Below are positions 1-64,000 of a stretch of DNA of 64,000 nt, one piece after another; the first letter of the stretch is position 1, and each line of letters opens with the position of its first letter. The translations under genes were made by a program, and so were the position numbers. The notes beneath the pieces are model-generated. The model ran no database searches and was not told the origin of the DNA. It worked only from the letters and a program-made list of their open reading frames with translations. The stretch comes from Rhizobium sp. L51/94 (lineage in GTDB: Bacteria > Pseudomonadota > Alphaproteobacteria > Rhizobiales > Rhizobiaceae): NCBI RefSeq assembly GCF_019355555.1, contig NZ_CP072142.1, positions 868,001 to 932,000 on the forward strand, written 5' to 3'.

Positions 1-353
1 TCGGAGCTGGGCGCTTCGTCTAGCAGCACGCTGTGCAGACCCGGATAGGCGCTGTGTGCCGCGACCACGGCCCGAACCAGTTGCGCCGCAAACTCTGCCG
101 GCGATACCGCGTCCGGGCGGACTCGTCGCATGACCGCCATGCTGTCATCCAGATGGCGGTGGCGGATTGCATCTACCAGGGAGAGCTTGTCGGGAAAATA
201 CTGATAGAGGGACCCGATGCTGACGCCAGCCAGCTCCGCTACCCTGTTTGTCGTGAACCCGGCCCAGCCTTCATCACTCAGAATGCGAGCGCCGGCCTGA
301 ACGATCGTTTCGACTGTTGCGCGGGAACGAGCCTGTCGTGGCTGCTTGCGCAT
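1..353 (-). CDS. TetR/AcrR family regulator, partial (C-terminus outside window)
   Basis: The reverse strand reads 117 codons of a TetR-family repressor and runs off the left edge. The helix-turn-helix lies at about residues 34-53, with the typical VAELAGVSIGSLYQYFPDK signature of helices 2-3; the ligand-binding domain has just begun when the window ends. I start it at the ATG at 353; an in-frame TTG about 12 codons upstream is possible. It is divergent from the DinB-family gene at 454, with a repeat-containing 100-bp gap between them, so it probably represses that gene, itself, or both. The ligand cannot be told from the sequence. Confidence 0.9.
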   Translation of the reverse strand, partial: MRKQPRQARSRATVETIVQAGARILSDEGWAGFTTNRVAELAGVSIGSLYQYFPDKLSLVDAIRHRHLDDSMAVMRRVRPDAVSPAEFAAQLVRAVVAAHSAYPGLHSVLLDEAPSS

Positions 354-378
354 TACGGATTGCCGCTTTGCAATGCGA

Positions 379-406
379 GTAGACAAAAACTACCCCCCGT
401 AGACAA
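379..406. promoter_or_regulatory. Candidate TetR operator: repeated GTAGACAA
   Basis: GTAGACAA occurs at 379-386 and again at 399-406, exactly 20 bp apart, which is about two helical turns. The first copy also forms an inverted repeat with CTAC at 390-393. The position between a TetR gene and a divergent gene suits an operator. The repeat is seen directly; its role is inferred. Confidence 0.4.
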
Positions 407-453
407 TGTGAAAGACTTGCTCACATTTCTAAACCTCGAAAGGATCCACGGCA

Positions 454-975
454 ATGAGCACCTTGCTCCAAACACTCTATGGCTATCACGCCTGGGCCAA
501 TGTCGATTTGTTCAACAAGCTGGAAAGCATTGACCCTGAGAAGAATGGGGCGGAGCTGCGAACCGCTCTCGGGCTGATCAGCCATTATTATGTGGTTTCA
601 CGGATATTCGCCGGCCATCTGCAAGGCGTTCCGCATGGCTTCACGTCGGACAATCTCGAAGAGATGGCGTTGGATGAATTGCGGGCCGCCGTCATGTCCT
701 CTGACCAATGGTATCTCAACTACCTTGACACGGTCTCTCCCATTACGCTCTCCGAGGCAGTGGCCTTCAGCTTCACCGATGGCGACAAGGGCTATATGAC
801 GCGCGAGGAAATGCTGGCCCATGTTGCCTTGCATGGAGGCTATCACCGGGGCGAGGTTGGCCGCGTTCTCTGGCAACTTGCCATAACCCCACCCTGGGAC
901 ACCTTCGCTGTCTATGTTCACCAGGCCGAACCAGCGCGACGGCGACAGAGCAACGGCGCGCTCGTTTCCGCCTAG
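454..975 (+). CDS. DinB family protein
   Basis: A 173-residue protein of the DinB/YfiT-like four-helix-bundle family. The three histidines expected for the metal site are present: H44 (LISH), H127 and H131 (LHGGYHRGEV), the last pair on the last helix as is usual. Members bind a divalent metal; some are thiol-dependent S-transferases, but most have no known substrate, so none is assigned. The N-terminal MSTLLQTLYGYHAWAN is characteristic of the family and fixes the ATG start. It is transcribed away from the TetR-type gene at 1-353, whose promoter region it shares, and stands alone with about 430 bp of non-coding DNA behind it. Confidence 0.88.
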   Translation: MSTLLQTLYGYHAWANVDLFNKLESIDPEKNGAELRTALGLISHYYVVSRIFAGHLQGVPHGFTSDNLEEMALDELRAAVMSSDQWYLNYLDTVSPITLSEAVAFSFTDGDKGYMTREEMLAHVALHGGYHRGEVGRVLWQLAITPPWDTFAVYVHQAEPARRRQSNGALVSA

Positions 976-1406
976 ATCAAAACGACTGTTCACCAGACGA
1001 AAACCATCGCAGAACTCGGTCGTGAACTTTGACTTTTGCGACAGAAAACCTCCTTTGATTTCATCGGCAACCGATCTGTCGCCAATATTAGAAATCTCCT
1101 GCAGCCAACGATCGGTTCCAGCCGCATAGGGTTTCGGATAGCAAATAGCTACTGGGATTAGGAGTTTGTTGCAAATCCGACGGCTAATACGTGGGCGTAG
1201 GTTCATCTCCATTCGAGGTGAGCAAGGTGCACTCCGACCACGATGTAACGGGCAGAGAAGCCTCTGTTTATCCCTCTCAAGTCCTTTCCGTTTCACGATG
1301 ACGCTAGGAACGACTTTGGACCAAGGATCTGGCGCTGAGTCTTGCTCGGTGCACGCCAGCGGGATCGTAGCGCGCAAAACTATGGACGTGTGTGCCGAGC
1401 CAGAAA
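976..1406. other. Intergenic, no gene supported
   Basis: About 430 bp separate the DinB gene from the end of the phytochrome gene. A long reverse-strand reading frame crosses it (598-1377), but it runs antisense through the DinB gene and shows no recognisable domain. No clear terminator or RNA was seen. Confidence 0.5.
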
Positions 1407-3982
1407 TCAGACAGGCCGTTTGACCATAAGGGTCGATAATGCATGCGAGATAGACTCCTTCGACACGGGCTTGTTGACGACCGGCACGCCGGAAAACCTA
1501 GTCGGTACGGGGGCCTCATCACTATACCCTGTGGCAAACATGAACGGGATTGATCTGCGGGTAAGCTCGTCTGCAATAGGCGCGGAGGTTTCTTCGCCAA
1601 GATTAAAGTCGAGGATGGCCAGATCGGGTGAGTTGGCAGCGATTATCGCGATGGCCAGGGATACCCGAAGTGCGCTCGTAACTTCGTTACATGAAAGTTC
1701 CCGCAGCATTTCCTCGACATCCATCGCTATCAGAAACTGATCCTCGACGAGAAGAATCTTCAACCCGGTCAGGAGCGCTGGGACTGATCCAGGGATCGCC
1801 TCTACCGAAGGTGCAGGGACCACCGCGCGGAGATGGACAGCCGGAACAGTGAACTGCGCTTGTAGTCCCAAGGGATGGAAGTCGAGGTCGGCAGTGCCTC
1901 CAAGGTCAGAGGATATCGTTCTGTCGATCAAGCTCGACCCGAACCCTTTGCGCGTCGGTTTGAAAACTGGCGGTCCCCCGTCTTCCTTCCAATGGATTTT
2001 GCAGTCCCCCCTATCGTCAAGAAGCCATTCAACCGCCAGGGTCCCTCCTGGTTGGGACAGGCACCCGTACTTGGCGGCGTTGGTCATCATTTCATGCAGG
2101 AGGAGCGCGAAGACCCCGAAGGCCCGTTCAGACAATCCAACGGCGGGCCCGTTGATTGTAAAGCGCTCAGGCAGTTGCTGAAAGCGATGCATGCTGGCTT
2201 CCGCGTCAATCAGGGCCCGAAGCTCGCCGCCGTCGCGTCCGCCATAGGACTGGTCGTGGGCGAAGGAAAGCGCGCGTAGCCTGCCCTTGAACGATGTCGC
2301 AAATTCCTCGATGCTTTTCGAATGGATGCCTGTCTGTGCTGCGATCGATTTGACGAGTGCGAGAACATTCTTGACCCGATGGTTCAGTTCGGCGTTCAGC
2401 AACTCGCGCTGGGCTTCCGTTCTCGCCCGCTGCTCCTCGCTGGCATCACGGTGGAAGAGAATGAGGTCCCGGAAATAGCTGCGCACGCCTGCTGCTACGG
2501 TGAGGTTAGCCTCGGTCCATGGCAATGATCGCCCCCTCACGTTTTCCTTCCAGGTCTGAAAGCTTGCGCGAGGCGTCAGGTCGCCGGGGAGCGCGCCGCC
2601 TGTCTCTGATTTCCTGGGATTACCGGCCCACTCGATCTCATGTGCTCGTTCGCTACGGAAATAGATGAGGTAGGTCATTGGCCGCAACAATAAGGGAATG
2701 AGCAAAGCACCGGCCACGGTGCGGCCGATGACATCGGTCTCGTCGAGGTGGGAGCCGAGACAATGCTTTTCCCAGATGTCATAGGGACTGGCAGTGCTCT
2801 GGGCGGCGGACAGGAGCGCCGAAGTGTCGTCGCTCCCAAGGACCGAGCCACGATACGTCCACGCCCCGTCAACCCATACACCGACGCCGTCACTTGGAAT
2901 GAGAGAAGCGAATTCCCTAATGCGCTGCTGCATCAGGATCTCGACGGCGTCGTTTGCGTCGATGCCGTTGATAATGGCGGCCATCCGGCGGCGGGCGTAT
3001 TCTGCGGCGCGCTTGATCGATCGTGCTTCGGAGGCGGCAACCTGAAGTGAGAAAAACTGGGCGAACAACTCGGTCGCGACACGCAACGGGACGGAGAGAA
3101 CCTTCGGAGTGCTGTGATGGCACGCGATCAAGCCCCACAGCGCTCCGTTGACAACGACCGAAACCGACATGGATGACGCCACGCCGATGTTCCTCAGGTA
3201 TTGGCAGTGGATGGGAGAGACACTGCGAAGATGCGCAAAAGACAGGTCAACAGGAAGTTGCCCTCGTCCAGAGCTGGCATCAGCGGAACGGGTGTGTAGT
3301 CTGGATCGCCAATGATCCTGACCCAGTTTTCGAGATATAGCTGTCTCGCCTGGGCGGGTATGTCAGAAACGGGGAAGTGGTGACCGAGGAGGCTCTCGAT
3401 AGACACTGATTTGGCTTCGGCGACAACCTTGCCATCGCCGTCTGCGAGGAACTGATAGATCATTACACGGTCGTAGCCCAGCGTTGCCCGTAGAAGCCTC
3501 GCGACGGATGAAACGAGATCGCCGAGCTCGTTCACTTTGTCGAGCCTCCGTACAAGCGCCTGCGTCAGACTAAGAGCGACTTCAGTGTCGGCGCCAGACG
3601 CGGGCTTCTCGAACTCCAGGATGAGGCGCTCGCCAAATCGGTGTATCGTGATGAACGCAAACGTGTCGCCGGTCCCGACAGGGATGTTGACCATCACGCC
3701 ATCTGCCTGGGTGCCGCCAGCTCGAGCGGCGACGTTGACGATATGGTGGGCCAGCTCTGGACCAAGAACAAAAGGGAGGGCGCGACCGACCGCTTCGCCA
3801 GGCGGCAATTCGATGAAATCCGCCGTATTGGCGGAAGCGTACATGACAACGTGGCTTGCCGGATCGACAACGAGCAGTGCGCCGTGCGGCTGTATCGATC
3901 CCGGTATATGGATCGGCTCGCGGTCGCAGTTGGTCAAATCCACGTTCTGGGCAACGCTGTTCATGTTTGAATACGCGCTCAC
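1407..3982 (-). pseudogene. Bacteriophytochrome HWE histidine kinase with receiver, frameshifted in GAF
   Basis: Two reading frames together make one bacteriophytochrome of about 859 residues. The upstream part (3982 down to 3194) has the biliverdin-binding Cys19 in LTNCDREPIH, a PAS domain and the GAF domain with PVSDIPAQAR. The downstream part (frame ending at 1407) carries the rest of GAF, the PHY domain, an HWE-type kinase (His in ELNHRVKN, N box, glycine box) and a C-terminal receiver with the phosphoacceptor in LAILDFNLG. Near 3257 one base is missing: shifting frame there restores LPVDLSFAHLRSVSPIHCQYLRN, the normal GAF sequence, whereas the present frame ends 20 codons later. The architecture resembles Agrobacterium Agp2. 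It would sense red/far-red light. Everything else is intact, so the break is recent or a sequencing error. Confidence 0.88.
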
Positions 3983-4142
3983 TGGCTAAAGAATTTGACA
4001 GCTGGTTTCCTGCGCGATTTCTGTCCAAACCGGTACAAGCCGCAGTGTCCGTTTTCCTGGAGAGAGCGAGAAACACCAATAGCCGAGATCATATGCAAAA
4101 AGTTGAATATTTGAAAATTAGCAACGTAAGATTGACGCGGCG

Positions 4143-4859
4143 TTAGCTCGTCACCATCAGACGCTCGTACTCACGCTCGGGCACCCCGTAGCAGCCACCT
4201 GCGATCTCAAGCATTCTTTCCCGATCGAGAATACGCAGATGCCCTCGTGTGGCTTTTATTAAGCGCTCACCCTCCAGGATTTGAATTGCCTCTGTTACGC
4301 CGGTGCGCCGTACCCCAAGCATCATCGCGAGAAATTCGTGTGTCAGCTCGAGATTATCGCCATCGGTGCGGCCGTGGCACATCAGAAGCCACCGAGCGAG
4401 ACGCTCTCTGACGGAGTAGCGGCCGTTTGCCAAAGCCGACTGGGCGATTTGAATTTCGCAGTACTGAACATAGCGCAGGAGGAACCAGTGAAGGCTCGGC
4501 ACATCCTCCAATGATCGAAGAAATTGACTTGCGTCCATTTGAAGCGCTGTTCCGCCCGCCAGCATGAGCGCGCCATTTGGCGTCTGAAATGAACCCAGAA
4601 TGACGTGCGCCGCCGTCATGCCCTCCCAGCCAATATGCCCGACCTCGATGCCCTCATGTTCAAGATCTGCGGTCGTTACAATGGAAGCGATACCACTTTC
4701 CAAAAAGTGGACATGTGTGGTCTCCGTGTTTGGCCGCACGATGCTATCTCGCAGAGAGAGACCGACCGTCTTCAGATGTGGCCGAATGCGGTCGAAGCCT
4801 TTAGCGGGCATCATCTTCAGAAGACGGTTTGTCACCGCATATTGGGCGAAATCGGACAT
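4143..4859 (-). CDS. Crp/Fnr family transcriptional regulator
   Basis: A 238-residue protein with an N-terminal cyclic-nucleotide-binding-like beta roll (about residues 10-130) and a C-terminal winged helix in which the recognition region reads VRRTGVTEAIQILEGERLI. The sequence lacks the N-terminal cysteine cluster of oxygen-sensing Fnr proteins and the cAMP-binding signature of Crp is not evident, so it belongs to the large rhizobial Crp-like group of unknown ligand. It lies 160 bp upstream of the phytochrome gene on the same strand, possibly in one regulatory neighbourhood, but no operon can be claimed over that gap. Confidence 0.88.
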   Translation of the reverse strand: MSDFAQYAVTNRLLKMMPAKGFDRIRPHLKTVGLSLRDSIVRPNTETTHVHFLESGIASIVTTADLEHEGIEVGHIGWEGMTAAHVILGSFQTPNGALMLAGGTALQMDASQFLRSLEDVPSLHWFLLRYVQYCEIQIAQSALANGRYSVRERLARWLLMCHGRTDGDNLELTHEFLAMMLGVRRTGVTEAIQILEGERLIKATRGHLRILDRERMLEIAGGCYGVPEREYERLMVTS

Positions 4860-5502
4860 GGAGGACCTTCCGCAGGGAAGAGCCTGCCCTCAGCCTCTAA
4901 TTGCGTCAGAGCGACAGCGCTAATCGCAATAGGGGTGCCACCATATGCATCTTCTCAACGCCAATAGCGATCTGATTTCGCAAATCGCTGGTTTTCATCT
5001 ACTCAATCAATTTTCAGGAATACGCCATTATCAGAGGTGCCTAAATTCCATTTGAGAGCAATCCCAAAACCTCCGCAGCCATTGAGACCGTAAGCTTTGA
5101 TTCCAAGAAACCCAAGGCTATGCGATGCACGGCTTCGGTGGGGGCGGCGCAGAAGTCGGAAAGCTCGGGCATCCAAAAGCCATCCGCGCCACGCGACATG
5201 GCAGTGAAGACAACGAAATTTCCGGCTGCCCCACTATTCAAACGGGTTTTTTACTCGACTCGCTCCATCTCGAATACAGAAAAGACCTCATGGATTTGAT
5301 CCGAGCGATTATCAAAGCGGCAAAAGTTCTGTAAATTGACCTTACGCGCCGATTCCATCATTCCGTTAGCAAAACGTCTCATAGCGTGAGTGGACGAAGG
5401 TTCAGATCGCAACCACCGCAATGTCCTTATTCTGAGGCGGCGCACTCGGGCGCAAAGTTGAGAAAAAACTCGGGATCGTTCCGACAAAAACAAGGTGGAT
5501 TC
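4860..5502. other. Intergenic between divergent genes, no gene supported
   Basis: About 640 bp between the Crp/Fnr gene and the secreted hydrolase. It must hold both promoters. A 66-codon reverse frame (5041-5241, TTG start, no ribosome binding site) and a 69-codon forward frame overlap each other and match nothing I recognise. No convincing operator was picked out. Confidence 0.45.
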
Positions 5503-6258
5503 ATGCGTCTGTTGAATATCATCATCGCGGCCTTAGCAGTTTTCTTTCTTCCAGGGGTGGCCAACGCTCAATCGGCTCGGCAAAAGTTCACCGTACCAAC
5601 CGTCGGCGGCGGGGTTCTGGTCGAGAGCTTCGGAGACTGCGCGAACGCAACCTGCCCGGCTGTTTTGATCTTGAGCGGCAGCAAGGGCTTTGGCGCACCT
5701 GCTTACGACGACTTCGGGCAGACGTTCCGTGCGGCGGGCTTGAACGCTTACCTCGTTCATGTCCTGTCGCCGGACGACATCGCCGCCATTGCAATGGCAG
5801 GCAGCGCGCAGGCGCGCATAGCCTACTATGCGCAGCGGTTGCCTTCCTGGACTTCCGCCGTTCAAGGCGTGGCCACCCGTCTCAAGGGGCAACCTCGCCA
5901 TGGCGGGAAGGTGGGTGTTCTCGGGATCTCCCTAGGCGCGCAGATCGCTTCGGCAGTTTCGGTTGGGCGAGGCGACATCGAAGCTCTGGTGCTGGTCGAT
6001 GGCGGTTTCCCGAACGACTATTCGCAGCCTGTTCGCTCGTTGCCACCCCTGCATTTGATTTGGGGCAGCGCCGATCAGACTTTTCCCTTATCGATCGGCC
6101 GGGAGCTGCAACGGAAAGCGCAGCGGCTTGGCGGACCTGTTGCCCTTGATGTTTACGAGGGCGGAGCGCACGACTTTTTCTTGAAATCGGGAACCCGAAA
6201 CGCTAGCGCGGCTTACCGGAGCGCAGCCAATTTTCTAGCATCGGATTTGTTGCGATAG
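5503..6258 (+). CDS. Secreted dienelactone-hydrolase-like alpha/beta hydrolase
   Basis: A 251-residue protein starting at the ATG preceded by AAGGTGG. Residues 1-22 form a signal peptide (hydrophobic core, then VANAQ), so it is exported. The alpha/beta-hydrolase triad is visible: nucleophile Ser143 in GISLGA, Asp191 in GSADQTFP and His223 in GGAHDFF. The dienelactone-hydrolase superfamily acts on esters and lactones; the true substrate is unknown. A longer in-frame start at 5386 exists, but it would bury the signal peptide behind 39 basic residues and has no good ribosome binding site. Confidence 0.8.
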   Translation: MRLLNIIIAALAVFFLPGVANAQSARQKFTVPTVGGGVLVESFGDCANATCPAVLILSGSKGFGAPAYDDFGQTFRAAGLNAYLVHVLSPDDIAAIAMAGSAQARIAYYAQRLPSWTSAVQGVATRLKGQPRHGGKVGVLGISLGAQIASAVSVGRGDIEALVLVDGGFPNDYSQPVRSLPPLHLIWGSADQTFPLSIGRELQRKAQRLGGPVALDVYEGGAHDFFLKSGTRNASAAYRSAANFLASDLLR

Positions 6259-6321
6259 TCCTGAAATCGGTTTCGTCGCAGGAGTGATAGTTGCTAAGGT
6301 TACCGCAGGTGTATTTGCGAA

Positions 6322-6738
6322 TTGGAGAGCCACACGAAGACCGATTGGAACCTGATCCGGGAAATGATGGGCGCGGCGATTGATGCTTGTGAACGGATCG
6401 AGTCGACCGGCTACATTGAGAACGACCGAGACGCGCCCATAGATGTTGGAGGGCAGCAAGTCAGTGTTCATGACTTCCTTGTCAGTGCTTGGACGCTACC
6501 GGAGAACCTCCGCTATCAGATCATCCACGAGCGCCACGAGGAAGCAATGGAACTCGCCTACGTTCCAGAAACGGCCCGCGTTCTGATTGCGACGGCACAG
6601 GCTAGCGCTGAACTCATCGGCGCTGGCGAAACGTCGCCTGCCGAAGATAATATCCAGAAAATGATTCAATGGTTCGGCACCCATGCAGCGCCCGGTATTG
6701 AGCAAGCTATTGCCGATCGTCGCGGCGCTGTCGCATGA
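6322..6738 (+). CDS. Conserved-looking hypothetical protein
   Basis: A 138-residue acidic, mostly helical soluble protein that I do not recognise. Its frame is closed upstream by a stop and the first possible start is the TTG at 6322; paired ATG codons at 6364 are an alternative. There is no signal peptide or membrane segment. It lies 63 bp behind the hydrolase gene and may be cotranscribed with it. Codon use is ordinary for the window, which supports it being a real gene, but no function is proposed. Confidence 0.6.
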   Translation: MESHTKTDWNLIREMMGAAIDACERIESTGYIENDRDAPIDVGGQQVSVHDFLVSAWTLPENLRYQIIHERHEEAMELAYVPETARVLIATAQASAELIGAGETSPAEDNIQKMIQWFGTHAAPGIEQAIADRRGAVA

Positions 6739-6828
6739 ATCATTCTAATTTTGCAGCGGCCGGATGCCGATCTCGAGATCATTATCAAGAAGGTGCTCGA
6801 GCTCGAGCTTGCCGACAATTCGTGAGAG

Positions 6829-7230
6829 ATGGAAATGACAACAGCCGCTTCGACTCCGATTTCGGGCGTAATGTTCCAAAGGCCCATTCCAATTCTGCGG
6901 ATGTTCGACGTTGCGAAGGCGCGCGAGTTCTACTGTGATTTCTTGGGTTTCATGGTGACTATGGAGCATCGTTTCGAGCCGGGGCTCCCGCTTTACATGG
7001 CTGTGGAGCGAGGAGGGCTCGAGTTCCATCTGTCCGAGCATCATGGCGATGCAAGTCCAGGCTCCACCACTTTCGTATGGACGGTTGGCATCGCCGCCTA
7101 CCATGCCGAATTGGCATCGAAGGAATACCGCTACGGGCGCCCCGGCATTGATCACCTGCCTTGGGGCGAACAACTCGAAGTCCACGATCCTTTTGGAAAT
7201 CGCATCCGCTTCTGCGAGAAGAGGGGATAG
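6829..7230 (+). CDS. VOC (glyoxalase/bleomycin resistance) superfamily protein
   Basis: A 133-residue protein with the two beta-alpha-beta-beta-beta modules of the vicinal-oxygen-chelate fold: PILRMFDVAKAREFYCDFLGF opens the first module and VHDPFGNRIRFCEK closes the second, where the glutamate/aromatic pattern is typical of small-molecule resistance and dioxygenase-like members. The ligand is not predictable. The stop codon lies 2 bp before the GTG of the ABC exporter, so the two genes are almost certainly cotranscribed, which hints at a shared detoxification role. Confidence 0.85.
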   Translation: MEMTTAASTPISGVMFQRPIPILRMFDVAKAREFYCDFLGFMVTMEHRFEPGLPLYMAVERGGLEFHLSEHHGDASPGSTTFVWTVGIAAYHAELASKEYRYGRPGIDHLPWGEQLEVHDPFGNRIRFCEKRG

Positions 7231-7232
7231 CC

Positions 7233-9083
7233 GTGTCAATTTCAGACATAATCTATCGTCCGTTCGAAAATTTGATCCGCCCGTTAGATATACCCTATAG
7301 ACCTCTTCCACCCACAGGGCCTGTCGCGGTTCTCTTGCATTTCATATCAATGTTTCGCGGCGTCCTGATGCTACTAGCATTTTCCGCGATGGCGATGGAA
7401 GCGATCAACTTGTCGATCGTTTGGGGGTTGTCGGTCATCGTCGATGGCGTAACCAGGCAGGGTGCTTCCGCCTTCCTGGCCGATGAATGGCCGTTGCTGA
7501 CCTTTTTGGGGCTCCTGATCTTCCCCGCAATGCCGATCGCCTCGTTCTTACTCAACACGCTTCAATCGCATACACTTGGTATCGGCATGCCTGCGGCGAT
7601 CCAATGGCAGGGCCACAAGGCGGTCGAGGGGCAGGATCTGGCTTTCTTCCACGAGCTATTTGCCGGACAGGTCGCCTCACGTCTGCAGCAGGTATCTTCC
7701 GCAGTTCAGCAGCAGATCATTGCTGCCTTCCAGACTGTTCCGCGCTTCTTACTGCAGATGATCGGTTCCGTGGTCTTGCTCAGCGCTCTGTCTTGGCAAC
7801 TCGCCCTGCCTGTTGTCATCTGGATCGCGCTCAACGTGGCATACACCGTCAAAACAGTCCCCACTTTTGCAGAGCGCTCTCGCCGCACTGCAAAGCAGCG
7901 AAGCCTGGTTGCTGGCGCCCTGACCGATCTCTACACCAATATGCAGATGATCAAGCAGTTCGCGGCCGAAGACAGCGAGGCAGGCGCGATCCGTCGCACC
8001 ATTCAGAAGTCCGTCCAAACGCAACAGAGCGAACAGCGCATTTACCGCACCTCCGAACTCGCTGTGGTTATTCTCAACACGCTATTGTGGCTAAGCATCC
8101 TGTCGATCGGATTTTCCGGGCTGGTCAAGGGCTTCCTCTCGGTCGGCCAGTTTGTCGGCGCCGTCTATATTCTTCAGCGACTCTCCACGCAGATCTTCGT
8201 CTTCTTGCAAATGGGCCAGCAGATCTTCCAGGCAGTTGGCACAATCAAGGACGCGATGCCGGTCATGACGACGCCACCCACAATCGTTGATCAGCTCAAC
8301 GCTGCTGACCTGGTGGTCGATCGCGGCGAAATTCGGTTTCAAAACGTGTCCTTTACCTACAAGTCTGGAAAACCCGTGATCGATAATCTTTCGCTGACCA
8401 TCCAGGCTGGCGAAAAGATCGGCCTGGTTGGCCTTTCCGGCGCCGGCAAGACGACACTTGTAAGCCTTTTGCTGCGGTTTTATGACATCCAGAATGGCGC
8501 AATCCTGATCGACGGACAGGACATCAGCGAGGTCACCCAAGGAAGCCTTCGCCGCAACATCGGTGTGATCGCGCAGGATGTCGCGCTATTGCACCGTTCT
8601 GTTGGTGATAACATCAGATACGGCCGCCCAGAGGCGACGCAGCAACAGATTGAACAAGTGGCAAAGACATCGCGGGCTGACATGTTCATAGCCGATCTCA
8701 CAGATGGCGAAGGGCGCAAGGGCTACGAGGCATTCGTCGGCGACCGCGGCATCAAACTTTCCGGCGGTCAACGGCAACGCGTGGCCATCGCCAGAGTATT
8801 GCTAAAGGACGCGCCCATCCTTGTGCTGGATGAGGCAACATCCGCCCTCGACAGTGAATCGGAGGCGGCCATCCAGGAAAAGCTCGAACTGCTGATGGCG
8901 GGAAAGACGGTCATTGCCATCGCACATCGGCTATCGACAATTGCGATGATGGACAGGATCGTTGTTCTCGACCATGGCCGTATCGTGGAGGAGGGCAGGC
9001 CCGAGGAGCTGATAATGAGCGATGGCTTGTTTGCCCGTCTGTGGAAGCGCCAGACAGGTGGCTTCATTCCAGAGGATGAATAG
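7233..9083 (+). CDS. ABC exporter, fused membrane and ATPase domains
   Basis: A 616-residue half-transporter of the MsbA/lipid-and-drug exporter type. The first 330 residues hold about six membrane segments; the nucleotide-binding domain follows with Walker A (GLSGAGKTT), Q loop, signature [13 protein letters not shown], Walker B LVLDEATSALD and the switch His in AHRLST. I start it at the GTG at 7233, just behind AGAGGGGA; the longer frame to 7161 overlaps the VOC gene. Two copies would dimerise to export a lipid, drug or peptide. Cotranscription with the VOC gene suggests resistance or stress, but the substrate is unknown. Confidence 0.92.
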   Translation: MSISDIIYRPFENLIRPLDIPYRPLPPTGPVAVLLHFISMFRGVLMLLAFSAMAMEAINLSIVWGLSVIVDGVTRQGASAFLADEWPLLTFLGLLIFPAMPIASFLLNTLQSHTLGIGMPAAIQWQGHKAVEGQDLAFFHELFAGQVASRLQQVSSAVQQQIIAAFQTVPRFLLQMIGSVVLLSALSWQLALPVVIWIALNVAYTVKTVPTFAERSRRTAKQRSLVAGALTDLYTNMQMIKQFAAEDSEAGAIRRTIQKSVQTQQSEQRIYRTSELAVVILNTLLWLSILSIGFSGLVKGFLSVGQFVGAVYILQRLSTQIFVFLQMGQQIFQAVGTIKDAMPVMTTPPTIVDQLNAADLVVDRGEIRFQNVSFTYKSGKPVIDNLSLTIQAGEKIGLVGLSGAGKTTLVSLLLRFYDIQNGAILIDGQDISEVTQGSLRRNIGVIAQDVALLHRSVGDNIRYGRPEATQQQIEQVAKTSRADMFIADLTDGEGRKGYEAFVGDRGIKLSGGQRQRVAIARVLLKDAPILVLDEATSALDSESEAAIQEKLELLMAGKTVIAIAHRLSTIAMMDRIVVLDHGRIVEEGRPEELIMSDGLFARLWKRQTGGFIPEDE

Positions 9084-9683
9084 CTAGCCCAGTCGATTGA
9101 AAATCTCGCTGCAAAAAGATTGCATTGGCAGCCATGCCTCCATATGGCGACAGAATTCCGCCACGATACGGCAAATCTCGAAGAGACATGAATAATGGAG
9201 GGCAACTACTCGCGCCTCATGCCGCAGCGTTTTGCGCGAGCGACATGTGCGATCCTCTTAACCTCACTCCTCCCTTACGGGTACCGACCCCAACAGGAGA
9301 CGCAGCCGTTCGTCAGGATCAGGTTGCCCGCTAGAATCTCAGGAACATCACAACCCCGCTCTCAACAATTTCATCTATCTCCTCAGGCATGGGTGCCGCG
9401 TCATCGCCCATGGCTCATATCCAGAGCACGGCCTCATCGATCAGGTCCGGGAATTGCTTTGCGGCAATGCCGGGATTTGAGACCTCCAAGATGCCTCGTC
9501 CTCCTAATTCGGCGACATAGCTCTTCACCGCGGCAACGATGAGGGAAGCTGAGCAGCGGAGATGCGCGGCCACGACCTTCCAATTCGAGAATATCATCGA
9601 CAACACCGATTTGAAATGATTGTGTTCTCTCATCGGCTGGCAGAAAACCAGCACAAATGAAACGATTATGCCGCGAGGTAGGA
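9084..9683. other. Intergenic, no gene supported
   Basis: About 600 bp between the exporter and the LacI-type gene. A 79-codon reverse frame (9415-9654) and overlapping frames are open, but none has a good start signal or recognisable sequence. The small inverted repeat GCTGG/CCAGC just before the LacI gene could be an autoregulatory site. It may contain old gene debris. Confidence 0.4.
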
Positions 9684-10712
9684 ATGAAACGCCCCACTAT
9701 CACGGATGTTGCCAAAGCCGCAGGTGTGAGTGTCGCGACGGTAGACCGCGTCTTGAACGGCCGCTTGCCTGTCCGTGAAGAGACGTCAAAAAAAGTGTTC
9801 GCCGCTGCAGAGCGCCTGAGCTTTCATGCAACGAATGTAATTCGTCAAAGGATGATGGCTGATTTGCCGATGTACTCCTTCGGCATTGTCCTTAGAAAGG
9901 AACGGCAGGAGTTCTACCAGTTGTTTGCCTCTGAACTCCAGATGGCCGCCGCCGCAGTCAAGGATCGCCACATCCAAATCACAATACAGTATTTGAAAAC
10001 AGGCGAGCCGACAGAACTGTCGGAAATGATGCTGGGCTTGTCTGGAAAGGTATCTGCCATTGCGGCTACGGGTCCAGACCATCACGACGTAACCGCCGCC
10101 GTTTCTGCATTGAAGGCCAAAGGTATTCCCACATTTTCTCTATTGACGGATTTCGCTCAAGGGGTTCGAGAAGCATATCTCGGAACGAACAACATGAAGG
10201 TCGGCCGTAGCGCCGCGTGGCTGATCTCAAAACTCTCACCAAGCCCCGGCAAAGTTCTCCTTTTCCTGGGTGGTCACCGTTTCCATGGACATTCTCTGAG
10301 AGAAATGGGATTTCGGGCTTACATGCGTGAATTCGCCCCAGATTTTCAGGTATTGGACGCACTTATTAATCTAGAAACGCGTCACCTAACCTATGAGATG
10401 ATGATGGATACGCTGTCACGTCATCCGGACCTTATCGGAGTCTATTGCATTGGCGGCGGTATGGAAGGCGTCATCGAAGCCCTCAATCAAAGTCCGCGCT
10501 CCGAACAGATCGCTTGCCTTGTCAACGAACTTACACCGCAGTCCAGACAGGCACTGCTGGAGCGCAGAATTTCCGGTGTTTTTCAAACCCCGCTGCGCGA
10601 CTTATGCAGCGATCTGATTTCTACGATGATCCACACCATAGAGCACGGCATGGCGGAAAGTCCGGGGCAGCGATTTTTCCCTGCCCATTTATGGGTCCCT
10701 GAAAGTCTATGA
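9684..10712 (+). CDS. LacI family regulator of the inositol-type transport operon
   Basis: A 342-residue LacI-type repressor. The N-terminal helix-turn-helix reads TITDVAKAAGVSVATVDRVLNGR (residues 4-26), followed by a hinge and a periplasmic-binding-protein-like effector domain. The start is the ATG at 9684 behind GAGGTAGGA. It is transcribed in the same direction as the binding protein 265 bp downstream and is the obvious candidate to control it. The recognition helix (TVDRVLNGR) is shared with the LacI protein at 29629 but not with the other three LacI proteins here, so these two probably recognise related operators. Confidence 0.9.
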   Translation: MKRPTITDVAKAAGVSVATVDRVLNGRLPVREETSKKVFAAAERLSFHATNVIRQRMMADLPMYSFGIVLRKERQEFYQLFASELQMAAAAVKDRHIQITIQYLKTGEPTELSEMMLGLSGKVSAIAATGPDHHDVTAAVSALKAKGIPTFSLLTDFAQGVREAYLGTNNMKVGRSAAWLISKLSPSPGKVLLFLGGHRFHGHSLREMGFRAYMREFAPDFQVLDALINLETRHLTYEMMMDTLSRHPDLIGVYCIGGGMEGVIEALNQSPRSEQIACLVNELTPQSRQALLERRISGVFQTPLRDLCSDLISTMIHTIEHGMAESPGQRFFPAHLWVPESL

Positions 10713-10977
10713 TAGTTTGATAGATAATGGCAGGCGCTGACTGTCTGATTCTATCACGGCTGAAAGATATAGCTGTCAAGGAGCTGTTGACCACATCATC
10801 TCTCTCAGACAATTGTGCCTTGCGACGGCGGAGACAGGAGGCCGTCGCCCAGAACTCAACAAGTAAAGTATCGCTCACGTTTCCGATTCCTGCTGACCGT
10901 TGCAAATCGGAGGAGGAGTAGTGCTGTCTTTTCTAAAGAGCGATGGTGACTGGTGACATTTTGAGGAGGAACTTCAA

Positions 10978-11919
10978 TTGAAAAAGCATCTCATGGTCGT
11001 CGCATTTGCAACACTGCTGGCGACATCCGCTTCTGCCCAAACAATCGGCGTCTCTATGGCGCTTTTCGACGATAACTTTCTTACCGTTCTTCGGAATGGC
11101 ATGACGGACTACGCGAAAAAGAAGGACGGTGTTACCCTCCAAGTCGAAGATGCGCAGAACGACGTTGGCAAGCAGCTCAGCCAAGTCCAGAATTTTGTTG
11201 CTTCTGGTGTGGACGCAATCATTGTCAACCCCGTTGACACGGATGGAACTGCGGCAATTTCGCAGGCAGCTGCCGCCGCAGGTATTCCGCTTGTCTATGT
11301 CAATCGACAGCCGGTGAATGTCGATCAGCTTCCTGAAAAACAGGCATTCGTGGCGTCCGACGAAAAACAGTCTGGAACTCTGCAGACGAAAGAAGTTTGT
11401 CGCATTCTGAAGGAAGCCGGCAAGAAGGAAGCCAAAGCTGTCGTTATGATGGGTGAACTGTCCAACCAGGCAGCTCGTACCAGAACCCAAGACATCAAGG
11501 ACGTGATTGCGACACCGGACTGCAGCTTCATCAAGATTGTTGAAGAGCAGACGGCCAACTGGTCACGCACCCAGGGCGCCGATCTTATGACCAACTGGCT
11601 GTCGGCTGGAGTTCAATTCGATGCCGTCATCGCTAACAATGATGAGATGGCAATTGGGGCTATCCAATCGCTGAAAGCGGCTGGTAAGGATATGAAGTCT
11701 GTTGTTGTCGCAGGCATCGACGCCACACAGGATGCCCTTGCTTCCGTAGCTTCAGGCGATCTTGATGTCACCGTCTTCCAAAATGCTGCCGGGCAGGGGA
11801 GGGGCGCCGTCGATGCTGCGCTTAAGCTTGCTGGCGGCCAGACGATCGAGAAGAAGGGTTACGTTCCATTCGAACTCGTTACCCCGGCAAATCTCAAGAA
11901 CTACCAGGCCAAGAACTAA
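10978..11919 (+). CDS. Periplasmic sugar/inositol-binding protein (ABC importer), first copy
   Basis: A 313-residue class B periplasmic binding protein with a cleaved signal peptide (residues 1-20, ATSASAQ). The TTG start follows GAGGAGGA at good spacing. The text VEDAQNDVGKQLSQVQNF and GVDAIIVNPVD is typical of the inositol/rhizopine-type branch related to IbpA and MocB. It delivers substrate to the ATPase and permease encoded next (68 and about 1,600 bp downstream). A second, clearly homologous binding protein follows the permease at 14643. Inositol specificity is inferred from the iol genes in the same run, not from ligand residues. Confidence 0.88.
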   Translation: MKKHLMVVAFATLLATSASAQTIGVSMALFDDNFLTVLRNGMTDYAKKKDGVTLQVEDAQNDVGKQLSQVQNFVASGVDAIIVNPVDTDGTAAISQAAAAAGIPLVYVNRQPVNVDQLPEKQAFVASDEKQSGTLQTKEVCRILKEAGKKEAKAVVMMGELSNQAARTRTQDIKDVIATPDCSFIKIVEEQTANWSRTQGADLMTNWLSAGVQFDAVIANNDEMAIGAIQSLKAAGKDMKSVVVAGIDATQDALASVASGDLDVTVFQNAAGQGRGAVDAALKLAGGQTIEKKGYVPFELVTPANLKNYQAKN

Positions 11920-11987
11920 AATAGCTCTGCGTAACGGAGGGGATGGCTATGCCTTCTCCTTCGGGACGGAGTGACGGAGGAAAAGCC

Positions 11988-13526
11988 ATGGTCAGTCCCA
12001 CAACAGCGGCGGCTATCAAACGGATGCTCGACGCTACCGAAGTTGATGGTCTGCTTTCAATCGAAGGAATTCGCAAGGAATTCCCCGGGGTTGTTGCACT
12101 GGATAATGTTCAACTGCGTGTTCGACCCGGAACGGTCCATGCCCTTATGGGCGAAAATGGTGCCGGCAAATCAACGCTCATGAAAATCATTGCGGGAATA
12201 TACCAGCCTGATGCCGGTGAAATCCGCATTCGTGGCGTCCCAACAGTCCTGAAATCGCCGCTCGATGCACTTGAGCAGGGCATCGCGATGATCCACCAGG
12301 AACTTCAGTTGATGAACTGGATGACCGTGGCCGAAAACATTTGGATAAGGCGGGAGCCCAAAAACCGTTTCGGCCTCATAGACCATTCCAAAATGGTGAA
12401 GATGTCGGAGGAGCTTTTCGGTCGTTTGAACATTTCACTCGATCCTCGTTCGCAAGTGTCGGAGCTAACGGTGGCGCAAAAGCAAATGGTCGAGATTGCT
12501 CGCGCCGTGAGCTACGAGTCATCTATCCTTATCATGGACGAACCGACCTCGGCGTTGACCGACCGTGAGGTTGAGCACCTCTTTTCCATCATCCGCAGCT
12601 TGCGTGAACGCGGCATTGGAATTGTCTACATCACGCACAAGATGAACGAGTTGTTCGAGATTGCCGATGAGTTTACGGTCTTCCGTGACGGCAAATACGT
12701 CGGTACACATTTCTCGAAAGATGTTAATCGCGACGATATCATCCGTATGATGGTCGGCCGTGACATCACTGATATGTTCCCCAAGATCGATTGCCCCATT
12801 GGCAATGTGATCCTCGAAGTGAAAAACCTTACAATCCCTGGCGTCTTCCACGATATCTCCTTTACTCTAAGACGAGGTGAAATCCTGGGTCTGGCGGGCT
12901 TGGTCGGGTCCAAACGATCGAACGTCGCTGAAGCCATCTTCGGGGTTACGCCAGCGACATCGGGCCAAATTCTAATTGAAGGCCAGCCGGTCAGCATCGA
13001 CAGTCCCAGCGCCGCGATGTCACAGGGTCTTGCGTTTCTGACGGAGGACCGCAAGGAAACGGGTTGTTTCCTGATCTTGAATTGCCTTGAAAATATTCAA
13101 TCCGCGTTGATCACGCGCTCCCACGTCAAGGCGGGATTTGTCGACCAGGCGACGGTGACAAAGCTCGCCGAGGACATGGCGGCAACGCTTCGGGTAAAAA
13201 CCCCGAACCTTTATGAAGCCGTTGAGAACCTGTCAGGCGGAAACCAGCAGAAGTTGCTGATCGCGAGATGGCTGCTGACAAAGCCGCGCATTCTTATTCT
13301 TGATGAACCGACCCGCGGCATCGATGTGGGAGCCAAAGCGGAAATACATCGACTCATCACCGGTTTGGCAGCTGAGGGGGTCGCTGTCCTGATGATATCG
13401 TCAGAACTTCCGGAAGTGCTGGGAATGAGTGACCGCATCGTCGTCATGCATGAAGGACGCGTCGCAGGCGTGCTCGATCGCGCTGAAGCATCTCAAGTCA
13501 AAATAATGGACCTAGCTGCACGCTAG
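11988..13526 (+). CDS. Sugar ABC importer ATPase, two nucleotide-binding domains
   Basis: A 512-residue tandem ATPase of the RbsA/IatA type that energises import of the ligand held by the binding proteins beside it. The first half has Walker [10 protein letters not shown] near residue 60, signature-like [15 protein letters not shown] and Walker [13 protein letters not shown]. In the second half the Walker A position reads GLVGSKRSN, degenerate as is usual in this family, while [15 protein letters not shown] and [14 protein letters not shown] are intact. I take the ATG at 11988, seven bases behind GACGGAGG, rather than the ATG at 11943. Confidence 0.93.
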
Positions 13527-13554
13527 TCGTGCACCGTGGGAGGAATATTGCATT

Positions 13555-14571
13555 ATGAATATGACGACACAAACCAGTGCCCACGACGCGCCAGCCCGGC
13601 GTCGGTTGCCGCCCGAATTGACGATACTTCTCGTCCTTATTGGTATCTCCTTGACGTTCGAACTTCTCGGCTGGATCCTGCAGGGACAGAGCTTTCTTGG
13701 AAACACACAGCGCCTGTCGATCATGATCTTGCAGGTCTCGGTCATCGGGATCATCGCAATTGGTGTTACACAAGTCATTATATCCAACGGCATCGATCTT
13801 AGCTCTGGTTCAATCGTTGGGGCAACGGCGATGATCTCTATGAGTCTGGCGCAAGTTGGCTCGTATGAAAGAGCGCTATACCCCAGCCTGACTGATCTTC
13901 CCGTCATCGTACCTATCGTGGCCGGTTTGCTCGTCGGTCTTATTTGCGGTGCGATCAATGGATTGCTGATCGCTTACACCAAGATCCCTGCCTTTATTGC
14001 AACCCTGGGCATGATGGTGACGGCGCGTGGCTTTGCCAAATGGTACACCAAAGGCCAGCCCATCAGCTTCCCAACGGATAGTTTCGCAGCGATCGGCAAG
14101 GGTTTGGCGCCCGTTGCGATTTTTCTGGCGGTCGCGGCAATCATGCACGTCGTCCTGCGCTACACCCGGTATGGAAAATTTACCTATGCGATCGGCGCCA
14201 ATTCGCAGGCCGCACGCGTATCCGGCATCAACGTCGAACGCCATATCGTAAAGGTCTACGCGGTGGCCGGTCTGTTGTCGGGGCTGGCGGGGATCGTCGT
14301 GGCATCACGCGGCCTGACAGCGCAGGCAGGTATGGGCATCAGCTACGAACTCGACGCCATTGCCATGGCCGTGATCGGGGGCGTCTCGTTGTCAGGCGGA
14401 CGAGGATCGGTTTTGGGAACATTGATCGGCATGGTCATCTTCGGCGTCATTATCTCCGGTTTCACATTCTTGCGGCTCGATGCTTACTACCAGGAAATGC
14501 TCAAGGGCGTGATCATTGTCGCAGCCGTGGTGGCTGACATGTACAGGCAACGCAAGCGCTTGAAATCCTGA
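13555..14571 (+). CDS. Sugar ABC importer permease
   Basis: A 338-residue integral membrane protein of the RbsC/IatP family with about eight to ten hydrophobic segments. The family signatures GVTQVIISNGIDLSSGS and the cytoplasmic loop motif AARVSGINV (contact with the ATPase) are present, as is GGVSLSGGRGSVLGT. It follows the ATPase by 28 bp with a GGAGG site before the ATG. As in related importers, one permease gene implies a homodimeric pore. Confidence 0.93.
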   Translation: MNMTTQTSAHDAPARRRLPPELTILLVLIGISLTFELLGWILQGQSFLGNTQRLSIMILQVSVIGIIAIGVTQVIISNGIDLSSGSIVGATAMISMSLAQVGSYERALYPSLTDLPVIVPIVAGLLVGLICGAINGLLIAYTKIPAFIATLGMMVTARGFAKWYTKGQPISFPTDSFAAIGKGLAPVAIFLAVAAIMHVVLRYTRYGKFTYAIGANSQAARVSGINVERHIVKVYAVAGLLSGLAGIVVASRGLTAQAGMGISYELDAIAMAVIGGVSLSGGRGSVLGTLIGMVIFGVIISGFTFLRLDAYYQEMLKGVIIVAAVVADMYRQRKRLKS

Positions 14572-14612
14572 CACCTAACCCCATCAATCCCCTTCGCCGG
14601 GATGTTTGGTAA

Positions 14613-14627
14613 ATCTGAAAATCAGAT
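14613..14627 (+). promoter_or_regulatory. Inverted repeat just upstream of second binding protein
   Basis: ATCTGA-AAA-TCAGAT is a perfect 6-bp inverted repeat ending about 15 bp before the ATG at 14643, which has no obvious ribosome binding site. It could be a small hairpin setting expression of the second binding protein relative to the permease, or a protein site. The structure is seen; the role is a guess. Confidence 0.3.
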
Positions 14628-14642
14628 CTGTTGAGTAATTCA

Positions 14643-15563
14643 ATGAAGAAGTTTTTGATAACGGTAGCACTTTGCCTGATCGGTCTTCCTACCATGGCCG
14701 AGACTCGGGTCGCCGTCAGCATGACGTCGTTCGATAACCCGTTCCTGGCAATCCTATTGAACGGCATCCGCTCTGGAGCAGAGCACGCCGGGAACATCAA
14801 TCTGGTTACGGAAGATGCGCAGTTAGACCCTGCAAAGCAGCTAAGCCAGGTGCAGAATTTCATTGCAAACGGGGTCGATGCCATCATCGTCAATGCCGTT
14901 GACGGTGACTCGACGGCGGCGATTACGCGGGCGGCTGCTGACGCCAAGATACCGCTCGTCTATGTGAACCATCCGCCGGCTGAACTCGATTCCGGTCTGC
15001 CCGCAGGCACAGCCTTTGTTGGCTCCAATGAAACGGATTCCGGCACCATGCAGGCACAGGCGGCCTGCAAGCTCATGGGCGGCAAGGGCCGGGCCGTTAT
15101 CCTGATGGGACCACTCGAAAACCATGCGGCTCTGGTTCGCACCAAGGATGTCGAGGGCATCTTCGCTAGCCCTGACTGCAAAATCCAGGTGGCAGAAAAG
15201 CAAACTGCAAACTGGAACAGAACACAGGCCAAAGATCTGGTTTCCTCGTGGCTTACGGCTGGCGTGAAGTTCGACGCTGTAATTGCCAACAATGATGAAA
15301 TGGCCATTGGCGCCTCACAAGCATTGAAGGCTGCCAGCGTCGATATGAAGGATGTCGTCATCGCAGGCATTGACGCGACGCCGGATGGTCTCGCGGCTAT
15401 GAAGGCCAGCGATATTGACATCACCGTCTACCAGAATGCGACGAGGCAGGGCGAGGTCGCGATTCAAGCTGCCGCCAAAATGGCAGCCGGCGAAGATGTT
15501 GAGAAGACGCTCTGGGTGCCCTTCGAACTCGTCACACCCGAAAACCTGCCGACCTACAAGTAA
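14643..15563 (+). CDS. Periplasmic sugar/inositol-binding protein (ABC importer), second copy
   Basis: A 306-residue paralogue of the binding protein at 10978, with its own signal peptide (residues 1-19, PTMAE). The two share long stretches such as KQLSQVQNF, GVDAIIVN, IPLVYVN, NNDEMAIGA and VPFELVTP, so they come from a duplication, yet they are clearly diverged. Having two receptors around one ATPase/permease pair suggests the transporter takes two related ligands. The start used is the ATG; an in-frame TTG lies four codons upstream. The ribosome binding site is weak. Confidence 0.88.
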   Translation: MKKFLITVALCLIGLPTMAETRVAVSMTSFDNPFLAILLNGIRSGAEHAGNINLVTEDAQLDPAKQLSQVQNFIANGVDAIIVNAVDGDSTAAITRAAADAKIPLVYVNHPPAELDSGLPAGTAFVGSNETDSGTMQAQAACKLMGGKGRAVILMGPLENHAALVRTKDVEGIFASPDCKIQVAEKQTANWNRTQAKDLVSSWLTAGVKFDAVIANNDEMAIGASQALKAASVDMKDVVIAGIDATPDGLAAMKASDIDITVYQNATRQGEVAIQAAAKMAAGEDVEKTLWVPFELVTPENLPTYK

Positions 15564-15606
15564 TGCGGCAAGGTTCAAACCTACCGTCGACCTACGGGAG
15601 CTTTCA

Positions 15607-16509
15607 ATGAAACACACACTCGACCCCCATATGTTCCGGCATCTGTCGCTTGAAGACACCTGCAGGAAAGTTGCCGATCTCGGCTATGACTACGTGGAAC
15701 TGTCGCCCCGTCCCGATTTCCTTTCCTGGTGGACAAGGCCGAAGGTTTATCCGGAGCGCGTCGCCAGCTTCAAGAAGGCGCTGAAGGATCACGGTGTTGG
15801 CCTTGCGACGCTCCAGCCAATGTACCGCTGGGCGAGCCCCTATCAGGATGAGTGGGATAATGCGATCGACAACTGGAAGCGCGTCATCGAGATCGCGGTC
15901 GAGATGGATGGCCCGATGCTCGTTTCTGAGTTCGGTCGCGGCGGCTCGCCGGACCGCAGCCTGAACGACCGCTCCGGTCTTCATCGTCCCGAAACCTGCG
16001 AGGCTCAGTTCTTCCGCGCCATGGATATTCTTGTGCCGCTCCTCGAAAAGGAGAGCCTTACCCTGTCGCTGGAAGCGCATCCGGAAGATTGGATCGAACA
16101 GATCGCACCGGCCGTCGATATCATCAAGACGATCAACTCGCCGTCTGTCAAAGCCTCGTTCATCGTGCCGCACACGTTCTTCTACGGTCCCGACATGGTC
16201 GCCAATTTGCGCGCGACAGAGGGGCATCTGGTGCATGTCAGGCTGGCAGACACTTACGACCACAACAAGTCGTCGGAGCTCCGCTACATCGTCAACCCTC
16301 CGGGTTCCAAGGTGCGCGTCCATCAACACACCGACTTTGGTCAGGGCGAGATCAATTTCGATACTTTCTTCGCGACGCTCGCAGACATGAAATTCGACGG
16401 TGTCCTCTCCAACTGCGTGTTCGCATGGGAAGACCGCGTTGATGAGAGCGCGCGCTTCATGCTCAACGAAACCCGGCGCTATGTAGCCAAATACTGGAAA
16501 GATGCCTGA
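15607..16509 (+). CDS. TIM-barrel sugar isomerase/epimerase family protein
   Basis: A 300-residue AP-endonuclease-2-like TIM-barrel protein. The family's metal ligands are plausible in SLEAHPEDW, the SFIVPHTF segment, HVRLADT and the C-terminal region. The start is the ATG at 15607 behind ACGGGAG; the frame open to 15415 overlaps the previous gene. It resembles the isomerase/epimerase-type enzymes that accompany IolG in inositol clusters, but it is not IolE, IolH or IolI by any signature I can prove. It overlaps the next gene by 8 bp, so the two are translationally coupled. Confidence 0.82.
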
Positions 16510-17521
16510 AATGACAGTTAGAATTGGGGTTATCGGGACGGGTGCTATCGGGCGTGACCACGCGCGTCGGATCAATCACGTCCTCGGTGGGGCAAAGATC
16601 GTCGCCTTCAGTGATGTCAACAGGGCGTCGGCGGAAGCAGTCAAGGCAGACGTTGCGCCGGATGCGGCGATCTTCGATACAGGCGAGGCATTGATTGCGT
16701 CGCCGGATGTCGATGCCGTTCTCGTAACTTCCTGGGGCGCAACGCATGAACAATACGTTCTGGCAGCGATCGCTGCCGGCAAGCCATGCTTCTGCGAAAA
16801 GCCTCTGGCCACGACCGCCGATGGCGGTAAGCGCATCGTCGATGCGGAAGTCGCCCATGGAAAACGTCTGGTGCAGGTCGGCTTCATGCGCCGCTACGAT
16901 GCGGGCTACGTCGCCCTGAAGAAGGTGGTCGACAGCCAGATCGGTGCGCCGATCATGGTCCATGCAGCGCACCGGAACCCGGCCGTGCCCGAGCAATACC
17001 TAACCCCGATGGCGATCCACGACACAATGATCCACGAGATCGACGTGTTGCGGTGGCTGCTCAACGACGACTACGTTTCTGCCCGCGTTCTTTTTCCGCG
17101 GGCCTCCGCCCGTAGCCATGCAAAGCTTCGCGATCCCCAGATCGTCATCCTCGAAACCGCCAAGGGCACAATCATCGACGTCGAGATCTTCGTGAACTGC
17201 CACTACGGCTACGACATCCAGTGCCAAGTGGTTGGCGAGGACGGCATCGCGAACTTGCCTGATCCGATGGCCATTCCCATTCGTCTCGGCGCCAAGCAGC
17301 AGAGCGAGATCCTGACGGACTGGAAGGATCGCTTCATCGCCAGCTACGATGTTGAACTACAGGATTTCATCCATGCGGCCGCCAAAGGGACCGCCTCCGG
17401 TCCGACTTCGTGGGACGGCTACGTCGCCGCGATCACATCGGATGCCTGCGTCAGCGCGCAGGAAGCCGAAGGTACGGCCATCGCCATCAACCTTCCCGCC
17501 CGTCCGGCCCTTTATAACTGA
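16502..17521 (+). CDS. iolG: Gfo/Idh/MocA oxidoreductase, probable inositol 2-dehydrogenase
   Basis: A 339-residue NAD-dependent dehydrogenase. The Rossmann [12 protein letters not shown] lies at about residues 9-20 and the catalytic EKPLA motif at about residue 100; the His/Asp pair expected at the active site fits [17 protein letters not shown]. Such enzymes oxidise myo-inositol to 2-keto-myo-inositol, the first step of the pathway encoded next. The ATG at 16502 overlaps the previous gene; a second ATG at 16511 gives the more usual N-terminus MTVRIGVIG. Of the four Gfo/Idh genes in the window this one best fits IolG by context. Confidence 0.8.
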
Positions 17522-17529
17522 GGTCTTCC

Positions 17530-18315
17530 ATGCGCTTTGCAATCAACCACATCACGGCTCCAAAGCTTCCGCTCGGGGAATTCTTTGACACAGCCCGTCG
17601 TCTCGGTCTGACGGAGGTCGAAATCCGCAACGACATTCCGGATGTCGTCAACACTATGGATCCCGCCGACGTCAAGGAGGCAGCAAAAAAGGCTGGCGTC
17701 GACATCGTCTCGATCAACGCTCTCTACCCGTTTAACGTATGGTCGGGGGACCTGCCCGCTAAAGCTTTGGCGCTTGCCGACTATGCGGCAGCCAGCGGTG
17801 CGAAGGCGCTGGTCATGTGCCCCTTGAACGATGGCACCAAGGTGTCCTTCGATGATCTCGTCGCAGCGCTGAAAGCCATGAAGCCCATCCTGCAAGAGCG
17901 CGGCTTGACCGGGCTCGTCGAGCCTCTTGGCTTCCCGATCTCATCGCTTCGGACCAAGAAGGAGGCCTTGCGTGCCATCGATGCTGCCGAAGGCAGCGAT
18001 GTCTACAAACTTATGCACGATACGTTTCATCATCATCTCGCGGGTGAAACCGAGTTCTTCCCGGACAGGACGGGTCTCGTTCATATCTCGGGCGTCGTCG
18101 ATCCAAGCGTTCGGGTAGACGACATGCTTGATGCACATCGTGTCTTGGTCGATTCACATGACCGGTTGGAAAACATTGCGCAGATCAAGACCCTCATAGC
18201 CGCTGGATACCAAGGCCCTTATAGTTTTGAGCCGTTTGCGGAGGAGGTCCACCAGCTCTCTGATCCCGAGACGTCCGTTCGCGAAAGCATGGACTACGTA
18301 TCGTCTCAGCTTTGA
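17530..18315 (+). CDS. TIM-barrel protein, IolI/hydroxypyruvate-isomerase-like
   Basis: A 261-residue TIM-barrel of the AP-endonuclease-2 superfamily, 8 bp behind the IolG-like gene. Glu in GLVEPLGFP, the histidines in LMHDTFHHH and Glu in YSFEPFAEEV are placed like the metal ligands of IolI-type 2-keto-myo-inositol isomerase. IolI interconverts keto-inositols, which would let one pathway take several inositol stereoisomers. That assignment comes from position and family, so it stays tentative. Confidence 0.75.
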   Translation: MRFAINHITAPKLPLGEFFDTARRLGLTEVEIRNDIPDVVNTMDPADVKEAAKKAGVDIVSINALYPFNVWSGDLPAKALALADYAAASGAKALVMCPLNDGTKVSFDDLVAALKAMKPILQERGLTGLVEPLGFPISSLRTKKEALRAIDAAEGSDVYKLMHDTFHHHLAGETEFFPDRTGLVHISGVVDPSVRVDDMLDAHRVLVDSHDRLENIAQIKTLIAAGYQGPYSFEPFAEEVHQLSDPETSVRESMDYVSSQL

Positions 18316-18391
18316 TCCAACAACGCCCGTGCCTGCGCGAAACGTGCTGGCACGGGTATGCCCACGAACTGCCGCGATGCCGGAGAATAGT

Positions 18392-20329
18392 ATGAACAAA
18401 TCACTGGATGTCATCACGATCGGACGATCTTCCGTCGATCTTTACGGGGCTCAAATCGGCGGCCGCTTGGAAGATATGGGGTCTTTCAACAAATATCTCG
18501 GCGGATCCCCCACCAATATCGCTGCTGGCACCGCGCGCTTGGGTCTGCGTTCTGCCCTGATCACACGGGTTGGTGATGAGCATATGGGGCGTTTCATTCG
18601 TGAGGAGCTTGAGCGCGAAGGTGTCGATGTCACGGGTGTGAAGACAGACCCAGAGCGGCTAACGGCGCTGGTTCTGCTGGGTATTCGTGACGAAGAAAAA
18701 TTCCCACTTATTTTTTACCGTGAAAATTGCGCCGACATGGCGCTTTGCGAAGACGACATTGACGAGGCGCTGATTGCCCGTTCACTGTCGGTGGTCGCGA
18801 CCGGCACCCATCTGAGCCATCCGCGAACCGAAAAGGCTGTGCGGAAAGCTCTGGAGCTGGCGCGAAAGCACGGCGCGCGAACCGCGCTCGATATCGACTA
18901 CCGACCGAACCTCTGGGGCCTGGCGGGCCATGGAGACGGCGAGAGCCGTTTTGTTGAAAGTGGTTCTGTTACGGCCAAGCTTCAGGCGACGCTTCACCTC
19001 TTCGACCTCATTGTCGGGACAGAAGAAGAGTTTCATATCGCAGGCGGTTCGACCGACACAATCAAGGCTTTGCGTGCGGTGCGCAGTGTGTCGAGCGCAA
19101 CGCTTGTCTGCAAGCGCGGTGCCGATGGGGCCGTCGCGTTTAGTGGCGCCATCCCCAATACGCTCAACGAAGGCGAAAGCGGTCCGGGTTACCCCATCGA
19201 GGTCTTCAACGTGCTGGGTGCGGGCGACGGTTTCATGTCCGGTCTCATTAAAGGGTGGCTGGAACACGCACCGTGGCCCCGAGCGCTGCAATATGCCAAT
19301 GCCTGCGGCGCGTTCGCGGTCAGCCGCCACGGCTGCACACCCGCATATCCCTCTCTGCAGGAGCTCGATTTTTTCCTGAAACGCGGTGTCACGAACAGGG
19401 CGCTGCGCCACGATTCCGAGCTGGAGCAGATCCATTGGGCAACCAACCGTCATAATGACTGGTCGACGATGCGGGTTTTCGCCTTCGATCACCGTGTCCA
19501 ACTGGAAGTGATGGAGGGTGCCACACCGCAAAGAATCAGCCGTTTTAAGGAACTGTGCCTTCAGGCGGCACTCAAAGTGCACAACGGACAGTCCGGCTAC
19601 GGCATTTTATGTGACAATCGGCTTGGGCGCCGCGCTCTTCAGGCGGCATCCGGCACGGGTCTTTGGATCGGTCGGCCCGTCGAATGGCCGGCCTCCCGTC
19701 CCTTGACCCTGGAGCCTGAAATCGGTCCCGACTTTGGTGGGCTGGATGAATGGCCACTGGACAATGTCGTTAAGGTTCTGTGTTTCTGCCATCCAGACGA
19801 TGCCCCCGATGTGCGGGACGCCCAGGAAGACACGATCAAAAGGCTTTTCGCCGCCGCGCGGCGAAACCGCCTGGAGTTTCTGCTGGAGATCATTCCGTCG
19901 AAGGTGGGCGGTGTTGATGACAACACCAATGCGGCATTGATCCGCCGGTTCTACAGCATTGGCATCTATCCCGACTGGTGGAAGCTGGAGCCGATGGCAA
20001 GCGGGGAAGCCTGGGAAAATGCCTGTAGCGCCATCACCGACAACGACCCAAACACACGCGGCATTGTCGTCCTCGGCCTTGATGCGCCGGAGGACGAGCT
20101 GGCCGCGAGTTTCAAGATCGCGGCAAGCTTCCCGCTGGTGAAGGGCTTTGCGGTGGGGCGAACGATCTTCGCGAAGGCGGCCCGAGAATGGCTTGCCGGT
20201 GAGATCAGCGATGTGGAAGCCGTACAGGATATGCAAGCGCGCTACCGTCGCCTCTGCGTCCTCTGGGACACAGCGCGGACGGCGGCGCAAGTAAACGAAG
20301 CGGCGGCTCCGTCGCAGGGAGGACTTTGA
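18392..20329 (+). CDS. iolC: 5-dehydro-2-deoxygluconokinase with C-terminal DUF2090 domain
   Basis: A 645-residue two-domain protein. Residues 1-325 are a PfkB-type kinase: the substrate motif YLGGSPTNIA near residue 35 and the anion-hole motif GAGDGFMSG with catalytic Asp279. It phosphorylates 5-dehydro-2-deoxygluconate. Residues about 335-640 are the DUF2090 domain, related to class I/II aldolase-like barrels, which in proteobacteria is fused to IolC and may supply the IolJ aldolase step. The ATG at 18392 follows CCGGAG at good spacing. It is one base from iolD. Confidence 0.93.
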   Translation: MNKSLDVITIGRSSVDLYGAQIGGRLEDMGSFNKYLGGSPTNIAAGTARLGLRSALITRVGDEHMGRFIREELEREGVDVTGVKTDPERLTALVLLGIRDEEKFPLIFYRENCADMALCEDDIDEALIARSLSVVATGTHLSHPRTEKAVRKALELARKHGARTALDIDYRPNLWGLAGHGDGESRFVESGSVTAKLQATLHLFDLIVGTEEEFHIAGGSTDTIKALRAVRSVSSATLVCKRGADGAVAFSGAIPNTLNEGESGPGYPIEVFNVLGAGDGFMSGLIKGWLEHAPWPRALQYANACGAFAVSRHGCTPAYPSLQELDFFLKRGVTNRALRHDSELEQIHWATNRHNDWSTMRVFAFDHRVQLEVMEGATPQRISRFKELCLQAALKVHNGQSGYGILCDNRLGRRALQAASGTGLWIGRPVEWPASRPLTLEPEIGPDFGGLDEWPLDNVVKVLCFCHPDDAPDVRDAQEDTIKRLFAAARRNRLEFLLEIIPSKVGGVDDNTNAALIRRFYSIGIYPDWWKLEPMASGEAWENACSAITDNDPNTRGIVVLGLDAPEDELAASFKIAASFPLVKGFAVGRTIFAKAAREWLAGEISDVEAVQDMQARYRRLCVLWDTARTAAQVNEAAAPSQGGL

Positions 20330-20330
20330 C

Positions 20331-22166
20331 ATGATCGACACCATTCGCCTGACGGCGGCACAAGCCATGTTCCGCTGGCTTTCCGTGCAGATGACCGAAG
20401 ACGGGGACCGCTTTATCGAGGGTGTGTGGGCGATCTTCGGCCATGGCAATGTCGCCGGCATCGGCGAGGCCCTGCATGGTATTGGTGCAAAGTTGCCGAC
20501 ATGGCGCGGACAGAACGAGCAGACGATGGCGCATGCCGCAATCGCCTATGCCAAAACGAAGCGCCGCCGGAAAGCCATGGCGGTGACGTCTTCCATCGGC
20601 CCCGGCTCGACCAATCTCGTGACGGCCGCAGCGTTGGCCCATGTCAACCGCCTGCCTGTCCTCTTCATTCCTGGAGACGTCTTTGCCAATCGCCGGCCGG
20701 ATCCGGTTCTCCAGCAGATCGAAGATTTCGACGACGGCACGATGAGCGTCACCGACTGCTTCCGTCCGGTCAGCCGCTATTTCGACCGGATCACCCGGCC
20801 GGAGCATCTTCTGACCGCACTTCCGCGCGCCCTGCAGGTGATGACGGACCCGACCACATGCGGTCCCGTCACGCTCGCCTTCTGCCAGGACGTTCAGGCG
20901 GAAGCCTACGACTATCCTTTATCCTTCTTCGACACGAAGACATGGCGCATTCGGCGACCGGAGCCGGATATGCGCGAGGTCGAGGATGTGGTGACGGCGC
21001 TTAAGGCTGCGAAGAACCCGATCATCGTCGCCGGTGGCGGCGTGCTCTATTCCGGCGCCGATGCAGAACTCTTGGGCTTTGCCCGCAAGCACAACATCCC
21101 CGTGGTTGAGACGCAGGCGGGCAAAGGGGCGATCGACTGGGAGGAGAGGCTGAACTTCGGCTCTCCTGGCGTGACGGGCACGGATTGCGGTAACGCGATC
21201 GCTGCGAAGGCCGACCTGATTTTGGGAGTTGGAACGCGCTTTCAGGACTTCACGACGGGAAGCTGGACGATCTTCGGCAAAGCAGACCGCAAGCTCGTGT
21301 CCATCAACCTCACCGGCTACGATGCAGCCAAGCATGGCGCCATTCCGCTGGTTTCCGATGCTAAGGTGGCGCTGGAGCGAATTTCCAAGGGTCTTGGCGA
21401 GAATCGTTTTGCCGATCCGGACTTTGCCGCCCGTGATGCCTGGTTCAAGGCGACCGATCAGGTAACTGCAGCCCCGGCGCAGACGAGCGAAAATGTGCTG
21501 CCATCGGATGCCCAGGTTATCGGCGCAGTGCAACGGGTCGCCGGAGCACAGACTGTCGCCATGTGCGCGGCCGGAACCATGCCGGGTGCCTTGCAGATCC
21601 TCTGGAGGTCGGCGGCCGGCGGCTATCACATGGAATATGGCTATTCCTGCATGGGCTACGAGGTCGCCGGAGCTTTCGGCATCAAGTTGGCGGCACCGGA
21701 CAAGGAGGTCGTCTGCTTTGTCGGCGACGGCTCCTACATGATGGCGAACTCGGAACTCGCGACGGCCGTGATGATGCGCGTCCCCTTCACGATCGTGCTC
21801 ACGGACAATCGCGGTTACGGCTGCATCAATCGGCTCCAGCAGGAGTGCGGCGGCGCCGAATTCAACAATATGTATAAGGACAGCAACATCGAGGTGCAGC
21901 CCGAGATCGACTTCGTGGCCCATGCCGCTTCGATGGGTGCGCATGCATTGAAGGTGGACGGTATTGCCGGGCTCGAGAAGGAGATCGTGCTCGCCCGCGA
22001 TCGACGGATCCCGACCGTGATCGTCATCGACACCGAAGCGGAAACTGGTCCGGGTATCGGCGGTGCATGGTGGGATGTCTCCGTCCCAGCAGTCGGCGAT
22101 ACGGACAAGCTGAGACAAGCCCGCGCCCATTACGAGACCAATACCGCTCGCCAGCGCATTAACTGA
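20331..22166 (+). CDS. iolD: 3D-(3,5/4)-trihydroxycyclohexane-1,2-dione acylhydrolase
   Basis: A 611-residue thiamine-diphosphate enzyme that opens the inositol ring, giving 5-deoxyglucuronate. The activating Glu63 sits in WRGQNEQTMAHAA, and the ThDP-binding motif runs from GDGSYMMANSE to LTDN in the C-terminal domain. The three-domain acetolactate-synthase-like layout and length match IolD. The start is one base after the iolC stop. An antisense frame of 468 codons lies opposite this gene but is a shadow. Confidence 0.95.
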   Translation: MIDTIRLTAAQAMFRWLSVQMTEDGDRFIEGVWAIFGHGNVAGIGEALHGIGAKLPTWRGQNEQTMAHAAIAYAKTKRRRKAMAVTSSIGPGSTNLVTAAALAHVNRLPVLFIPGDVFANRRPDPVLQQIEDFDDGTMSVTDCFRPVSRYFDRITRPEHLLTALPRALQVMTDPTTCGPVTLAFCQDVQAEAYDYPLSFFDTKTWRIRRPEPDMREVEDVVTALKAAKNPIIVAGGGVLYSGADAELLGFARKHNIPVVETQAGKGAIDWEERLNFGSPGVTGTDCGNAIAAKADLILGVGTRFQDFTTGSWTIFGKADRKLVSINLTGYDAAKHGAIPLVSDAKVALERISKGLGENRFADPDFAARDAWFKATDQVTAAPAQTSENVLPSDAQVIGAVQRVAGAQTVAMCAAGTMPGALQILWRSAAGGYHMEYGYSCMGYEVAGAFGIKLAAPDKEVVCFVGDGSYMMANSELATAVMMRVPFTIVLTDNRGYGCINRLQQECGGAEFNNMYKDSNIEVQPEIDFVAHAASMGAHALKVDGIAGLEKEIVLARDRRIPTVIVIDTEAETGPGIGGAWWDVSVPAVGDTDKLRQARAHYETNTARQRIN

Positions 22167-22193
22167 CATTTCGACAGGCCGAAAGGAACGACC

Positions 22194-23123
22194 ATGATAC
22201 TCTACGGAACAAACCCCATTGCCTGGTCGAATGACGACGATCAGACGATCGGCGCGCATCTGACACTCGAGGACTGCCTGTCGGACTGCCGCAAGATCGG
22301 GTTCGACGGCATCGAGAAGGGCCATAAGATGCCGAGCGAGGGCGGTGCGCTGAAAGACGCGCTTGGCGCATTCGGCCTACGCTTCGTCGGCGGGTGGCAC
22401 TCCACCAATCTTCTCGTCAACGACGTGGAGACCGAGAAGGCGGCACTGCAGGCCTTCATCGACATGACGAAGGCAGCCGGGGGCGACCACATCAATGCTT
22501 GCGAATGCTCCAACACCGTCCACGGCAGCGACGGCACGGCGGTCAACGACCGTCCGATCTTGACCGAAAAGCAATGGACGCGTTTTTCCCAAGGTTACGA
22601 GGCGCTGTCCGCATTTGCCGCCGAGCAGGGCGTCAAGATGGGATACCACCATCACATGGGCACGATCATCGAGAGCGCTGCTGATATTGACCGGTTCATG
22701 AGCATGGCCGGTCCCTATACGCGGCTTCTTCTGGATACGGGTCATTGTACCTTCGGCGGCGCCGATCCAGTCGAGGTGGCGACAAAGTACATGGACCGCG
22801 TGACGCATATCCATGCCAAGAACATTCGCGCGGACATTATGAGACGGGTGCGCTCCGAAAATCTCTCCTTTCTCGACGGTGTGCGCCTTGGCGTATTCAC
22901 CGTTCCGGGAGATCCTGAGGGATGTGTGGATTTCGCCCCGGTCCTCAAGGTTGCGGCCGATCACAACTATTCGGGCTGGCTCGTCATCGAGGCCGAACAG
23001 GACAGCGCGGTCCGCGAGCCGTTCCTCTTCCAGAACATGGGCCTGAAGGCGCTGAAGGCGATTTCGCGAGAGATTGGCCTCGACAGGTCCACTGTCAGCA
23101 TCCAAGGGGAACAGCTACAGTGA
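22194..23123 (+). CDS. iolE: Myo-inosose-2 dehydratase
   Basis: A 309-residue TIM-barrel enzyme that dehydrates 2-keto-myo-inositol to the trione hydrated by IolD. Recognisable motifs are NPIAWSNDD near the start, GFVGGWHS-like [18 protein letters not shown] and LLLDTGHC, and the closing WLVIEAEQD; the histidines and acids are metal-binding in this family. AGGAACGACC precedes the ATG. It overlaps iolB by GTGA. A second iolE-like gene, broken by a stop, is at 27552-28463. Confidence 0.93.
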
Positions 23124-23932
23124 GCATCTTGCGGCGCAAACCTTTCGGCAGTCACGGCAAGGTCCATGAAATCACCCCCCAATCGGCAGGCTGGCGCTAT
23201 GTCGGCTTCTGCCTCTATCGCCTGCGGGAAGGCGAAACCATCGATGAGGCGACCGGCGACCGGGAAGCGATCCTGGTGATGGTCGAGGGCAAGGCCCGCT
23301 TCACCGCGGCAGGCAGCGACTGGGGCGAACTCGGCGACCGCATGAACGTCTTCGAAAAGACCCCGCCGCATTGCCTTTATGTGCCGAACGGCGAGCACTG
23401 GGAAGCGCGCGCCACGACCGACTGCACGATCGGCGTCTGCCATGCCCCCGGCAAGGGCGGCCACAAAGCCCGACGGATTGGTCCGGATGGAATCGCGCTC
23501 ACGCCGCGTGGGGTAGGTGCGAACGAGCGTTTTATCAACAACATCGCCATGGAGGCAGACAATTATTGCGACAGCCTTCTGGTCACGGAGGTCTTCACGC
23601 CCGCCGGCAACTGGTCGTCCTATCCGAGCCACCGCCACGACGAGGACGATTTCCCCCGGATCACCTATCTGGAGGAGACGTATTATCATCGGCTCAATCC
23701 CGAACAGGGTTTTGGCGTCCAGCGGGTCTACACGGAAGATGGTGCGCTGGACGAAACGATCGCCGTGAAGTCGCACGACGTCGTCCTCGTGCCGCGCGGC
23801 CATCACCCCTGCGGCGCGCCCTACGGCTTCGAGATGTACTACCTCAACGTCATGGCAGGTCCGTTACGAAACTGGCGTTTCATCCCCGACCCTGCCGTCC
23901 AGTGGATCATCGATCGCGACACTAAGGCGTGA
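23120..23932 (+). CDS. iolB: 5-deoxy-glucuronate isomerase
   Basis: A 270-residue bicupin that isomerises 5-deoxyglucuronate to 5-dehydro-2-deoxygluconate, the IolC substrate. The C-terminal cupin has the metal histidines and glutamate in [20 protein letters not shown] and [13 protein letters not shown]. It starts at the GTG that overlaps the iolE stop codon (GTGA), so translation is coupled. The frame open further upstream is inside iolE. Confidence 0.94.
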
Positions 23933-23954
23933 CCGCCTGGCGAAAGGACATATC

Positions 23955-24344
23955 ATGCCGCTCATCAAGCTTCATATCCGCAAGGGCAGGTCGGAGCCCG
24001 AGATCACGCTGCTTCTCGACACCGTGCACAGGGTCATGCTGGACGCGTTCGGTGTGCCGGAACGGGACCGCTACCAGATTGTGTTCGAGCACGAGGACAC
24101 ACATTTCCGCGCGCTGGATACCGGCCTCGGCTTTACGCGAACGGATCGCTTCGTCCTTATTGAGGTCGTGTCGCGGCCGAGACCGCGCGTCGAAAAGCTT
24201 TCATTTTATGAGAACCTCGGCGTTCAGTTGTCAGAGCGCTGTGGCATCCCGACATCCGATCTTATGGTGTCGTTCGTTGAGAACAGCGATGAGGATTGGT
24301 CTTTCGGAGGAGGCGTCGCTCAGTTCGTGACGGGAGATCTTTGA
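23955..24344 (+). CDS. Tautomerase/MIF-superfamily small enzyme
   Basis: A 129-residue protein beginning MPLIKLHIRKGRS, so after Met removal Pro1 can be the catalytic base typical of 4-oxalocrotonate-tautomerase-like enzymes. The length is that of the longer, fused-repeat tautomerases. It sits 22 bp behind iolB and overlaps the next gene, so it belongs to the iol operon. A tautomerase is not part of the textbook inositol route; here it could handle the enol/keto forms of the diketone intermediates. That role is inference. Confidence 0.8.
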   Translation: MPLIKLHIRKGRSEPEITLLLDTVHRVMLDAFGVPERDRYQIVFEHEDTHFRALDTGLGFTRTDRFVLIEVVSRPRPRVEKLSFYENLGVQLSERCGIPTSDLMVSFVENSDEDWSFGGGVAQFVTGDL

Positions 24345-25231
24345 CGCCCCAGGCCGGCATCAACAAGCCTGTAGCAGAGAGAATTACCTCCACGTTGGCA
24401 TCCTGCCAGCGGCCACCTAGAGATTTGGAAGAACTCCGCCAGGCTATCGCCGGCCAGTATGAAAAGCTGCCCAAGCGTTTGGCGCGTGTCGCTCGCCAGA
24501 TAATGGACAGTCCGGTTGAGGTAGCTCTAGGCTCAGTTGCCTCTATAGCAGCATCTGCGCAGGTGGCGCCTTCAACCCTAATTCGTTTTGCGCAACTTTT
24601 AGGATTCGATGGCTTTAGTGCGCTGCAGGAGATTGTACTGCAGGCTGTCAGAGGAAAGTTAACCTCGCGTCTTAGCTCCAGGTCTATCAAGACCGAAACA
24701 GAGCTGTCGGAGCCTGGAAAACGTCTTCTCCACGACGCCATTGCTGCAGGCCATCTAGCGCTGGAAACTATGTCGGAAGGCATCAGTGCAGATGAAATTG
24801 AAACCGCGTCACGCATTTTGACTGACGCCAACTGCATTTTTATTTTCGTCGGGAAAGGTATGCTTCCGGTTGCATCATTCATCCGAAATTGTCTGACAAG
24901 CGTACAGATTCGCTCCGTTCTTGTGGAAGATGGACGAACCAACGACGTGATCGATTTCGCGACCAACCGCGATGCAGCTATCGCTATTGGTCGCGGCGAA
25001 TTTGCGGAAGGAACAAGCGACGTGCGAAAACTAAAGCAGCTTGCCTTGCCACTGATAGTTTTTACCGATTCGGAGTTTTCGCCGCTCGCGGCAATGGCCT
25101 CAGTGAGCTTCAACGTGATCGAGGCCGGTGAAGGGGGGGTGCTTCGCATCACCGCGGCGATAGCGCTTAGCGAGGCTCTGGCGATGTCCACCGGCAATGT
25201 TCCGCAGCGCAGGGTGGATGAGAGGCGCTAG
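24341..25231 (+). CDS. iolR: MurR/RpiR family regulator, probable inositol repressor
   Basis: A 296-residue protein with an N-terminal RpiR-type helix-turn-helix (LARVARQIMD, then ASAQVAPSTLIRFAQLLGFDGFSALQEIV) and a C-terminal SIS sugar-isomerase domain from about residue 130. Rhizobial IolR belongs to this family and represses iol genes. I start it at the TTG at 24341, which overlaps the tautomerase stop; a longer frame from 24296 exists. Its 3' end overlaps by 4 bp the end of the convergent dehydrogenase gene. I found no GGAA-N6-TTCC motif, the site I recall for S. meliloti IolR, in the gaps checked. Confidence 0.85.
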   Translation: MTPQAGINKPVAERITSTLASCQRPPRDLEELRQAIAGQYEKLPKRLARVARQIMDSPVEVALGSVASIAASAQVAPSTLIRFAQLLGFDGFSALQEIVLQAVRGKLTSRLSSRSIKTETELSEPGKRLLHDAIAAGHLALETMSEGISADEIETASRILTDANCIFIFVGKGMLPVASFIRNCLTSVQIRSVLVEDGRTNDVIDFATNRDAAIAIGRGEFAEGTSDVRKLKQLALPLIVFTDSEFSPLAAMASVSFNVIEAGEGGVLRITAAIALSEALAMSTGNVPQRRVDERR

Positions 25232-26283
25232 TTGGGCTTCTCGACCAGGCCCGCCTCGTGAAATGTAATGTTGAGAGCATTCCTGATCCCGTCGAGCGTT
25301 TGCATAGTCTGTAGCGATGCGTCAAGTGGGCGCGCTGAGCATTCGAGCTTGCCTTGCGTAATTGCCCATGCCACCTGCGCGGCCTCATAGAAGATCCCCT
25401 CATCATGCGCGCCGCGCGGTTCATCGTAGCGCAGCCGGATAGTACCGTCGCGCGACCAGACCTCGAAGGCACCGGGCAAGTGAAACTCCGTTTCGAACCG
25501 GATTGACCCCTTCGTACCGATAATAGCGGCGTTAGTGGGCGTAAATCCGTAAAGCGAGGTCGACATTGTTCCGAGTGCTCCCTGATGGTTGGCTAAAACC
25601 ACGGAGAGTTGTCCGTTGACGCCTGCGCGGTCTGGTACGGCCAGACCGACAATCTTCTGGGGAACGCCGAGCAGCTTCGTTAACAGTGATACGGGGTAGG
25701 TACCGAGATCAAGGAGCGGGCCGCCGGCAAGCCGCGCGTCGAATATCCGGTGATCGCGGGGCAAATATTCGCCATATTCGGTGAAGACAGAGGAAATGTC
25801 GCCGATCATCCCCAGGTCGAGCACCTGCTGCAAGACGTCGAATTTCGGCAGGAAGTAGGTCCATAACGCTTCGGCGAAAAAAACGCCTTTCCGGCGCGCT
25901 GCGGCCACCATGGCGTCTGCCTGTTCCAGATTGAGCGCAATCGGCTTTTCGACAAGGACATGCTTTCCTGCGTTGATAGCGAGGAGGGCATGATCGTGGT
26001 GCAGGTTATGGGGTGTGGCGATGTAGATCACATCGATATCATCGGCGTTGGCAAGGGCGTCGTAGCTATCAAAGACCCGCTCGATTCCCCATTTTGCCGC
26101 GAAGATTTCCGCCGTACCCAGCGATCGCGAGCCAATGCCAACAATGTTTTGACGCGTGTGCGCCTTGACCGACCTTACAAAGGTCTCAGCGATCCAGCCA
26201 GAACCAAGAATACCCCACCTCAGCGGCGGCGCATCCATGGCGGGCAGGGTCCGTGCGGCAGGCAGGTTTTTTGGAAACGACAT
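25228..26283 (-). CDS. Gfo/Idh/MocA family oxidoreductase
   Basis: A 351-residue NAD(P)-dependent dehydrogenase. The Rossmann motif GILGSGWIAETF and the catalytic EKPIA lie at the expected positions, followed by the substrate domain ending in the AINAGKH-type layout of the family. It is most like the dimeric dihydrodiol/glucose-fructose-oxidoreductase branch (LWTYFLPKF). It is the last gene of a reverse-strand operon running from 29504; its substrate is unknown but likely an inositol- or sugar-derived alcohol. Confidence 0.87.
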   Translation of the reverse strand: MSFPKNLPAARTLPAMDAPPLRWGILGSGWIAETFVRSVKAHTRQNIVGIGSRSLGTAEIFAAKWGIERVFDSYDALANADDIDVIYIATPHNLHHDHALLAINAGKHVLVEKPIALNLEQADAMVAAARRKGVFFAEALWTYFLPKFDVLQQVLDLGMIGDISSVFTEYGEYLPRDHRIFDARLAGGPLLDLGTYPVSLLTKLLGVPQKIVGLAVPDRAGVNGQLSVVLANHQGALGTMSTSLYGFTPTNAAIIGTKGSIRFETEFHLPGAFEVWSRDGTIRLRYDEPRGAHDEGIFYEAAQVAWAITQGKLECSARPLDASLQTMQTLDGIRNALNITFHEAGLVEKPN

Positions 26284-26354
26284 GATTTTGTTCCTCTAAG
26301 ATGCAGGCGAGGACATCAGCGATCTGGACTTGCAGATCGTACTGCGCCTCTCGC

Positions 26355-27527
26355 TCAACCGGCGACCTTTTGCCAGCGTTCCGTCTCAACAGACCGTTCC
26401 ATGGCATCGATGATCCGCTCGTTGGCAAGGCCGAACTCGAAGTTGGGGAAGCAGTCAGTCCCCCTGGCAATTCCTTCAATGAGGTCCCGGACCTCGATAA
26501 CCTTGACGTCGAAATATCCAAGACCACCGCCTGCAAAATCAAACCCGAAGAAGGCCGAGAACTGCGGCACCTGACTGCCTGCATAAATCGTCTTGAAGCC
26601 GCGGTCTGGCTTCGGGTCGTTGAAGCGCGAGATCTTCAGTTCGTTGAACCGCTCACCGTCCATGATGATCGTGCCCTCCGTTCCCGATACTTCCCAATAG
26701 ACGCCAAAAACCTTGCCCGCTGCGACGCGCGAGGCTTCAATCGTCCCGCCTGCGCCGTTCTTGAAACGGATGAGCGTCTGAATCTGATCCTCATTTTCGA
26801 CAACCGCACGCGGTGCGTCGCTCACAGCAGTCGCGCCATAACCGGATCCACCTTGCGGAACCGGCCGTGTGGGAAAAAAAGTCTGGGTCTGCGCGATAAC
26901 CGATTCGACATCGCCCATAAGATACTGTGCGACCGAGATGACATGGCTTCCGAGGTCGCCGAGCGCGCCGGAGCCCGCTTCCTTACGCGTGCAGCGCCAG
27001 GAGAACGGTAGATCTGGATCGTTGAAGAAGCCTTGGTCGAACCAGCCGCGGAACCGCATCGGTATGCCGATATCGCCTCTGTCAATCAGGATCTTTGCCA
27101 ACATGGCAGCAGGCGTCTTGATATTGTTAAAAGCGACCATGGTCTTAACGCCCTTGATCTTCGCAGCCGCGGCCATTTCCTTCGCCTGCTGAAGAGTGAC
27201 CGACAGCGGCTTCTCGCAATAAACGTGTTTGCCGGCACCAATCGCGGCCAGTGCCATTTCATGGTGCATGGCATTGGGCGATGTAATATCAACGACGTCA
27301 ATTTCGGGATCCGTAACAAGCGTGCGCCAGTCACCGGTGCTGCGCTCAAAGCCGTACCGGGCGGCGGCCTGGGCGGCCAGTTCCTCCGTCGCATCTGCCA
27401 GGAGGACGAGGCGGGGAACGGCAGGAAGGTCGCGATAGAGCATGGCGGCACGGCGATAGGCGTCCGCATGAGCCTGACCCATAAATCCCGAGCCGATCAA
27501 GCCTATATTGAGGGTTTTCTTGCCCAT
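26355..27527 (-). CDS. Gfo/Idh/MocA family oxidoreductase
   Basis: A 390-residue dehydrogenase with the N-terminal Rossmann motif GLIGSGFMGQAH, the ITSPNAMHHEMALAAI strand-turn and catalytic EKPLSVT. The length and the internal PFSWRCTRKEAGSGALGDLGSH segment place it in the longer subgroup often found beside IolE-like enzymes. It lies between the damaged iolE-like gene and the 25228 gene on the same strand. It probably oxidises an inositol isomer or derivative; no specificity residues can be named. Confidence 0.9.
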   Translation of the reverse strand: MGKKTLNIGLIGSGFMGQAHADAYRRAAMLYRDLPAVPRLVLLADATEELAAQAAARYGFERSTGDWRTLVTDPEIDVVDITSPNAMHHEMALAAIGAGKHVYCEKPLSVTLQQAKEMAAAAKIKGVKTMVAFNNIKTPAAMLAKILIDRGDIGIPMRFRGWFDQGFFNDPDLPFSWRCTRKEAGSGALGDLGSHVISVAQYLMGDVESVIAQTQTFFPTRPVPQGGSGYGATAVSDAPRAVVENEDQIQTLIRFKNGAGGTIEASRVAAGKVFGVYWEVSGTEGTIIMDGERFNELKISRFNDPKPDRGFKTIYAGSQVPQFSAFFGFDFAGGGLGYFDVKVIEVRDLIEGIARGTDCFPNFEFGLANERIIDAMERSVETERWQKVAG

Positions 27528-27551
27528 TGGATTTTTCCTTCGTTACAATGT

Positions 27552-28463
27552 TCAGGCTGAAAATATTTTGGCGATGTGATTGATGGCGGCCGTGACGGCC
27601 GGAAGAGGCGGTACGGCGGCCGGATCCTGCTCCGCCTCGACCACCATCCAGCCCCGATAGCCGCTTTTCCGGACGTAGGCAGCGAGCGGGGAGAAATCGA
27701 CCATGCCGTCCCCCGGAACGGTGAACATGCCTCTGCGGACGGCATCATTGAAACTCAGGTCCCCGTCACGCACGGCGACCATCACCGAAGCGCGGATATC
27801 CTTTAGGTGGATGTGCACAATGCGCTCCGCGAAACGCTCGATGAGGCGCACGTAGTTGAAGCCTGCCGCCGCGGCGTGACCGGTGTCGAGCAACAGCCCG
27901 ACCTCCGGTCCCGTTCTGTCGAAAAGAGCGGAGATTTCATCGAAGGTCTCGGCCACCATCATCAGATGATGGTGGTAGGCGAGCGTCAGTCCGTATTCTC
28001 CCTTTAGCCGCCTGCCGAATTCAGTCAGACGCGCTGCGTAGGCGGTGATCTCCTCCTTCGGCATGACAACGCGGGACGACATTGCGACGTCCAGTGGCGC
28101 GCCAGACGCCATCATCGCTGTCTCTCCATAGACAAGGACCGCCGAGCCCACGGCGCGCAGGAGGGAAGCATGGGCAGCTACAGCCGCCATTTCGCTTTCG
28201 ACGTCAGCTTGAGCCAGCTGTCCGGAATGTCATCCTGAAGCAAGCGCGAGGCTGCGGCTCTCAAGGAGCGGGGCAAGCAATTCATGCCGACGCGGCATCT
28301 TTCTCCCGAGCTCTACCCCTTGGTAGCCGGCAGCAGCGGCGTCGTCGAGGCATGTCTCTAGCGGGATATCGGCGCCGAGATCTTCCAGAACATCATTGGC
28401 CCAGGAGAGCGGGCTGACGGCAAGGCGAACGCCATCGGGAAGAGTGGTCAATCTGTCGTTCAT
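27552..28463 (-). pseudogene. iolE-like TIM-barrel gene interrupted by in-frame TGA
   Basis: A full-length 303-codon frame related to inosose dehydratase, interrupted once. The start (28463) gives SPLSWANDVLEDLGADIPLE and GVELGRKMP; the second part has LAYHHHLMMV, LLLDTGHAAA and the closing GWMVVEAEQDP. At 28230-28232 the codon is TGA exactly where the family, and iolE in this window (GGWHS), has Trp in ASG-W-HSGQL. No frame change occurs, so a single G-to-A change (TGG to TGA) explains it. Reinitiation at the ATG at 28190 would yield only the C-terminal two thirds. It is flanked by Gfo/Idh genes in the same operon. Confidence 0.85.
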
Positions 28464-28496
28464 GATGGTTTGTCTCCAAAGGGATGGGGGCGATGT

Positions 28497-29504
28497 TCAA
28501 GGGCGCCAGTCCGATCCAATCCGGACGGGATGGCCGCTTGTCATGGAGACAATGGCGGCCTCGGCAATACGCTGTGCCTCAAGCCCGTCGCGAATGGTGG
28601 CGAGCGGGGATAGTCCGGTCTCAAGCAGCGCGATGAAGGCCGCCATCTCGTTGCGATAGGCGTCGGCGAAGCGCTCGATGAAGTAGTTCATTGGGCCCGA
28701 GGCGCGAAAGCCATGTGCATCCGCGATGGTGACGCCGCGTTGTGGGCGATTCTCGACATAGAGAACTTCCTTGCTGCAAAGCGCTTCGAGCCGCTGGTCG
28801 TAGCCGAAAGGCGCGCGGCGGCAGTTGATCATCTGCACGAAGCGTCCAGAGACGGAGGTGAGCGTCACCATGGCCGTATCGATGTCGCCGGCAGTGCCGA
28901 TCCCCGCATCGATCAGGCAGTTACCGACCGCATAAACGGTGTCGATTTCCTCCCCCAAAATGTAACGGGCCATGTCAAAGTCGTGGATCGCCTGATCGCG
29001 GAACATGCCGCCAGACCGCTCGACATATTCGCGCGATGGCGGCGAAGGGTCGCGGGTATGCATGACAATGTGTTCTAGTTTGCCAGCTTCGCCACTGGCG
29101 ATCCGTTCGCGCACATAGCGGAAATCTGGGTCGTAGCGCCTTTGGAATGCAAGTAGGCACGGTACGCCAGCCGCCTCCACTGCCTGCGTGACTGCTTCCA
29201 CGGTTTTAAAATCGAGGCTGACCGGCTTTTCGCAGAAAATAGCTTTGCCGGAGTGCGCGGCTCTAAGCAGTAGGTTTGCATGCGTGTCGGTGGAACTCGC
29301 GATAACAATTCCGTTGATTGAAGGATCTAAAAACACGGTCTCTTCAGTGACGATCTTTGCAGAGAGCCGGGTCGCTAAGGCGGTCCGCTGTGCGCTTTCA
29401 ACCGGATCGACCAGATACTTAACATTTATCGATGGGAGGGCTGCCGCGTTCATCGCATGCACGTGGCCTATCCGACCCGCACCAAATACGGCGAGATTGG
29501 TCAT
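28497..29504 (-). CDS. Gfo/Idh/MocA oxidoreductase, inositol 2-dehydrogenase-like
   Basis: A 335-residue dehydrogenase with NLAVFGAGRIGHVHA at the N-terminus, the ASSTDTHANLLLRAA strand and catalytic EKPVSLD near residue 97, and RDQAIHDFDMARYILGE around the active-site Asp/His. Length and motifs fit the IolG/Idh branch better than the two dehydrogenases downstream. It is the first gene of the reverse operon and starts just after a GGGAGGAATA site. It faces the LacI gene at 29629 across a gap with a palindrome. Confidence 0.87.
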   Translation of the reverse strand: MTNLAVFGAGRIGHVHAMNAAALPSINVKYLVDPVESAQRTALATRLSAKIVTEETVFLDPSINGIVIASSTDTHANLLLRAAHSGKAIFCEKPVSLDFKTVEAVTQAVEAAGVPCLLAFQRRYDPDFRYVRERIASGEAGKLEHIVMHTRDPSPPSREYVERSGGMFRDQAIHDFDMARYILGEEIDTVYAVGNCLIDAGIGTAGDIDTAMVTLTSVSGRFVQMINCRRAPFGYDQRLEALCSKEVLYVENRPQRGVTIADAHGFRASGPMNYFIERFADAYRNEMAAFIALLETGLSPLATIRDGLEAQRIAEAAIVSMTSGHPVRIGSDWRP

Positions 29505-29588
29505 TTATTCCTCCCAAGTGTTAGCGAAGCGGTTGCACCGCCTCCATCCCGTTGCGCAAACTGTAGCGCGCTGCTAATGGGGAAAAAA

Positions 29589-29602
29589 CGTCAATCTTGA
29601 CG
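29589..29602. promoter_or_regulatory. Palindrome CGTCAA-TC-TTGACG between divergent genes
   Basis: A perfect 6-bp inverted repeat with two central bases lies 27 bp before the LacI gene and 85 bp before the divergent dehydrogenase gene. Position and symmetry are those of a LacI-family operator that would control both directions. Confidence 0.5.
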
Positions 29603-29628
29603 AGATTTCTTCAAACTCGGGAGGCATA

Positions 29629-30642
29629 GTGGGCAAGGTAACGGCTCGTGATTTAGCGGCATCTGCCGGCGTTTCGCTTTCGACCGTGGATCGTGTTCTC
29701 AACGGCCGTGGTGGTGTCAGTGAAGACAAGGAGCAGCGCGTGCTTCTCTGGGCGCGCAAGCTGAAGATCGACCGAGTGCTTAACCATCAGTCCGCGAGAA
29801 CGCTGCATATCGCTGTGCTGCTCCAGTCTCGCGTCAACCCTTATCATGCAGCAGTACAGGATGGTTTCGAAGCCGCGAACCGTGAACGAGCGCAATATAA
29901 TTTTCAGTTCCAGATTTATCACATAGATCCGTCGCGACCTGAAGCCACGGCAGTGCTTATTACCGCACTGTCGTTTCGTTGCGATGCACTCGTCATCATC
30001 AGCCGGCAAAACGAAGAGATAGCTGCAGCTTTGAGGGCTTTCGGCAGGGGCGGGAAACCTGTTCTGACGTTGGCGACCGATTTGCGCAACACCGAGCGTC
30101 TCGCCTACGTGGGTGCAGACAACCGAAAGGCTGGGCGCCTCGCAGGTGACCTCATGGGCCGGCTGCTGGGAAAGGAAGGTGGCGAGATAGTCGTCATTGC
30201 CGGCATGCTCTCGATGATTGGCCATGAGGAGCGTGAAATGGGGTTTCGTGCCGTGCTGCGCGAGCGGTACCCCTCCTGCCATGTCGCCGAGGTTCTGGAG
30301 AGCATGGAACACGGGGAAAAAGCCGGCGATCTCGTCTTTAACGCACTCAAGAGCAATCCCCGCATTCGAGGCATCTACAATGTGTCGGCAGGCGCGCAGC
30401 CCGTTGTTAATGCCATGAAGAGGCTAAACAAGATCCACGATGTCGTCTTCGTGACGCATGAGTTAACGGAAGATCGCCGCTCTCTAATGCGCCAGGGCCT
30501 GATCGACGTGATCCTCGACCAGAACCCAGCGCTCGAAGTAAGTACAGCGATCGAGGTGTTGGCCGCGCATTTCGGTCGTAGGGAAGCGCCGCCCGCATCG
30601 ATCCTGACAGATACAAGAATTTTCATGATCGAAAGTTTGTGA
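29629..30642 (+). CDS. LacI family regulator
   Basis: A 337-residue LacI-type repressor starting at a GTG behind GGGAGG. The helix-turn-helix is VTARDLAASAGVSLSTVDRVLNGRGG; the effector domain has the usual GADNRKAGRLAGDLM and GFRAVL segments. Its recognition helix (TVDRVLNGR) is the same as in the LacI protein at 9684. It is divergent from the three-dehydrogenase operon and most likely controls it. The effector is unknown, presumably an inositol or a derivative. Confidence 0.9.
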   Translation: MGKVTARDLAASAGVSLSTVDRVLNGRGGVSEDKEQRVLLWARKLKIDRVLNHQSARTLHIAVLLQSRVNPYHAAVQDGFEAANRERAQYNFQFQIYHIDPSRPEATAVLITALSFRCDALVIISRQNEEIAAALRAFGRGGKPVLTLATDLRNTERLAYVGADNRKAGRLAGDLMGRLLGKEGGEIVVIAGMLSMIGHEEREMGFRAVLRERYPSCHVAEVLESMEHGEKAGDLVFNALKSNPRIRGIYNVSAGAQPVVNAMKRLNKIHDVVFVTHELTEDRRSLMRQGLIDVILDQNPALEVSTAIEVLAAHFGRREAPPASILTDTRIFMIESL

Positions 30643-30694
30643 GAACGTTCATCGGCGGCGGACCATCATAGCCATCAGAAAATAAGCGACGGAA

Positions 30695-30767
30695 GGTTCC
30701 ATAAATGGGCGTTACGCCCCTCGGCAATTACGGGGTCGCGGTTCAGATCCGTTCAAACGCAAGTAGT
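30695..30767 (+). repeat. Diverged dispersed repeat, copy A
   Basis: Two blocks, GGTTCCATAAATGGGCGT (30695-30712) and a GTTC-rich block ending in CGCAAGTAGT (30733-30767), recur in the same order at 51777-51870. The second block differs at several positions and the spacer differs in length (about 20 versus 40 bp). It looks like a relic of a rhizobial intergenic element. Confidence 0.45.
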
Positions 30768-30771
30768 GATC

Positions 30772-31047
30772 TCAGTCTCTTCCAAGCTTCCCTATCAGCA
30801 CACGGTTACCCTCGCGGTTGCCGCAGGTACACCGGAGCTTGCTACCCATGTACCTAAGGTATTGATTCCCATAGCGTTGGATAAATGCGCTTTTGTCCAG
30901 CCAAACAGTCTTCCCGCATATTCCGCATTTGGCTCCCAGCACTTCCCATTCCTTCAAGATCCGGATGGTGTCAAAATCGTAGCCATCGAACTCCCGAAAA
31001 ATTGCAGGTTGAAATGGCGCCAACTCAACGCCGCGACGGTGTCTCAT
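30772..31047 (-). CDS. Small zinc-ribbon-like hypothetical protein
   Basis: A 91-residue protein. Four cysteines are arranged as CGIC ... CTC (KCGICGKTVWLD, then LRCTCGNREG), a zinc-ribbon-like pattern. The ATG at 31047 lies 7 bp behind GGGAGG, which itself is at the end of the upstream gene, so the two are coupled. It is basic and has no membrane segment. I do not recognise it; related short proteins in rhizobia are unannotated. Confidence 0.65.
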   Translation of the reverse strand: MRHRRGVELAPFQPAIFREFDGYDFDTIRILKEWEVLGAKCGICGKTVWLDKSAFIQRYGNQYLRYMGSKLRCTCGNREGNRVLIGKLGRD

Positions 31048-31049
31048 TT

Positions 31050-31343
31050 TCAAGCCTCCCGCTGGAAGTGGGGCTGCCATCCTTGAGCGAAAAAGCTACT
31101 GAGGATGCCGGGCGCCGTCGGAAGCTCGTTCTGTTCGAACGTGGCGTCCTCAATCACGGCGCGAAGCGCAGCGATCGCATCCCGCCCGTAAGCGGCAACC
31201 AAGTCTCTCACCAAGCATTCTTCGGACAAATCAATATCTTCATGGCAACCAATAGCTGACACGTCGGCACTCCCCAAAATGTAAGACACAATCCCAATCG
31301 CGGAATATGTTCCTATTTTGTTCCCTGCCGCTGAGAGAGTCAA
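31050..31343 (-). CDS. Small hypothetical protein
   Basis: A frame of up to 97 residues. The acidic, helical centre (DIDLSEECLVRDLVAAYGRDAIAALRAVIED) looks like real protein sequence. The TTG at 31343 is the first start, but an internal GTG (about residue 28) behind TTGGGGAG has a better ribosome binding site and gives about 70 residues. The stop is 2 bp before the zinc-ribbon gene. The pair is divergent from the Hxs remnant. No function is proposed. Confidence 0.5.
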   Translation of the reverse strand: MTLSAAGNKIGTYSAIGIVSYILGSADVSAIGCHEDIDLSEECLVRDLVAAYGRDAIAALRAVIEDATFEQNELPTAPGILSSFFAQGWQPHFQREA

Positions 31344-31400
31344 TCGGGCCTAAAAAAAATGTTTCGGCACGAACTTTTCCTCGAAGTCCGGCAAGATTTC

Positions 31401-31422
31401 TCAACAACCTGTCAACAACCTG
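31401..31422. repeat. Perfect tandem duplication of TCAACAACCTG
   Basis: The 11-bp unit TCAACAACCTG occurs twice with no spacer, 56 bp before the HxsD-like gene. One helical turn per unit suits two protein molecules on one face of the DNA. Confidence 0.5.
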
Positions 31423-31477
31423 ATAGTGTGCCGCCAAGGGTGGTGACGCGATTGAGCGTCAGGGTTGGGGGTACGTC

Positions 31478-31747
31478 GTGGACGTTCGGAGCGAGGAATA
31501 CGTAAAGCTGGACATCAATGTTCCAACTTCGTTTCTCCAATTTTTGGCAGACACAATAGTCCGTCTCGGGTTCCTGTATCCGGCGGCCCGTTTCTTCGTT
31601 GAAGCAAACCAAGTAGCGATCGAATGCCCCACAGAGGATGCTAACGCGATCCGACGCGATTTAAATTTCGGTTTGTATCGGCAAAAGGTCTACAGCGACA
31701 ATCTTGCGCTTCGGACAAGGGTCATGGAAGGTGTGATGGGCAAATGA
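31478..31747 (+). CDS. HxsD-like protein of a His-Xaa-Ser modification locus
   Basis: An 89-residue protein starting at a GTG. The C-terminal half, DLNFGLYRQKVYSDNLALRTR, follows the HxsD pattern of LN-x-x-LR-x followed by a charged helix ending in an R-x-x-(I/V/M) segment; length is also right. HxsD is a small partner found with the radical-SAM maturases HxsB and HxsC and the repeat peptide HxsA. Its ATGA overlap with the HxsB N-terminus next door is the strongest support. The function of HxsD is not known. Without that neighbour I would call it hypothetical. Confidence 0.6.
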   Translation: MDVRSEEYVKLDINVPTSFLQFLADTIVRLGFLYPAARFFVEANQVAIECPTEDANAIRRDLNFGLYRQKVYSDNLALRTRVMEGVMGK

Positions 31748-31981
31748 CGGTGTTTCCGTTGAGATTCCGGCACGCTGCAGGCGAGGGCTTGTTGTTCGCA
31801 GATGATGCCGGCGCCTACTTCAGGTCTGACGAAGCTTTCCTAGAACGGTATGCGTATGACCAGCTCAGCGCCCACGACGCTCGATTTCTTTCCGAAAATG
31901 GCCATAGCTTCGCGGTAGAGGACGATCTCGATTTCACCGCCTTTGCCTACCGGTGGGCCAGGAGGCTACATGCGCCAACCG
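31744..31981 (+). pseudogene. HxsB radical-SAM maturase, N-terminal remnant cut by IS6 element
   Basis: The first 79 codons read FPLRFRHAAGEGLLFADDAGAYFR and DDLDFTAFAYRWARRL, the N-terminal domain that precedes the radical-SAM CxxxCxxC site in HxsB. The sequence stops resembling HxsB exactly where the IS6 left end begins (31982); the frame then runs on through the IS to 32034. The radical-SAM barrel, HxsC and HxsA are all missing. HxsB together with HxsC is thought to modify His-Xaa-Ser repeats in HxsA. The assignment rests on the N-terminal sequence and the HxsD-like neighbour. Confidence 0.7.
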
Positions 31982-32799
31982 GGCGTCGTAACGTTAACCG
32001 CGCGGCGATTTGCCTGTGCGATTTTGCGGCATGACCCAAGCCGTTCGTGATCCCATTTATCGCCGCCACCGGTTCCCGGCTGAAGTGATTGCCCAGGCCG
32101 TCTGGCTCTATCTTCGTTTTCCGCTCAGTCTGCGGATGGTCGAAGACTTACTGGCGGCGCGCGGGATCATTGTCTCGCACCAGACAGTCCGCCTTTGGGT
32201 CGAGAAATTCGGTCGCCACTTTGCCAATGAAATCCGGCGTCGGTCAGCCGGAAAGCTTGGCGACAAATGGTATCTCGATGAAGTCGTCATCTCCATCGGC
32301 GGCAAGAAGCACTGGCTGTGGCGGGCCGTTGATCAGGATGGCTTTGTTCTCGATGTGCTGGTGCAGAGCCGCCGTAATACCAAGGCAGCCAAACGTCTTA
32401 TGCGAAAGCTTCTCAAAGGACACGGTCACGCACCCCGTGTGATGATCACCGACGAACTCCGATCCTACGGCGCGGCCAAACGCGACATCATGCCCGGCGT
32501 CGAACACCGTTCGCACAAGGGATTGAACAACCGGGCGGAGAATTCACATCAGCCGACACGACGGCGAGAGCGCATCATGAAGGGCTTCAAGTCAGCTCGA
32601 CATCTCCAGCGTTTCGTCTCCATCCATGACCCGGTCGCCAATCTCTTCCACATTCCACGCCACGATATCCCGTCCCACCATCACCGTGAACTGAGAACCG
32701 CAGCCATGCAAATGTGGAGTGAGGTCGCGCGACTGCAAGCTGCGTGAGAGGAAACGGCACTTGCCAATCTTGGCCGCAGCCCTTTAACTTTACGGTGCC
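31982..32799 (+). mobile_element. IS6-family insertion sequence, 818 bp
   Basis: The ends are imperfect inverted repeats: left GGCGTCGTAACGTTAACC and right, read inward, GGCACCGTAAAGTTAAAG, matching at 13 of 18 positions. Size and single transposase gene are those of IS6-family elements. The flanking 8 bp (GCCAACCG on the left, GACAGATG on the right) do not match, so there is no target-site duplication: the element now joins two pieces of DNA that were not neighbours, as happens after IS6-mediated deletion or recombination between copies. Confidence 0.85.
32031..32747 (+). CDS. IS6-family transposase (DDE type)
   Basis: A 238-residue transposase with an N-terminal HTH (about residues 35-60, MVEDLLAARGIIVSHQTVRLWV) and the DDE catalytic domain: Asp83 in WYLDEVVISIGG, Asp141 in MITDELRSYG, and a glutamate in the following KGLNNRAENSH/RRRER segment. 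The ATG at 32031 gives the usual family N-terminus. It is apparently intact, so the element could still move. IS6 elements transpose by copy-in cointegrates and often create adjacent deletions. Confidence 0.95.
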   Translation: MTQAVRDPIYRRHRFPAEVIAQAVWLYLRFPLSLRMVEDLLAARGIIVSHQTVRLWVEKFGRHFANEIRRRSAGKLGDKWYLDEVVISIGGKKHWLWRAVDQDGFVLDVLVQSRRNTKAAKRLMRKLLKGHGHAPRVMITDELRSYGAAKRDIMPGVEHRSHKGLNNRAENSHQPTRRRERIMKGFKSARHLQRFVSIHDPVANLFHIPRHDIPSHHHRELRTAAMQMWSEVARLQAA

Positions 32800-32820
32800 G
32801 ACAGATGTGCAAAAAACGGG

Positions 32821-32897
32821 TCATTGGGTTTTTGAGCAGTTCAGCCGCCACCAGCTACAGTGCCCGCGCCCCGGCGTTCCGGGGCATCACCCAATGA
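32821..32897. repeat. Long-range inverted repeat with inner GC hairpin beside the IS
   Basis: TCATTGGGT (32821-32829) and ACCCAATGA (32889-32897) are perfect complements about 60 bp apart. Between them CCCCGG-CGTT-CCGGGG (32869-32884) forms a compact hairpin. A T run follows at about 32918. It could be a terminator or the end of another element; it starts 22 bp to the right of the IS end. Confidence 0.45.
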
Positions 32898-32965
32898 TTT
32901 GCCCCGCTCCGGCCGGCTTTTTTGTCTCGACAGGGAGGGGCAGCCTTGCTTGCATATATAAGAAC

Positions 32966-32973
32966 TGATATCA
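32966..32973. promoter_or_regulatory. TGATATCA palindrome in toxin-antitoxin promoter region
   Basis: An 8-bp perfect palindrome lies 30 bp before the antitoxin ATG, close to AT-rich TATATAAG. FitA-type antitoxins bind palindromes in their own promoter, so this is a candidate operator. It is short, and the claim is weak. Confidence 0.25.
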
Positions 32974-33002
32974 TTCGCAGCAGTTAAAGGAGGTGCAATA
33001 CC

Positions 33003-33242
33003 ATGGCATCTATCACGATCCGAAACGTGCCCGACGAAGTGCATCGGGCGCTTCGGGTGCGCGCTGCTCAGCACGGTCGCAGCGCCGAGGCGGAAATTCG
33101 CATCATCCTGGAACAGGCCGCCAAGCCGGAAGGCCGAGTCAAACTCGGCAGCCTGCTCACACAAATAGGCCAGGAAGTCGGCGGCTTCGATCTGACGATC
33201 GAGCGAGACCGCACCCCGTCGCCGCCGGTGAGCTTTGAATGA
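33003..33242 (+). CDS. FitA-like ribbon-helix-helix antitoxin
   Basis: A 79-residue protein beginning MASITIRNVPDEVHRALRVRAAQHGRSAEAEIR, the ribbon-helix-helix signature of FitA/VapB-type antitoxins. The rest is the toxin-binding tail. A strong AAAGGAGG site precedes the ATG. It overlaps the toxin gene by ATGA. As in known pairs it should neutralise the toxin and repress the operon. Short and high in GC, it may have arrived with mobile DNA; the IS6 element is just upstream. Confidence 0.93.
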   Translation: MASITIRNVPDEVHRALRVRAAQHGRSAEAEIRIILEQAAKPEGRVKLGSLLTQIGQEVGGFDLTIERDRTPSPPVSFE

Positions 33243-33667
33243 TCCTGCTCGATACCAACGTCATTTCCGAGCCGCTCAAGTCGCAACCCGATCCACGGGT
33301 GGCCGCATGGATCGATACGCAGGCCGTCGAAACCCTCTACGTCGCTGCGATCTCACTCGCGGAATTGCGCTACGGCATCGCCGTGCATCCTGACGGCAAG
33401 AAGAAACAAGCCGTGCAGGAAAAGCTTGATCGGTTGATGCTGCCTTTGTTCCGGGGCCGCATCATGCCGTTCGATGAAGCCGCCGCCCAGGCTTATGCCG
33501 AGCTGCGGGCCGCAGCGGCGAAGAAGGGCAAGGCGATCGGCGATTCAGACGGCTATATCGCTGCCACGGCCAAGGCGAATGGTCTGATGATCGCCACCCG
33601 CGACACCAGCCCTTTCGAGGCCGCCGGCCTGACTGTCATCAATCCGTGGGAGGCATCTAATGGCTGA
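33239..33667 (+). CDS. FitB/VapC-like PIN-domain toxin
   Basis: A 142-residue PIN-domain protein. The acidic residues that hold Mg2+ in these RNases are present: Asp5 in MILLDTNVIS, Glu42 in ISLAELRYG, Asp104 in GDSDGYIAATA and Asp122 in IATRDTSPF. Such toxins cleave RNA, often tRNA, when the antitoxin is lost. The gene is fused by a 4-bp overlap to the antitoxin gene. All catalytic positions are intact, so the pair looks functional. Confidence 0.94.
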   Translation: MILLDTNVISEPLKSQPDPRVAAWIDTQAVETLYVAAISLAELRYGIAVHPDGKKKQAVQEKLDRLMLPLFRGRIMPFDEAAAQAYAELRAAAAKKGKAIGDSDGYIAATAKANGLMIATRDTSPFEAAGLTVINPWEASNG

Positions 33668-33738
33668 AAAACTAACGCCTTCCGATCCAGCGGCGGCATG
33701 ACGCGCAACAGTGCGGCGCAAAGATTCGGGGATAGACC

Positions 33739-34029
33739 ATGATCGATTCGAGCATCATCGGGGTGAAGAATCTCAGGGATGGAGACAACATCAAAGACTT
33801 CTTCAACAGATTCTATAAAAGTGATCTCGCGCGGGACTTTGGGGTCTATCGTCTGTCACTGGACGTTCTTCGAGAAGAAATCCAAAAGCACATCGTAGAA
33901 CACGGCCTTTCGGCGCTGTTCTACAACACCGTAACTTGCGACGAGATAATGCATCCGGGGCTTCACAACGATCAAATCGAGGGGATCGTTCTAGGGATTA
34001 TGCAGAGGTTGGATGGAGTGAAGCACTGA
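33739..34029 (+). CDS. Hypothetical protein
   Basis: A 96-residue acidic protein with a GGGGATAGACC site before its ATG. It is helix-rich and ends with IEGIVLGIMQRLDGVKH. I do not recognise it. It lies at the left edge of a helicase fragment that starts in another frame at about 34020, so this may be a real small gene or the tail of a gene made new by a junction. No function is offered. Confidence 0.45.
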   Translation: MIDSSIIGVKNLRDGDNIKDFFNRFYKSDLARDFGVYRLSLDVLREEIQKHIVEHGLSALFYNTVTCDEIMHPGLHNDQIEGIVLGIMQRLDGVKH

Positions 34030-34301
34030 CATATGAACGCGTCCTGATAGTCCCGACCGCGCTCATCGCTAAGTTCATCGCATCTGGTGCCTATCTAGAG
34101 GCAAATTCCGCTTCCAGCTTCTACGTCGCAGTTACGAGAGCGAAGCGGAGCATTGCGATTGTTCTGGATAAGGCAGGCTCATCTTCGTTGCCTTTCTGGA
34201 ATCCAACGGGGGCGAAACAGGAGGTACAGGCTGACCCCAGAAATAAATGTTCCAGCCATGAAGGACAAAGCGGACGACGTCGGTCTGGATATTCCGATTA
34301 G
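34020..34301 (+). pseudogene. UvrD/Rep-like helicase, C-terminal fragment
   Basis: In one frame the DNA reads LTYERVLIVPTALIAKFI and then SSFYVAVTRAKRSIAIVLD, which is the C-terminal motif V/VI region of UvrD-type superfamily 1 helicases (the VAVTRA(K/R) motif is diagnostic). Everything upstream, including the ATP-binding motifs, is missing. The frame before it (back to 33936) does not look like helicase. It is therefore a remnant of a larger gene, cut on its left side. Confidence 0.7.
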
Positions 34302-34993
34302 GCGCCTTCCAACCATGTAACAAGCGCCCGGTTTACTGCCTCTGGCTGTTCAAGCGTTGACCCGTGACCGCACTTCGGAATGATGACGAGGCTGGAGTCG
34401 GGGATGGCCGCTGCAATTTCCTCTGACAGAAAAGGAGGTGTGATGGAATCACAGTCGCCAACAAGAACGAGGGTTGGAACGGTAATATCAGCGAGATGCG
34501 GACGGCTGTCGGCGCGTCCAATGATTGCCTCTGTCTGCTGTTCAAACCCCTCAACACCAACCGTTAAGCCCATGCGAATATTGACCTCCAGCAAATGCTG
34601 ATCATCTCGATGGGCAGGGTGCAAGAGTATCGACATTACTTGGCTCAAAAGCTCTTCGAAATCGCCACCTTTAGCTTGAGCTAACATGCCGCGCCGCTGC
34701 GCAACTTGCTCTTGGGTGTCCGGCCGAGCAGAAGTATCGAGCAATGCCAGTTTGCTGACTCGCTCCGGTGCCTGACGCATGATCTCCAAGGCGACATATC
34801 CGCCCATCGATAGACCGACGAGTGCAAAGCTCGGCGGCGCGTCTCTCAAAATGTTTGTAGCGATTTCCGGCATGGTTGTCCCGGATAGTGTCGATGCTAC
34901 CGTAACGGGGCCGAACGGCCACAGCGCAGCCATCTGGGGAGCGTAAAGCTCTGCGGAGCACAGCAAACCAGGGATCATAACGATTGGGGTCAT
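34298..34993 (-). CDS. Alpha/beta-fold hydrolase
   Basis: A 231-residue hydrolase, complete with the oxyanion region MIPGLLCSAELY at the N-terminus, nucleophile Ser62 in GLSMGGY, the acid in LVGDCDSITPP and the base His in KCGHGSTLEQP. It belongs to the broad esterase/lactonase group; no substrate is predicted. I use the ATG at 34993, since it brings the core to the usual distance from the start; a longer frame from 35020 exists. Its 3' end overlaps the helicase fragment by 4 bp. Confidence 0.85.
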   Translation of the reverse strand: MTPIVMIPGLLCSAELYAPQMAALWPFGPVTVASTLSGTTMPEIATNILRDAPPSFALVGLSMGGYVALEIMRQAPERVSKLALLDTSARPDTQEQVAQRRGMLAQAKGGDFEELLSQVMSILLHPAHRDDQHLLEVNIRMGLTVGVEGFEQQTEAIIGRADSRPHLADITVPTLVLVGDCDSITPPFLSEEIAAAIPDSSLVIIPKCGHGSTLEQPEAVNRALVTWLEGA

Positions 34994-35332
34994 TGGAAAT
35001 TGGTCTCGTTGAGGAAACATAGCGATACGTTATTTTGTGGTGTTGACAGTTTGTGTCAGCAATCTCCGAAGCCCGCGCGCGTAATGTGGTGATGCTCCCT
35101 TGCGACGAGACAGCCTCTACATTAGCCGGGGTCTTGGCGCGCGGATGGTTAATCGTGGTGGCGTTGTTTGACTGGTCGAGCGGTCCGGCGAAAATCACAG
35201 TCATTCATGGATCCAAATGCAGTAAATTTGTTTAGAAGCCTTGTCGTATCAATGATTTAGAAACTTGATTATCATCCGGCTGCGGTTCGAATGCCATCAA
35301 GGCGTCCAACAGCGCAAAGAGATTATCGAGAT
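34994..35332. other. Intergenic, no gene supported
   Basis: About 340 bp between the hydrolase and the membrane-protein gene, both on the reverse strand. Short overlapping frames only. No recognisable RNA or terminator. Confidence 0.4.
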
Positions 35333-36016
35333 TTAGCTGGCTGCTATGTTTTTGGCCTCTAGGGCGATTGTGACCGCCAGTACAAGCGCGACGACGCTCG
35401 CAGAGACGAAAGCGATAACGAAAGCACCCGTCGCTCTCAGTGTTCCGATTTTGAGATCCTGCATAAGCCATCTTACCTGGGCTTGCGCATACCAGAGTGT
35501 AGCCGACGCGATCGTCAGGACCCCGATGGTGAGGCCCTGTTCGTGGGGCATGAACATGAAGTCGAACGCCAAGCCAATCATGAACGCAAAGGGCGCTGCG
35601 ACATAGCACTGGCTGAAGAACGGTGGACGCAGTGAGTTCCGGGTAATCTTTGTCGACTGATGACGCAGCGCTGTGACTGCCATGCAAAGCGGATAGATCC
35701 CGAAGACCACGCCGCGGGCGATAAGCAGGTTTGATCCCGAGCCCAGCTCCTTGGCTGCAGTCGCCGTGTCATATATGGACGGAAAGGCGGCTGATAGGCC
35801 CTGTGACAGCAGCAGCGTGATCAGAAGAAAGAGAGGTGGGCTCAGTGTATCTTCGTACTGATCCGCAGGCTCGTCAGTGAGTTCAGCATCGGCATAACGC
35901 ATCATGGTGAGGGGTCTGACGACAGAGCGCCACATGGTGAGCGGGTAAAACACTAGCCACGACACCAGCTCATAGAGGAGCTCTTCGAGCGACTTAAGCA
36001 GTTTCATAAAGTCCAA
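35333..36016 (-). CDS. Multi-pass membrane protein of unknown function
   Basis: About 227 residues with four to five hydrophobic segments (around SWLVFYPLTMW, PPLFLLITLLL, GVVFGIYPLCM, PFAFMIGLAFDF and the C-terminal AFVIAFVSASVVALVLAV). The acidic stretch DAELTDEPADQYEDTL sits in the first cytoplasmic loop. A TTG at 36016 lies 5 bp after AGGAGG and is a better start than the ATG at 36043; an ATG at 36007 is also possible. The layout recalls Yip1-like permease-type proteins of rhizobia, without a known role. Confidence 0.65.
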   Translation of the reverse strand: MDFMKLLKSLEELLYELVSWLVFYPLTMWRSVVRPLTMMRYADAELTDEPADQYEDTLSPPLFLLITLLLSQGLSAAFPSIYDTATAAKELGSGSNLLIARGVVFGIYPLCMAVTALRHQSTKITRNSLRPPFFSQCYVAAPFAFMIGLAFDFMFMPHEQGLTIGVLTIASATLWYAQAQVRWLMQDLKIGTLRATGAFVIAFVSASVVALVLAVTIALEAKNIAAS

Positions 36017-36130
36017 GGCGACCTCCTGTGCGGCTATAGTCATGTTGATAGCTCGTCTCGTCGGCTTTGCTAATGCCGCAGATCCAGTCTTTAATTCCCT
36101 CTGCCAATATCAACCCGGAAAGGCTTTGCA

Positions 36131-36298
36131 ATGCGAATGATCGGATATCTGATGTTTGGTCTTGCGGTGTTGGCTGCTGTGCCTGCGGTTGCCGACGAGG
36201 TTAGACGCGCAACCGTGCATTTCTCCAGTGGCTCGTCAGGCTCCACCACTACGTCGAAGCTCAAAGGCTACCAGAGTGTTGAGTGCTCGGTCGGGTAA
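36131..36298 (+). CDS. Short exported protein, probably truncated
   Basis: A 55-residue frame: signal peptide (AVLAAVPAVADE) then VHFSSGSSGSTTTSKLKGYQSVECSVG and a stop. It looks like the start of the small periplasmic proteins that continue with a beta-rich domain after the KGYQSVxY segment; here the frame ends where that domain should begin. Either it is a peptide in its own right or a gene cut short by a premature stop. Confidence 0.45.
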   Translation: MRMIGYLMFGLAVLAAVPAVADEVRRATVHFSSGSSGSTTTSKLKGYQSVECSVG

Positions 36299-36386
36299 CC
36301 GCTGGCTGTTTCAAGCATCCGACAGCGAGCGTGTGCGAGAGTTTCTTGCCAGGTGCCGATGATGGTCGCGTAGGAGCATCCAATTT

Positions 36387-36815
36387 CTAGTCGATCGAGG
36401 GCGGGAATTCATAGGGATCCAGTTGCTGCCCCGAAATTGCCGAAAGTAAATCGCGCAGCAAAGAGATTGATGACAAGCCGCGAGCAAGCGGCCCCTCCGT
36501 CGGATCAAACGGCGAACTGATCTCACGTTCCGCTTCTCTCCCCCAAGTTGTTCCAGAAGGCGCGACGCGCAGCGGGATGGGGCGCCGAGAGCCTTTGTAG
36601 AAATGGGGTATTCGCTGTCGCGTACAATCGATCGAGACAAATAGCATTGGATGACGTGCCTGCAATGCATCCGCCGCCGCCTTCCAATCAGTCACGAGAG
36701 TTCGACCTTTTATCTCTGCGACGATACAGAAATGCTTGGGACAACTATGATCGAAGAGCCAGAAGAAGTCCTCAACGACGCCAAGCGGTCGCGCTACGTC
36801 GAAATCGGTATCCAA
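36387..36815 (-). pseudogene. Condensation-domain (alcohol acetyltransferase-like) protein, truncated
   Basis: A 142-codon frame starting at a TTG. Residues 8-110 read RPLGVVEDFFWLFDHSCPKHF, WKAAADALQARHPML and ISSPFDPTEGPLARG, the N-terminal part of an NRPS-condensation-like/AATase acyltransferase (normally 400 or more residues). After PLARG the resemblance ends and LSSISLLRDLLSAISG follows, which could be a distant C-terminal piece joined by an internal deletion. The active-site HHxxxDG is missing, so it cannot be active. Confidence 0.6.
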
Positions 36816-37037
36816 GACGCTATCCCTTTCATTCTCGTCATCGGATTCTTATTGGCTGTAAGAAAGTGCTTGGATTGCAGTTGACCCAGTGAAGCCTCCG
36901 CCGAAACGCGACCACGTTTTGGACATCGCGCCTGCTACAGCCCCGCCACCATGGCGCGGCGATCACGAATCACTGTGGTGGAGACGCTGCTCGCTCACTG
37001 CCGTGCCTGACAGCGCTCCTGAGTAATCGCCCAGTCT

Positions 37038-37865
37038 TCAGTCGGTGGCATTCCAGTCACACGCAAACGGGGGATTGACGAAGCGTTGGTCCTTGGGGAG
37101 GGAGGCTATCAAAGAGAGGTCTTCGTCATCCAGCCGGATCGATGCCGCCGCGAGATTGGCCTTTTGGGTCTCGGTTCGTCCAGCCTTCGGGATCGCGATC
37201 ACCCCGTCCTGGCCAAGGAGCCAGGCGATAGCAACTTGCGACGCGCTAACATTGTGTTTCCGGCCAATCGACTGCAGGGTCGGATCGCTCGCCGCGCGGC
37301 CCTGCGCCAAAGGGGCATAAGCGGTCAGCGCAATTCCCTTGGCGCGCAGGTACTGAAGCATGGGCGCCTGCGACAGATACGGATGGTACTCGATTTGATG
37401 AACCGCGATCGGAACCTGTATGTCTTCCACAACGTGCCGGATCATTGGCATGTTGAAATTGCACACGCCGATTGCTCTCGCGAAGCCATGTTCACGAAGA
37501 CGGCCCATGGCAGTCAGGGTCGCCGCAATGTCCATGTCCGCCGACGGCCAATGCACGAGAAAAAGATCGACATAGTCCATCTTCAGCTTTTCGAGGCTAG
37601 TCGCGAAGGCTCGCTGCAAAGCACCCGGCGCCAGTTGATCGTGCCAAACCTTGGTCGTGACGAAGAGTTCGCGGCGATGAATACCTGAGCCTGCAATCGC
37701 CGTACCGACCGCCGCCTCATTTTCATACATTGCCGCGGTATCAATATGCCGATATCCGAGCGAAAGCGCGCTTTCCACCGCCGGTTGCGCGCCGGCACCC
37801 GGCATCCGGAACGTTCCGAGGCCAAGACGAGGTATCGTCACACCTTGCGTTTCGATCGTGTCCAT
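37038..37865 (-). CDS. Aldo/keto reductase, DkgB-like
   Basis: A 275-residue NADPH-dependent reductase. The catalytic tetrad is complete: Asp42, Tyr47 (YRHIDTAAMYENE), Lys72 (VTTKVWHD) and His105 (FLVHWPSA). The C-terminal AIPKAGRTETQ segment is the NADPH-phosphate-binding region. It resembles 2,5-diketo-D-gluconate and methylglyoxal reductases. The ATG at 37865 follows GGAAGG. It is the last gene of a reverse operon with an NmrA-like protein and a serine hydrolase, all divergent from a LysR gene. Confidence 0.93.
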   Translation of the reverse strand: MDTIETQGVTIPRLGLGTFRMPGAGAQPAVESALSLGYRHIDTAAMYENEAAVGTAIAGSGIHRRELFVTTKVWHDQLAPGALQRAFATSLEKLKMDYVDLFLVHWPSADMDIAATLTAMGRLREHGFARAIGVCNFNMPMIRHVVEDIQVPIAVHQIEYHPYLSQAPMLQYLRAKGIALTAYAPLAQGRAASDPTLQSIGRKHNVSASQVAIAWLLGQDGVIAIPKAGRTETQKANLAAASIRLDDEDLSLIASLPKDQRFVNPPFACDWNATD

Positions 37866-37936
37866 TGGATATTTTCCTTCCACAACAACAAAGCTGGAGA
37901 TGCAGGTGGGCGCCCCCCTGCATCCTAATCGTTCGA

Positions 37937-38818
37937 TCAGGCGCGATCGTCTGTGTTGTCACCGGCCACGAGTGCGTCCACGACCTGCTGCAGCGAGGTG
38001 TTTCCCTTTTCCGCCAGGCGACCGCTGTCCTTGAACTCGATCCAGCTTTCATTGAAGCCGTCGAGCATGCGAATACGCGGCGTCGGGTTCTTCATCCCCT
38101 GCGAGCGGAACAGCTCCTCCCAAGTTGCGCGGTTGACAATTTCGACCTTCACCGGCCTGTTGAGCGCCACTGCGAAGGCTTGCGCGAGGTCATCTGGCGA
38201 TACCCGTTGAGCAGCCTCCAACTCGACGACGCGTTTTCCGGTCCAATCCTGCTGGATCAGCTCTGCCGCCAGGATGCCGATGTCCTTCGTTGCGATCATC
38301 GGGAACTTTTTGTCCGCGGGCTGCAGGAAGCTGTGAAGAATGCCAGTGTCGCGGGCCGTGCCTAAGTCCCAAAGTGCATTTTCCATGAACCATGCGGGTC
38401 GGAGGAAGGTGACAGGCAGGTCAAGCTCGTTAAGGGCATTTTCCAGCATCGTGCGCTGGGACAGCAGATTGTCCTCTTTCGCGTCTGCGCCGATCGTCGA
38501 CAGGCAGAGGACCTTTTTCGGGCGTGCGGTCTTTAGAGCGGCGACGACACTGTCGATCACCTTTTGCGCCTCGGGATAGCCAGGCTCAGGGTCGAACTCG
38601 GACGGCGGAAGAATGAAGACGGCCTCAGTGCCGGCAAAGGCCGCCGAAAGCGCCTTTCCGTCTTCCATCTCGGCTAGAGCGACATCGCAGCCGAGAGCGG
38701 CCCACGAAGTGCCCTTGGCCTGATCGCGAACGATCGCACGGACGGCTTTGCCGTTGGCGAGCAGAGTCCGCGCAAGAGCGCCGCCGACTTTGCCGGTGAT
38801 TCCAGTGATTGCGTACAT
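37937..38818 (-). CDS. NmrA-like NAD(P)-binding protein
   Basis: A 293-residue atypical short-chain dehydrogenase. The N-terminal TGITGKVGGALARTLLANG binds NAD(P), and the middle region FLRPAWFMEN and AAELIQQDWTGKRVVELEA fits the NmrA/NAD(P)H:quinone-type branch. The SDR catalytic YxxxK is not present, so it may be a redox sensor or an NADPH-dependent reductase of quinones. It lies between the serine hydrolase and the aldo/keto reductase, with 30 and 71 bp gaps. Confidence 0.88.
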   Translation of the reverse strand: MYAITGITGKVGGALARTLLANGKAVRAIVRDQAKGTSWAALGCDVALAEMEDGKALSAAFAGTEAVFILPPSEFDPEPGYPEAQKVIDSVVAALKTARPKKVLCLSTIGADAKEDNLLSQRTMLENALNELDLPVTFLRPAWFMENALWDLGTARDTGILHSFLQPADKKFPMIATKDIGILAAELIQQDWTGKRVVELEAAQRVSPDDLAQAFAVALNRPVKVEIVNRATWEELFRSQGMKNPTPRIRMLDGFNESWIEFKDSGRLAEKGNTSLQQVVDALVAGDNTDDRA

Positions 38819-38848
38819 GTCTGATTTTCCATTCAGAAAGAGGAGAGA

Positions 38849-40129
38849 TTAAGCGAGCCCGTCATAGAGCCCGCGTTCGAAGTCGCCGTAGAGAGCAACG
38901 ACGCGGTCGTCATAGAAAGGAAGAAGCTGCGTAAAGAGGGACCCAGTCACCCGGCGAACCGGATCAATCCAGAAGTAGCAATTGAGTAGCCCAGCCCAGG
39001 ATGCACTGCCTGCGGAGCGGCCGTGTGGCCCAGCCTCAGTGTTGATGTCGAAAGAGTAGCCCCATTTGTGCTTCTGATCCGGGAACTGATCGAAGCTGTT
39101 CGAATAGGCCGGTGCGGCCGACTCCATCTTGCGAACATTCAGATCCCCGATCTGGTTCTGCATCATCATCGCGACGGTCTCAGGCTTGAGGATCTGAACC
39201 CCGTTCAACTTGCCTCCATGGAGCAATGCCTGAAGGAGCATCATGTAGTCTTGCGGGGTGCTGTATGCGCCGCCACCGCCCATGAAAAATTCCGGCCTCT
39301 GAGGCATCTCGAACGGCATTGCTTTCAAGCCGCCATCAGTCTCTCTGCTGAAACATGTCGCGACACGGCGCTTCTGCTCGCTGCTGATCAGAAATCCCGA
39401 ATCCTTCATTCCGAGAGGCGCAAAAATGTTCTCCCGGAAATAGACTTCCAACGACTGATCGCTGACAGCTTCGACCAGCTTACCAGTCCAGTCCATGCTG
39501 ATGCCGTACTGCCATCGTTCCCCCGGCTCGAATTCGAGCGGCACATTGAAGGCGGCGTTCTGGCAGGTTGCGATATCGGGTAAACCGGTGGCGGTCTCGT
39601 AGCGCACTATCACATCGCTCCAGTTCGCATAGGTGTAGCCGGAGGTATGCGTCAGAAGGTGATGAACCTTGATTGAGTTCTTGGCGGAACGCAGCTGTGG
39701 CTGACCGTTGGCATCAAAACCTACCAGAATTTTGGGTGCAGCAAGCTGCGGCAGGTATTTCGATGCGTCATCATCCAGCTTGAGGCGGCCCTGCTCAACC
39801 AGCTGCATGCATGCTGTCGCTGTGATCGCCTTCGTCATCGACAAAAGCCAAAAGACCGTGTCAGGCCGCATTGCGGTACCGGTGTCCACGTTTGCCTTGC
39901 CGAAAAGGCCTTCGTAGACGATTCCCTTCTGCGTTGCAGCCATAGCGACCGCACCAGCGACCGTGCGGTCATTGACTGCCTTCTCTATCGCGGCATCGAT
40001 CGAGTTAAACTTCGCATTTTTGAGGCGCGGGCTTTGGCTGGCCGCCTGAACAGCGCTTGCCCCAAGACATGCCGCGGCGGCGGCCATGGTGCCGCGTGTC
40101 AGCACCGCTCTTCTCGTGATCTCACTCAT
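38849..40129 (-). CDS. Exported serine hydrolase, class C beta-lactamase/esterase family
   Basis: A 426-residue protein with an N-terminal ITRRAVLTRGTMAAAAACLG region that looks like a Tat signal (twin arginine, then hydrophobic). The SxxK nucleophile is S97-M-T-K100 and the second motif is the YGIS in ERWQYGISMDW. This places it in the penicillin-binding-protein-like/EstB esterase group rather than true beta-lactamases. It is periplasmic. The first gene of the LysR-linked operon. Confidence 0.87.
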   Translation of the reverse strand: MSEITRRAVLTRGTMAAAAACLGASAVQAASQSPRLKNAKFNSIDAAIEKAVNDRTVAGAVAMAATQKGIVYEGLFGKANVDTGTAMRPDTVFWLLSMTKAITATACMQLVEQGRLKLDDDASKYLPQLAAPKILVGFDANGQPQLRSAKNSIKVHHLLTHTSGYTYANWSDVIVRYETATGLPDIATCQNAAFNVPLEFEPGERWQYGISMDWTGKLVEAVSDQSLEVYFRENIFAPLGMKDSGFLISSEQKRRVATCFSRETDGGLKAMPFEMPQRPEFFMGGGGAYSTPQDYMMLLQALLHGGKLNGVQILKPETVAMMMQNQIGDLNVRKMESAAPAYSNSFDQFPDQKHKWGYSFDINTEAGPHGRSAGSASWAGLLNCYFWIDPVRRVTGSLFTQLLPFYDDRVVALYGDFERGLYDGLA

Positions 40130-40239
40130 GATTGTTTACCTTGAATCCAGACGGATCGCGGGTCTGGTAAACCGCTCGCCTTCGAAAGGCTGACGGCGAA
40201 TACCTACCAACAGCCGAGCCATGCTAAAAGATCATAATA

Positions 40240-40256
40240 GTCATATTCAAAATGAC
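40240..40256. promoter_or_regulatory. Candidate LysR site GTCAT-N7-ATGAC
   Basis: A perfect 5-bp inverted repeat with 7 central bases lies between the divergent LysR gene and the serine hydrolase gene, in an AT-rich stretch. Such spacing is compatible with a LysR-family T-N11-A box. It is a candidate only. Confidence 0.35.
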
Positions 40257-40301
40257 AAAAAATCACTGTTATTCGTTTTCCCGGAATGCGAAAGCTTTGT
40301 C

Positions 40302-41216
40302 ATGAGGTTCGACGGACGTCTTCTTACTGGGGTAAGTGTATTCTTGGCAGTTGCCGACGCCGGCAATTTTGCCAAGGCCGCGGACGTATTGGGAGTGACC
40401 CCTTCCGGCATCAGCCGAGCAATCGGACGACTGGAAACAAGGATGGGCGTGCGTCTCTTCGACCGCACACCCCGTTCTGTCGCGCTGACCGAAGAGGGTC
40501 GTTTGTTTCGTCTACAAGCGGTGCCGCTCGTGGCGGGCCTGGAAGAAGCGGCTGCGACCGCCTCGGGATCGGCAGCAGCGGTCGGCGGGAGGCTGCGCGT
40601 ATCGATCGACCCTTGGTTTGCAAGGATGGTATTAGCGCCCCAGCTTCCGCGGTTCACCGAGAAATATCCGGATCTGAAAATCGATCTTATGACGACGAAC
40701 GCCCGTGACGACATGATGAGCGGGTTCGATGTGGCCGTCCGATTTGGATCGACCAATGCCGGGTCACTCATCGCAAGAAAGCTTCTGGATATCCGCGTCA
40801 TCACGTGCGCGGCCCCCGCCTATCTCGAGAAATTCGGCGAGCCGGTCCGGCCGGAGGAGATAGGTGGACACGAAGTTATTCTGTTCCGAGACCCCGAGAC
40901 CGGCCGAGCTTTCCCTTGGGAATTTCATCGAGGTGGTGAAGTTGTCAGCGTAAAAGTCGTCGGCAGGATAATTTTTGACGACCCATCCGCCGCGATCGCC
41001 GCCTGCATTGCCGGCCAAGGTATCTTTCAGAGCCTGGAGATCGGTTTGGATCCCTGGCTGAAAGGCGGCGGACTAAGACAAATTCTCAAAGACTGGTCGG
41101 ACGAACATTATCCCCTCTACGCGTACCATCCAGCGCGCCATCTGCCGCCGGCAAAGGTCAGAGCTTTCCTCGATTTTGTGCAGCAGGTCGCCAAGGAGAA
41201 AGCGCGCGACGGCTGA
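40302..41216 (+). CDS. LysR family regulator
   Basis: A 304-residue LysR-type regulator. The winged HTH covers residues 10-65 (FLAVADAGNFAKAADVLGVTPSGISRAIGRLE) and the C-terminal two-lobe co-inducer domain follows. It is of the CrgA/DsdC-like branch that often controls adjacent oxidoreductases. Divergent from the serine hydrolase-NmrA-aldo/keto reductase operon, it is the likely regulator of it. The start chosen is the ATG at 40302; the frame extends to 40221. Confidence 0.9.
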   Translation: MRFDGRLLTGVSVFLAVADAGNFAKAADVLGVTPSGISRAIGRLETRMGVRLFDRTPRSVALTEEGRLFRLQAVPLVAGLEEAAATASGSAAAVGGRLRVSIDPWFARMVLAPQLPRFTEKYPDLKIDLMTTNARDDMMSGFDVAVRFGSTNAGSLIARKLLDIRVITCAAPAYLEKFGEPVRPEEIGGHEVILFRDPETGRAFPWEFHRGGEVVSVKVVGRIIFDDPSAAIAACIAGQGIFQSLEIGLDPWLKGGGLRQILKDWSDEHYPLYAYHPARHLPPAKVRAFLDFVQQVAKEKARDG

Positions 41217-41552
41217 GCGAAAGAAGATGATTGCGGGGGCTGTTAGAGAAATCCTTGTTTTTGCACAACACGGTGCGGTCAGAGCTGCGGACCCTGATTT
41301 TCACGCAGATGAATTGAAATATTTGCCCGGGGATACGCAGCTGTGGCCACATACGGCGTATGCGGCGCGGCGTTGGCAACGGTTCAGTTCAGTACGGCAC
41401 TATCCTTAAGTCGGGGTTTTTTAGTCACTGGAAGGGTCTTCAGTCTCTTAAATCGCCGAGAATTGAAAAACGCGGTTCGATACCTTTTAAGGCGATGAGA
41501 GGCCCCGAAAGCGGCCTCCCATTTCACGAAGTTAATCAGACGAGCGCCGTCG
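41217..41552. other. Intergenic, no gene supported
   Basis: About 335 bp between the end of the LysR gene and the SDR remnant. Only short overlapping frames are open and nothing is recognised. Confidence 0.4.
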
Positions 41553-42081
41553 TTAGTCAACGGCGAAGTCGGTCGAGAACGAGACGGTGCGCGATTCGGA
41601 GAGAATGGCAGCGTCTTGTGCGTGCTTTTTCTCGATCGCGGCGACCGTGTCGCTACCGAGCGGCAGGCGGACCGGCGGATTGGGGGCGTCAGTGAAGGCG
41701 ATGAGCGCCTCTGCCAGCTTTTGAGGGTTGCCGGGTTGATTATGGCTGAGACCGGCGGTCTATGGTTCGCACCTTGCCGGAAGTGTCTGCATAATCGCCG
41801 ATGATATTACCGCTGACGGACAAGGATGAGCTGTCGAGGAAGTCGGTGCTGAAATAGCCCGGCTCGATGACGGTGACTTGAATGCCAAGCGGTGCAAGTT
41901 CGTCATGTAGAGCCTCGCTCAGCCCTTCGACCGCGAATTTCGTTGGGTAAACATCGAAGCCAGCGACGCCGCGATAGCCGCCGATCGACGAGATATTCAG
42001 GATGCGGCCGGAACGTGCCCGGCGCATGAAGGGCAGGACGGCGCGGGTTACGTTGAGGAGGCCAAAGTTGACCTTAGTCAA
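41553..42081 (-). pseudogene. Short-chain dehydrogenase remnant, truncated and frameshifted
   Basis: From 42081 the frame reads VNFGLLNVTRAVLPFMRRARSGRILNISSIGG and the catalytic YPTKFAVEGLSEALHDEL, the C-terminal half of a classical SDR. The first half, with the NAD-binding glycines, is missing. At about 41759-41762 one extra base shifts the frame; reading on in the other frame gives AGLSHNQPGNPQKLAEAL and RLPLGSDTVAAIEKK to a stop at 41553, the normal end of these proteins. Two independent lesions make it dead. Confidence 0.8.
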
Positions 42082-42439
42082 TGCCGGAACTGACTTCTGC
42101 CGTCACAGCCAACCCGGCCATACGGCAGGTTCGAGGAAGCTCGAGGGTATTTTAGGATGTTCTTGAAGGGGCTCCCGAGTTATGGCGCGACAATGACAGC
42201 AAGAATGAGCCGAGCTTGCTGTCCGGATGCGTGCTCGGCGACGAGGAGGCTGCATTTTTTTGTGACTGCAATCGTCCACATCCTCACAGTTCCAGTTCTG
42301 TGGGGTCATCTCGATAGCAGGGGCCGCGAGATCGAAACGAGGTCGTTCCACCAGGGCTCCTCTAGTTGTCTCTATGATCCACTGGATATTCACCCGGGAT
42401 GCGCTAACTGATCCGACGTGGGGCAGTTTAGGAGAGAAA
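42082..42439. other. Intergenic, no gene supported
   Basis: About 360 bp between the SDR remnant and the proline-rich gene. Long reverse frame 42103-42465 overlaps the proline-rich gene and has no family resemblance. It holds the promoter of the proline-rich gene; no other structure was noted. Confidence 0.4.
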
Positions 42440-42715
42440 GTGAAAAAGCTAATATTGGTGTTCACCGCTATAACCAGCTGTATGTCCGCCTCAGCCAGTT
42501 ACGCCATGCCTGCGGCCGGTCTTTCGGTCGCTCAATCGAACTCGGTTGTTTTGGTTGACCGTGAGTGTGGCCCGCGTCGCCATCTTGGACGCGACGGCCG
42601 TTGCATTCGGAATGGCCCACCACCGCCACCGCCGCGTCGCCATCTCAACCATCCGCGCCCTGGCGATGATCGTGGCTTGCCACCACCGCCGCCGCCACCC
42701 GGCGACGACAACTAA
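42440..42715 (+). CDS. Small exported proline-rich protein
   Basis: A 91-residue protein starting at a GTG behind TAGGAGAG. A signal peptide (VKKLILVFTAITSCMSASASYA) is followed by a short core, CGPRRHLGRDGRCIRNG with two cysteines, and a C-terminal tail of two proline clusters (six and seven Pro) with HLNHPRPGDD between them. Related tiny rhizobial exported proteins carry a C-G-P-x-x-H-x-G motif and an unstructured tail, with no known role. It is followed by a GC hairpin and by a decayed second copy. Confidence 0.7.
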   Translation: MKKLILVFTAITSCMSASASYAMPAAGLSVAQSNSVVLVDRECGPRRHLGRDGRCIRNGPPPPPPRRHLNHPRPGDDRGLPPPPPPPGDDN

Positions 42716-42722
42716 AAGAGAT

Positions 42723-42742
42723 GGCCCCGCCTAGTCGGGGCC
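42723..42742 (+). terminator. GC-rich hairpin after proline-rich gene
   Basis: GGCCCCG-CCTAGT-CGGGGCC forms a 7-bp stem starting 8 bp after the stop codon. There is no T tract, so it is only a possible terminator or 3'-end stabiliser. The same arrangement follows the decayed copy at 43115. Confidence 0.55.
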
Positions 42743-42802
42743 AGACACCGAGCGGCTTCTTCCATCATGTCGTTTGGACCTCAAAACCTATGTGAACACC
42801 TT

Positions 42803-43105
42803 ATGAAAACAATGTTCTTGACTATAGGACTGACCATATAAGGCCTTGCTTCGACCGCTTCAGTGGCGGTGCCTGGTACCGTTAGCCCAGCGGGCGTGTC
42901 ATTGTTCGTGCTGCATGTAGACTATGCTTTCGGGCGAGGCTGACACCTGGGTCCTGACGGGCCGTGCTATTTTAATCGTATGCCACCACCCCCGCCGCGG
43001 CGGCACTGGAACGGCTATGACGACGAACCACTGCCTGGTTTCAGGCGCGGGCCACCACCACGGCCACCGCCGGGGTTTGCACCACCGCCCCCAGGCGATT
43101 GTTGA
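42803..43105 (+). pseudogene. Decayed second copy of the proline-rich protein gene
   Basis: From the ATG at 42803 a single frame runs to 43105 with two stops inside. It keeps the family layout: hydrophobic N-terminus, HLGPDGPCYFNR where the intact copy has HLGRDGRCIRNG, and a proline-rich tail (PPPPPRRHW, GPPPRPPPGF, PPPPGD). TAA interrupts the signal region and TGA replaces the Arg before HLG. Because no frameshift is needed, point changes alone explain the loss. Confidence 0.75.
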
Positions 43106-43114
43106 TGCGCGGCT

Positions 43115-43134
43115 GGCCCCACTTGTGTGGGGCC
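43115..43134 (+). terminator. GC-rich hairpin after decayed proline-rich copy
   Basis: GGCCCCAC-TTGT-GTGGGGCC, an 8-bp perfect stem, begins 10 bp after the last codon of the dead copy. It corresponds to the hairpin at 42723 and shows that the duplicated unit included the 3' hairpin. Confidence 0.55.
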
Positions 43135-43604
43135 AATTCATCGTATATCTCGCGCAACAAGTGCTCCCAGCAACCCTTCTATCCGGATACGTCACGATCC
43201 AACTTCACCGGTATCTGCAAGCGTTGGATTAAAACTGATTGGCCACGTGGATAACGTCACGCATCTGCGATGCCTCATGGTGATTGGCCGAATGCCGAGA
43301 CAGGCCAATTGCCAAGCAACCGACACCTGCCCGCTGGATGCTCGTTTATCGACCGTTGTCCGCAGAGGCAAGGGTGTGATAACCCCAAATGGGTTCGTGA
43401 GCTGGTAACGCTTGGCGTTTCCCGTATTGGCCTTTTCTCCCGCTCCATCCATCAGCTGAGCGATCGAGTTGGAGAGCCGCGCAACCCAAAAGATCAATAT
43501 TTTAGCTTCTCTCGCTACAAGCACGCCAGTTCGAATCCTTTAAAGGCGTGCGTTTCTAGGTAATTTCAAAGCCGCCAAACTCGACAACAAGGTTTGGCGA
43601 CTTT
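43135..43604. other. Intergenic, no gene supported; one 7-bp hairpin
   Basis: About 470 bp before the convergent end of the LacI gene at 43605. GCACGCC (43521-43527) and GGCGTGC (43545-43551) can pair around a loop that contains GTTCGAATCC, a tRNA T-loop-like string, but no tRNA can be folded. It may serve as the terminator of the reverse-strand LacI gene. Confidence 0.35.
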
Positions 43605-44663
43605 TCAGAGAGCATCTTTGAGGTTGTCCAATGGGCCAAGGAGTGCAGTACGCGGAGGAACTAACTGCGATGCAACGAGATGCATCAACGGGTGGGTAGA
43701 AGGCTGTTTGATGAGCTCGAAGGCCTTGGAAAGCATCCCTTCTACATCTTGCTTCATCATGAACACCGGAAAAGGAAGGAATGAAGCGAAGGGGTCATAG
43801 TCAAAGCACCCGACCACCAAATCAGCGAAAAGTTCGTGCGGGTGAGCCGACATGAAACGCAGCAAACCCTCGAAGTTGATAGAAGAGTTGACGAACAATG
43901 CCCTTGGAAGTTTCCCCGTACGCTGAAAATATGACTCAAAGGCAATCCGCATTGCGTTCGGAGAGTAGCCGGTAGATTGGGTTCCGTCTTCCACTCCAAC
44001 GCCGAGCAGTTCACCGCGAGCATCTCGAAACCCTCGTATACGCTCACGCGTGGCGTGATCGTCACGCCCGCCGAACAGAAAGATCTCGTCAGCTCGCAAC
44101 GGATCGTCCGCAGGGAAGTGCCGAATAATTGCCTCGGTAAGCGTCCTCGCACCCTGATAGTTGTCGCTGATCACCGAGTGGGTCTTCGACCCGGGCAGAT
44201 CGATATTGACGTGTCTTAACCCTGCGGCTTCGCAGACATCATGCACACCATCAGGGTCGGTGGCACCGCAAATAAACAGCTCGTCGATTGAATAGGATAT
44301 GAGATCCTCTGCCGTCTCGCGTTCTTCCTGAGGATCGCGACCCGAGCTTACGACAATCGGGCATTGGCCCCGTTGCCGCACGTGCGCTTCAAATGCCTGG
44401 GCCATCGACGAAAAATAGCGATTGTCGTAGACCGGAAGCATAAGGCCCACCAAGCCGGACCTGGAGCTGCGAAGGCCTCGTGCCTGGCGGTTGGCGGTAT
44501 ATTGATGCTTGTCGGCGAGGCCGCGAATGAGCGCCGCCGTACTTTCCTTGATGCGCCGCTTTTGCCACGTGCCGTTGAGAACCGCACTGACAGTCGAGGC
44601 GGAGATTCCCGAAAGCACAGAGAGATCGTAAATCGTGGCCTTTTTCTTGCTGTCGTCTTTCAT
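43605..44663 (-). CDS. LacI family regulator of the ketose operon
   Basis: A 352-residue LacI-type repressor. The HTH is ATIYDLSVLSGISASTVSAVLNGTW, and the effector domain has VGLMLPVYDNRYFSSMAQ and IFLFGGRDDHATRERIRGF. It is divergent from the ABC importer with two epimerases at 44894-51392, and the gap between contains a near-perfect palindrome plus a second half-like site. It probably responds to a ketose such as D-psicose; that is inference from the enzymes. Confidence 0.9.
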   Translation of the reverse strand: MKDDSKKKATIYDLSVLSGISASTVSAVLNGTWQKRRIKESTAALIRGLADKHQYTANRQARGLRSSRSGLVGLMLPVYDNRYFSSMAQAFEAHVRQRGQCPIVVSSGRDPQEERETAEDLISYSIDELFICGATDPDGVHDVCEAAGLRHVNIDLPGSKTHSVISDNYQGARTLTEAIIRHFPADDPLRADEIFLFGGRDDHATRERIRGFRDARGELLGVGVEDGTQSTGYSPNAMRIAFESYFQRTGKLPRALFVNSSINFEGLLRFMSAHPHELFADLVVGCFDYDPFASFLPFPVFMMKQDVEGMLSKAFELIKQPSTHPLMHLVASQLVPPRTALLGPLDNLKDAL

Positions 44664-44730
44664 GGTCGCTCCTTAATTTTCTCTTATCCTCCGTCCCCTC
44701 TTGACGAAAGCCCACATTAGATAGATGATA

Positions 44731-44771
44731 TTTGCACCATCGATTGTGCAAAAAGAAATATCGATTGTGCT
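44731..44771. promoter_or_regulatory. Two LacI-type operator candidates
   Basis: Operator 1 (44731-44752) is a 22-bp near-palindrome: outer arms TTTGCAC and GTGCAAA are perfect complements around an ATCGAT core. A second site at about 44757-44771 repeats ATCGATTGTGC. Their centres are 21 bp apart, two helical turns. The CG-centred symmetry is typical of LacI-family operators, and the site lies between the divergent LacI gene and the importer operon. Confidence 0.65.
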
Positions 44772-44893
44772 TCTGGTGGCCCCATCGGGAAGTGGGGAAT
44801 GAGGTGGCGAAGGCTTCGGCCGTCGTCAGGGATGAGGAGAGGGCGCCTTCGTGGGCGTCTGCATGTTCCTGCGGGAACTGTGGAGGAGAAATC

Positions 44894-45883
44894 ATGACCA
44901 AATTTATCGTTGCCGCGCTGGCCGCGTCGCTGGCGCTTTCAACGGCTGCAGCCGCCTTTGCCGCTGACGCCGGCAAAGTCGGCGTGGTCGTCAAGATTGG
45001 CGGCATCCCGTGGTTCAATGCGATGGAAGCCGGCATTAAGGAACAAGGCAAGAAGCTCGGTATTGATGCGACGATGGTCGGTCCAACGAGTTCTGACCCC
45101 GCACTGCAGGTTCGCGCCATAGAGGATCTGATTGCCCAGGGCGTGAAGGTCATCGGTGTGGTGCCGAACGACGCTAAGGTTCTGGAGCCGGTACTCACCA
45201 AGGCGCGAGAAAAGGGCATCATCGTCATCACCCATGAGTCGCCCAGTCAGAAAGGCGCCGATTGGGACTTCGAACTCGCCTCTTCGAAGGGCTTCGGCGA
45301 GGCTTACGGAAAGCTGCTCGCCGACAAGATGGGCGGAAAAGGCGAATACGCGGTATTTGTCGGTTCGCTGACGGTTCCCCTGCACAATGCCTGGGCCGAT
45401 GCGGCCATTGCCTATCTGAAGAAAAATAATCCGGACATGAAGCTGGTCGGCGATCGCTACGGCGTGGCTGAGGATGTCGACAAAAGTCGCAGCACCGCTT
45501 TGGATCTGATCTCCGCACACCCGAATTTGACGGGTTTCTTGGCTTTCGGCAGCCAAGGGCCAATCGGCGCCGGCCGTGCTGTTGAAGAGCGGCGCAAGAC
45601 CGGCAAGATTTTTGTCCTGGGTCCCTTCTCGCCCGGTCAGGGCGAGAAGCTACTGAAATCGGATGCGATCTCGGGCGGGATTATGTGGAATCCGAAGCAA
45701 GCCGGCGAAGTTTTCGTGACGCTCGCCGACAAATTGATGAAGGGCGAGCAACTGAAGGACGGCGATACGATCGAGGGTCTCGGCGTCATCCATCCTGATT
45801 TCACCAACCACAACATCATAGTCGACCAGCTTGTCCAGATCAACAAGGACACGGTCGCTGGTCTGGCCGCCATGGGCCTCTAG
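44894..45883 (+). CDS. Periplasmic sugar-binding protein (ABC importer)
   Basis: A 329-residue class B binding protein with a signal peptide (ALSTAAAAFAAD). GVVVKIGGIPWFNAMEAG and LIAQGVKVIGVVPNDAKVLEPVL place it in the Peripla_BP_4 family close to the rhamnose/autoinducer-type binding proteins. The ATG lies behind GGAGGAG. It is the first gene of the operon and is followed by a short gap containing GC-rich inverted repeats (45897-45910), as often seen after binding-protein genes that are made in excess. Confidence 0.9.
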   Translation: MTKFIVAALAASLALSTAAAAFAADAGKVGVVVKIGGIPWFNAMEAGIKEQGKKLGIDATMVGPTSSDPALQVRAIEDLIAQGVKVIGVVPNDAKVLEPVLTKAREKGIIVITHESPSQKGADWDFELASSKGFGEAYGKLLADKMGGKGEYAVFVGSLTVPLHNAWADAAIAYLKKNNPDMKLVGDRYGVAEDVDKSRSTALDLISAHPNLTGFLAFGSQGPIGAGRAVEERRKTGKIFVLGPFSPGQGEKLLKSDAISGGIMWNPKQAGEVFVTLADKLMKGEQLKDGDTIEGLGVIHPDFTNHNIIVDQLVQINKDTVAGLAAMGL

Positions 45884-45967
45884 GACACTTGTTCCTCCCA
45901 GCAAGCTGGGCCTGCTTGGGCTGGCCCGGCTCGTTGACCATCCACCAAAACGGGCGAGCACATCTGA

Positions 45968-47482
45968 ATGCATGAGATCGATAGTGCGACTGCGGGCAGC
46001 CGACCGCTGCTGTCGCTGCGCGACATCAATATTACGTTTGGCGGCGTCCATGCGTTGAAGAATGTCTCCTTTGATGTGCTGCCGGGCGAAGTCCATTGCC
46101 TTGCCGGCGAGAATGGCTCTGGCAAAAGCACCCTGATCAAAATCATCACTGGAGTATATCGTCCGGCGCCTGGGGCAATCATTGAATTCGATGGTCAGGC
46201 CTACCCGGATATGTCGCCGGTCACGGCACAGACAAAGGGCATCCAGGTCATTTGGCAAGATCTTGCACTTTTTCCGGAGATGACCGTCGCGGAAAACATT
46301 GCCTTCCAGACCGTTCTCGGTCGCTGGCCTCGATTCGTCAATTATCGCCACATGCGGCGGCTGGCATTGAGCGCTCTCAAGCGGCTTGGAGTCGATTTGA
46401 ATATCGATCTGCCGCTCAAGGAATTTCCCATAGCGCAGAGACAGATCGTCGCGATTGCCCGCGCCCTAGTCGGCGAGGCGAAGATCGTCTTCATGGACGA
46501 ACCAACCGCGTCGCTGACGCAATCGGAGACCGATCATCTTCTGAATATTGTGCGCACTCTGTCCGCCGACGGCGTTGCCGTCGTCTTTGTCAGTCACCGC
46601 CTAGCCGAGGTGCTGGAGATTTCGAGCCGCCTGACCGTCCTTCGCGACGGAGCCCTGGTCGGCGCCTACTCGACGGAGGGCATGACCCAGTCTCGCATCA
46701 CCGAACTGATGACGGGCAAGAATTTCGACAATCACCTTCGGGCCACCTTGAAAGAAGACCAGCCGACCGTTCTTGAGGTCAAGTCGCTTAGTCGTCGCGG
46801 TCAGTTCGAGAATATCTCGCTCACCGTTCGACGCGGCGAAACGCTTGGCATCACCGGGCTTTTGGGCGCCGGGCGGACGGAATTGGCGCTCGCATTGTTC
46901 GGCATGAACCGGCCAGACTCCGGCACGGTGACGCTCGAAGGCTCGGTTGTCCGGTTTTCCTCCAATCGGGACGCCATCGATGCTGGAATTGCCTATCTGT
47001 CGGAGGACCGTCTGTCTCTTGGTCTCATTCAACCGCAGTCGATTGCCGACAATCTGGTGATCTCGTCACTCTACAAAATCCGATCCGGCGGATTTCTTTC
47101 GGACAAAAAGAAGCACGATCTCGTTGCTGGATGGATCCGCGAACTCGGTGTCAAGATAGGGCTTCAGGAAGACGCGATCTCGACGCTCTCAGGCGGTAAC
47201 CAGCAGCGCATTGCGATTGCCAAGTGGCTGGCGACCGAGCCGAAGCTGCTCATTCTCGATTCGCCGACGGTTGGTGTCGATGTCGGCGCTCGGGCCGGAA
47301 TTTTCGAGATCGTCGCCAAATTGGCGAAGACCGGACTGGCGATCATTCTGATTTCGGACGAGGTGCCGGAGGTTTATTTCAACGCAGACCGGGTGCTGCA
47401 CATGGCGAAAGGAGAGATCGTCGGCTCGTTCGATCCGCGGCATTGCTCACTCCAGGAAATCGAGGCGGCTGTTTATGCGTAG
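45968..47482 (+). CDS. Sugar ABC importer ATPase, two nucleotide-binding domains
   Basis: A 504-residue RbsA-type ATPase. The first domain has Walker A GENGSGKST near residue 47 and IVFMDEPTASLT; the second has the usual degenerate Walker A GLLGAGRTE, signature LSGGNQQRIAIAKWL and LLILDSPTVGVDVG. The normal Glu after the second Walker B Asp (DEPT) is replaced by Ser (DSPT), a common variant in the non-hydrolysing half. It overlaps the first permease gene by 8 bp. Confidence 0.94.
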   Translation: MHEIDSATAGSRPLLSLRDINITFGGVHALKNVSFDVLPGEVHCLAGENGSGKSTLIKIITGVYRPAPGAIIEFDGQAYPDMSPVTAQTKGIQVIWQDLALFPEMTVAENIAFQTVLGRWPRFVNYRHMRRLALSALKRLGVDLNIDLPLKEFPIAQRQIVAIARALVGEAKIVFMDEPTASLTQSETDHLLNIVRTLSADGVAVVFVSHRLAEVLEISSRLTVLRDGALVGAYSTEGMTQSRITELMTGKNFDNHLRATLKEDQPTVLEVKSLSRRGQFENISLTVRRGETLGITGLLGAGRTELALALFGMNRPDSGTVTLEGSVVRFSSNRDAIDAGIAYLSEDRLSLGLIQPQSIADNLVISSLYKIRSGGFLSDKKKHDLVAGWIRELGVKIGLQEDAISTLSGGNQQRIAIAKWLATEPKLLILDSPTVGVDVGARAGIFEIVAKLAKTGLAIILISDEVPEVYFNADRVLHMAKGEIVGSFDPRHCSLQEIEAAVYA

Positions 47483-48476
47483 TTTTATTCGTACTCACGC
47501 GACCGAAAGTGCGCTCATCGGCGTCATTGCCGTCATCTGCATTTATCTGTCGTTCGCCACCGATAATTTTTTCTCGCTCGGCAATACGTTCGATCTGCTC
47601 AACACAAGCTCGGTCAACATCATCTTCGCGGTCGGCCTGTTGGTCGTCCTGATCGCCGGTGGCATCGACATATCCTTCGCGGTTAGTGCGTCCGTCGTGC
47701 AATACGTCACCGTCATCGCGCTCGGCTGGATTGGCGGCGGCGGCTGGGTGTCTGGGCTCATTATCGCCGGTTCGGTCGGAATTCTCTTGGGCGCGCTCAA
47801 TGCCTTTCTGATCCATCGCTTCCGCATCATTTCCATCGTTGCGACGATCTCAACCTTCAATATCTATTTTGGCCTGCTGATGTTTCTTACCGGCGGCGTG
47901 TCGATCTACAATTTGCCGGATTGGCTGACCAGCCGGGTGGTGCTTTTCGAACACGAGATGCCCAATGGTACCTGGATCGAGATCACGCTTCCGGTTCTCG
48001 TCATGGTGCTGTGCGTCATCGCGACCTGGCTGCTGATCACCCGCACGACGATCGGACGCCAACTCTACGCATTTGGCGACAACCCGGAGGGCGCGCGACG
48101 GTTCGGCATCAATGTCGGAGCGATGCAGTTCATCGCCTTCGGCTGGCTGGGGCTTATGTCCGGCATCGGCGGCCTTGTCCAGGCGCACTACGCCCAAGAA
48201 GTGGTTCCGAACGCTCTGTATGGCCGCGAGCTCGATGTGCTGGCGGCGGTTGTGCTTGGCGGCGCGCGCCTTGGTGGCGGAAAAGGATCGGTGCTTGGCT
48301 GCGTGCTGGGGATCCTGATGATCGCCATCATACAAAACGGACTGAACCTGATGGGCGTGTCGCCCTTCGCCTTCAAGATGATCATTGGCGCCATCATTCT
48401 GGTAGCCATCACCGTGTCGAACACGCGCATCGATCGGCTCATGCCGTTCCTTCGCAAGGAGGGTAAAACGCAATGA
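47475..48476 (+). CDS. Sugar ABC importer permease 1
   Basis: A 333-residue RbsC-family membrane protein with about eight to ten segments. GGIDISFAVSASVVQYV and the ATPase-contact loop PEGARRFGINV match the family. It starts inside the end of the ATPase gene and overlaps the second permease by 4 bp (ATGA). Two different permease genes imply a heterodimeric channel, unlike the single permease of the inositol-type importer at 13555. Confidence 0.93.
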   Translation: MRSFIRTHATESALIGVIAVICIYLSFATDNFFSLGNTFDLLNTSSVNIIFAVGLLVVLIAGGIDISFAVSASVVQYVTVIALGWIGGGGWVSGLIIAGSVGILLGALNAFLIHRFRIISIVATISTFNIYFGLLMFLTGGVSIYNLPDWLTSRVVLFEHEMPNGTWIEITLPVLVMVLCVIATWLLITRTTIGRQLYAFGDNPEGARRFGINVGAMQFIAFGWLGLMSGIGGLVQAHYAQEVVPNALYGRELDVLAAVVLGGARLGGGKGSVLGCVLGILMIAIIQNGLNLMGVSPFAFKMIIGAIILVAITVSNTRIDRLMPFLRKEGKTQ

Positions 48477-49468
48477 CCGCTATCGTTGAAACTTTCCATA
48501 GGCGCTTCGGCAAGGAGATGGTTGGACCCTTCCTCGCGTTGATGGCCGTGCTCTTGTTCTTCAGCATCGCGTCGCCGCAGTTTTTAAGCCAGGCGACCTT
48601 CGGTTCCGTTGCGTTCCAACTGCCGGAATTGGGGTTGCTAACATTGGCGATGCTTTTGCCGGTTTTGACCGGTGGGCTCAATCTGGCGGTCACGTTCACC
48701 GCTAACTTCGCCGGGCTGACCGTCGCCTGGATCCTGCAGGCCAATGGCGGCGTGGATGCCAGCCCCTTCATATTCGCGGTCGGCTGCCTATGTGCGGTCG
48801 TAGCCGGCGCTTCCACCGGCTTGATCATGGGCGTCGTCGTGGCATACACGCGGGCGCACCCGATCCTGGTGTCTCTTTCCATGATGATCTTCGTTCGGGG
48901 CCTCGGCGAATTCCTCACGCGCGGTGGCGATGTTTCTGGCTTTCCTGATTTTATTCAGCCGCTGGGTCACGGCAGCTGGCTTGGGATTCCCATCCCGCTG
49001 ATCGTCTTGCTCGGCTGCGTGCTGGTGTGGCACGTGCTGCTGACGCGCACGAAGCTGGGCTTCAACACCTATATGATTGGCTCCAATATCGAGGCCGCCC
49101 GCTATTCCGGCGTCAGCACGCGCAGGGTGGTTATCCTGGTCTACACCTTGTCCGGAGCGATGTGTGCCATCGCCGGTATCGTCATGATGGCGCGTTTCAA
49201 CTCCGTCCGGGTCGGACATGGTGAATCTTACCTGTTGATTACGGTGCTTGCATGCTTTCTCGGCGGCATCAATCCATTCGGCGGTTTCGGCCGGGTCATT
49301 CCAGTCTTCGTCGCTCTCGTCGTTTTACAGCTTCTGTCTTCTGGCCTGAACCTGATGGGCGCAAATCAGCATCTGGCAACCGCCGTCTGGGGCCTGCTGC
49401 TTGTCGGCGTCATGATCCTTCGATGGGCCGCATCGCAGTACAAAGTTTTCAGCAGCAGAAGAGGTTAG
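48473..49468 (+). CDS. Sugar ABC importer permease 2
   Basis: A 331-residue RbsC-family membrane protein, second half of the heterodimeric pore. GGLNLAVTFTANFAGLTVAW and the contact loop NIEAARYSGVSTRRVV are family motifs. It is translationally coupled to permease 1 and ends 4 bp before the first epimerase gene, so the enzymes are transcribed with their importer. Confidence 0.93.
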   Translation: MTAIVETFHRRFGKEMVGPFLALMAVLLFFSIASPQFLSQATFGSVAFQLPELGLLTLAMLLPVLTGGLNLAVTFTANFAGLTVAWILQANGGVDASPFIFAVGCLCAVVAGASTGLIMGVVVAYTRAHPILVSLSMMIFVRGLGEFLTRGGDVSGFPDFIQPLGHGSWLGIPIPLIVLLGCVLVWHVLLTRTKLGFNTYMIGSNIEAARYSGVSTRRVVILVYTLSGAMCAIAGIVMMARFNSVRVGHGESYLLITVLACFLGGINPFGGFGRVIPVFVALVVLQLLSSGLNLMGANQHLATAVWGLLLVGVMILRWAASQYKVFSSRRG

Positions 49469-49472
49469 GCAT

Positions 49473-50327
49473 ATGCAAGGGTTCGGCATTCATGCAAGCA
49501 TATGGACGATGAAGTGGGACCGCCCCGGTGCGGAGAAAGCGATAGCCGGCGCGGCCGAGTACGGGCTGGATTTCATCGAAATACCACTACTGGACGCGAC
49601 GTCGGTTGATGCAAGACACACGCGCCAACTTCTCGATAGACATTCCCTGCGCGCTGCTTGCTCCCTGGTGTTGCCGCAGGCGGCATGGGCTTCGGTTCGA
49701 CCGGATGCGGCGATCGAACATCTCAAGATTGCAATTGACACGGCGGCAGCGCTGGGGGGCGAAGCGCTGACTGGTGTGACATACGGTGGTACCAACGAGC
49801 GGACCGGGCTGCCCCCGACGCAGGCCGAATATGACAATCTGGTGCGCGCCCTGCACGCCGCCGGCACCCATGCGAAGCTTCATGGCATCCAGCTTGGTGT
49901 CGAGGCGGTGAACCGCTATGAAAGCCACTTGATAAACTCCGCCGAGCAGGCGGTCACCTTGGTCGAACGGATCAGTCTGGACAACGTCTTCATCCATCTC
50001 GACACCTTCCACATGAATATCGAGGAGAAGGGCGCCGGAAACGGCATCCTGAACGCCGGCAATCATCTGAAATACATGCATATGTCGGAGAGCGACAGAG
50101 GCACGCCCGGCTACGGAAACGTTCCTTGGGATCCTATTTTCGCTTCTCTCGCCGCGGTCGATTTCAAGGGAGTCCTGACGCTGGAAAGTTTTGTCGGCAT
50201 GCCAGCGGACATGGCGGGTGACATATCGACATGGCGCCCGGTCGCGCGCGACGTTGAACAGGTGATGGGCGACGGTTTGTCTTTTCTGCGCGGTAAGGCC
50301 GCGCAATACGGATTGTTCTCCCGTTGA
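49473..50327 (+). CDS. Ketose 3-epimerase family TIM-barrel protein
   Basis: A 284-residue member of the D-tagatose/L-ribulose/D-psicose 3-epimerase family. The metal ligands can be placed: Glu in GVEAVNRYESH, Asp in FIHLDTFHMNIEE, His in KYMHMSESDRG and Glu in LTLESFVG. The family's conserved segment LDTFHMNIEE is shared with the DPE-like gene just downstream, but overall the two are clearly different, so they likely have different sugars. It follows the permeases directly. Confidence 0.88.
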   Translation: MQGFGIHASIWTMKWDRPGAEKAIAGAAEYGLDFIEIPLLDATSVDARHTRQLLDRHSLRAACSLVLPQAAWASVRPDAAIEHLKIAIDTAAALGGEALTGVTYGGTNERTGLPPTQAEYDNLVRALHAAGTHAKLHGIQLGVEAVNRYESHLINSAEQAVTLVERISLDNVFIHLDTFHMNIEEKGAGNGILNAGNHLKYMHMSESDRGTPGYGNVPWDPIFASLAAVDFKGVLTLESFVGMPADMAGDISTWRPVARDVEQVMGDGLSFLRGKAAQYGLFSR

Positions 50328-50522
50328 AGTCAAGCCGGCATTTGCCGCCGGCGATCGCAGCTTGCACTCCGGCAAAGACGGACGGTCCGGCTGTCATGCG
50401 ACGCTTCTAGGCAGGGAGGTAATTCCATTCGCAAGGAGGAGACGACGAATATTAACCCGATCAAATTTTCTCGACGGCTGGTCGTTCTGAACATCTGCAT
50501 CTGAAAACTCAAGGAGGCTCCA

Positions 50523-51392
50523 ATGAAGCATGGAATTTACTATTCTTACTGGGAACATGAGTGGAGCGCCAGTTTTGCTCCATACATCGAGAAGGTTGCG
50601 AAGCTTGGCTTCGATGTCATCGAAGTGGCTGCGCACCACATCAACGACTATAGCGACGCAGATCTTGCCCTGATCAAACAGAGCGCGGCAGACAACAGTA
50701 TCATTCTAACCGCCGGCATTGGGCCTTCCAAGGCCAAGAACCTGTCGTCCCCTGATATTGCCGTGCGGCAAGCTGGTAAGGTATTTTTCCAGCAAACGCT
50801 CAAGAACGTCGCAAAGCTTGATATCAAGACAATCGGCGGTGCGCTCCATTCCTATTGGCCGGTGGACTATTCAACGCCTGTCGACAAGGAAGGCGACCGT
50901 GCACGCGGGGTCGAGGGCATTCACGGTATCGCGGACTTTGCCAACGACCTGGGCATAAACCTCTGCATCGAGGTGCTGAATCGCTTCGAGAACCACGTTC
51001 TCAACACCGCGGCAGAAGGCGTGGCCTTCATCAACGATGTCGGCAAGCCCAATGTCAAAGTGATGCTTGATACATTCCATATGAACATCGAGGAGGACAG
51101 CTTTGGCGATGCCATCCGCACCGCGGGCCCGCTCCTCGGGCATTTCCACACCGGCGAAAGCAATCGCCGTGTCCCGGGCAAAGGCCGACTACCTTGGCAT
51201 GAGATCAGTCTCGCACTGCGCGACATCAATTACACTGGTGCCGTCGTGATGGAGCCTTTTGTCAAAACGGGTGGAACGATAGGCTCCGACATCAGGGTGT
51301 GGCGCGATCTGAGCGATGGTGCAGACGAAGCCAAAATGGATGAAGATGCGCGAAATGCACTCGCATTTTCTCGTTTCGTTCTCGGCTCTTAA
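50523..51392 (+). CDS. D-psicose (D-allulose) 3-epimerase
   Basis: A 289-residue enzyme whose sequence is, by memory, very close to the characterised Agrobacterium D-psicose 3-epimerase, which interconverts D-psicose and D-fructose. Length is the same, and the metal-binding residues are at the same numbers: Glu150 (LCIEVLNRFE), Asp183 (MLDTFHM), His209 (LGHFHTGE) and Glu244 (VVMEPFVKTGG). The N-terminal MKHGIYYSYWEHEW is diagnostic. AAGGAGG precedes the ATG. It sits 195 bp behind the first epimerase; a hairpin follows it. Confidence 0.93.
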   Translation: MKHGIYYSYWEHEWSASFAPYIEKVAKLGFDVIEVAAHHINDYSDADLALIKQSAADNSIILTAGIGPSKAKNLSSPDIAVRQAGKVFFQQTLKNVAKLDIKTIGGALHSYWPVDYSTPVDKEGDRARGVEGIHGIADFANDLGINLCIEVLNRFENHVLNTAAEGVAFINDVGKPNVKVMLDTFHMNIEEDSFGDAIRTAGPLLGHFHTGESNRRVPGKGRLPWHEISLALRDINYTGAVVMEPFVKTGGTIGSDIRVWRDLSDGADEAKMDEDARNALAFSRFVLGS

Positions 51393-51428
51393 CGAATCTG
51401 GTCGCATATTCAGTTGATCATGTAGAAT

Positions 51429-51467
51429 GCCATTCAGGCCTATGCTTCGTCTCCGGGCCCGAATGGC
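51429..51467 (+). terminator. Hairpin after D-psicose 3-epimerase gene
   Basis: GCCATTC-A-GGCC (51429-51440) pairs with GGCC-C-GAATGGC (51456-51467), giving an 11-bp stem with one mismatch. It starts 37 bp after the stop codon. No T tract follows, so it may be a terminator of the weak type or an mRNA-end stabiliser. Confidence 0.55.
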
Positions 51468-51776
51468 GCTTCAAACCTGCAAGAAAACACACGCCTGCTG
51501 ATCAGATAAGTATCAGATTTAAGTTAAAATCATAGCGGCGCGAGTGAGGAGGGCGAGTTACGCTAGACGCGTTCGATGCGCGGGTGGTTTTTGATAGACG
51601 TTGCTGTTAATTGACTCGCAACTGCCTTGAGACGAACATGATATCTACGCGGCTGAGTACGCGCTAATCTAGGCTTAGCGCTTGGCCGTGTTGAAAAGCT
51701 TAGCCTTCAACTTGCGATGAAGGTCCTTTGATCTCCGCGCCCTGACCGTCTTTGATGTAGCGGCACCGCCCAGGTA

Positions 51777-51870
51777 GGTTTCATAAATGGGCGTAGCTTA
51801 CTCCGTTCATGTTGCTTGCCTTTTTATTTTCTGCGGGTCGGCAGTTCGTATCTGTTCAAGCGCAAGTAGT
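51777..51870 (+). repeat. Diverged dispersed repeat, copy B
   Basis: GGTTTCATAAATGGGCGT (51777-51794) and a block ending GCGCAAGTAGT up to 51870 repeat the order found at 30695-30767. The spacer here is about 40 bp and T-rich. The match is by eye. Confidence 0.45.
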
Positions 51871-51896
51871 AGACACGGGCGACAGTGCGGCCTCGT

Positions 51897-52994
51897 TTAG
51901 GTACGCAAGGATCGTCCGCTTTCCCGGTCGAACAAATGCATCTGGTTCATATTCACCGAGATCGGCATCGTCGTCTGGGGCCGCGCACCGCTGTCAGGGC
52001 TGATGCTGGCGCAGAGCGTGATATTTGCTACATCGAAATAGATCATCGTCGACGGTCCCAGCGGCTCCACCAGGTCAACCATCACGTCGATACTCGCAAA
52101 GCCCTCGCGCTCCTGTCGAGGGGATATCGACTCGGGACGGATACCGAAGGTAACGGCTTTCCCGACATGCGGCGCATAGCCGGCCAGACGTTGTGCCGGT
52201 ATCGCCAGCAGCGTACCATCCGCCAGCCGCACGGCCGGGACGCCGTCGCGGTCGATGAGTTCTGCTTCAAGAAAGTTCATCGATGGCGAGCCGATGAACC
52301 CGGCGACGAACAGGCTCGCCGGGCTGTGGTACAACTCCTGCGGCGGTCCAACTTGCTCGACAAGTCCTGCATTCATCACCACGACACGGTCTGCCATCGT
52401 CATCGCTTCGACCTGGTCATGGGTGACGTAGACGGTGGTCGTCGGCAGGATCTGATGAAGCCTTTTGATTTCGGTGCGCATCTGGACGCGGAGCTTCGCA
52501 TCCAGGTTCGACAGCGGCTCGTCGAACAGAAACACCTTCGGATTGCGCACGATCGCCCGGCCCATGGCGACGCGCTGACGCTGACCGCCGGACAGTTGGC
52601 CGGGCCGCCGATCCAGGAGTTCGGTGATATGCAGCGTTTCCGATGCGCGTCTGATCCTGGCCTCGATTTCGGGTTTTGCGAGTTTCTGCTGCTGCAGACA
52701 GAAGGCGATGTTCTCCCGGACCGACATGTGCGGATAGAGCGCGTAGTTCTGAAACACCATGGCGATATCGCGCTTGCCCGGACCGAGATTGGTGACGACA
52801 CGGTCGCCGATGACGATATCGCCGGCGGTGATGTGCTCCAGCCCGGCGATCATCCGGAGCGTGGTCGATTTTCCGCAGCCGGAAGGGCCGACGAAGACGA
52901 CGAACTCGTTGTCCTCGATATCGAGATCGATGCCGCGCACGGCTTCATAAATACCGTAGGATTTGACGACGCTTTTGAGTTGAAGCCTTGCCAT
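51897..52994 (-). CDS. ABC importer ATPase, UgpC/MalK type
   Basis: A 365-residue ATPase for oligosaccharide importers. Walker [10 protein letters not shown] is at residues 36-44, the Q-loop in [14 protein letters not shown], signature [14 protein letters not shown] near residue 134 and Walker [13 protein letters not shown]. The C-terminal regulatory TOBE domain is present (FGIRPESI). The start is the ATG at 52994; the frame reaches 53036 inside the next gene. It is the last gene of the GH127 operon and serves the permeases at 54982-56807. Confidence 0.93.
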
Positions 52995-53004
52995 CGCTCT
53001 TCTC

Positions 53005-54951
53005 CTAATTTTCCTGCAGCCAAACGAGCATCGCACCCGGCTCGCGGTTCGCCCAGAGATGATACGGAATTGCCTTGAATGGTTTCGGAACCAAAGCTGG
53101 CGGCGACGTACGGTAGAGGCTGTCGCTCCAGTCGCTGGCGTCCGCTTCCAGCGCTTCGCCTTCCAGCACCATGGCGCCGCCGAGAAGCTCCGCTTCGAAA
53201 CGCGTACCGATCACCGCATCGGCAGGCAGACGAAGCCGCTGCGGTTCACCGCCGATGTCGGTTTCCTCGACGCAATAGACAACGGGACCGCGCCGCAGCG
53301 CCACGCGACCGCTGTCTTCGCTTGCCGCCGGATGGGCATAGAGCCGCTGCACCGGCATGTCGAACGAAAGGCGAATTTCGTCGCCGTCCCGCCATTCCCG
53401 GGCGATATACGCATAACCTTTGGTGACACACGCTCGAAGATCGACTGGCTCGCCGTTGACGGCGATGGTCGCGTCAAGGCACCAGCCCGGAATCCGCAGC
53501 TTCACGGTCAGCGGCGTGGCGTTTTCGAGCCCAAGACGCAGGCCGATGTCGCCATCCCAGGGATAGCGGGTTTCCTGCCTGAGACGGACGAAAGCATTCC
53601 CGACCGACAATTCCGCGGTATTGGCGCCATAGAGATGAACCGCGAGTTCGCCGTCCCTGGCAGAGTAAAAATATTGGCCCAGCGACGTGATGAAACGGGC
53701 AATGTTCGTCGGGCAGCATGGGCAATAATGCCATTTCCAACGACGGTTCTGGCCGTGGCTTTCGAGCACGTTCTCGTAGAAATAATGTTGTCCGTCGCGG
53801 GAAATGCCGGAGAGAGCGCCGTTGAACAGCACGGTTTCGAGACTGTCCGTGAACCGTCTGTCGAGGTCGATCTGTGCCATCCGATGGCCCCAGAACCCCA
53901 AGGCCACTGCGGCGCACGTCTCTGCATAAGCCGTCTCATTGGGAAGATCGTACTCGCGGGTAAAACCTTCGTTCGATGCCGATGGTCCAAGCCCGCCGGT
54001 GACGTAGAGTTGGCGGCTGGTCAGGTTGTCGAAGAGCCGATCGCAAATGGCAAACAACGCGGGATCGTTGTTCTCATGCGCCAGGTCCGCCATGGCCGAG
54101 AACAGATACATGGCGCGAACGGCATGGCCGACCACCTGCGTCTGCTCGCGCACGGGGATGTGCGCCTGGCTGTAGGCGTAGGTCTGATAGACGTAGTCGT
54201 CGGGGTTTTCACCGCGCTTGCGCGCCTCCTCGTCATAATAGGACGGCATGGCGCCCCGCTCGTCGACAAAGTAGACGGCAAGGTCGAGATGACGGGGGTC
54301 GCGGGTGACGCGGTAGAGCTTGACCAGCGCAAGCTCGATCTCCTCATGCGCGTCATAGCCGCGCAGTTTACCGGGCTCGGGGCCGAAAGTGTCGATGATA
54401 TGATCGACGGCGCGGATCATCACGTCGAGAAAGCGCCGCTTTCCGGTCGCCTCGAAATAGGCTACGGCCCCCTCCAACAGGTGGCCCATGGAATACATCT
54501 CGTGCAGGTCGCGCAGGTTCGTCCAGCGCTTCTCAGGTTCGCGGCGAATGAACCAGCTGTTGAGATAGCCGTCGGCCATCTGGCCCTGTTCGAGTTTTTC
54601 GACGATCGCTTCGATCTTCGCCTCGATCTCGACATCGGGATGAGCCTTGAGCGTGTAGCTGGCGGCTTCGATCCACTTGCCGAAGTCGGAATCGAAAAAA
54701 TGCTGCATCGACAGGCCGCTGGGCTGGATCGGGCGCGCAAGGGGACCCGGCGGCTTTCCGAAGTCGAGAACCTCGAGAAATCCTTCCTCCTCGAGGCAAT
54801 CGTGCTGGGACGGAATGGTGACGCTGCGAACGGTCTCCGTCCAGCTCTGCCAGAAGCCGCCGCTGAATTCGACGCGGCTGTGGTCGGCGGGAACGAAGCG
54901 GGCTGGACGGCCGTCTGGCTCGGACGCGGTTGTCTTGTCGGAAACTGACAT
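53005..54951 (-). CDS. Glycoside hydrolase family 127, beta-L-arabinofuranosidase-like
   Basis: A 648-residue (alpha/alpha)6-barrel enzyme. The zinc and catalytic residues seen in characterised GH127 HypBA1 are conserved: Glu344 and Cys346 (AYAETC), Cys412 and Cys413 in the CPCCPTN motif, with Cys412 in the position of the cysteine nucleophile, and Glu328 in the position of the acid/base. It would release beta-L-arabinofuranose from short glycans, such as those of hydroxyproline-rich plant glycoproteins. There is no signal peptide, so it acts in the cytoplasm on imported oligosaccharides. Confidence 0.93.
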
Positions 54952-54981
54952 GGAAACTCCTGGCGGGGGAAGCCGCGAACT

Positions 54982-55851
54982 TTACTTGACGGCGCCGGCG
55001 GTCAGGCCGCGCACGTAATAGCGTTGAAGAAGGAAGAACAGCAGAAGGCAGGGGATCATCGTCACGGTGATGCCGGCCTGCAGGGCGCCCCAGTCGATGA
55101 TGCCGTACATCCCAGAGGAGACATTGACGAGCATGATGGGAAGCGTGAACTTGTTTTGGTCCGAGAGGAAAATCAGCGCCGCCAGAAATTCGTTCCAGGA
55201 ATTGAGGAAGGCGAACATCGCGACGGTCGCGACGCCCGGAAGCGCGATTGGCAGCATGATCCGCCGCAGGATGGTGGTCTGCGACGCGCCATCCATGCGG
55301 CCGGCCTCGATCAGCGCCTGTGGTACGGCATCGAAAGCATTTCGCATCATGAAGATCGAGAACGGCAGCTGGAAGGTCACATAGATAAGCACCAGGCCGA
55401 CCAAACTGTTCTGCAGGTGGATGACCTTCAGGATGAGGAACAGCGGCGTCAGGATCGACTGAAACGGGATCATCATCGTCGCCATCACCATGATGAAGAT
55501 CAGCGACTGGCCGGGAAAGCGGAATTTCGAAAAGCCGTAGCCGGCCGGCACCGATATCAGCACAGTCAGCACCACCGTGCCGATGGCGATGGCGACGGAG
55601 TTGAGAGCGTAGACATACCAGCCGGCGCCGACATGTTCGAGACGACGATAGTTCTCCAGCGAAAAAGCCTTGGAAAAAAGCGCGACCGGATGGGCAAGCG
55701 CCTCTGCCGCCGGCTTGAAGGAGTTGGCGAAGGACCAGACGATCGGCATGATGAAGAAGATCGAAAACACGATCGAGACAGCCAGAAAGGCGAGCTTCGC
55801 GGTCCCGTCGGCGCGCCGCCTCGGCGCAACGGTCGAAGGCACCGGGGTCAT
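54982..55851 (-). CDS. ABC importer permease, MalG type
   Basis: A 289-residue membrane protein with six segments. The ATPase-contact EAA loop reads EAGRMDGASQTTILRRIMLP. The ATG at 55851 overlaps the stop of the preceding permease gene by 4 bp; the long frame going up to 56238 is an artefact of another frame. It pairs with the MalF-type permease to form the pore. Confidence 0.93.
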   Translation of the reverse strand: MTPVPSTVAPRRRADGTAKLAFLAVSIVFSIFFIMPIVWSFANSFKPAAEALAHPVALFSKAFSLENYRRLEHVGAGWYVYALNSVAIAIGTVVLTVLISVPAGYGFSKFRFPGQSLIFIMVMATMMIPFQSILTPLFLILKVIHLQNSLVGLVLIYVTFQLPFSIFMMRNAFDAVPQALIEAGRMDGASQTTILRRIMLPIALPGVATVAMFAFLNSWNEFLAALIFLSDQNKFTLPIMLVNVSSGMYGIIDWGALQAGITVTMIPCLLLFFLLQRYYVRGLTAGAVK

Positions 55852-56807
55852 CGCTCGCCCTCCGGACGTTGGCGCAGGAACACGAATTGGATGGAACTGA
55901 TCGCCACCAGCACGACCAGCAGCGAGAAGGAGATCGCCGAGCCGTATCCGAGACGGTAGGAGGAGAAGGATGCCAGATAGATCGAGTAGACCGCCGAGAT
56001 CGTGCTGTTCTGAGGCCCGCCCTGGGTGATGATGAAGAACTGATCGAAGGCGAGCATCGACGAGGTGATGTTGAGGATCAACGCCAGCATGATCGAATTG
56101 CGCATCAGCGGCAGGGTGATCCGCCGAAAGCGGCTGAAAGGACTGGCGCCGTCGATCTTTGCTGCCTCGATGATATCGTCGGGAATGCCTTGCAACCCCG
56201 TCAGCAGGATCACCATGGTGAAGCCCGCCGTTTTCCACACGACCATCAGGATGATGACGGCAAGCGCTGTCCAGAAACTTTCCAATGGTCTTGGCGCGCT
56301 GTTGACCAGGCCGACGGCCTGCAGGAGTTCAGCGAAAACGCCATTGTCTGGATTGAGGAGCCACATCCACAGCGTCGATGCCGCGCCGAAGCCGATGACC
56401 ACGGGAAGGAAGTAGATGGTGCGAAAGAAGCCGGCGATCCGCATCGGGCGATCGACCAGCAGCGCCAGCGGAAAGGCGACCAAGAAAAGGGCTGTCGTCA
56501 CCAGAAAGGTGTACAGCATGGTGAAGCCGAGCGAATGCCAGAGCTGGGTATCGCCGGCGAGCTCGATGTAATTGGCAAGGCCGATGAACTTCGTCCTACC
56601 GAGTAGCGGCCAGTTATAAAAGCTCATCCAGACCGTCATGATCAACGGCAGAATGAACAGCAGCAGAATGAAGAGCGTGCTTGGTAGGATGAACAGCAGT
56701 CCCAGCCAACCCGTCGGCTCGGGCTTGTTGGCGCGTCCGTGATCTGCAGATGCCCGCATGCCTGGGTTTGAAGACAACTGAGTTTCCGCTTCGTTGAGAG
56801 CATTCAA
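55848..56807 (-). CDS. ABC importer permease, MalF type
   Basis: A 319-residue membrane protein with six segments and the EAA loop EAAKIDGASPFSRFRRITLPLM. The soluble N-terminal tail (about 30 residues) is ordinary for the family. It lies 58 bp behind the solute-binding protein gene and overlaps the second permease by ATGA. Confidence 0.93.
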   Translation of the reverse strand: MNALNEAETQLSSNPGMRASADHGRANKPEPTGWLGLLFILPSTLFILLLFILPLIMTVWMSFYNWPLLGRTKFIGLANYIELAGDTQLWHSLGFTMLYTFLVTTALFLVAFPLALLVDRPMRIAGFFRTIYFLPVVIGFGAASTLWMWLLNPDNGVFAELLQAVGLVNSAPRPLESFWTALAVIILMVVWKTAGFTMVILLTGLQGIPDDIIEAAKIDGASPFSRFRRITLPLMRNSIMLALILNITSSMLAFDQFFIITQGGPQNSTISAVYSIYLASFSSYRLGYGSAISFSLLVVLVAISSIQFVFLRQRPEGER

Positions 56808-56865
56808 TGGGGATGGTGTGCTACCGCAGGACGGAGGGTGCCGCCCTGCGCCTGTGATTGGAACA

Positions 56866-58113
56866 TCAGTTCGGGTTGGTGCGCTTCAGGATTTTCGTGA
56901 AATCGTCCTGCGTCTTGGCGATCGAACCATTGACGTCATCGCCGAAGATCGCGCCCTGGATCAGGTTGACGAACGGCCCCGTGCGGCTGACGAAGAGTTC
57001 GTCGGACGAGAAGGTGTAGGGCGTCCGGGCCTTGGCAAGCACATCATAGGCAGTGAGGTTGCGCGGGTCGAACTTGGCATAGGCTTCCTTGGCAAGGTCG
57101 GTGCGCGACGGCATGCCGGATTCCTGGGTGATGAACACCTGCTGGTCCGGCTGCATGTAGAAATTCACGAAGTCGAGGGCGACCTTCTTCTTCGCAGGAG
57201 CGATGCCCTTCATCAGCGCCAAGGTATCGCCGCCGGCAAAGCTGGACGCGCCGTTCTTCGGGCCGGGAATCGGCGCCACCGCGAACTTTACGTCAGGATA
57301 TTTGCTGGTCAGCAGATTGACGATATAGGAGCCGGTCATCAGGATCCCGACCTTGCCGGAGGCGAAGGCTTCGACGGCGTTGTTGCCATTGCCCGAGCGC
57401 GAGGTCGGGTGGATGGCACCGGCCTTCCACATGTCGCGGTAGGCGGCGATGGTCTCGCGCATGGCCGGTGTGTCGACCGTGGCGGTCTTGCCGTCGACGC
57501 TCAGGATATCGGCGCCCGCCGCCCAGATATGCGGCAGGAAGTCATAGATCAGCCAGCTGCCGGAATTGGCGACAAAATAGAAGCCGTAGGTGCTGTTGCC
57601 GAGCGCCGTGATCTTCTTGGCATCCGCAGCGATCTCGTCGAGCGATGCCGGCGGCTTGGACGGATCGAGGCCGGCCTTGGTGAACAGGTCGGTGTTGTAG
57701 GCGATGATCGAGGCGTCGGGCAGGGCCGGGACGCCGTAGACCTTATCGTTATAGGTGGCCAGGCGAATATGCGAAGGGCTCATGGCGCTTGCGTAAGGGG
57801 CGGACTTGACGAAGTCGCTGATGTCTTCGAGGCTATCGGCCGCCGCGAATGTCGGCAGGTAGATCAAATCGAGGACAGCGCCATCGGGGGCAGCGCCGCC
57901 GGCGATGGCGGCGCCGAGTTTCGGCACCATCTGCTCGGCGGTGATTTGCGTGACGTTGACCTTGTCGGCATGGGACGCGTTGTAGTGGTCGGCAAGCGCC
58001 TGAAGCACGGCGCCGGACGAGGTCCTAACCCAGAGGGTGATGTCTTCGGCGCTTGCAAGCGACGTGCTCGCCAAAAGCGAAAGTGCTATGAGCGCCAATT
58101 TGATTTTGTGCAT
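56866..58113 (-). CDS. Extracellular solute-binding protein, MalE/UgpB type
   Basis: A 415-residue binding protein with a signal peptide (residues 1-22, TSLASAED). DITLWVRTSSGAVLQALADHYN at the mature start and GKVGILMTGSYIVNLL fit family 1 solute-binding proteins for sugars. It is the first gene of the operon ending in GH127 and the ATPase, so its ligand is probably an arabinofuranose-containing oligosaccharide. Divergent from the LacI gene at 58286. Confidence 0.9.
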   Translation of the reverse strand: MHKIKLALIALSLLASTSLASAEDITLWVRTSSGAVLQALADHYNASHADKVNVTQITAEQMVPKLGAAIAGGAAPDGAVLDLIYLPTFAAADSLEDISDFVKSAPYASAMSPSHIRLATYNDKVYGVPALPDASIIAYNTDLFTKAGLDPSKPPASLDEIAADAKKITALGNSTYGFYFVANSGSWLIYDFLPHIWAAGADILSVDGKTATVDTPAMRETIAAYRDMWKAGAIHPTSRSGNGNNAVEAFASGKVGILMTGSYIVNLLTSKYPDVKFAVAPIPGPKNGASSFAGGDTLALMKGIAPAKKKVALDFVNFYMQPDQQVFITQESGMPSRTDLAKEAYAKFDPRNLTAYDVLAKARTPYTFSSDELFVSRTGPFVNLIQGAIFGDDVNGSIAKTQDDFTKILKRTNPN

Positions 58114-58213
58114 AAGCGTTCCCTTTTTTCGTTGCCGTCAAGCACCTTTGTTTGACGTTGCCATGACGCTATTCGAGAAAAATCGGTATGTCGACATTGT
58201 GTGTGCAAAAATA

Positions 58214-58264
58214 TGCAAAAACCTTTTTGCAAAGTATATGTCCTTTGCTAAAACCTTTTGGCAA
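58214..58264. promoter_or_regulatory. Two LacI-type operators
   Basis: Operator 1, 58214-58231: TGCAAAAA-CC-TTTTTGCA, a perfect 8-bp inverted repeat. Operator 2, 58245-58264: TTGCTAAAA-CC-TTTTGGCAA, the same layout with one mismatched pair. Centres are 32 bp apart, about three turns, allowing cooperative binding. Both lie between the divergent binding-protein and LacI genes. Confidence 0.7.
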
Positions 58265-58285
58265 CGAAAATCCGGGACCCCTATT

Positions 58286-59287
58286 TTGACAAGCCTCGCC
58301 CATCGCCGCCGTACCATCCGAGACGTCGCCAAGCGCGCCGGCGTTAGCATCTCGACCGTTTCGAATGCGCTGAACGACACCGGCCGCGTGAACGAGGAAA
58401 CGCGCCTACGGGTAAAGCAGATAGCCGCCGAGATCGGCTTTCGCCCAAGTTCGCTGGCGAGGGGATTGCTCAGCAAGCGAACCTCGACGATCGGCATGTT
58501 GACGAACGACACCTATGGCCGCTTGACGTTGCCGATGACGGCAGGTGTGTCGGAGGCGCTTGTCAGCCAGGGCGTTTCGGTTTTTCTCTGCGCCACCAAC
58601 AACGACCCCGCTCTTGCGAAACTTCATCTCGAAGCGCTGCTGGACAAGCATGTCGACGGCATCATTTTCACGGCGACCCGGCTGGATGTCGTTCCGCCAG
58701 TCGAGCTTCTCAATCTTTCGATCCCGGTCGTCTATGCTTTTGCGAAGGGTCCGGCCGGAAGTCTGTCATTCCTGCCCGACGACGTGCAAGGCGCGCGACT
58801 TGCCGTCGACCATCTGGTGGGGTTGTCGAGACGGACCATCATCCACATCACCGGTCCCGAGGATTATCTGGCGGCCCGGCTACGCGCCAGATCCTACCGG
58901 GATAGCTATGGCGCGGGGGCGGAAGTGCTGTTCGGCGACTGGACGGAGGAGTGGGGGCACGCGGCGATCGACATGATCTTCGAGCGAGACGCGACGCCCG
59001 ATGCGATCTTTTGTGGCAACGACCAGATCGCCCGCGGGGTGATCGATGCCTTGCGCGACCGCGGGGTGCGTGTTCCCCAGGACGTCGCGGTCGTTGGCTT
59101 CGACAATTGGGAGGTCATTGCCGAGCAGACGCGGCCGGCCCTGACGACGATCGACATGGAGTTGAAGGAGCTCGGGCGGCGGGCGGGCCTTGCCATTCTG
59201 GGCCTCACCAAGGGCGAGGCGATTGCGCCCGGTGAGCGGGGCATTGCCTGCCGGCTCGTCGTTCGTCAAAGCAGCGGCCGAAACTGA
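58286..59287 (+). CDS. LacI family regulator of the GH127 operon
   Basis: A 333-residue LacI-type repressor. The HTH is TIRDVAKRAGVSISTVSNALNDTGR and the rest is the sugar-binding effector domain (VDGIIFTATRLD, IIHITGPEDYLAARLRARSY, FCGNDQIARGVIDALRDRG). I use the TTG at 58286 because the longer frame (ATG at 58238) runs across operator 2. Its gene faces the GH127 operon, whose promoter region carries the paired operators. Confidence 0.88.
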   Translation: MTSLAHRRRTIRDVAKRAGVSISTVSNALNDTGRVNEETRLRVKQIAAEIGFRPSSLARGLLSKRTSTIGMLTNDTYGRLTLPMTAGVSEALVSQGVSVFLCATNNDPALAKLHLEALLDKHVDGIIFTATRLDVVPPVELLNLSIPVVYAFAKGPAGSLSFLPDDVQGARLAVDHLVGLSRRTIIHITGPEDYLAARLRARSYRDSYGAGAEVLFGDWTEEWGHAAIDMIFERDATPDAIFCGNDQIARGVIDALRDRGVRVPQDVAVVGFDNWEVIAEQTRPALTTIDMELKELGRRAGLAILGLTKGEAIAPGERGIACRLVVRQSSGRN

Positions 59288-59378
59288 AGGCTAGGCCGTC
59301 CCGCTCTTGTGGTATGGGATCAAAGCGACTCTGGCCGCTTCGATCCGGTGTCCTGCGCGTCGGCTTGGCTCTACTGCC

Positions 59379-60140
59379 TCACGCTGCCTTGGATTTTTCC
59401 AGCGACGCGAACTGCTTCGACCAATCCGCATACCAGGCCTGGAACAGGGCAAACTGTTTTTCGACGTAATCGCGCTGGCTGTCCGACAGGCTGTCGGTCT
59501 CGTTGAAATGCAGCGTAAATTCGGGATTGCCGGTGAGAACGAGCATGTGCTTGTAATAGAGCACCAGATCCGGGCCTTCATCGAAGCAAGAGAGCACGCC
59601 GAGGGCGCTTTCGAGTTCCAGCGCATGGGCGCGGGCAACCGCATCGCCCCCTGCCGCCGCCTGGGCGAGCGCGACCAGATGCAGGATTTCCTTGGGCAGA
59701 ACATTGCCGATGCCGGTGATGGCGCCGGACGCGCCGCAGTTTACGAACCCGTGGAACACAGCCGTATCGGCACCGACCATGAGCGTCACTTGATCGTCGC
59801 GGCTGGTGATGTTTTCCGAAGCGTAGCGCAGGTCTGAGGGGCCGCCGAATTCCTTGAAGCCGATCAGGTTCTTGTGGTCGTTGCGAAGATCGAAGACCAA
59901 CTCGGCGCGGGTCGCAAAGCCATAATAGGGGCTGTTGTAGATCACCGCCAGAAGGTTGGGTGCCGCCGACAGGATGGTCTTGAAATGGTCGCGCTGGGCA
60001 GACGCCGAGGTGCCGCGCGACAGGACCCTTGGAATGACCATCAGACCATGCCCGCCGACCTTTTGGGCGTGGGCCGCATGCTCGGCGGCGATCTTGGTGT
60101 TGACGGCGCCGGTGCCGACAATCACCCGCAGGCCGGCCGG
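59379..60140 (-). pseudogene. DapA-like (dihydrodipicolinate synthase family) gene lacking its N-terminus
   Basis: The frame reads RVIVGTGAVNT, YNSPYYGF, the Schiff-base lysine in NLIGFKEFGG and CGASGAITG, all in order for a DapA/NAL-family class I aldolase, to a normal C-terminus. About 75 residues before VIVGTG are missing, including the GTTGE substrate loop; a stop lies a few codons upstream (about 60140) in the same frame. The break is 20 bp from the end of the peptidase gene, so a deletion has joined the two. Not active as it stands. Confidence 0.8.
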
Positions 60141-60159
60141 CGATCATGGACGATTGCTG

Positions 60160-61305
60160 TCAATTGGCGAATGGCTCGGCCGGTCCTTTTGCGGGGGTCG
60201 TGAACCAGCGCGGCCCGGTTTCCGTCATGTAGATGTGGTCCTCCAGCCGGAGACCGAAGCGCTCCGGAAAGACGATCATTGGCTCGTTAGAAAAGCACAT
60301 TCCAGGTGCGAGAACGGTCGCATTGCCACGGACCAGATAGGGCTCTTCATGAATGTCCAGCCCAAGCCCATGGCCGGCGCGATGCGGAAGGCCAGGCAGC
60401 CGGTAGTCGGGGCCAAGACCATATCTCGACAGTACGGCGCGCGCGGCGTCGTCGAGCGTGCTGCACGCCGCGCCGATTTTCGCGGCATCAAAGACCGCCT
60501 GTTGCGCTTCCCGCTCGATTGTCCAGGCCCGGGCAAAGTCTTCGTCCGGGTCTTCCAAGACGTAGGTTCTCGTCAGGTCCGAATGATAGCCGTCGATGCG
60601 GCAACCCGTATCGACGAGGACGACGTCGCCGGCATGGTAGACTTGGTCTCCATCGACGCCGTGGGGCAGGGAGGTGGCCTCGGCAAAGGACACGATGCAG
60701 AAGCTGGATCCGTCGGGGACACCGAGCGCCCGGTGCTGCTCATCGATATATTGCACAACCTGCGAGGCGCGGATGCCCGGCTTGATGAAGGCATTCGCGC
60801 GTCGCTGCACCTCGAGCGTCAGGTTCATGGCGAACTGGATGAGGTCGATCTCGGCGCTGGATTTGCACAGGCGCAGGTCGCGGATCATCCTCCCGCCATC
60901 GACGAGGCGTTCCGCACCAAGATTCTGTGCAAGCGCGTGATAGACGAAGAGCGGCAAGGCGTCGTCGAGCGCCAGGCGGCTGTTCGGAGGAAGCAACGCG
61001 CTGATGAGGGCGGCACTGCTTTCCTCCTCCTGCCATACGACGACCTCGCCCGGCAACCTCGCCAACGTCTCCACCCGGCCAAGCTCAAAGCCTGGGACGA
61101 TGTAGTAGAGAGCGCTGGGCGTCACCAGCGCTCCCAGCAAACGCTCGCTCTGATGCCACACCAGGCCGGTAAAATAACGCAGACTTTCTGTCGGGCCGAG
61201 CAGGATGCCGCCGCAATCGGCAGCCGCCAGCACCTGTTGCAATAGCCCAACCCGCTGCAAGCGCTCCGGGTCATCGATCCTTGCGACGGGGAAATTCCAT
61301 TCCAT
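60160..61305 (-). CDS. M24 family Xaa-Pro peptidase (creatinase/prolidase fold)
   Basis: A 381-residue peptidase. The five metal ligands are visible: Asp232 and Asp243 (VDTGCRIDGYHSDLTR), His312 (HRAGHGLGLDIHE), Glu341 (FSNEPMI) and Glu355 (LRLEDHIYMT). The N-terminal creatinase domain is present. The ATG at 61305 lies 8 bp after AGGAG; the frame runs to 61335. It may act on dipeptides or small amidines; its former neighbour was the DapA-like gene and it sits beside a GntR regulator. Confidence 0.9.
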   Translation of the reverse strand: MEWNFPVARIDDPERLQRVGLLQQVLAAADCGGILLGPTESLRYFTGLVWHQSERLLGALVTPSALYYIVPGFELGRVETLARLPGEVVVWQEEESSAALISALLPPNSRLALDDALPLFVYHALAQNLGAERLVDGGRMIRDLRLCKSSAEIDLIQFAMNLTLEVQRRANAFIKPGIRASQVVQYIDEQHRALGVPDGSSFCIVSFAEATSLPHGVDGDQVYHAGDVVLVDTGCRIDGYHSDLTRTYVLEDPDEDFARAWTIEREAQQAVFDAAKIGAACSTLDDAARAVLSRYGLGPDYRLPGLPHRAGHGLGLDIHEEPYLVRGNATVLAPGMCFSNEPMIVFPERFGLRLEDHIYMTETGPRWFTTPAKGPAEPFAN

Positions 61306-61451
61306 GTGTGGGCTCCTGCAGCGTTCGGCAATCAATGATTTGAAGACGTGGTGGTAATGGCGGTTTGGAATGGACCGTTACGAAAAGCGTCCAGTCCGAA
61401 ACGGGTTTTCGGCAGCGCTCGACACGCGGATCACCCGTGCGGCGGGTGACG

Positions 61452-62144
61452 CTAGACGATCGTGATGCGACGGGCGTTGCCGGCATCGCGGGCAACATAT
61501 TTCTGGATCTGCGCAACAATCTGGTCCGCGTGGCCGGTTGCCAGCGCATCGGCTTTCTCGACGTCCTGGGCCTCGATCGTGGCGATCGTCTCCTCATGCT
61601 CATCGACATATTGCCGTGGCAATCGGTCGTCGAACGTCGAATAGTAGAGCCTCAGGATACGGCGTCCCTCATCCAGCAGCCGGGAGAAGAAGGTCGTATA
61701 ATAGTGGTTGCCGGCCAGTTCCGCGATTGCGACGTGAAAGTCGCGATTCGCCTCGATCATCGCGTAGGCATCCCTGGACGCCACAGCCTGAGCGAAATCC
61801 GCTTGGCACGCGCGGATGTGGGCCATGGCGGTAGAATTGCGCTTGTCGGCGGCACCGCGTGTCGTCACGCGATACATCAATGTCAGTGCTTCGAAATAGG
61901 TGGGAAGCGTCGCGAAATCGATGGCCGCGACAATGGTGCTGCGGTTCGGCAAGGTGGTGATCAGTCCATCGGCAGACAGCCGCAAAAGGGCTTCCCGGAT
62001 CGGCGTCCTCGACATTCCAAAGCGCTCAGACAACTTGACCTCGTCGAGAGGACAGCCGGGCGCCAATGTCATGGCAAGAATCTCCTGCCTGATGGTCGCG
62101 TAGACTGTCTGGGTGCCAGAACCGCGTGTGCGGACCAATTCCAT
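61452..62144 (-). CDS. GntR family regulator, FCD-domain type
   Basis: A 230-residue regulator. The winged HTH covers residues 13-75 (LDEVKLSERFGMSRTPIREALLRLSADGLI) and an all-helical FCD effector domain with metal-binding Asp/His follows (RDFHVAIAELAGNHY, YVDEHEETIATIE). FadR/FCD regulators respond to organic acids and sugar acids. It lies about 145 bp upstream of the peptidase gene on the same strand and likely controls that operon, including the broken DapA-like gene. Confidence 0.92.
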   Translation of the reverse strand: MELVRTRGSGTQTVYATIRQEILAMTLAPGCPLDEVKLSERFGMSRTPIREALLRLSADGLITTLPNRSTIVAAIDFATLPTYFEALTLMYRVTTRGAADKRNSTAMAHIRACQADFAQAVASRDAYAMIEANRDFHVAIAELAGNHYYTTFFSRLLDEGRRILRLYYSTFDDRLPRQYVDEHEETIATIEAQDVEKADALATGHADQIVAQIQKYVARDAGNARRITIV

Positions 62145-62261
62145 ATAGCGTTCCCGTTATGTCAATGCAGCCGGAGAATGCGATCAGTGGCAATCTGCGT
62201 GCAATCTGTCGACAGGTATTTAATATGGAAATGTTTAAACGTCCAGCACATGCTTTTTGAT

Positions 62262-63290
62262 TTATGTATTTCTTAGCATCGGGACCTGGCTAGGCGATGA
62301 TGCGGTCTCACCTTCAAGGAGCGCACACTTCAGAAGAAGGGGTTTATCGGCTTCGGAAAACTCGCGGCGGCCCAAGATCATTTCCACCGCCGCGGCAGCG
62401 ACCGCCGCTATCGGCTGTCGGATAGTGCTCAATCGTGGCGTCGTCATGTAAGAAAGAGGAATGCCGTCGAACCCGACAATGCTAAGGGCAGCGGGTATGG
62501 GAATGCCGAGGTCGTAGGCAGCCCGCATGCAGCCGATTGCCTGCTGATCTGAGCTCGCCAGGATCGCCGTCGGCCTCTCGTTGCGTGCCTGTGCCAGCAA
62601 ATAACTCCCGGCCCGCAAGCCACCTTCATAATCGAATGTGGCCTCCACGACCATGGTACTACACGATTGGCCGCTGCTGCCGTTGAAAACCTCAACGGCC
62701 TCCAGATAGCCACTGAGACGATCATTTGCAGGGACAGAGTCGGACGGCCCGGATACGATACCGATACTGCGATGGCCCAAATTCAAAAGATATTCCGCGC
62801 CAAGCCTCGCGCCCTGACGATGGTTGGCAGCAACGCCCGGATAATCCTTAATTAGCCGGTCGAGCACGACGAGCGGCAAACCAAGAGGAGGTTTCGTTGC
62901 GTGAAAGCCGTCACTGGGAACAAGGATGATCCCATCGACCTTGCGTCCGACCAGTTGCTCCAGCCGGTCTGCTTCCTTTGCAACGTCATCGAGCGAGGTC
63001 ATGAAGATGACATTGTAGCCGAACGATGCTGCGGCCTGCTCCGCACCCTGCACAACTTCGGCAAAAAAAGGGTTGGACAAATTCGGGATCACGATTCCGA
63101 TCAGCCTGCTCACTCTGCTTCGCATGCTGCGAGCATGGGGGTCCGGTCGATAGCCAAGCTCCGCAATGACCTTATCAACGCTGTCGCGCACGTCCTGCGC
63201 CACGGAAGCGTGGCCATTCAGCACCCTGGAAACAGTCCCAGTCGCGACCCCGGCGCGCTTGGCAACGTCTCGTATCCCGACCTTCTTCAT
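62262..63290 (-). CDS. LacI family regulator
   Basis: A 342-residue LacI-type repressor. The HTH is VGIRDVAKRAGVATGTVSRVLNGHASV, and the effector domain shows IPNLSNPFFAEVVQGAE and SIVGFDGIPLSYMTTPRLSTIRQP, close to RbsR/PurR-like regulators. It is divergent from the sugar-binding protein that starts at 63594, across about 300 bp with two GAAC/GTTC palindromes. It probably regulates that importer. Confidence 0.92.
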   Translation of the reverse strand: MKKVGIRDVAKRAGVATGTVSRVLNGHASVAQDVRDSVDKVIAELGYRPDPHARSMRSRVSRLIGIVIPNLSNPFFAEVVQGAEQAAASFGYNVIFMTSLDDVAKEADRLEQLVGRKVDGIILVPSDGFHATKPPLGLPLVVLDRLIKDYPGVAANHRQGARLGAEYLLNLGHRSIGIVSGPSDSVPANDRLSGYLEAVEVFNGSSGQSCSTMVVEATFDYEGGLRAGSYLLAQARNERPTAILASSDQQAIGCMRAAYDLGIPIPAALSIVGFDGIPLSYMTTPRLSTIRQPIAAVAAAAVEMILGRREFSEADKPLLLKCALLEGETASSPSQVPMLRNT

Positions 63291-63421
63291 TTTCAGGCTC
63301 TGCCTATGTGCTTCGGAGACCGAACGTCCGATTTACCCTGTCTCATATCGATGGAGATCCGCGCGCTCAATAGCCGTCATTTGACCTGAGTTTGAGAGCG
63401 AACTTTGCTTCGCGCAATATA

Positions 63422-63546
63422 GAACCGGTTCATGTCACGCTGTCAATTTCCTGGCCAGATACATCTCCAAGTTGCATAACTGCGCGAGGATACGGCATTG
63501 ACAGCGTATATATGACTTGGTATCCGTCGACGATTGGAAACGGTTC
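63422..63546 (+). promoter_or_regulatory. Promoter and two LacI-like operators before sugar-binding gene
   Basis: GAACCGGTTC (63422-63431) is a perfect 10-bp palindrome; GAAACGGTTC (63537-63546) differs at one symmetric pair. A TTGACA -35 box at 63498-63503 with 17 bp spacing leads to a weak -10 (TATCCG, 63521-63526), placing the second palindrome just downstream of the start point, where a repressor would block transcription. The first site is 72 bp upstream of the promoter. Confidence 0.5.
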
Positions 63547-63593
63547 ATACGGGCGAGGAGGCCCTGGTTTCCAAGACATTGGGGAGGTTTAAA

Positions 63594-64000
63594 ATGTCGA
63601 ATCTACGAATTCGTAGTGCTTTTCATATCAAAACCCGTCGCAACGTGCTGAAACTCAGTGCGGCTGGCTCGCTTTTTGTGGCCGTCGCATTGTCGATGAG
63701 CACTGCTCCGGCCTTCGCCGCTGACAAGCCGAAAGTTGGCCTCATCATGAAGTCGCTTTCCAACGAATTTTTCAAGCAGATGAAGGCTGGCGCCGACGAT
63801 TACGCCGCCAAGAATAAGGACAAGTTCGACTTCAAGGCCGTCGGCATGAAAGACGAGCGTGATTTCGCATCGCAGGTCGATGCCGTCGAAAACTTTGTGA
63901 CGCAGAAGTACGACATCATCGTCGTTGCTCCGGCAGACTCTAAGGCCATGGTAACACCGCTGGCCAAGGCGGTAAAAGCGGGCGTAAAGGTCATCAATAT
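63594..64000 (+). CDS. Sugar-binding protein, RbsB-type, partial
   Basis: The first 135 residues of a periplasmic binding protein continuing past the window. A long basic N-terminus (SNLRIRSAFHIKTRRNVLK) precedes the hydrophobic core, and FAADKPKVGLIMKSLSNEFFKQM begins the mature protein; QVDAVENFVTQKYDIIVVAPADSKAM is typical of the family. GGGGAGG precedes the ATG. Twin arginines in KTRRNVLK raise the possibility of Tat export. It is the start of a further LacI-controlled importer. Confidence 0.9.
   Translation, partial: MSNLRIRSAFHIKTRRNVLKLSAAGSLFVAVALSMSTAPAFAADKPKVGLIMKSLSNEFFKQMKAGADDYAAKNKDKFDFKAVGMKDERDFASQVDAVENFVTQKYDIIVVAPADSKAMVTPLAKAVKAGVKVIN

Follow-up and report, generated by a model that had tools for sequence, protein, structure and literature searches.

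A 64,000-nucleotide stretch of contig 2 of Rhizobium sp. L51/94 (C2:868001-932000, hereafter the window) carries two short overlapping reading frames at 31478-31981 that had been interpreted as what is left of a His-Xaa-Ser (Hxs) peptide-modification system cut short by an IS6-family element. The locus raises two questions: whether these frames do derive from an Hxs operon and, if so, where the rest of that operon lies in the genome (6.05 Mb in five contigs, 99.84% complete). The His-Xaa-Ser system was reportedly defined by Haft and Basu in 2011 and is represented by NCBIfam models TIGR03976-TIGR03979. HxsB and HxsC are radical-SAM enzymes; to judge from the parts, their target would be the His-Xaa-Ser repeats of HxsA, and HxsD may be a small partner acting as a scaffold or in substrate hand-over. 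The features of the region are collected in Table 1.

Table 1. Features at and around the Hxs junction (window coordinates)
Feature	Position	Strand	Evidence or remarks
Homology to R. tumorigenes pRt1078 hxs locus	30740..31979		blastn 86%
102-aa ORF with CxxC pairs, upstream of hxsD	30772..31080	-	79% to R. tumorigenes counterpart; no NCBIfam or Pfam match
97-aa ORF upstream of hxsD	31050..31343	-	89% identity to R. tumorigenes counterpart; no NCBIfam or Pfam match
hxsD, divergent alphaproteobacterial branch	31478..31747	+	GTG start, 89 aa, frame intact
hxsB, first 79 codons only	31744..31980	+	TIGR03978 18.6 bits, alignment, invariant columns
IS6-family element cutting hxsB short	31982..32799	+	NF033587 225.7 bits; transposase frame end 32747
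Sequence right of the IS: FitA-like RHH and PIN toxin-antitoxin pair and another ORF, not hxs	32800..34026		C3 copy 99.6%

Our analysis supports the identification of 31478-31981 as a real remnant of an Hxs locus. The TGA that ends the first frame and the ATG at 31744 that opens the HxsB frame share the tetranucleotide ATGA; the ORFs and the alignment confirm the overlap of an HxsD-like gene with the first 79 codons of HxsB on which the original prediction was built. The boundaries given there hold, as does the statement that HxsB ends at the edge of the IS6 element: homology continues to T79 (31978-31980) and is followed by the left end of the IS. The homologous segment itself begins further left, at about 30740, and takes in two more small ORFs (97 and 102 aa), neither of which has an NCBIfam or Pfam match; Pfam and PHROG scans of the small ORFs gave no useful result.

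The counterpart of this segment lies on megaplasmid pRt1078 of R. tumorigenes 1078 (NZ_CP117256.1), in an intact operon of the order hxsD-hxsB-hxsC-hxsA. The last three genes are annotated as such (WP_111219163.1, WP_111219161.1, and WP_111219159.1) and a "hypothetical protein" occupies the place of hxsD. As in the NCBIfam-defined system, HxsB (421.5 bits, cut-off 370), HxsC (316.1, cut-off 267.9), and HxsA (182.3, cut-off 121.65) of R. tumorigenes pass their cut-offs, and with the DNA identity (86.2% over 1246 blastn columns) this establishes common descent of the window segment with an intact Hxs operon and bears out its reading as an Hxs remnant. The two loci agree in gene order, in the hxsD/hxsB overlap, and in the two upstream ORFs; the operon of R. 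tumorigenes is intact, whereas the window copy stops at hxsB codon 79 against the IS6 element. Besides its five His-Xaa-Ser units, four of which are His-Ala-Ser, HxsA of the intact operon carries a peptidoglycan-binding domain (45.2 bits); it is apparently exported, its N-terminus being signal-like by eye. It is long and encoded at the 3′ end of the operon, in contrast to several distant loci, in which a short repeat protein is encoded upstream of hxsD. The segment may be a mosaic, for which 86% is only an average, since its identity to R. tumorigenes varies from 75 to 97% when taken per 100 bases (79% for hxsD, 85% for the hxsB piece, and 93.5% for the 97-aa ORF).

A short repeat with the core TTCAARCGCAAGTAGT is found at the left edge of the remnant (30733-30825); it recurs at 51835-51870 and, with a mismatch, at C2:853375. 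To the left lies a sugar/inositol-catabolism region (7000-30690), for which no plasmid record reaches 80% coverage in one place. Since, in addition, collinearity with the genome of R. rhododendri rho-6.2 starts only at 30693, the remnant marks an edge of a strain-variable region.

The HxsB piece matches positions 2-80 of TIGR03978 at 18.6 bits (E = 0.0006), against a cut-off of 370 bits that a piece of 79 codons could hardly reach. The CxxxCxxC radical-SAM motif (C92, C96, and C99, invariant in eight full HxsB proteins) is missing from this piece, which ends at residue 79, and from a second HxsB piece on contig 5 (C5, described below), which starts near residue 335 and also scores below the cut-off. 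Because neither piece passes, the locus is taken as a remnant and not as a working member of the family. Scoring both frames with the HxsB and HxsD models had been proposed as the check; HxsB is recognized, though far below its cut-off, and the small upstream ORF has no match to the HxsD model (TIGR03976). The curated models alone are insufficient both for a 79-codon piece and for this kind of HxsD.

Taken literally, the missing HxsD match counts against the original prediction, which had named that outcome as contrary evidence; yet 11 rhizobial relatives of the protein, encoded upstream of full-length HxsB, fail in the same way. At E <= 10, none of these 12 proteins (the window protein and its 11 relatives) matches TIGR03976, and across 148 genomes of the genus there is no match above the cut-off (matches below it occur in six, best E 0.3). 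Because none of the 11 relatives directly upstream of full-length HxsB is recognized, we take TIGR03976 to lack the alphaproteobacterial HxsD branch, in which respect this branch departs from the system as NCBIfam defines it. A search of 150 genomes (the strain and its relatives) with the window protein gave matches in 15. Fourteen genomes besides this one thus carry a homologue, and in all 12 that were examined the gene that follows the match directly encodes an HxsB of 468-469 aa (at locus L021 the neighbour was seen only in the 150-genome search). The protein is 73% identical to the one encoded upstream of the intact hxsB of R. tumorigenes.

Further HxsD proteins were picked by eye from the best 80 of 353 HxsB loci; the remaining 31 of the 80, many of them sphingomonad, were left out of the comparison. 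All 31 HxsD proteins from distant loci match TIGR03976, as against one of 19, weakly, in a set consisting of 18 mostly alphaproteobacterial proteins and the window protein. One branch member, from a Bdellovibrionales metagenome-assembled genome (L077), reaches 24.1 bits (E 3.6e-5; cut-off 50). Alignment of the branch profile with the canonical profile by hhalign is weak (probability 4%, E 0.01) and collinear over 81 columns; with the profiles swapped the values are 2.3%, E 0.02, and score 17.36. In the unswapped comparison, the only one for which shuffles were run, the score of 18.96 exceeds those of all 300 column shuffles (mean 9.5, maximum 17.45) and of the reversed alignment (11.76). The AlphaFold2 models of the window protein (E8-14, H17-33, E38-42, E45-51, and H52-87; pLDDT 91.3) and of a canonical HxsD (E4-10, H16-28, E30-37, E40-47, and H53-93; pLDDT 91.1) share a predicted beta-alpha-beta-beta-alpha order. 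Foldseek gives weak matches for both: the window protein comes closest to a KH domain (E 0.026) and the canonical one to Pcc1 (E 0.005). Several targets are common to the two lists, and no functional conclusion was drawn from them.

That the small gene is an unrelated ORF, with the HxsB fragment as the only Hxs sequence present, would agree with the lack of any meaningful NCBIfam, Pfam, or PHROG match (best PHROG E 0.023) and with the failure of TIGR03976 throughout the genus. Its position directly upstream of full-length HxsB in all 12 genomes examined, the L077 match, the profile score above every shuffle, and the common order of predicted elements make this highly unlikely. The small gene is HxsD by position, by its weak collinear profile match, and by predicted fold, and we assign the window protein and canonical HxsD to a single family, in which the alphaproteobacterial proteins form a divergent branch. 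The comparison thus provides a usable sketch of a branch left as "hypothetical protein" in the R. tumorigenes annotation.

IS6-family elements have terminal inverted repeats, are about 0.8 kb long, and on simple insertion generate an 8-bp target duplication. The element in the window (~31982-32799, 818 bp) has imperfect inverted ends (ggcgtcgtaacgttaacc and ggcaccgtaaagttaaa) and encodes a transposase that belongs to the family (32028-32744 scored; NF033587 cut-off 125 bits). No 8-bp target duplication surrounds it: the left flank reads gccaaccg and the right gacagatg, a difference such as would be seen after a rearrangement. Because the duplication is absent, the IS6-family activity that severed the operon at hxsB codon 79 was probably a replicative or adjacent-deletion event. 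A DNA search of the genome found no second near-identical copy (next best 75% over ~490 bases), so there is no sister element to document a replicative event. The C3 copy of the toxin-antitoxin stretch to the right has a different sequence on its left, where the IS stands in the window.

The rest of the system had been expected to be either gone or elsewhere in the genome; both proved to be the case. A genome-wide profile search located the missing HxsB C-terminus on C5 (TIGR03978, model 333-466; 122.4 bits in this search and 124.4 bits in another), together with an intact hxsC (318.7 bits) and an intact hxsA (HSSHASHASHASHAS, His-Xaa-Ser repeats, 174.3 bits), both above their cut-offs; the single HxsC match of the genome is this one, and the hxsB piece in the window runs straight into the IS6 element. 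Identity of the C5 locus (L024) to R. tumorigenes is 95% on both sides of a joint, up to L024 9720 and onward from 9717; the ~1,956 bases between are gone, a single clean deletion that removed hxsD, hxsB residues 1 to ~335, and the two small upstream ORFs. No IS was seen at the C5 joint.

TIGR03978 has seven matches in the genome (the two HxsB pieces, one YhhB, one HxsC, and three on C1 of at most 24.1 bits); matches below the cut-off are also seen in all 14 control genomes. When the R. tumorigenes stretch reaching from hxsB past the upstream ORFs was searched against the genome as DNA, it matched at four sites: the window piece, the sequence on either side of the C5 gap, and a repeat of 80 bp at C2:853375. 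Neither the profile nor the DNA search found the HxsB core in the genome. The strain retains intact D, C, and A genes, with HxsB residues 80 to ~335 in neither locus.

The complementary ends of the two loci (D and B residues 1-79 in the window; B from ~335 to 469, C, and A on C5) suggest halves of one operon, split by IS6 and moved between replicons. IS6 elements are able to carry DNA between replicons, and the 97-aa ORF of the window is nearly as close to R. tumorigenes as is the C5 locus. The remaining identities are difficult to reconcile with a single origin, since the hxsB end and hxsC of C5 agree with R. tumorigenes at 1421 of 1497 positions (95%), well above window hxsD and the hxsB piece, and the 48 bases still common to the window and C5 copies are 83% identical. 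R. rhododendri rho-6.2, a genome of the same species, contains window positions 30693-41456 at 99.6%, with the IS6 junction included (one base more in the hxsB piece, two fewer in the transposase, hxsD identical); the C5-type locus, including its hxsC and hxsA, was not found there. With no IS at the C5 joint and a middle part of HxsB that neither piece contains, the split-operon idea was rejected as extremely improbable. The C5 locus and the window piece are probably of different descent and not halves of one locus. According to PMC10064268, a genome paper on this clade, the 1.53-Mb replicon of R. rhododendri arose as a cointegrant in which a pRt1078-like megaplasmid is joined with two chromids, so a rearranged remnant in it would be unsurprising.

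We are confident that this R. rhododendri genome holds, in the window, a dead piece of an Hxs locus of the plasmid type and, on C5, a separately damaged locus. IS6-family activity would have cut the window operon, and the C5 locus, of other descent, would have lost hxsD and the first ~335 residues of HxsB in one deletion. The surviving genes and the breaks are plain, whereas the order of events can be given only as a likely one. From gene content, this strain very probably has no working Hxs system: without the HxsB core, the HxsA repeats should no longer be modified, although another radical-SAM enzyme could in principle take the place of HxsB. Against a dead system, hxsD and the C5 genes hxsC and hxsA are intact and have not decayed. 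The passages of PMC9062424 and PMC8446631 contain no test of Hxs function.

The dN/dS values relative to R. tumorigenes are 0.17 for C5 hxsC and 0.13 for C5 hxsA, in line with genes that have not decayed, and 0.23 (hxsD), 0.21 (hxsB piece), 0.66 (97-aa ORF), and 0.35 (102-aa ORF); those of the window genes reflect mostly the time before the break and are no evidence of present selection. Synonymous divergence varies widely between the window parts, from 0.09 to 0.65. A retained function for HxsD, with or without the HxsB N-terminus and for example as a binding partner of C5 HxsC or HxsA, would accord with the identical hxsD in rho-6.2, with intact D, C, and A genes somewhere in the genome, and with a remnant of the same type in another genome (G426, below). 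At 99.6% identity only about one difference is expected in hxsD, so its identity says little; rho-6.2 also carries the one-base indel in its hxsB piece and yielded neither C5-type hxsC nor hxsA. We consider such a function very unlikely and retain the reading of two dead or damaged loci.

Among 394 genomes of the family sample, HxsB relatives (E <= 1e-20) occur in 14 and HxsC in 14, in 15 genomes together; in nine of these HxsB is covered nearly end to end. Matches elsewhere span residues 68-467 (G226) or 38-455 (the divergent G266), or begin near a contig end (G445). The Hxs locus is broken in three sampled genomes: this strain, G426, and G487. G426 has an hxsD-like ORF, so named by position as it has no model match, and an hxsB frame whose homology extends no further than residue ~123-127. 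In G487 (L165), as in the window, an IS6-family element (285.7 bits, cut-off 125) adjoins a broken hxs gene; what survives there, unlike in the window, is the 3′ part (intact hxsA and an 88-codon end of hxsC), and the two elements differ in the sequence of their ends. The annotation of Rhizobium sp. CCGE532 places an IS256 transposase where hxsB would be expected. Of 415 plasmid records with an HxsB relative, 394 match 80% or more of the query at a single place; 316 come from Klebsiella.

HxsB is thus wholly or partly lost in the window, on C5, in G426, in G487, and, by annotation, in CCGE532. This recurrence might indicate that hxsB is the preferred casualty of Hxs loci, with HxsD alone or HxsC plus HxsA kept for an HxsB-free role. 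The cases are few, no gene of the operon is longer than hxsB, G487 also lost most of hxsC, and large deletions alone would yield such a pattern; we give the idea very little credence. The case does demonstrate that one genome can carry two independently broken Hxs copies that jointly lack only the middle of HxsB. The junction in the window is settled as Hxs debris, an ordinary remnant of a known kind; the additions made here are the whereabouts of the rest and an HxsD branch missed by the curated model. Hxs chemistry and its role can be tested in an intact symbiont operon rather than in the window remnant; the bean symbiont Rhizobium etli CFN 42, for example, has annotated hxsB, hxsC, and hxsA genes on NC_007762.

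Several neighbors of the related loci were also noted. A conserved protein of ~400 aa is encoded directly downstream of hxsA on C5 (L024 6334-7578) and in R. tumorigenes (L025 6331-7539); a 46% homologue occupies the corresponding position in L026, and the one in L027 is split. The C5 copy has no NCBIfam match and the R. tumorigenes copy no Pfam match, and the protein is possibly an unrecognized Hxs partner. A second peptide system of the cyclophane type, yhhA/yhhB, adjoins the Hxs operon of R. tumorigenes (L025 14377-16527 and 16538-16792); on C5, yhhB is broken by an IS21-type istA/istB element (L024 13565-17224). Genes for JAB-domain and ThiF-type (E1-like) proteins, resembling pairs found in anti-phage systems, adjoin the RiPP island of C5 (L024 17829-19498). 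A cluster adjoining the C5 Hxs locus (L024 935-6414) comprises genes for a radical-SAM protein, a TIGR00730 protein, and an isopentenyl transferase, as well as idi; those parts of it that match the 381,845-bp R. rhododendri replicon, called pTi6.2 in PMC10064268, do so at 99.7% identity.
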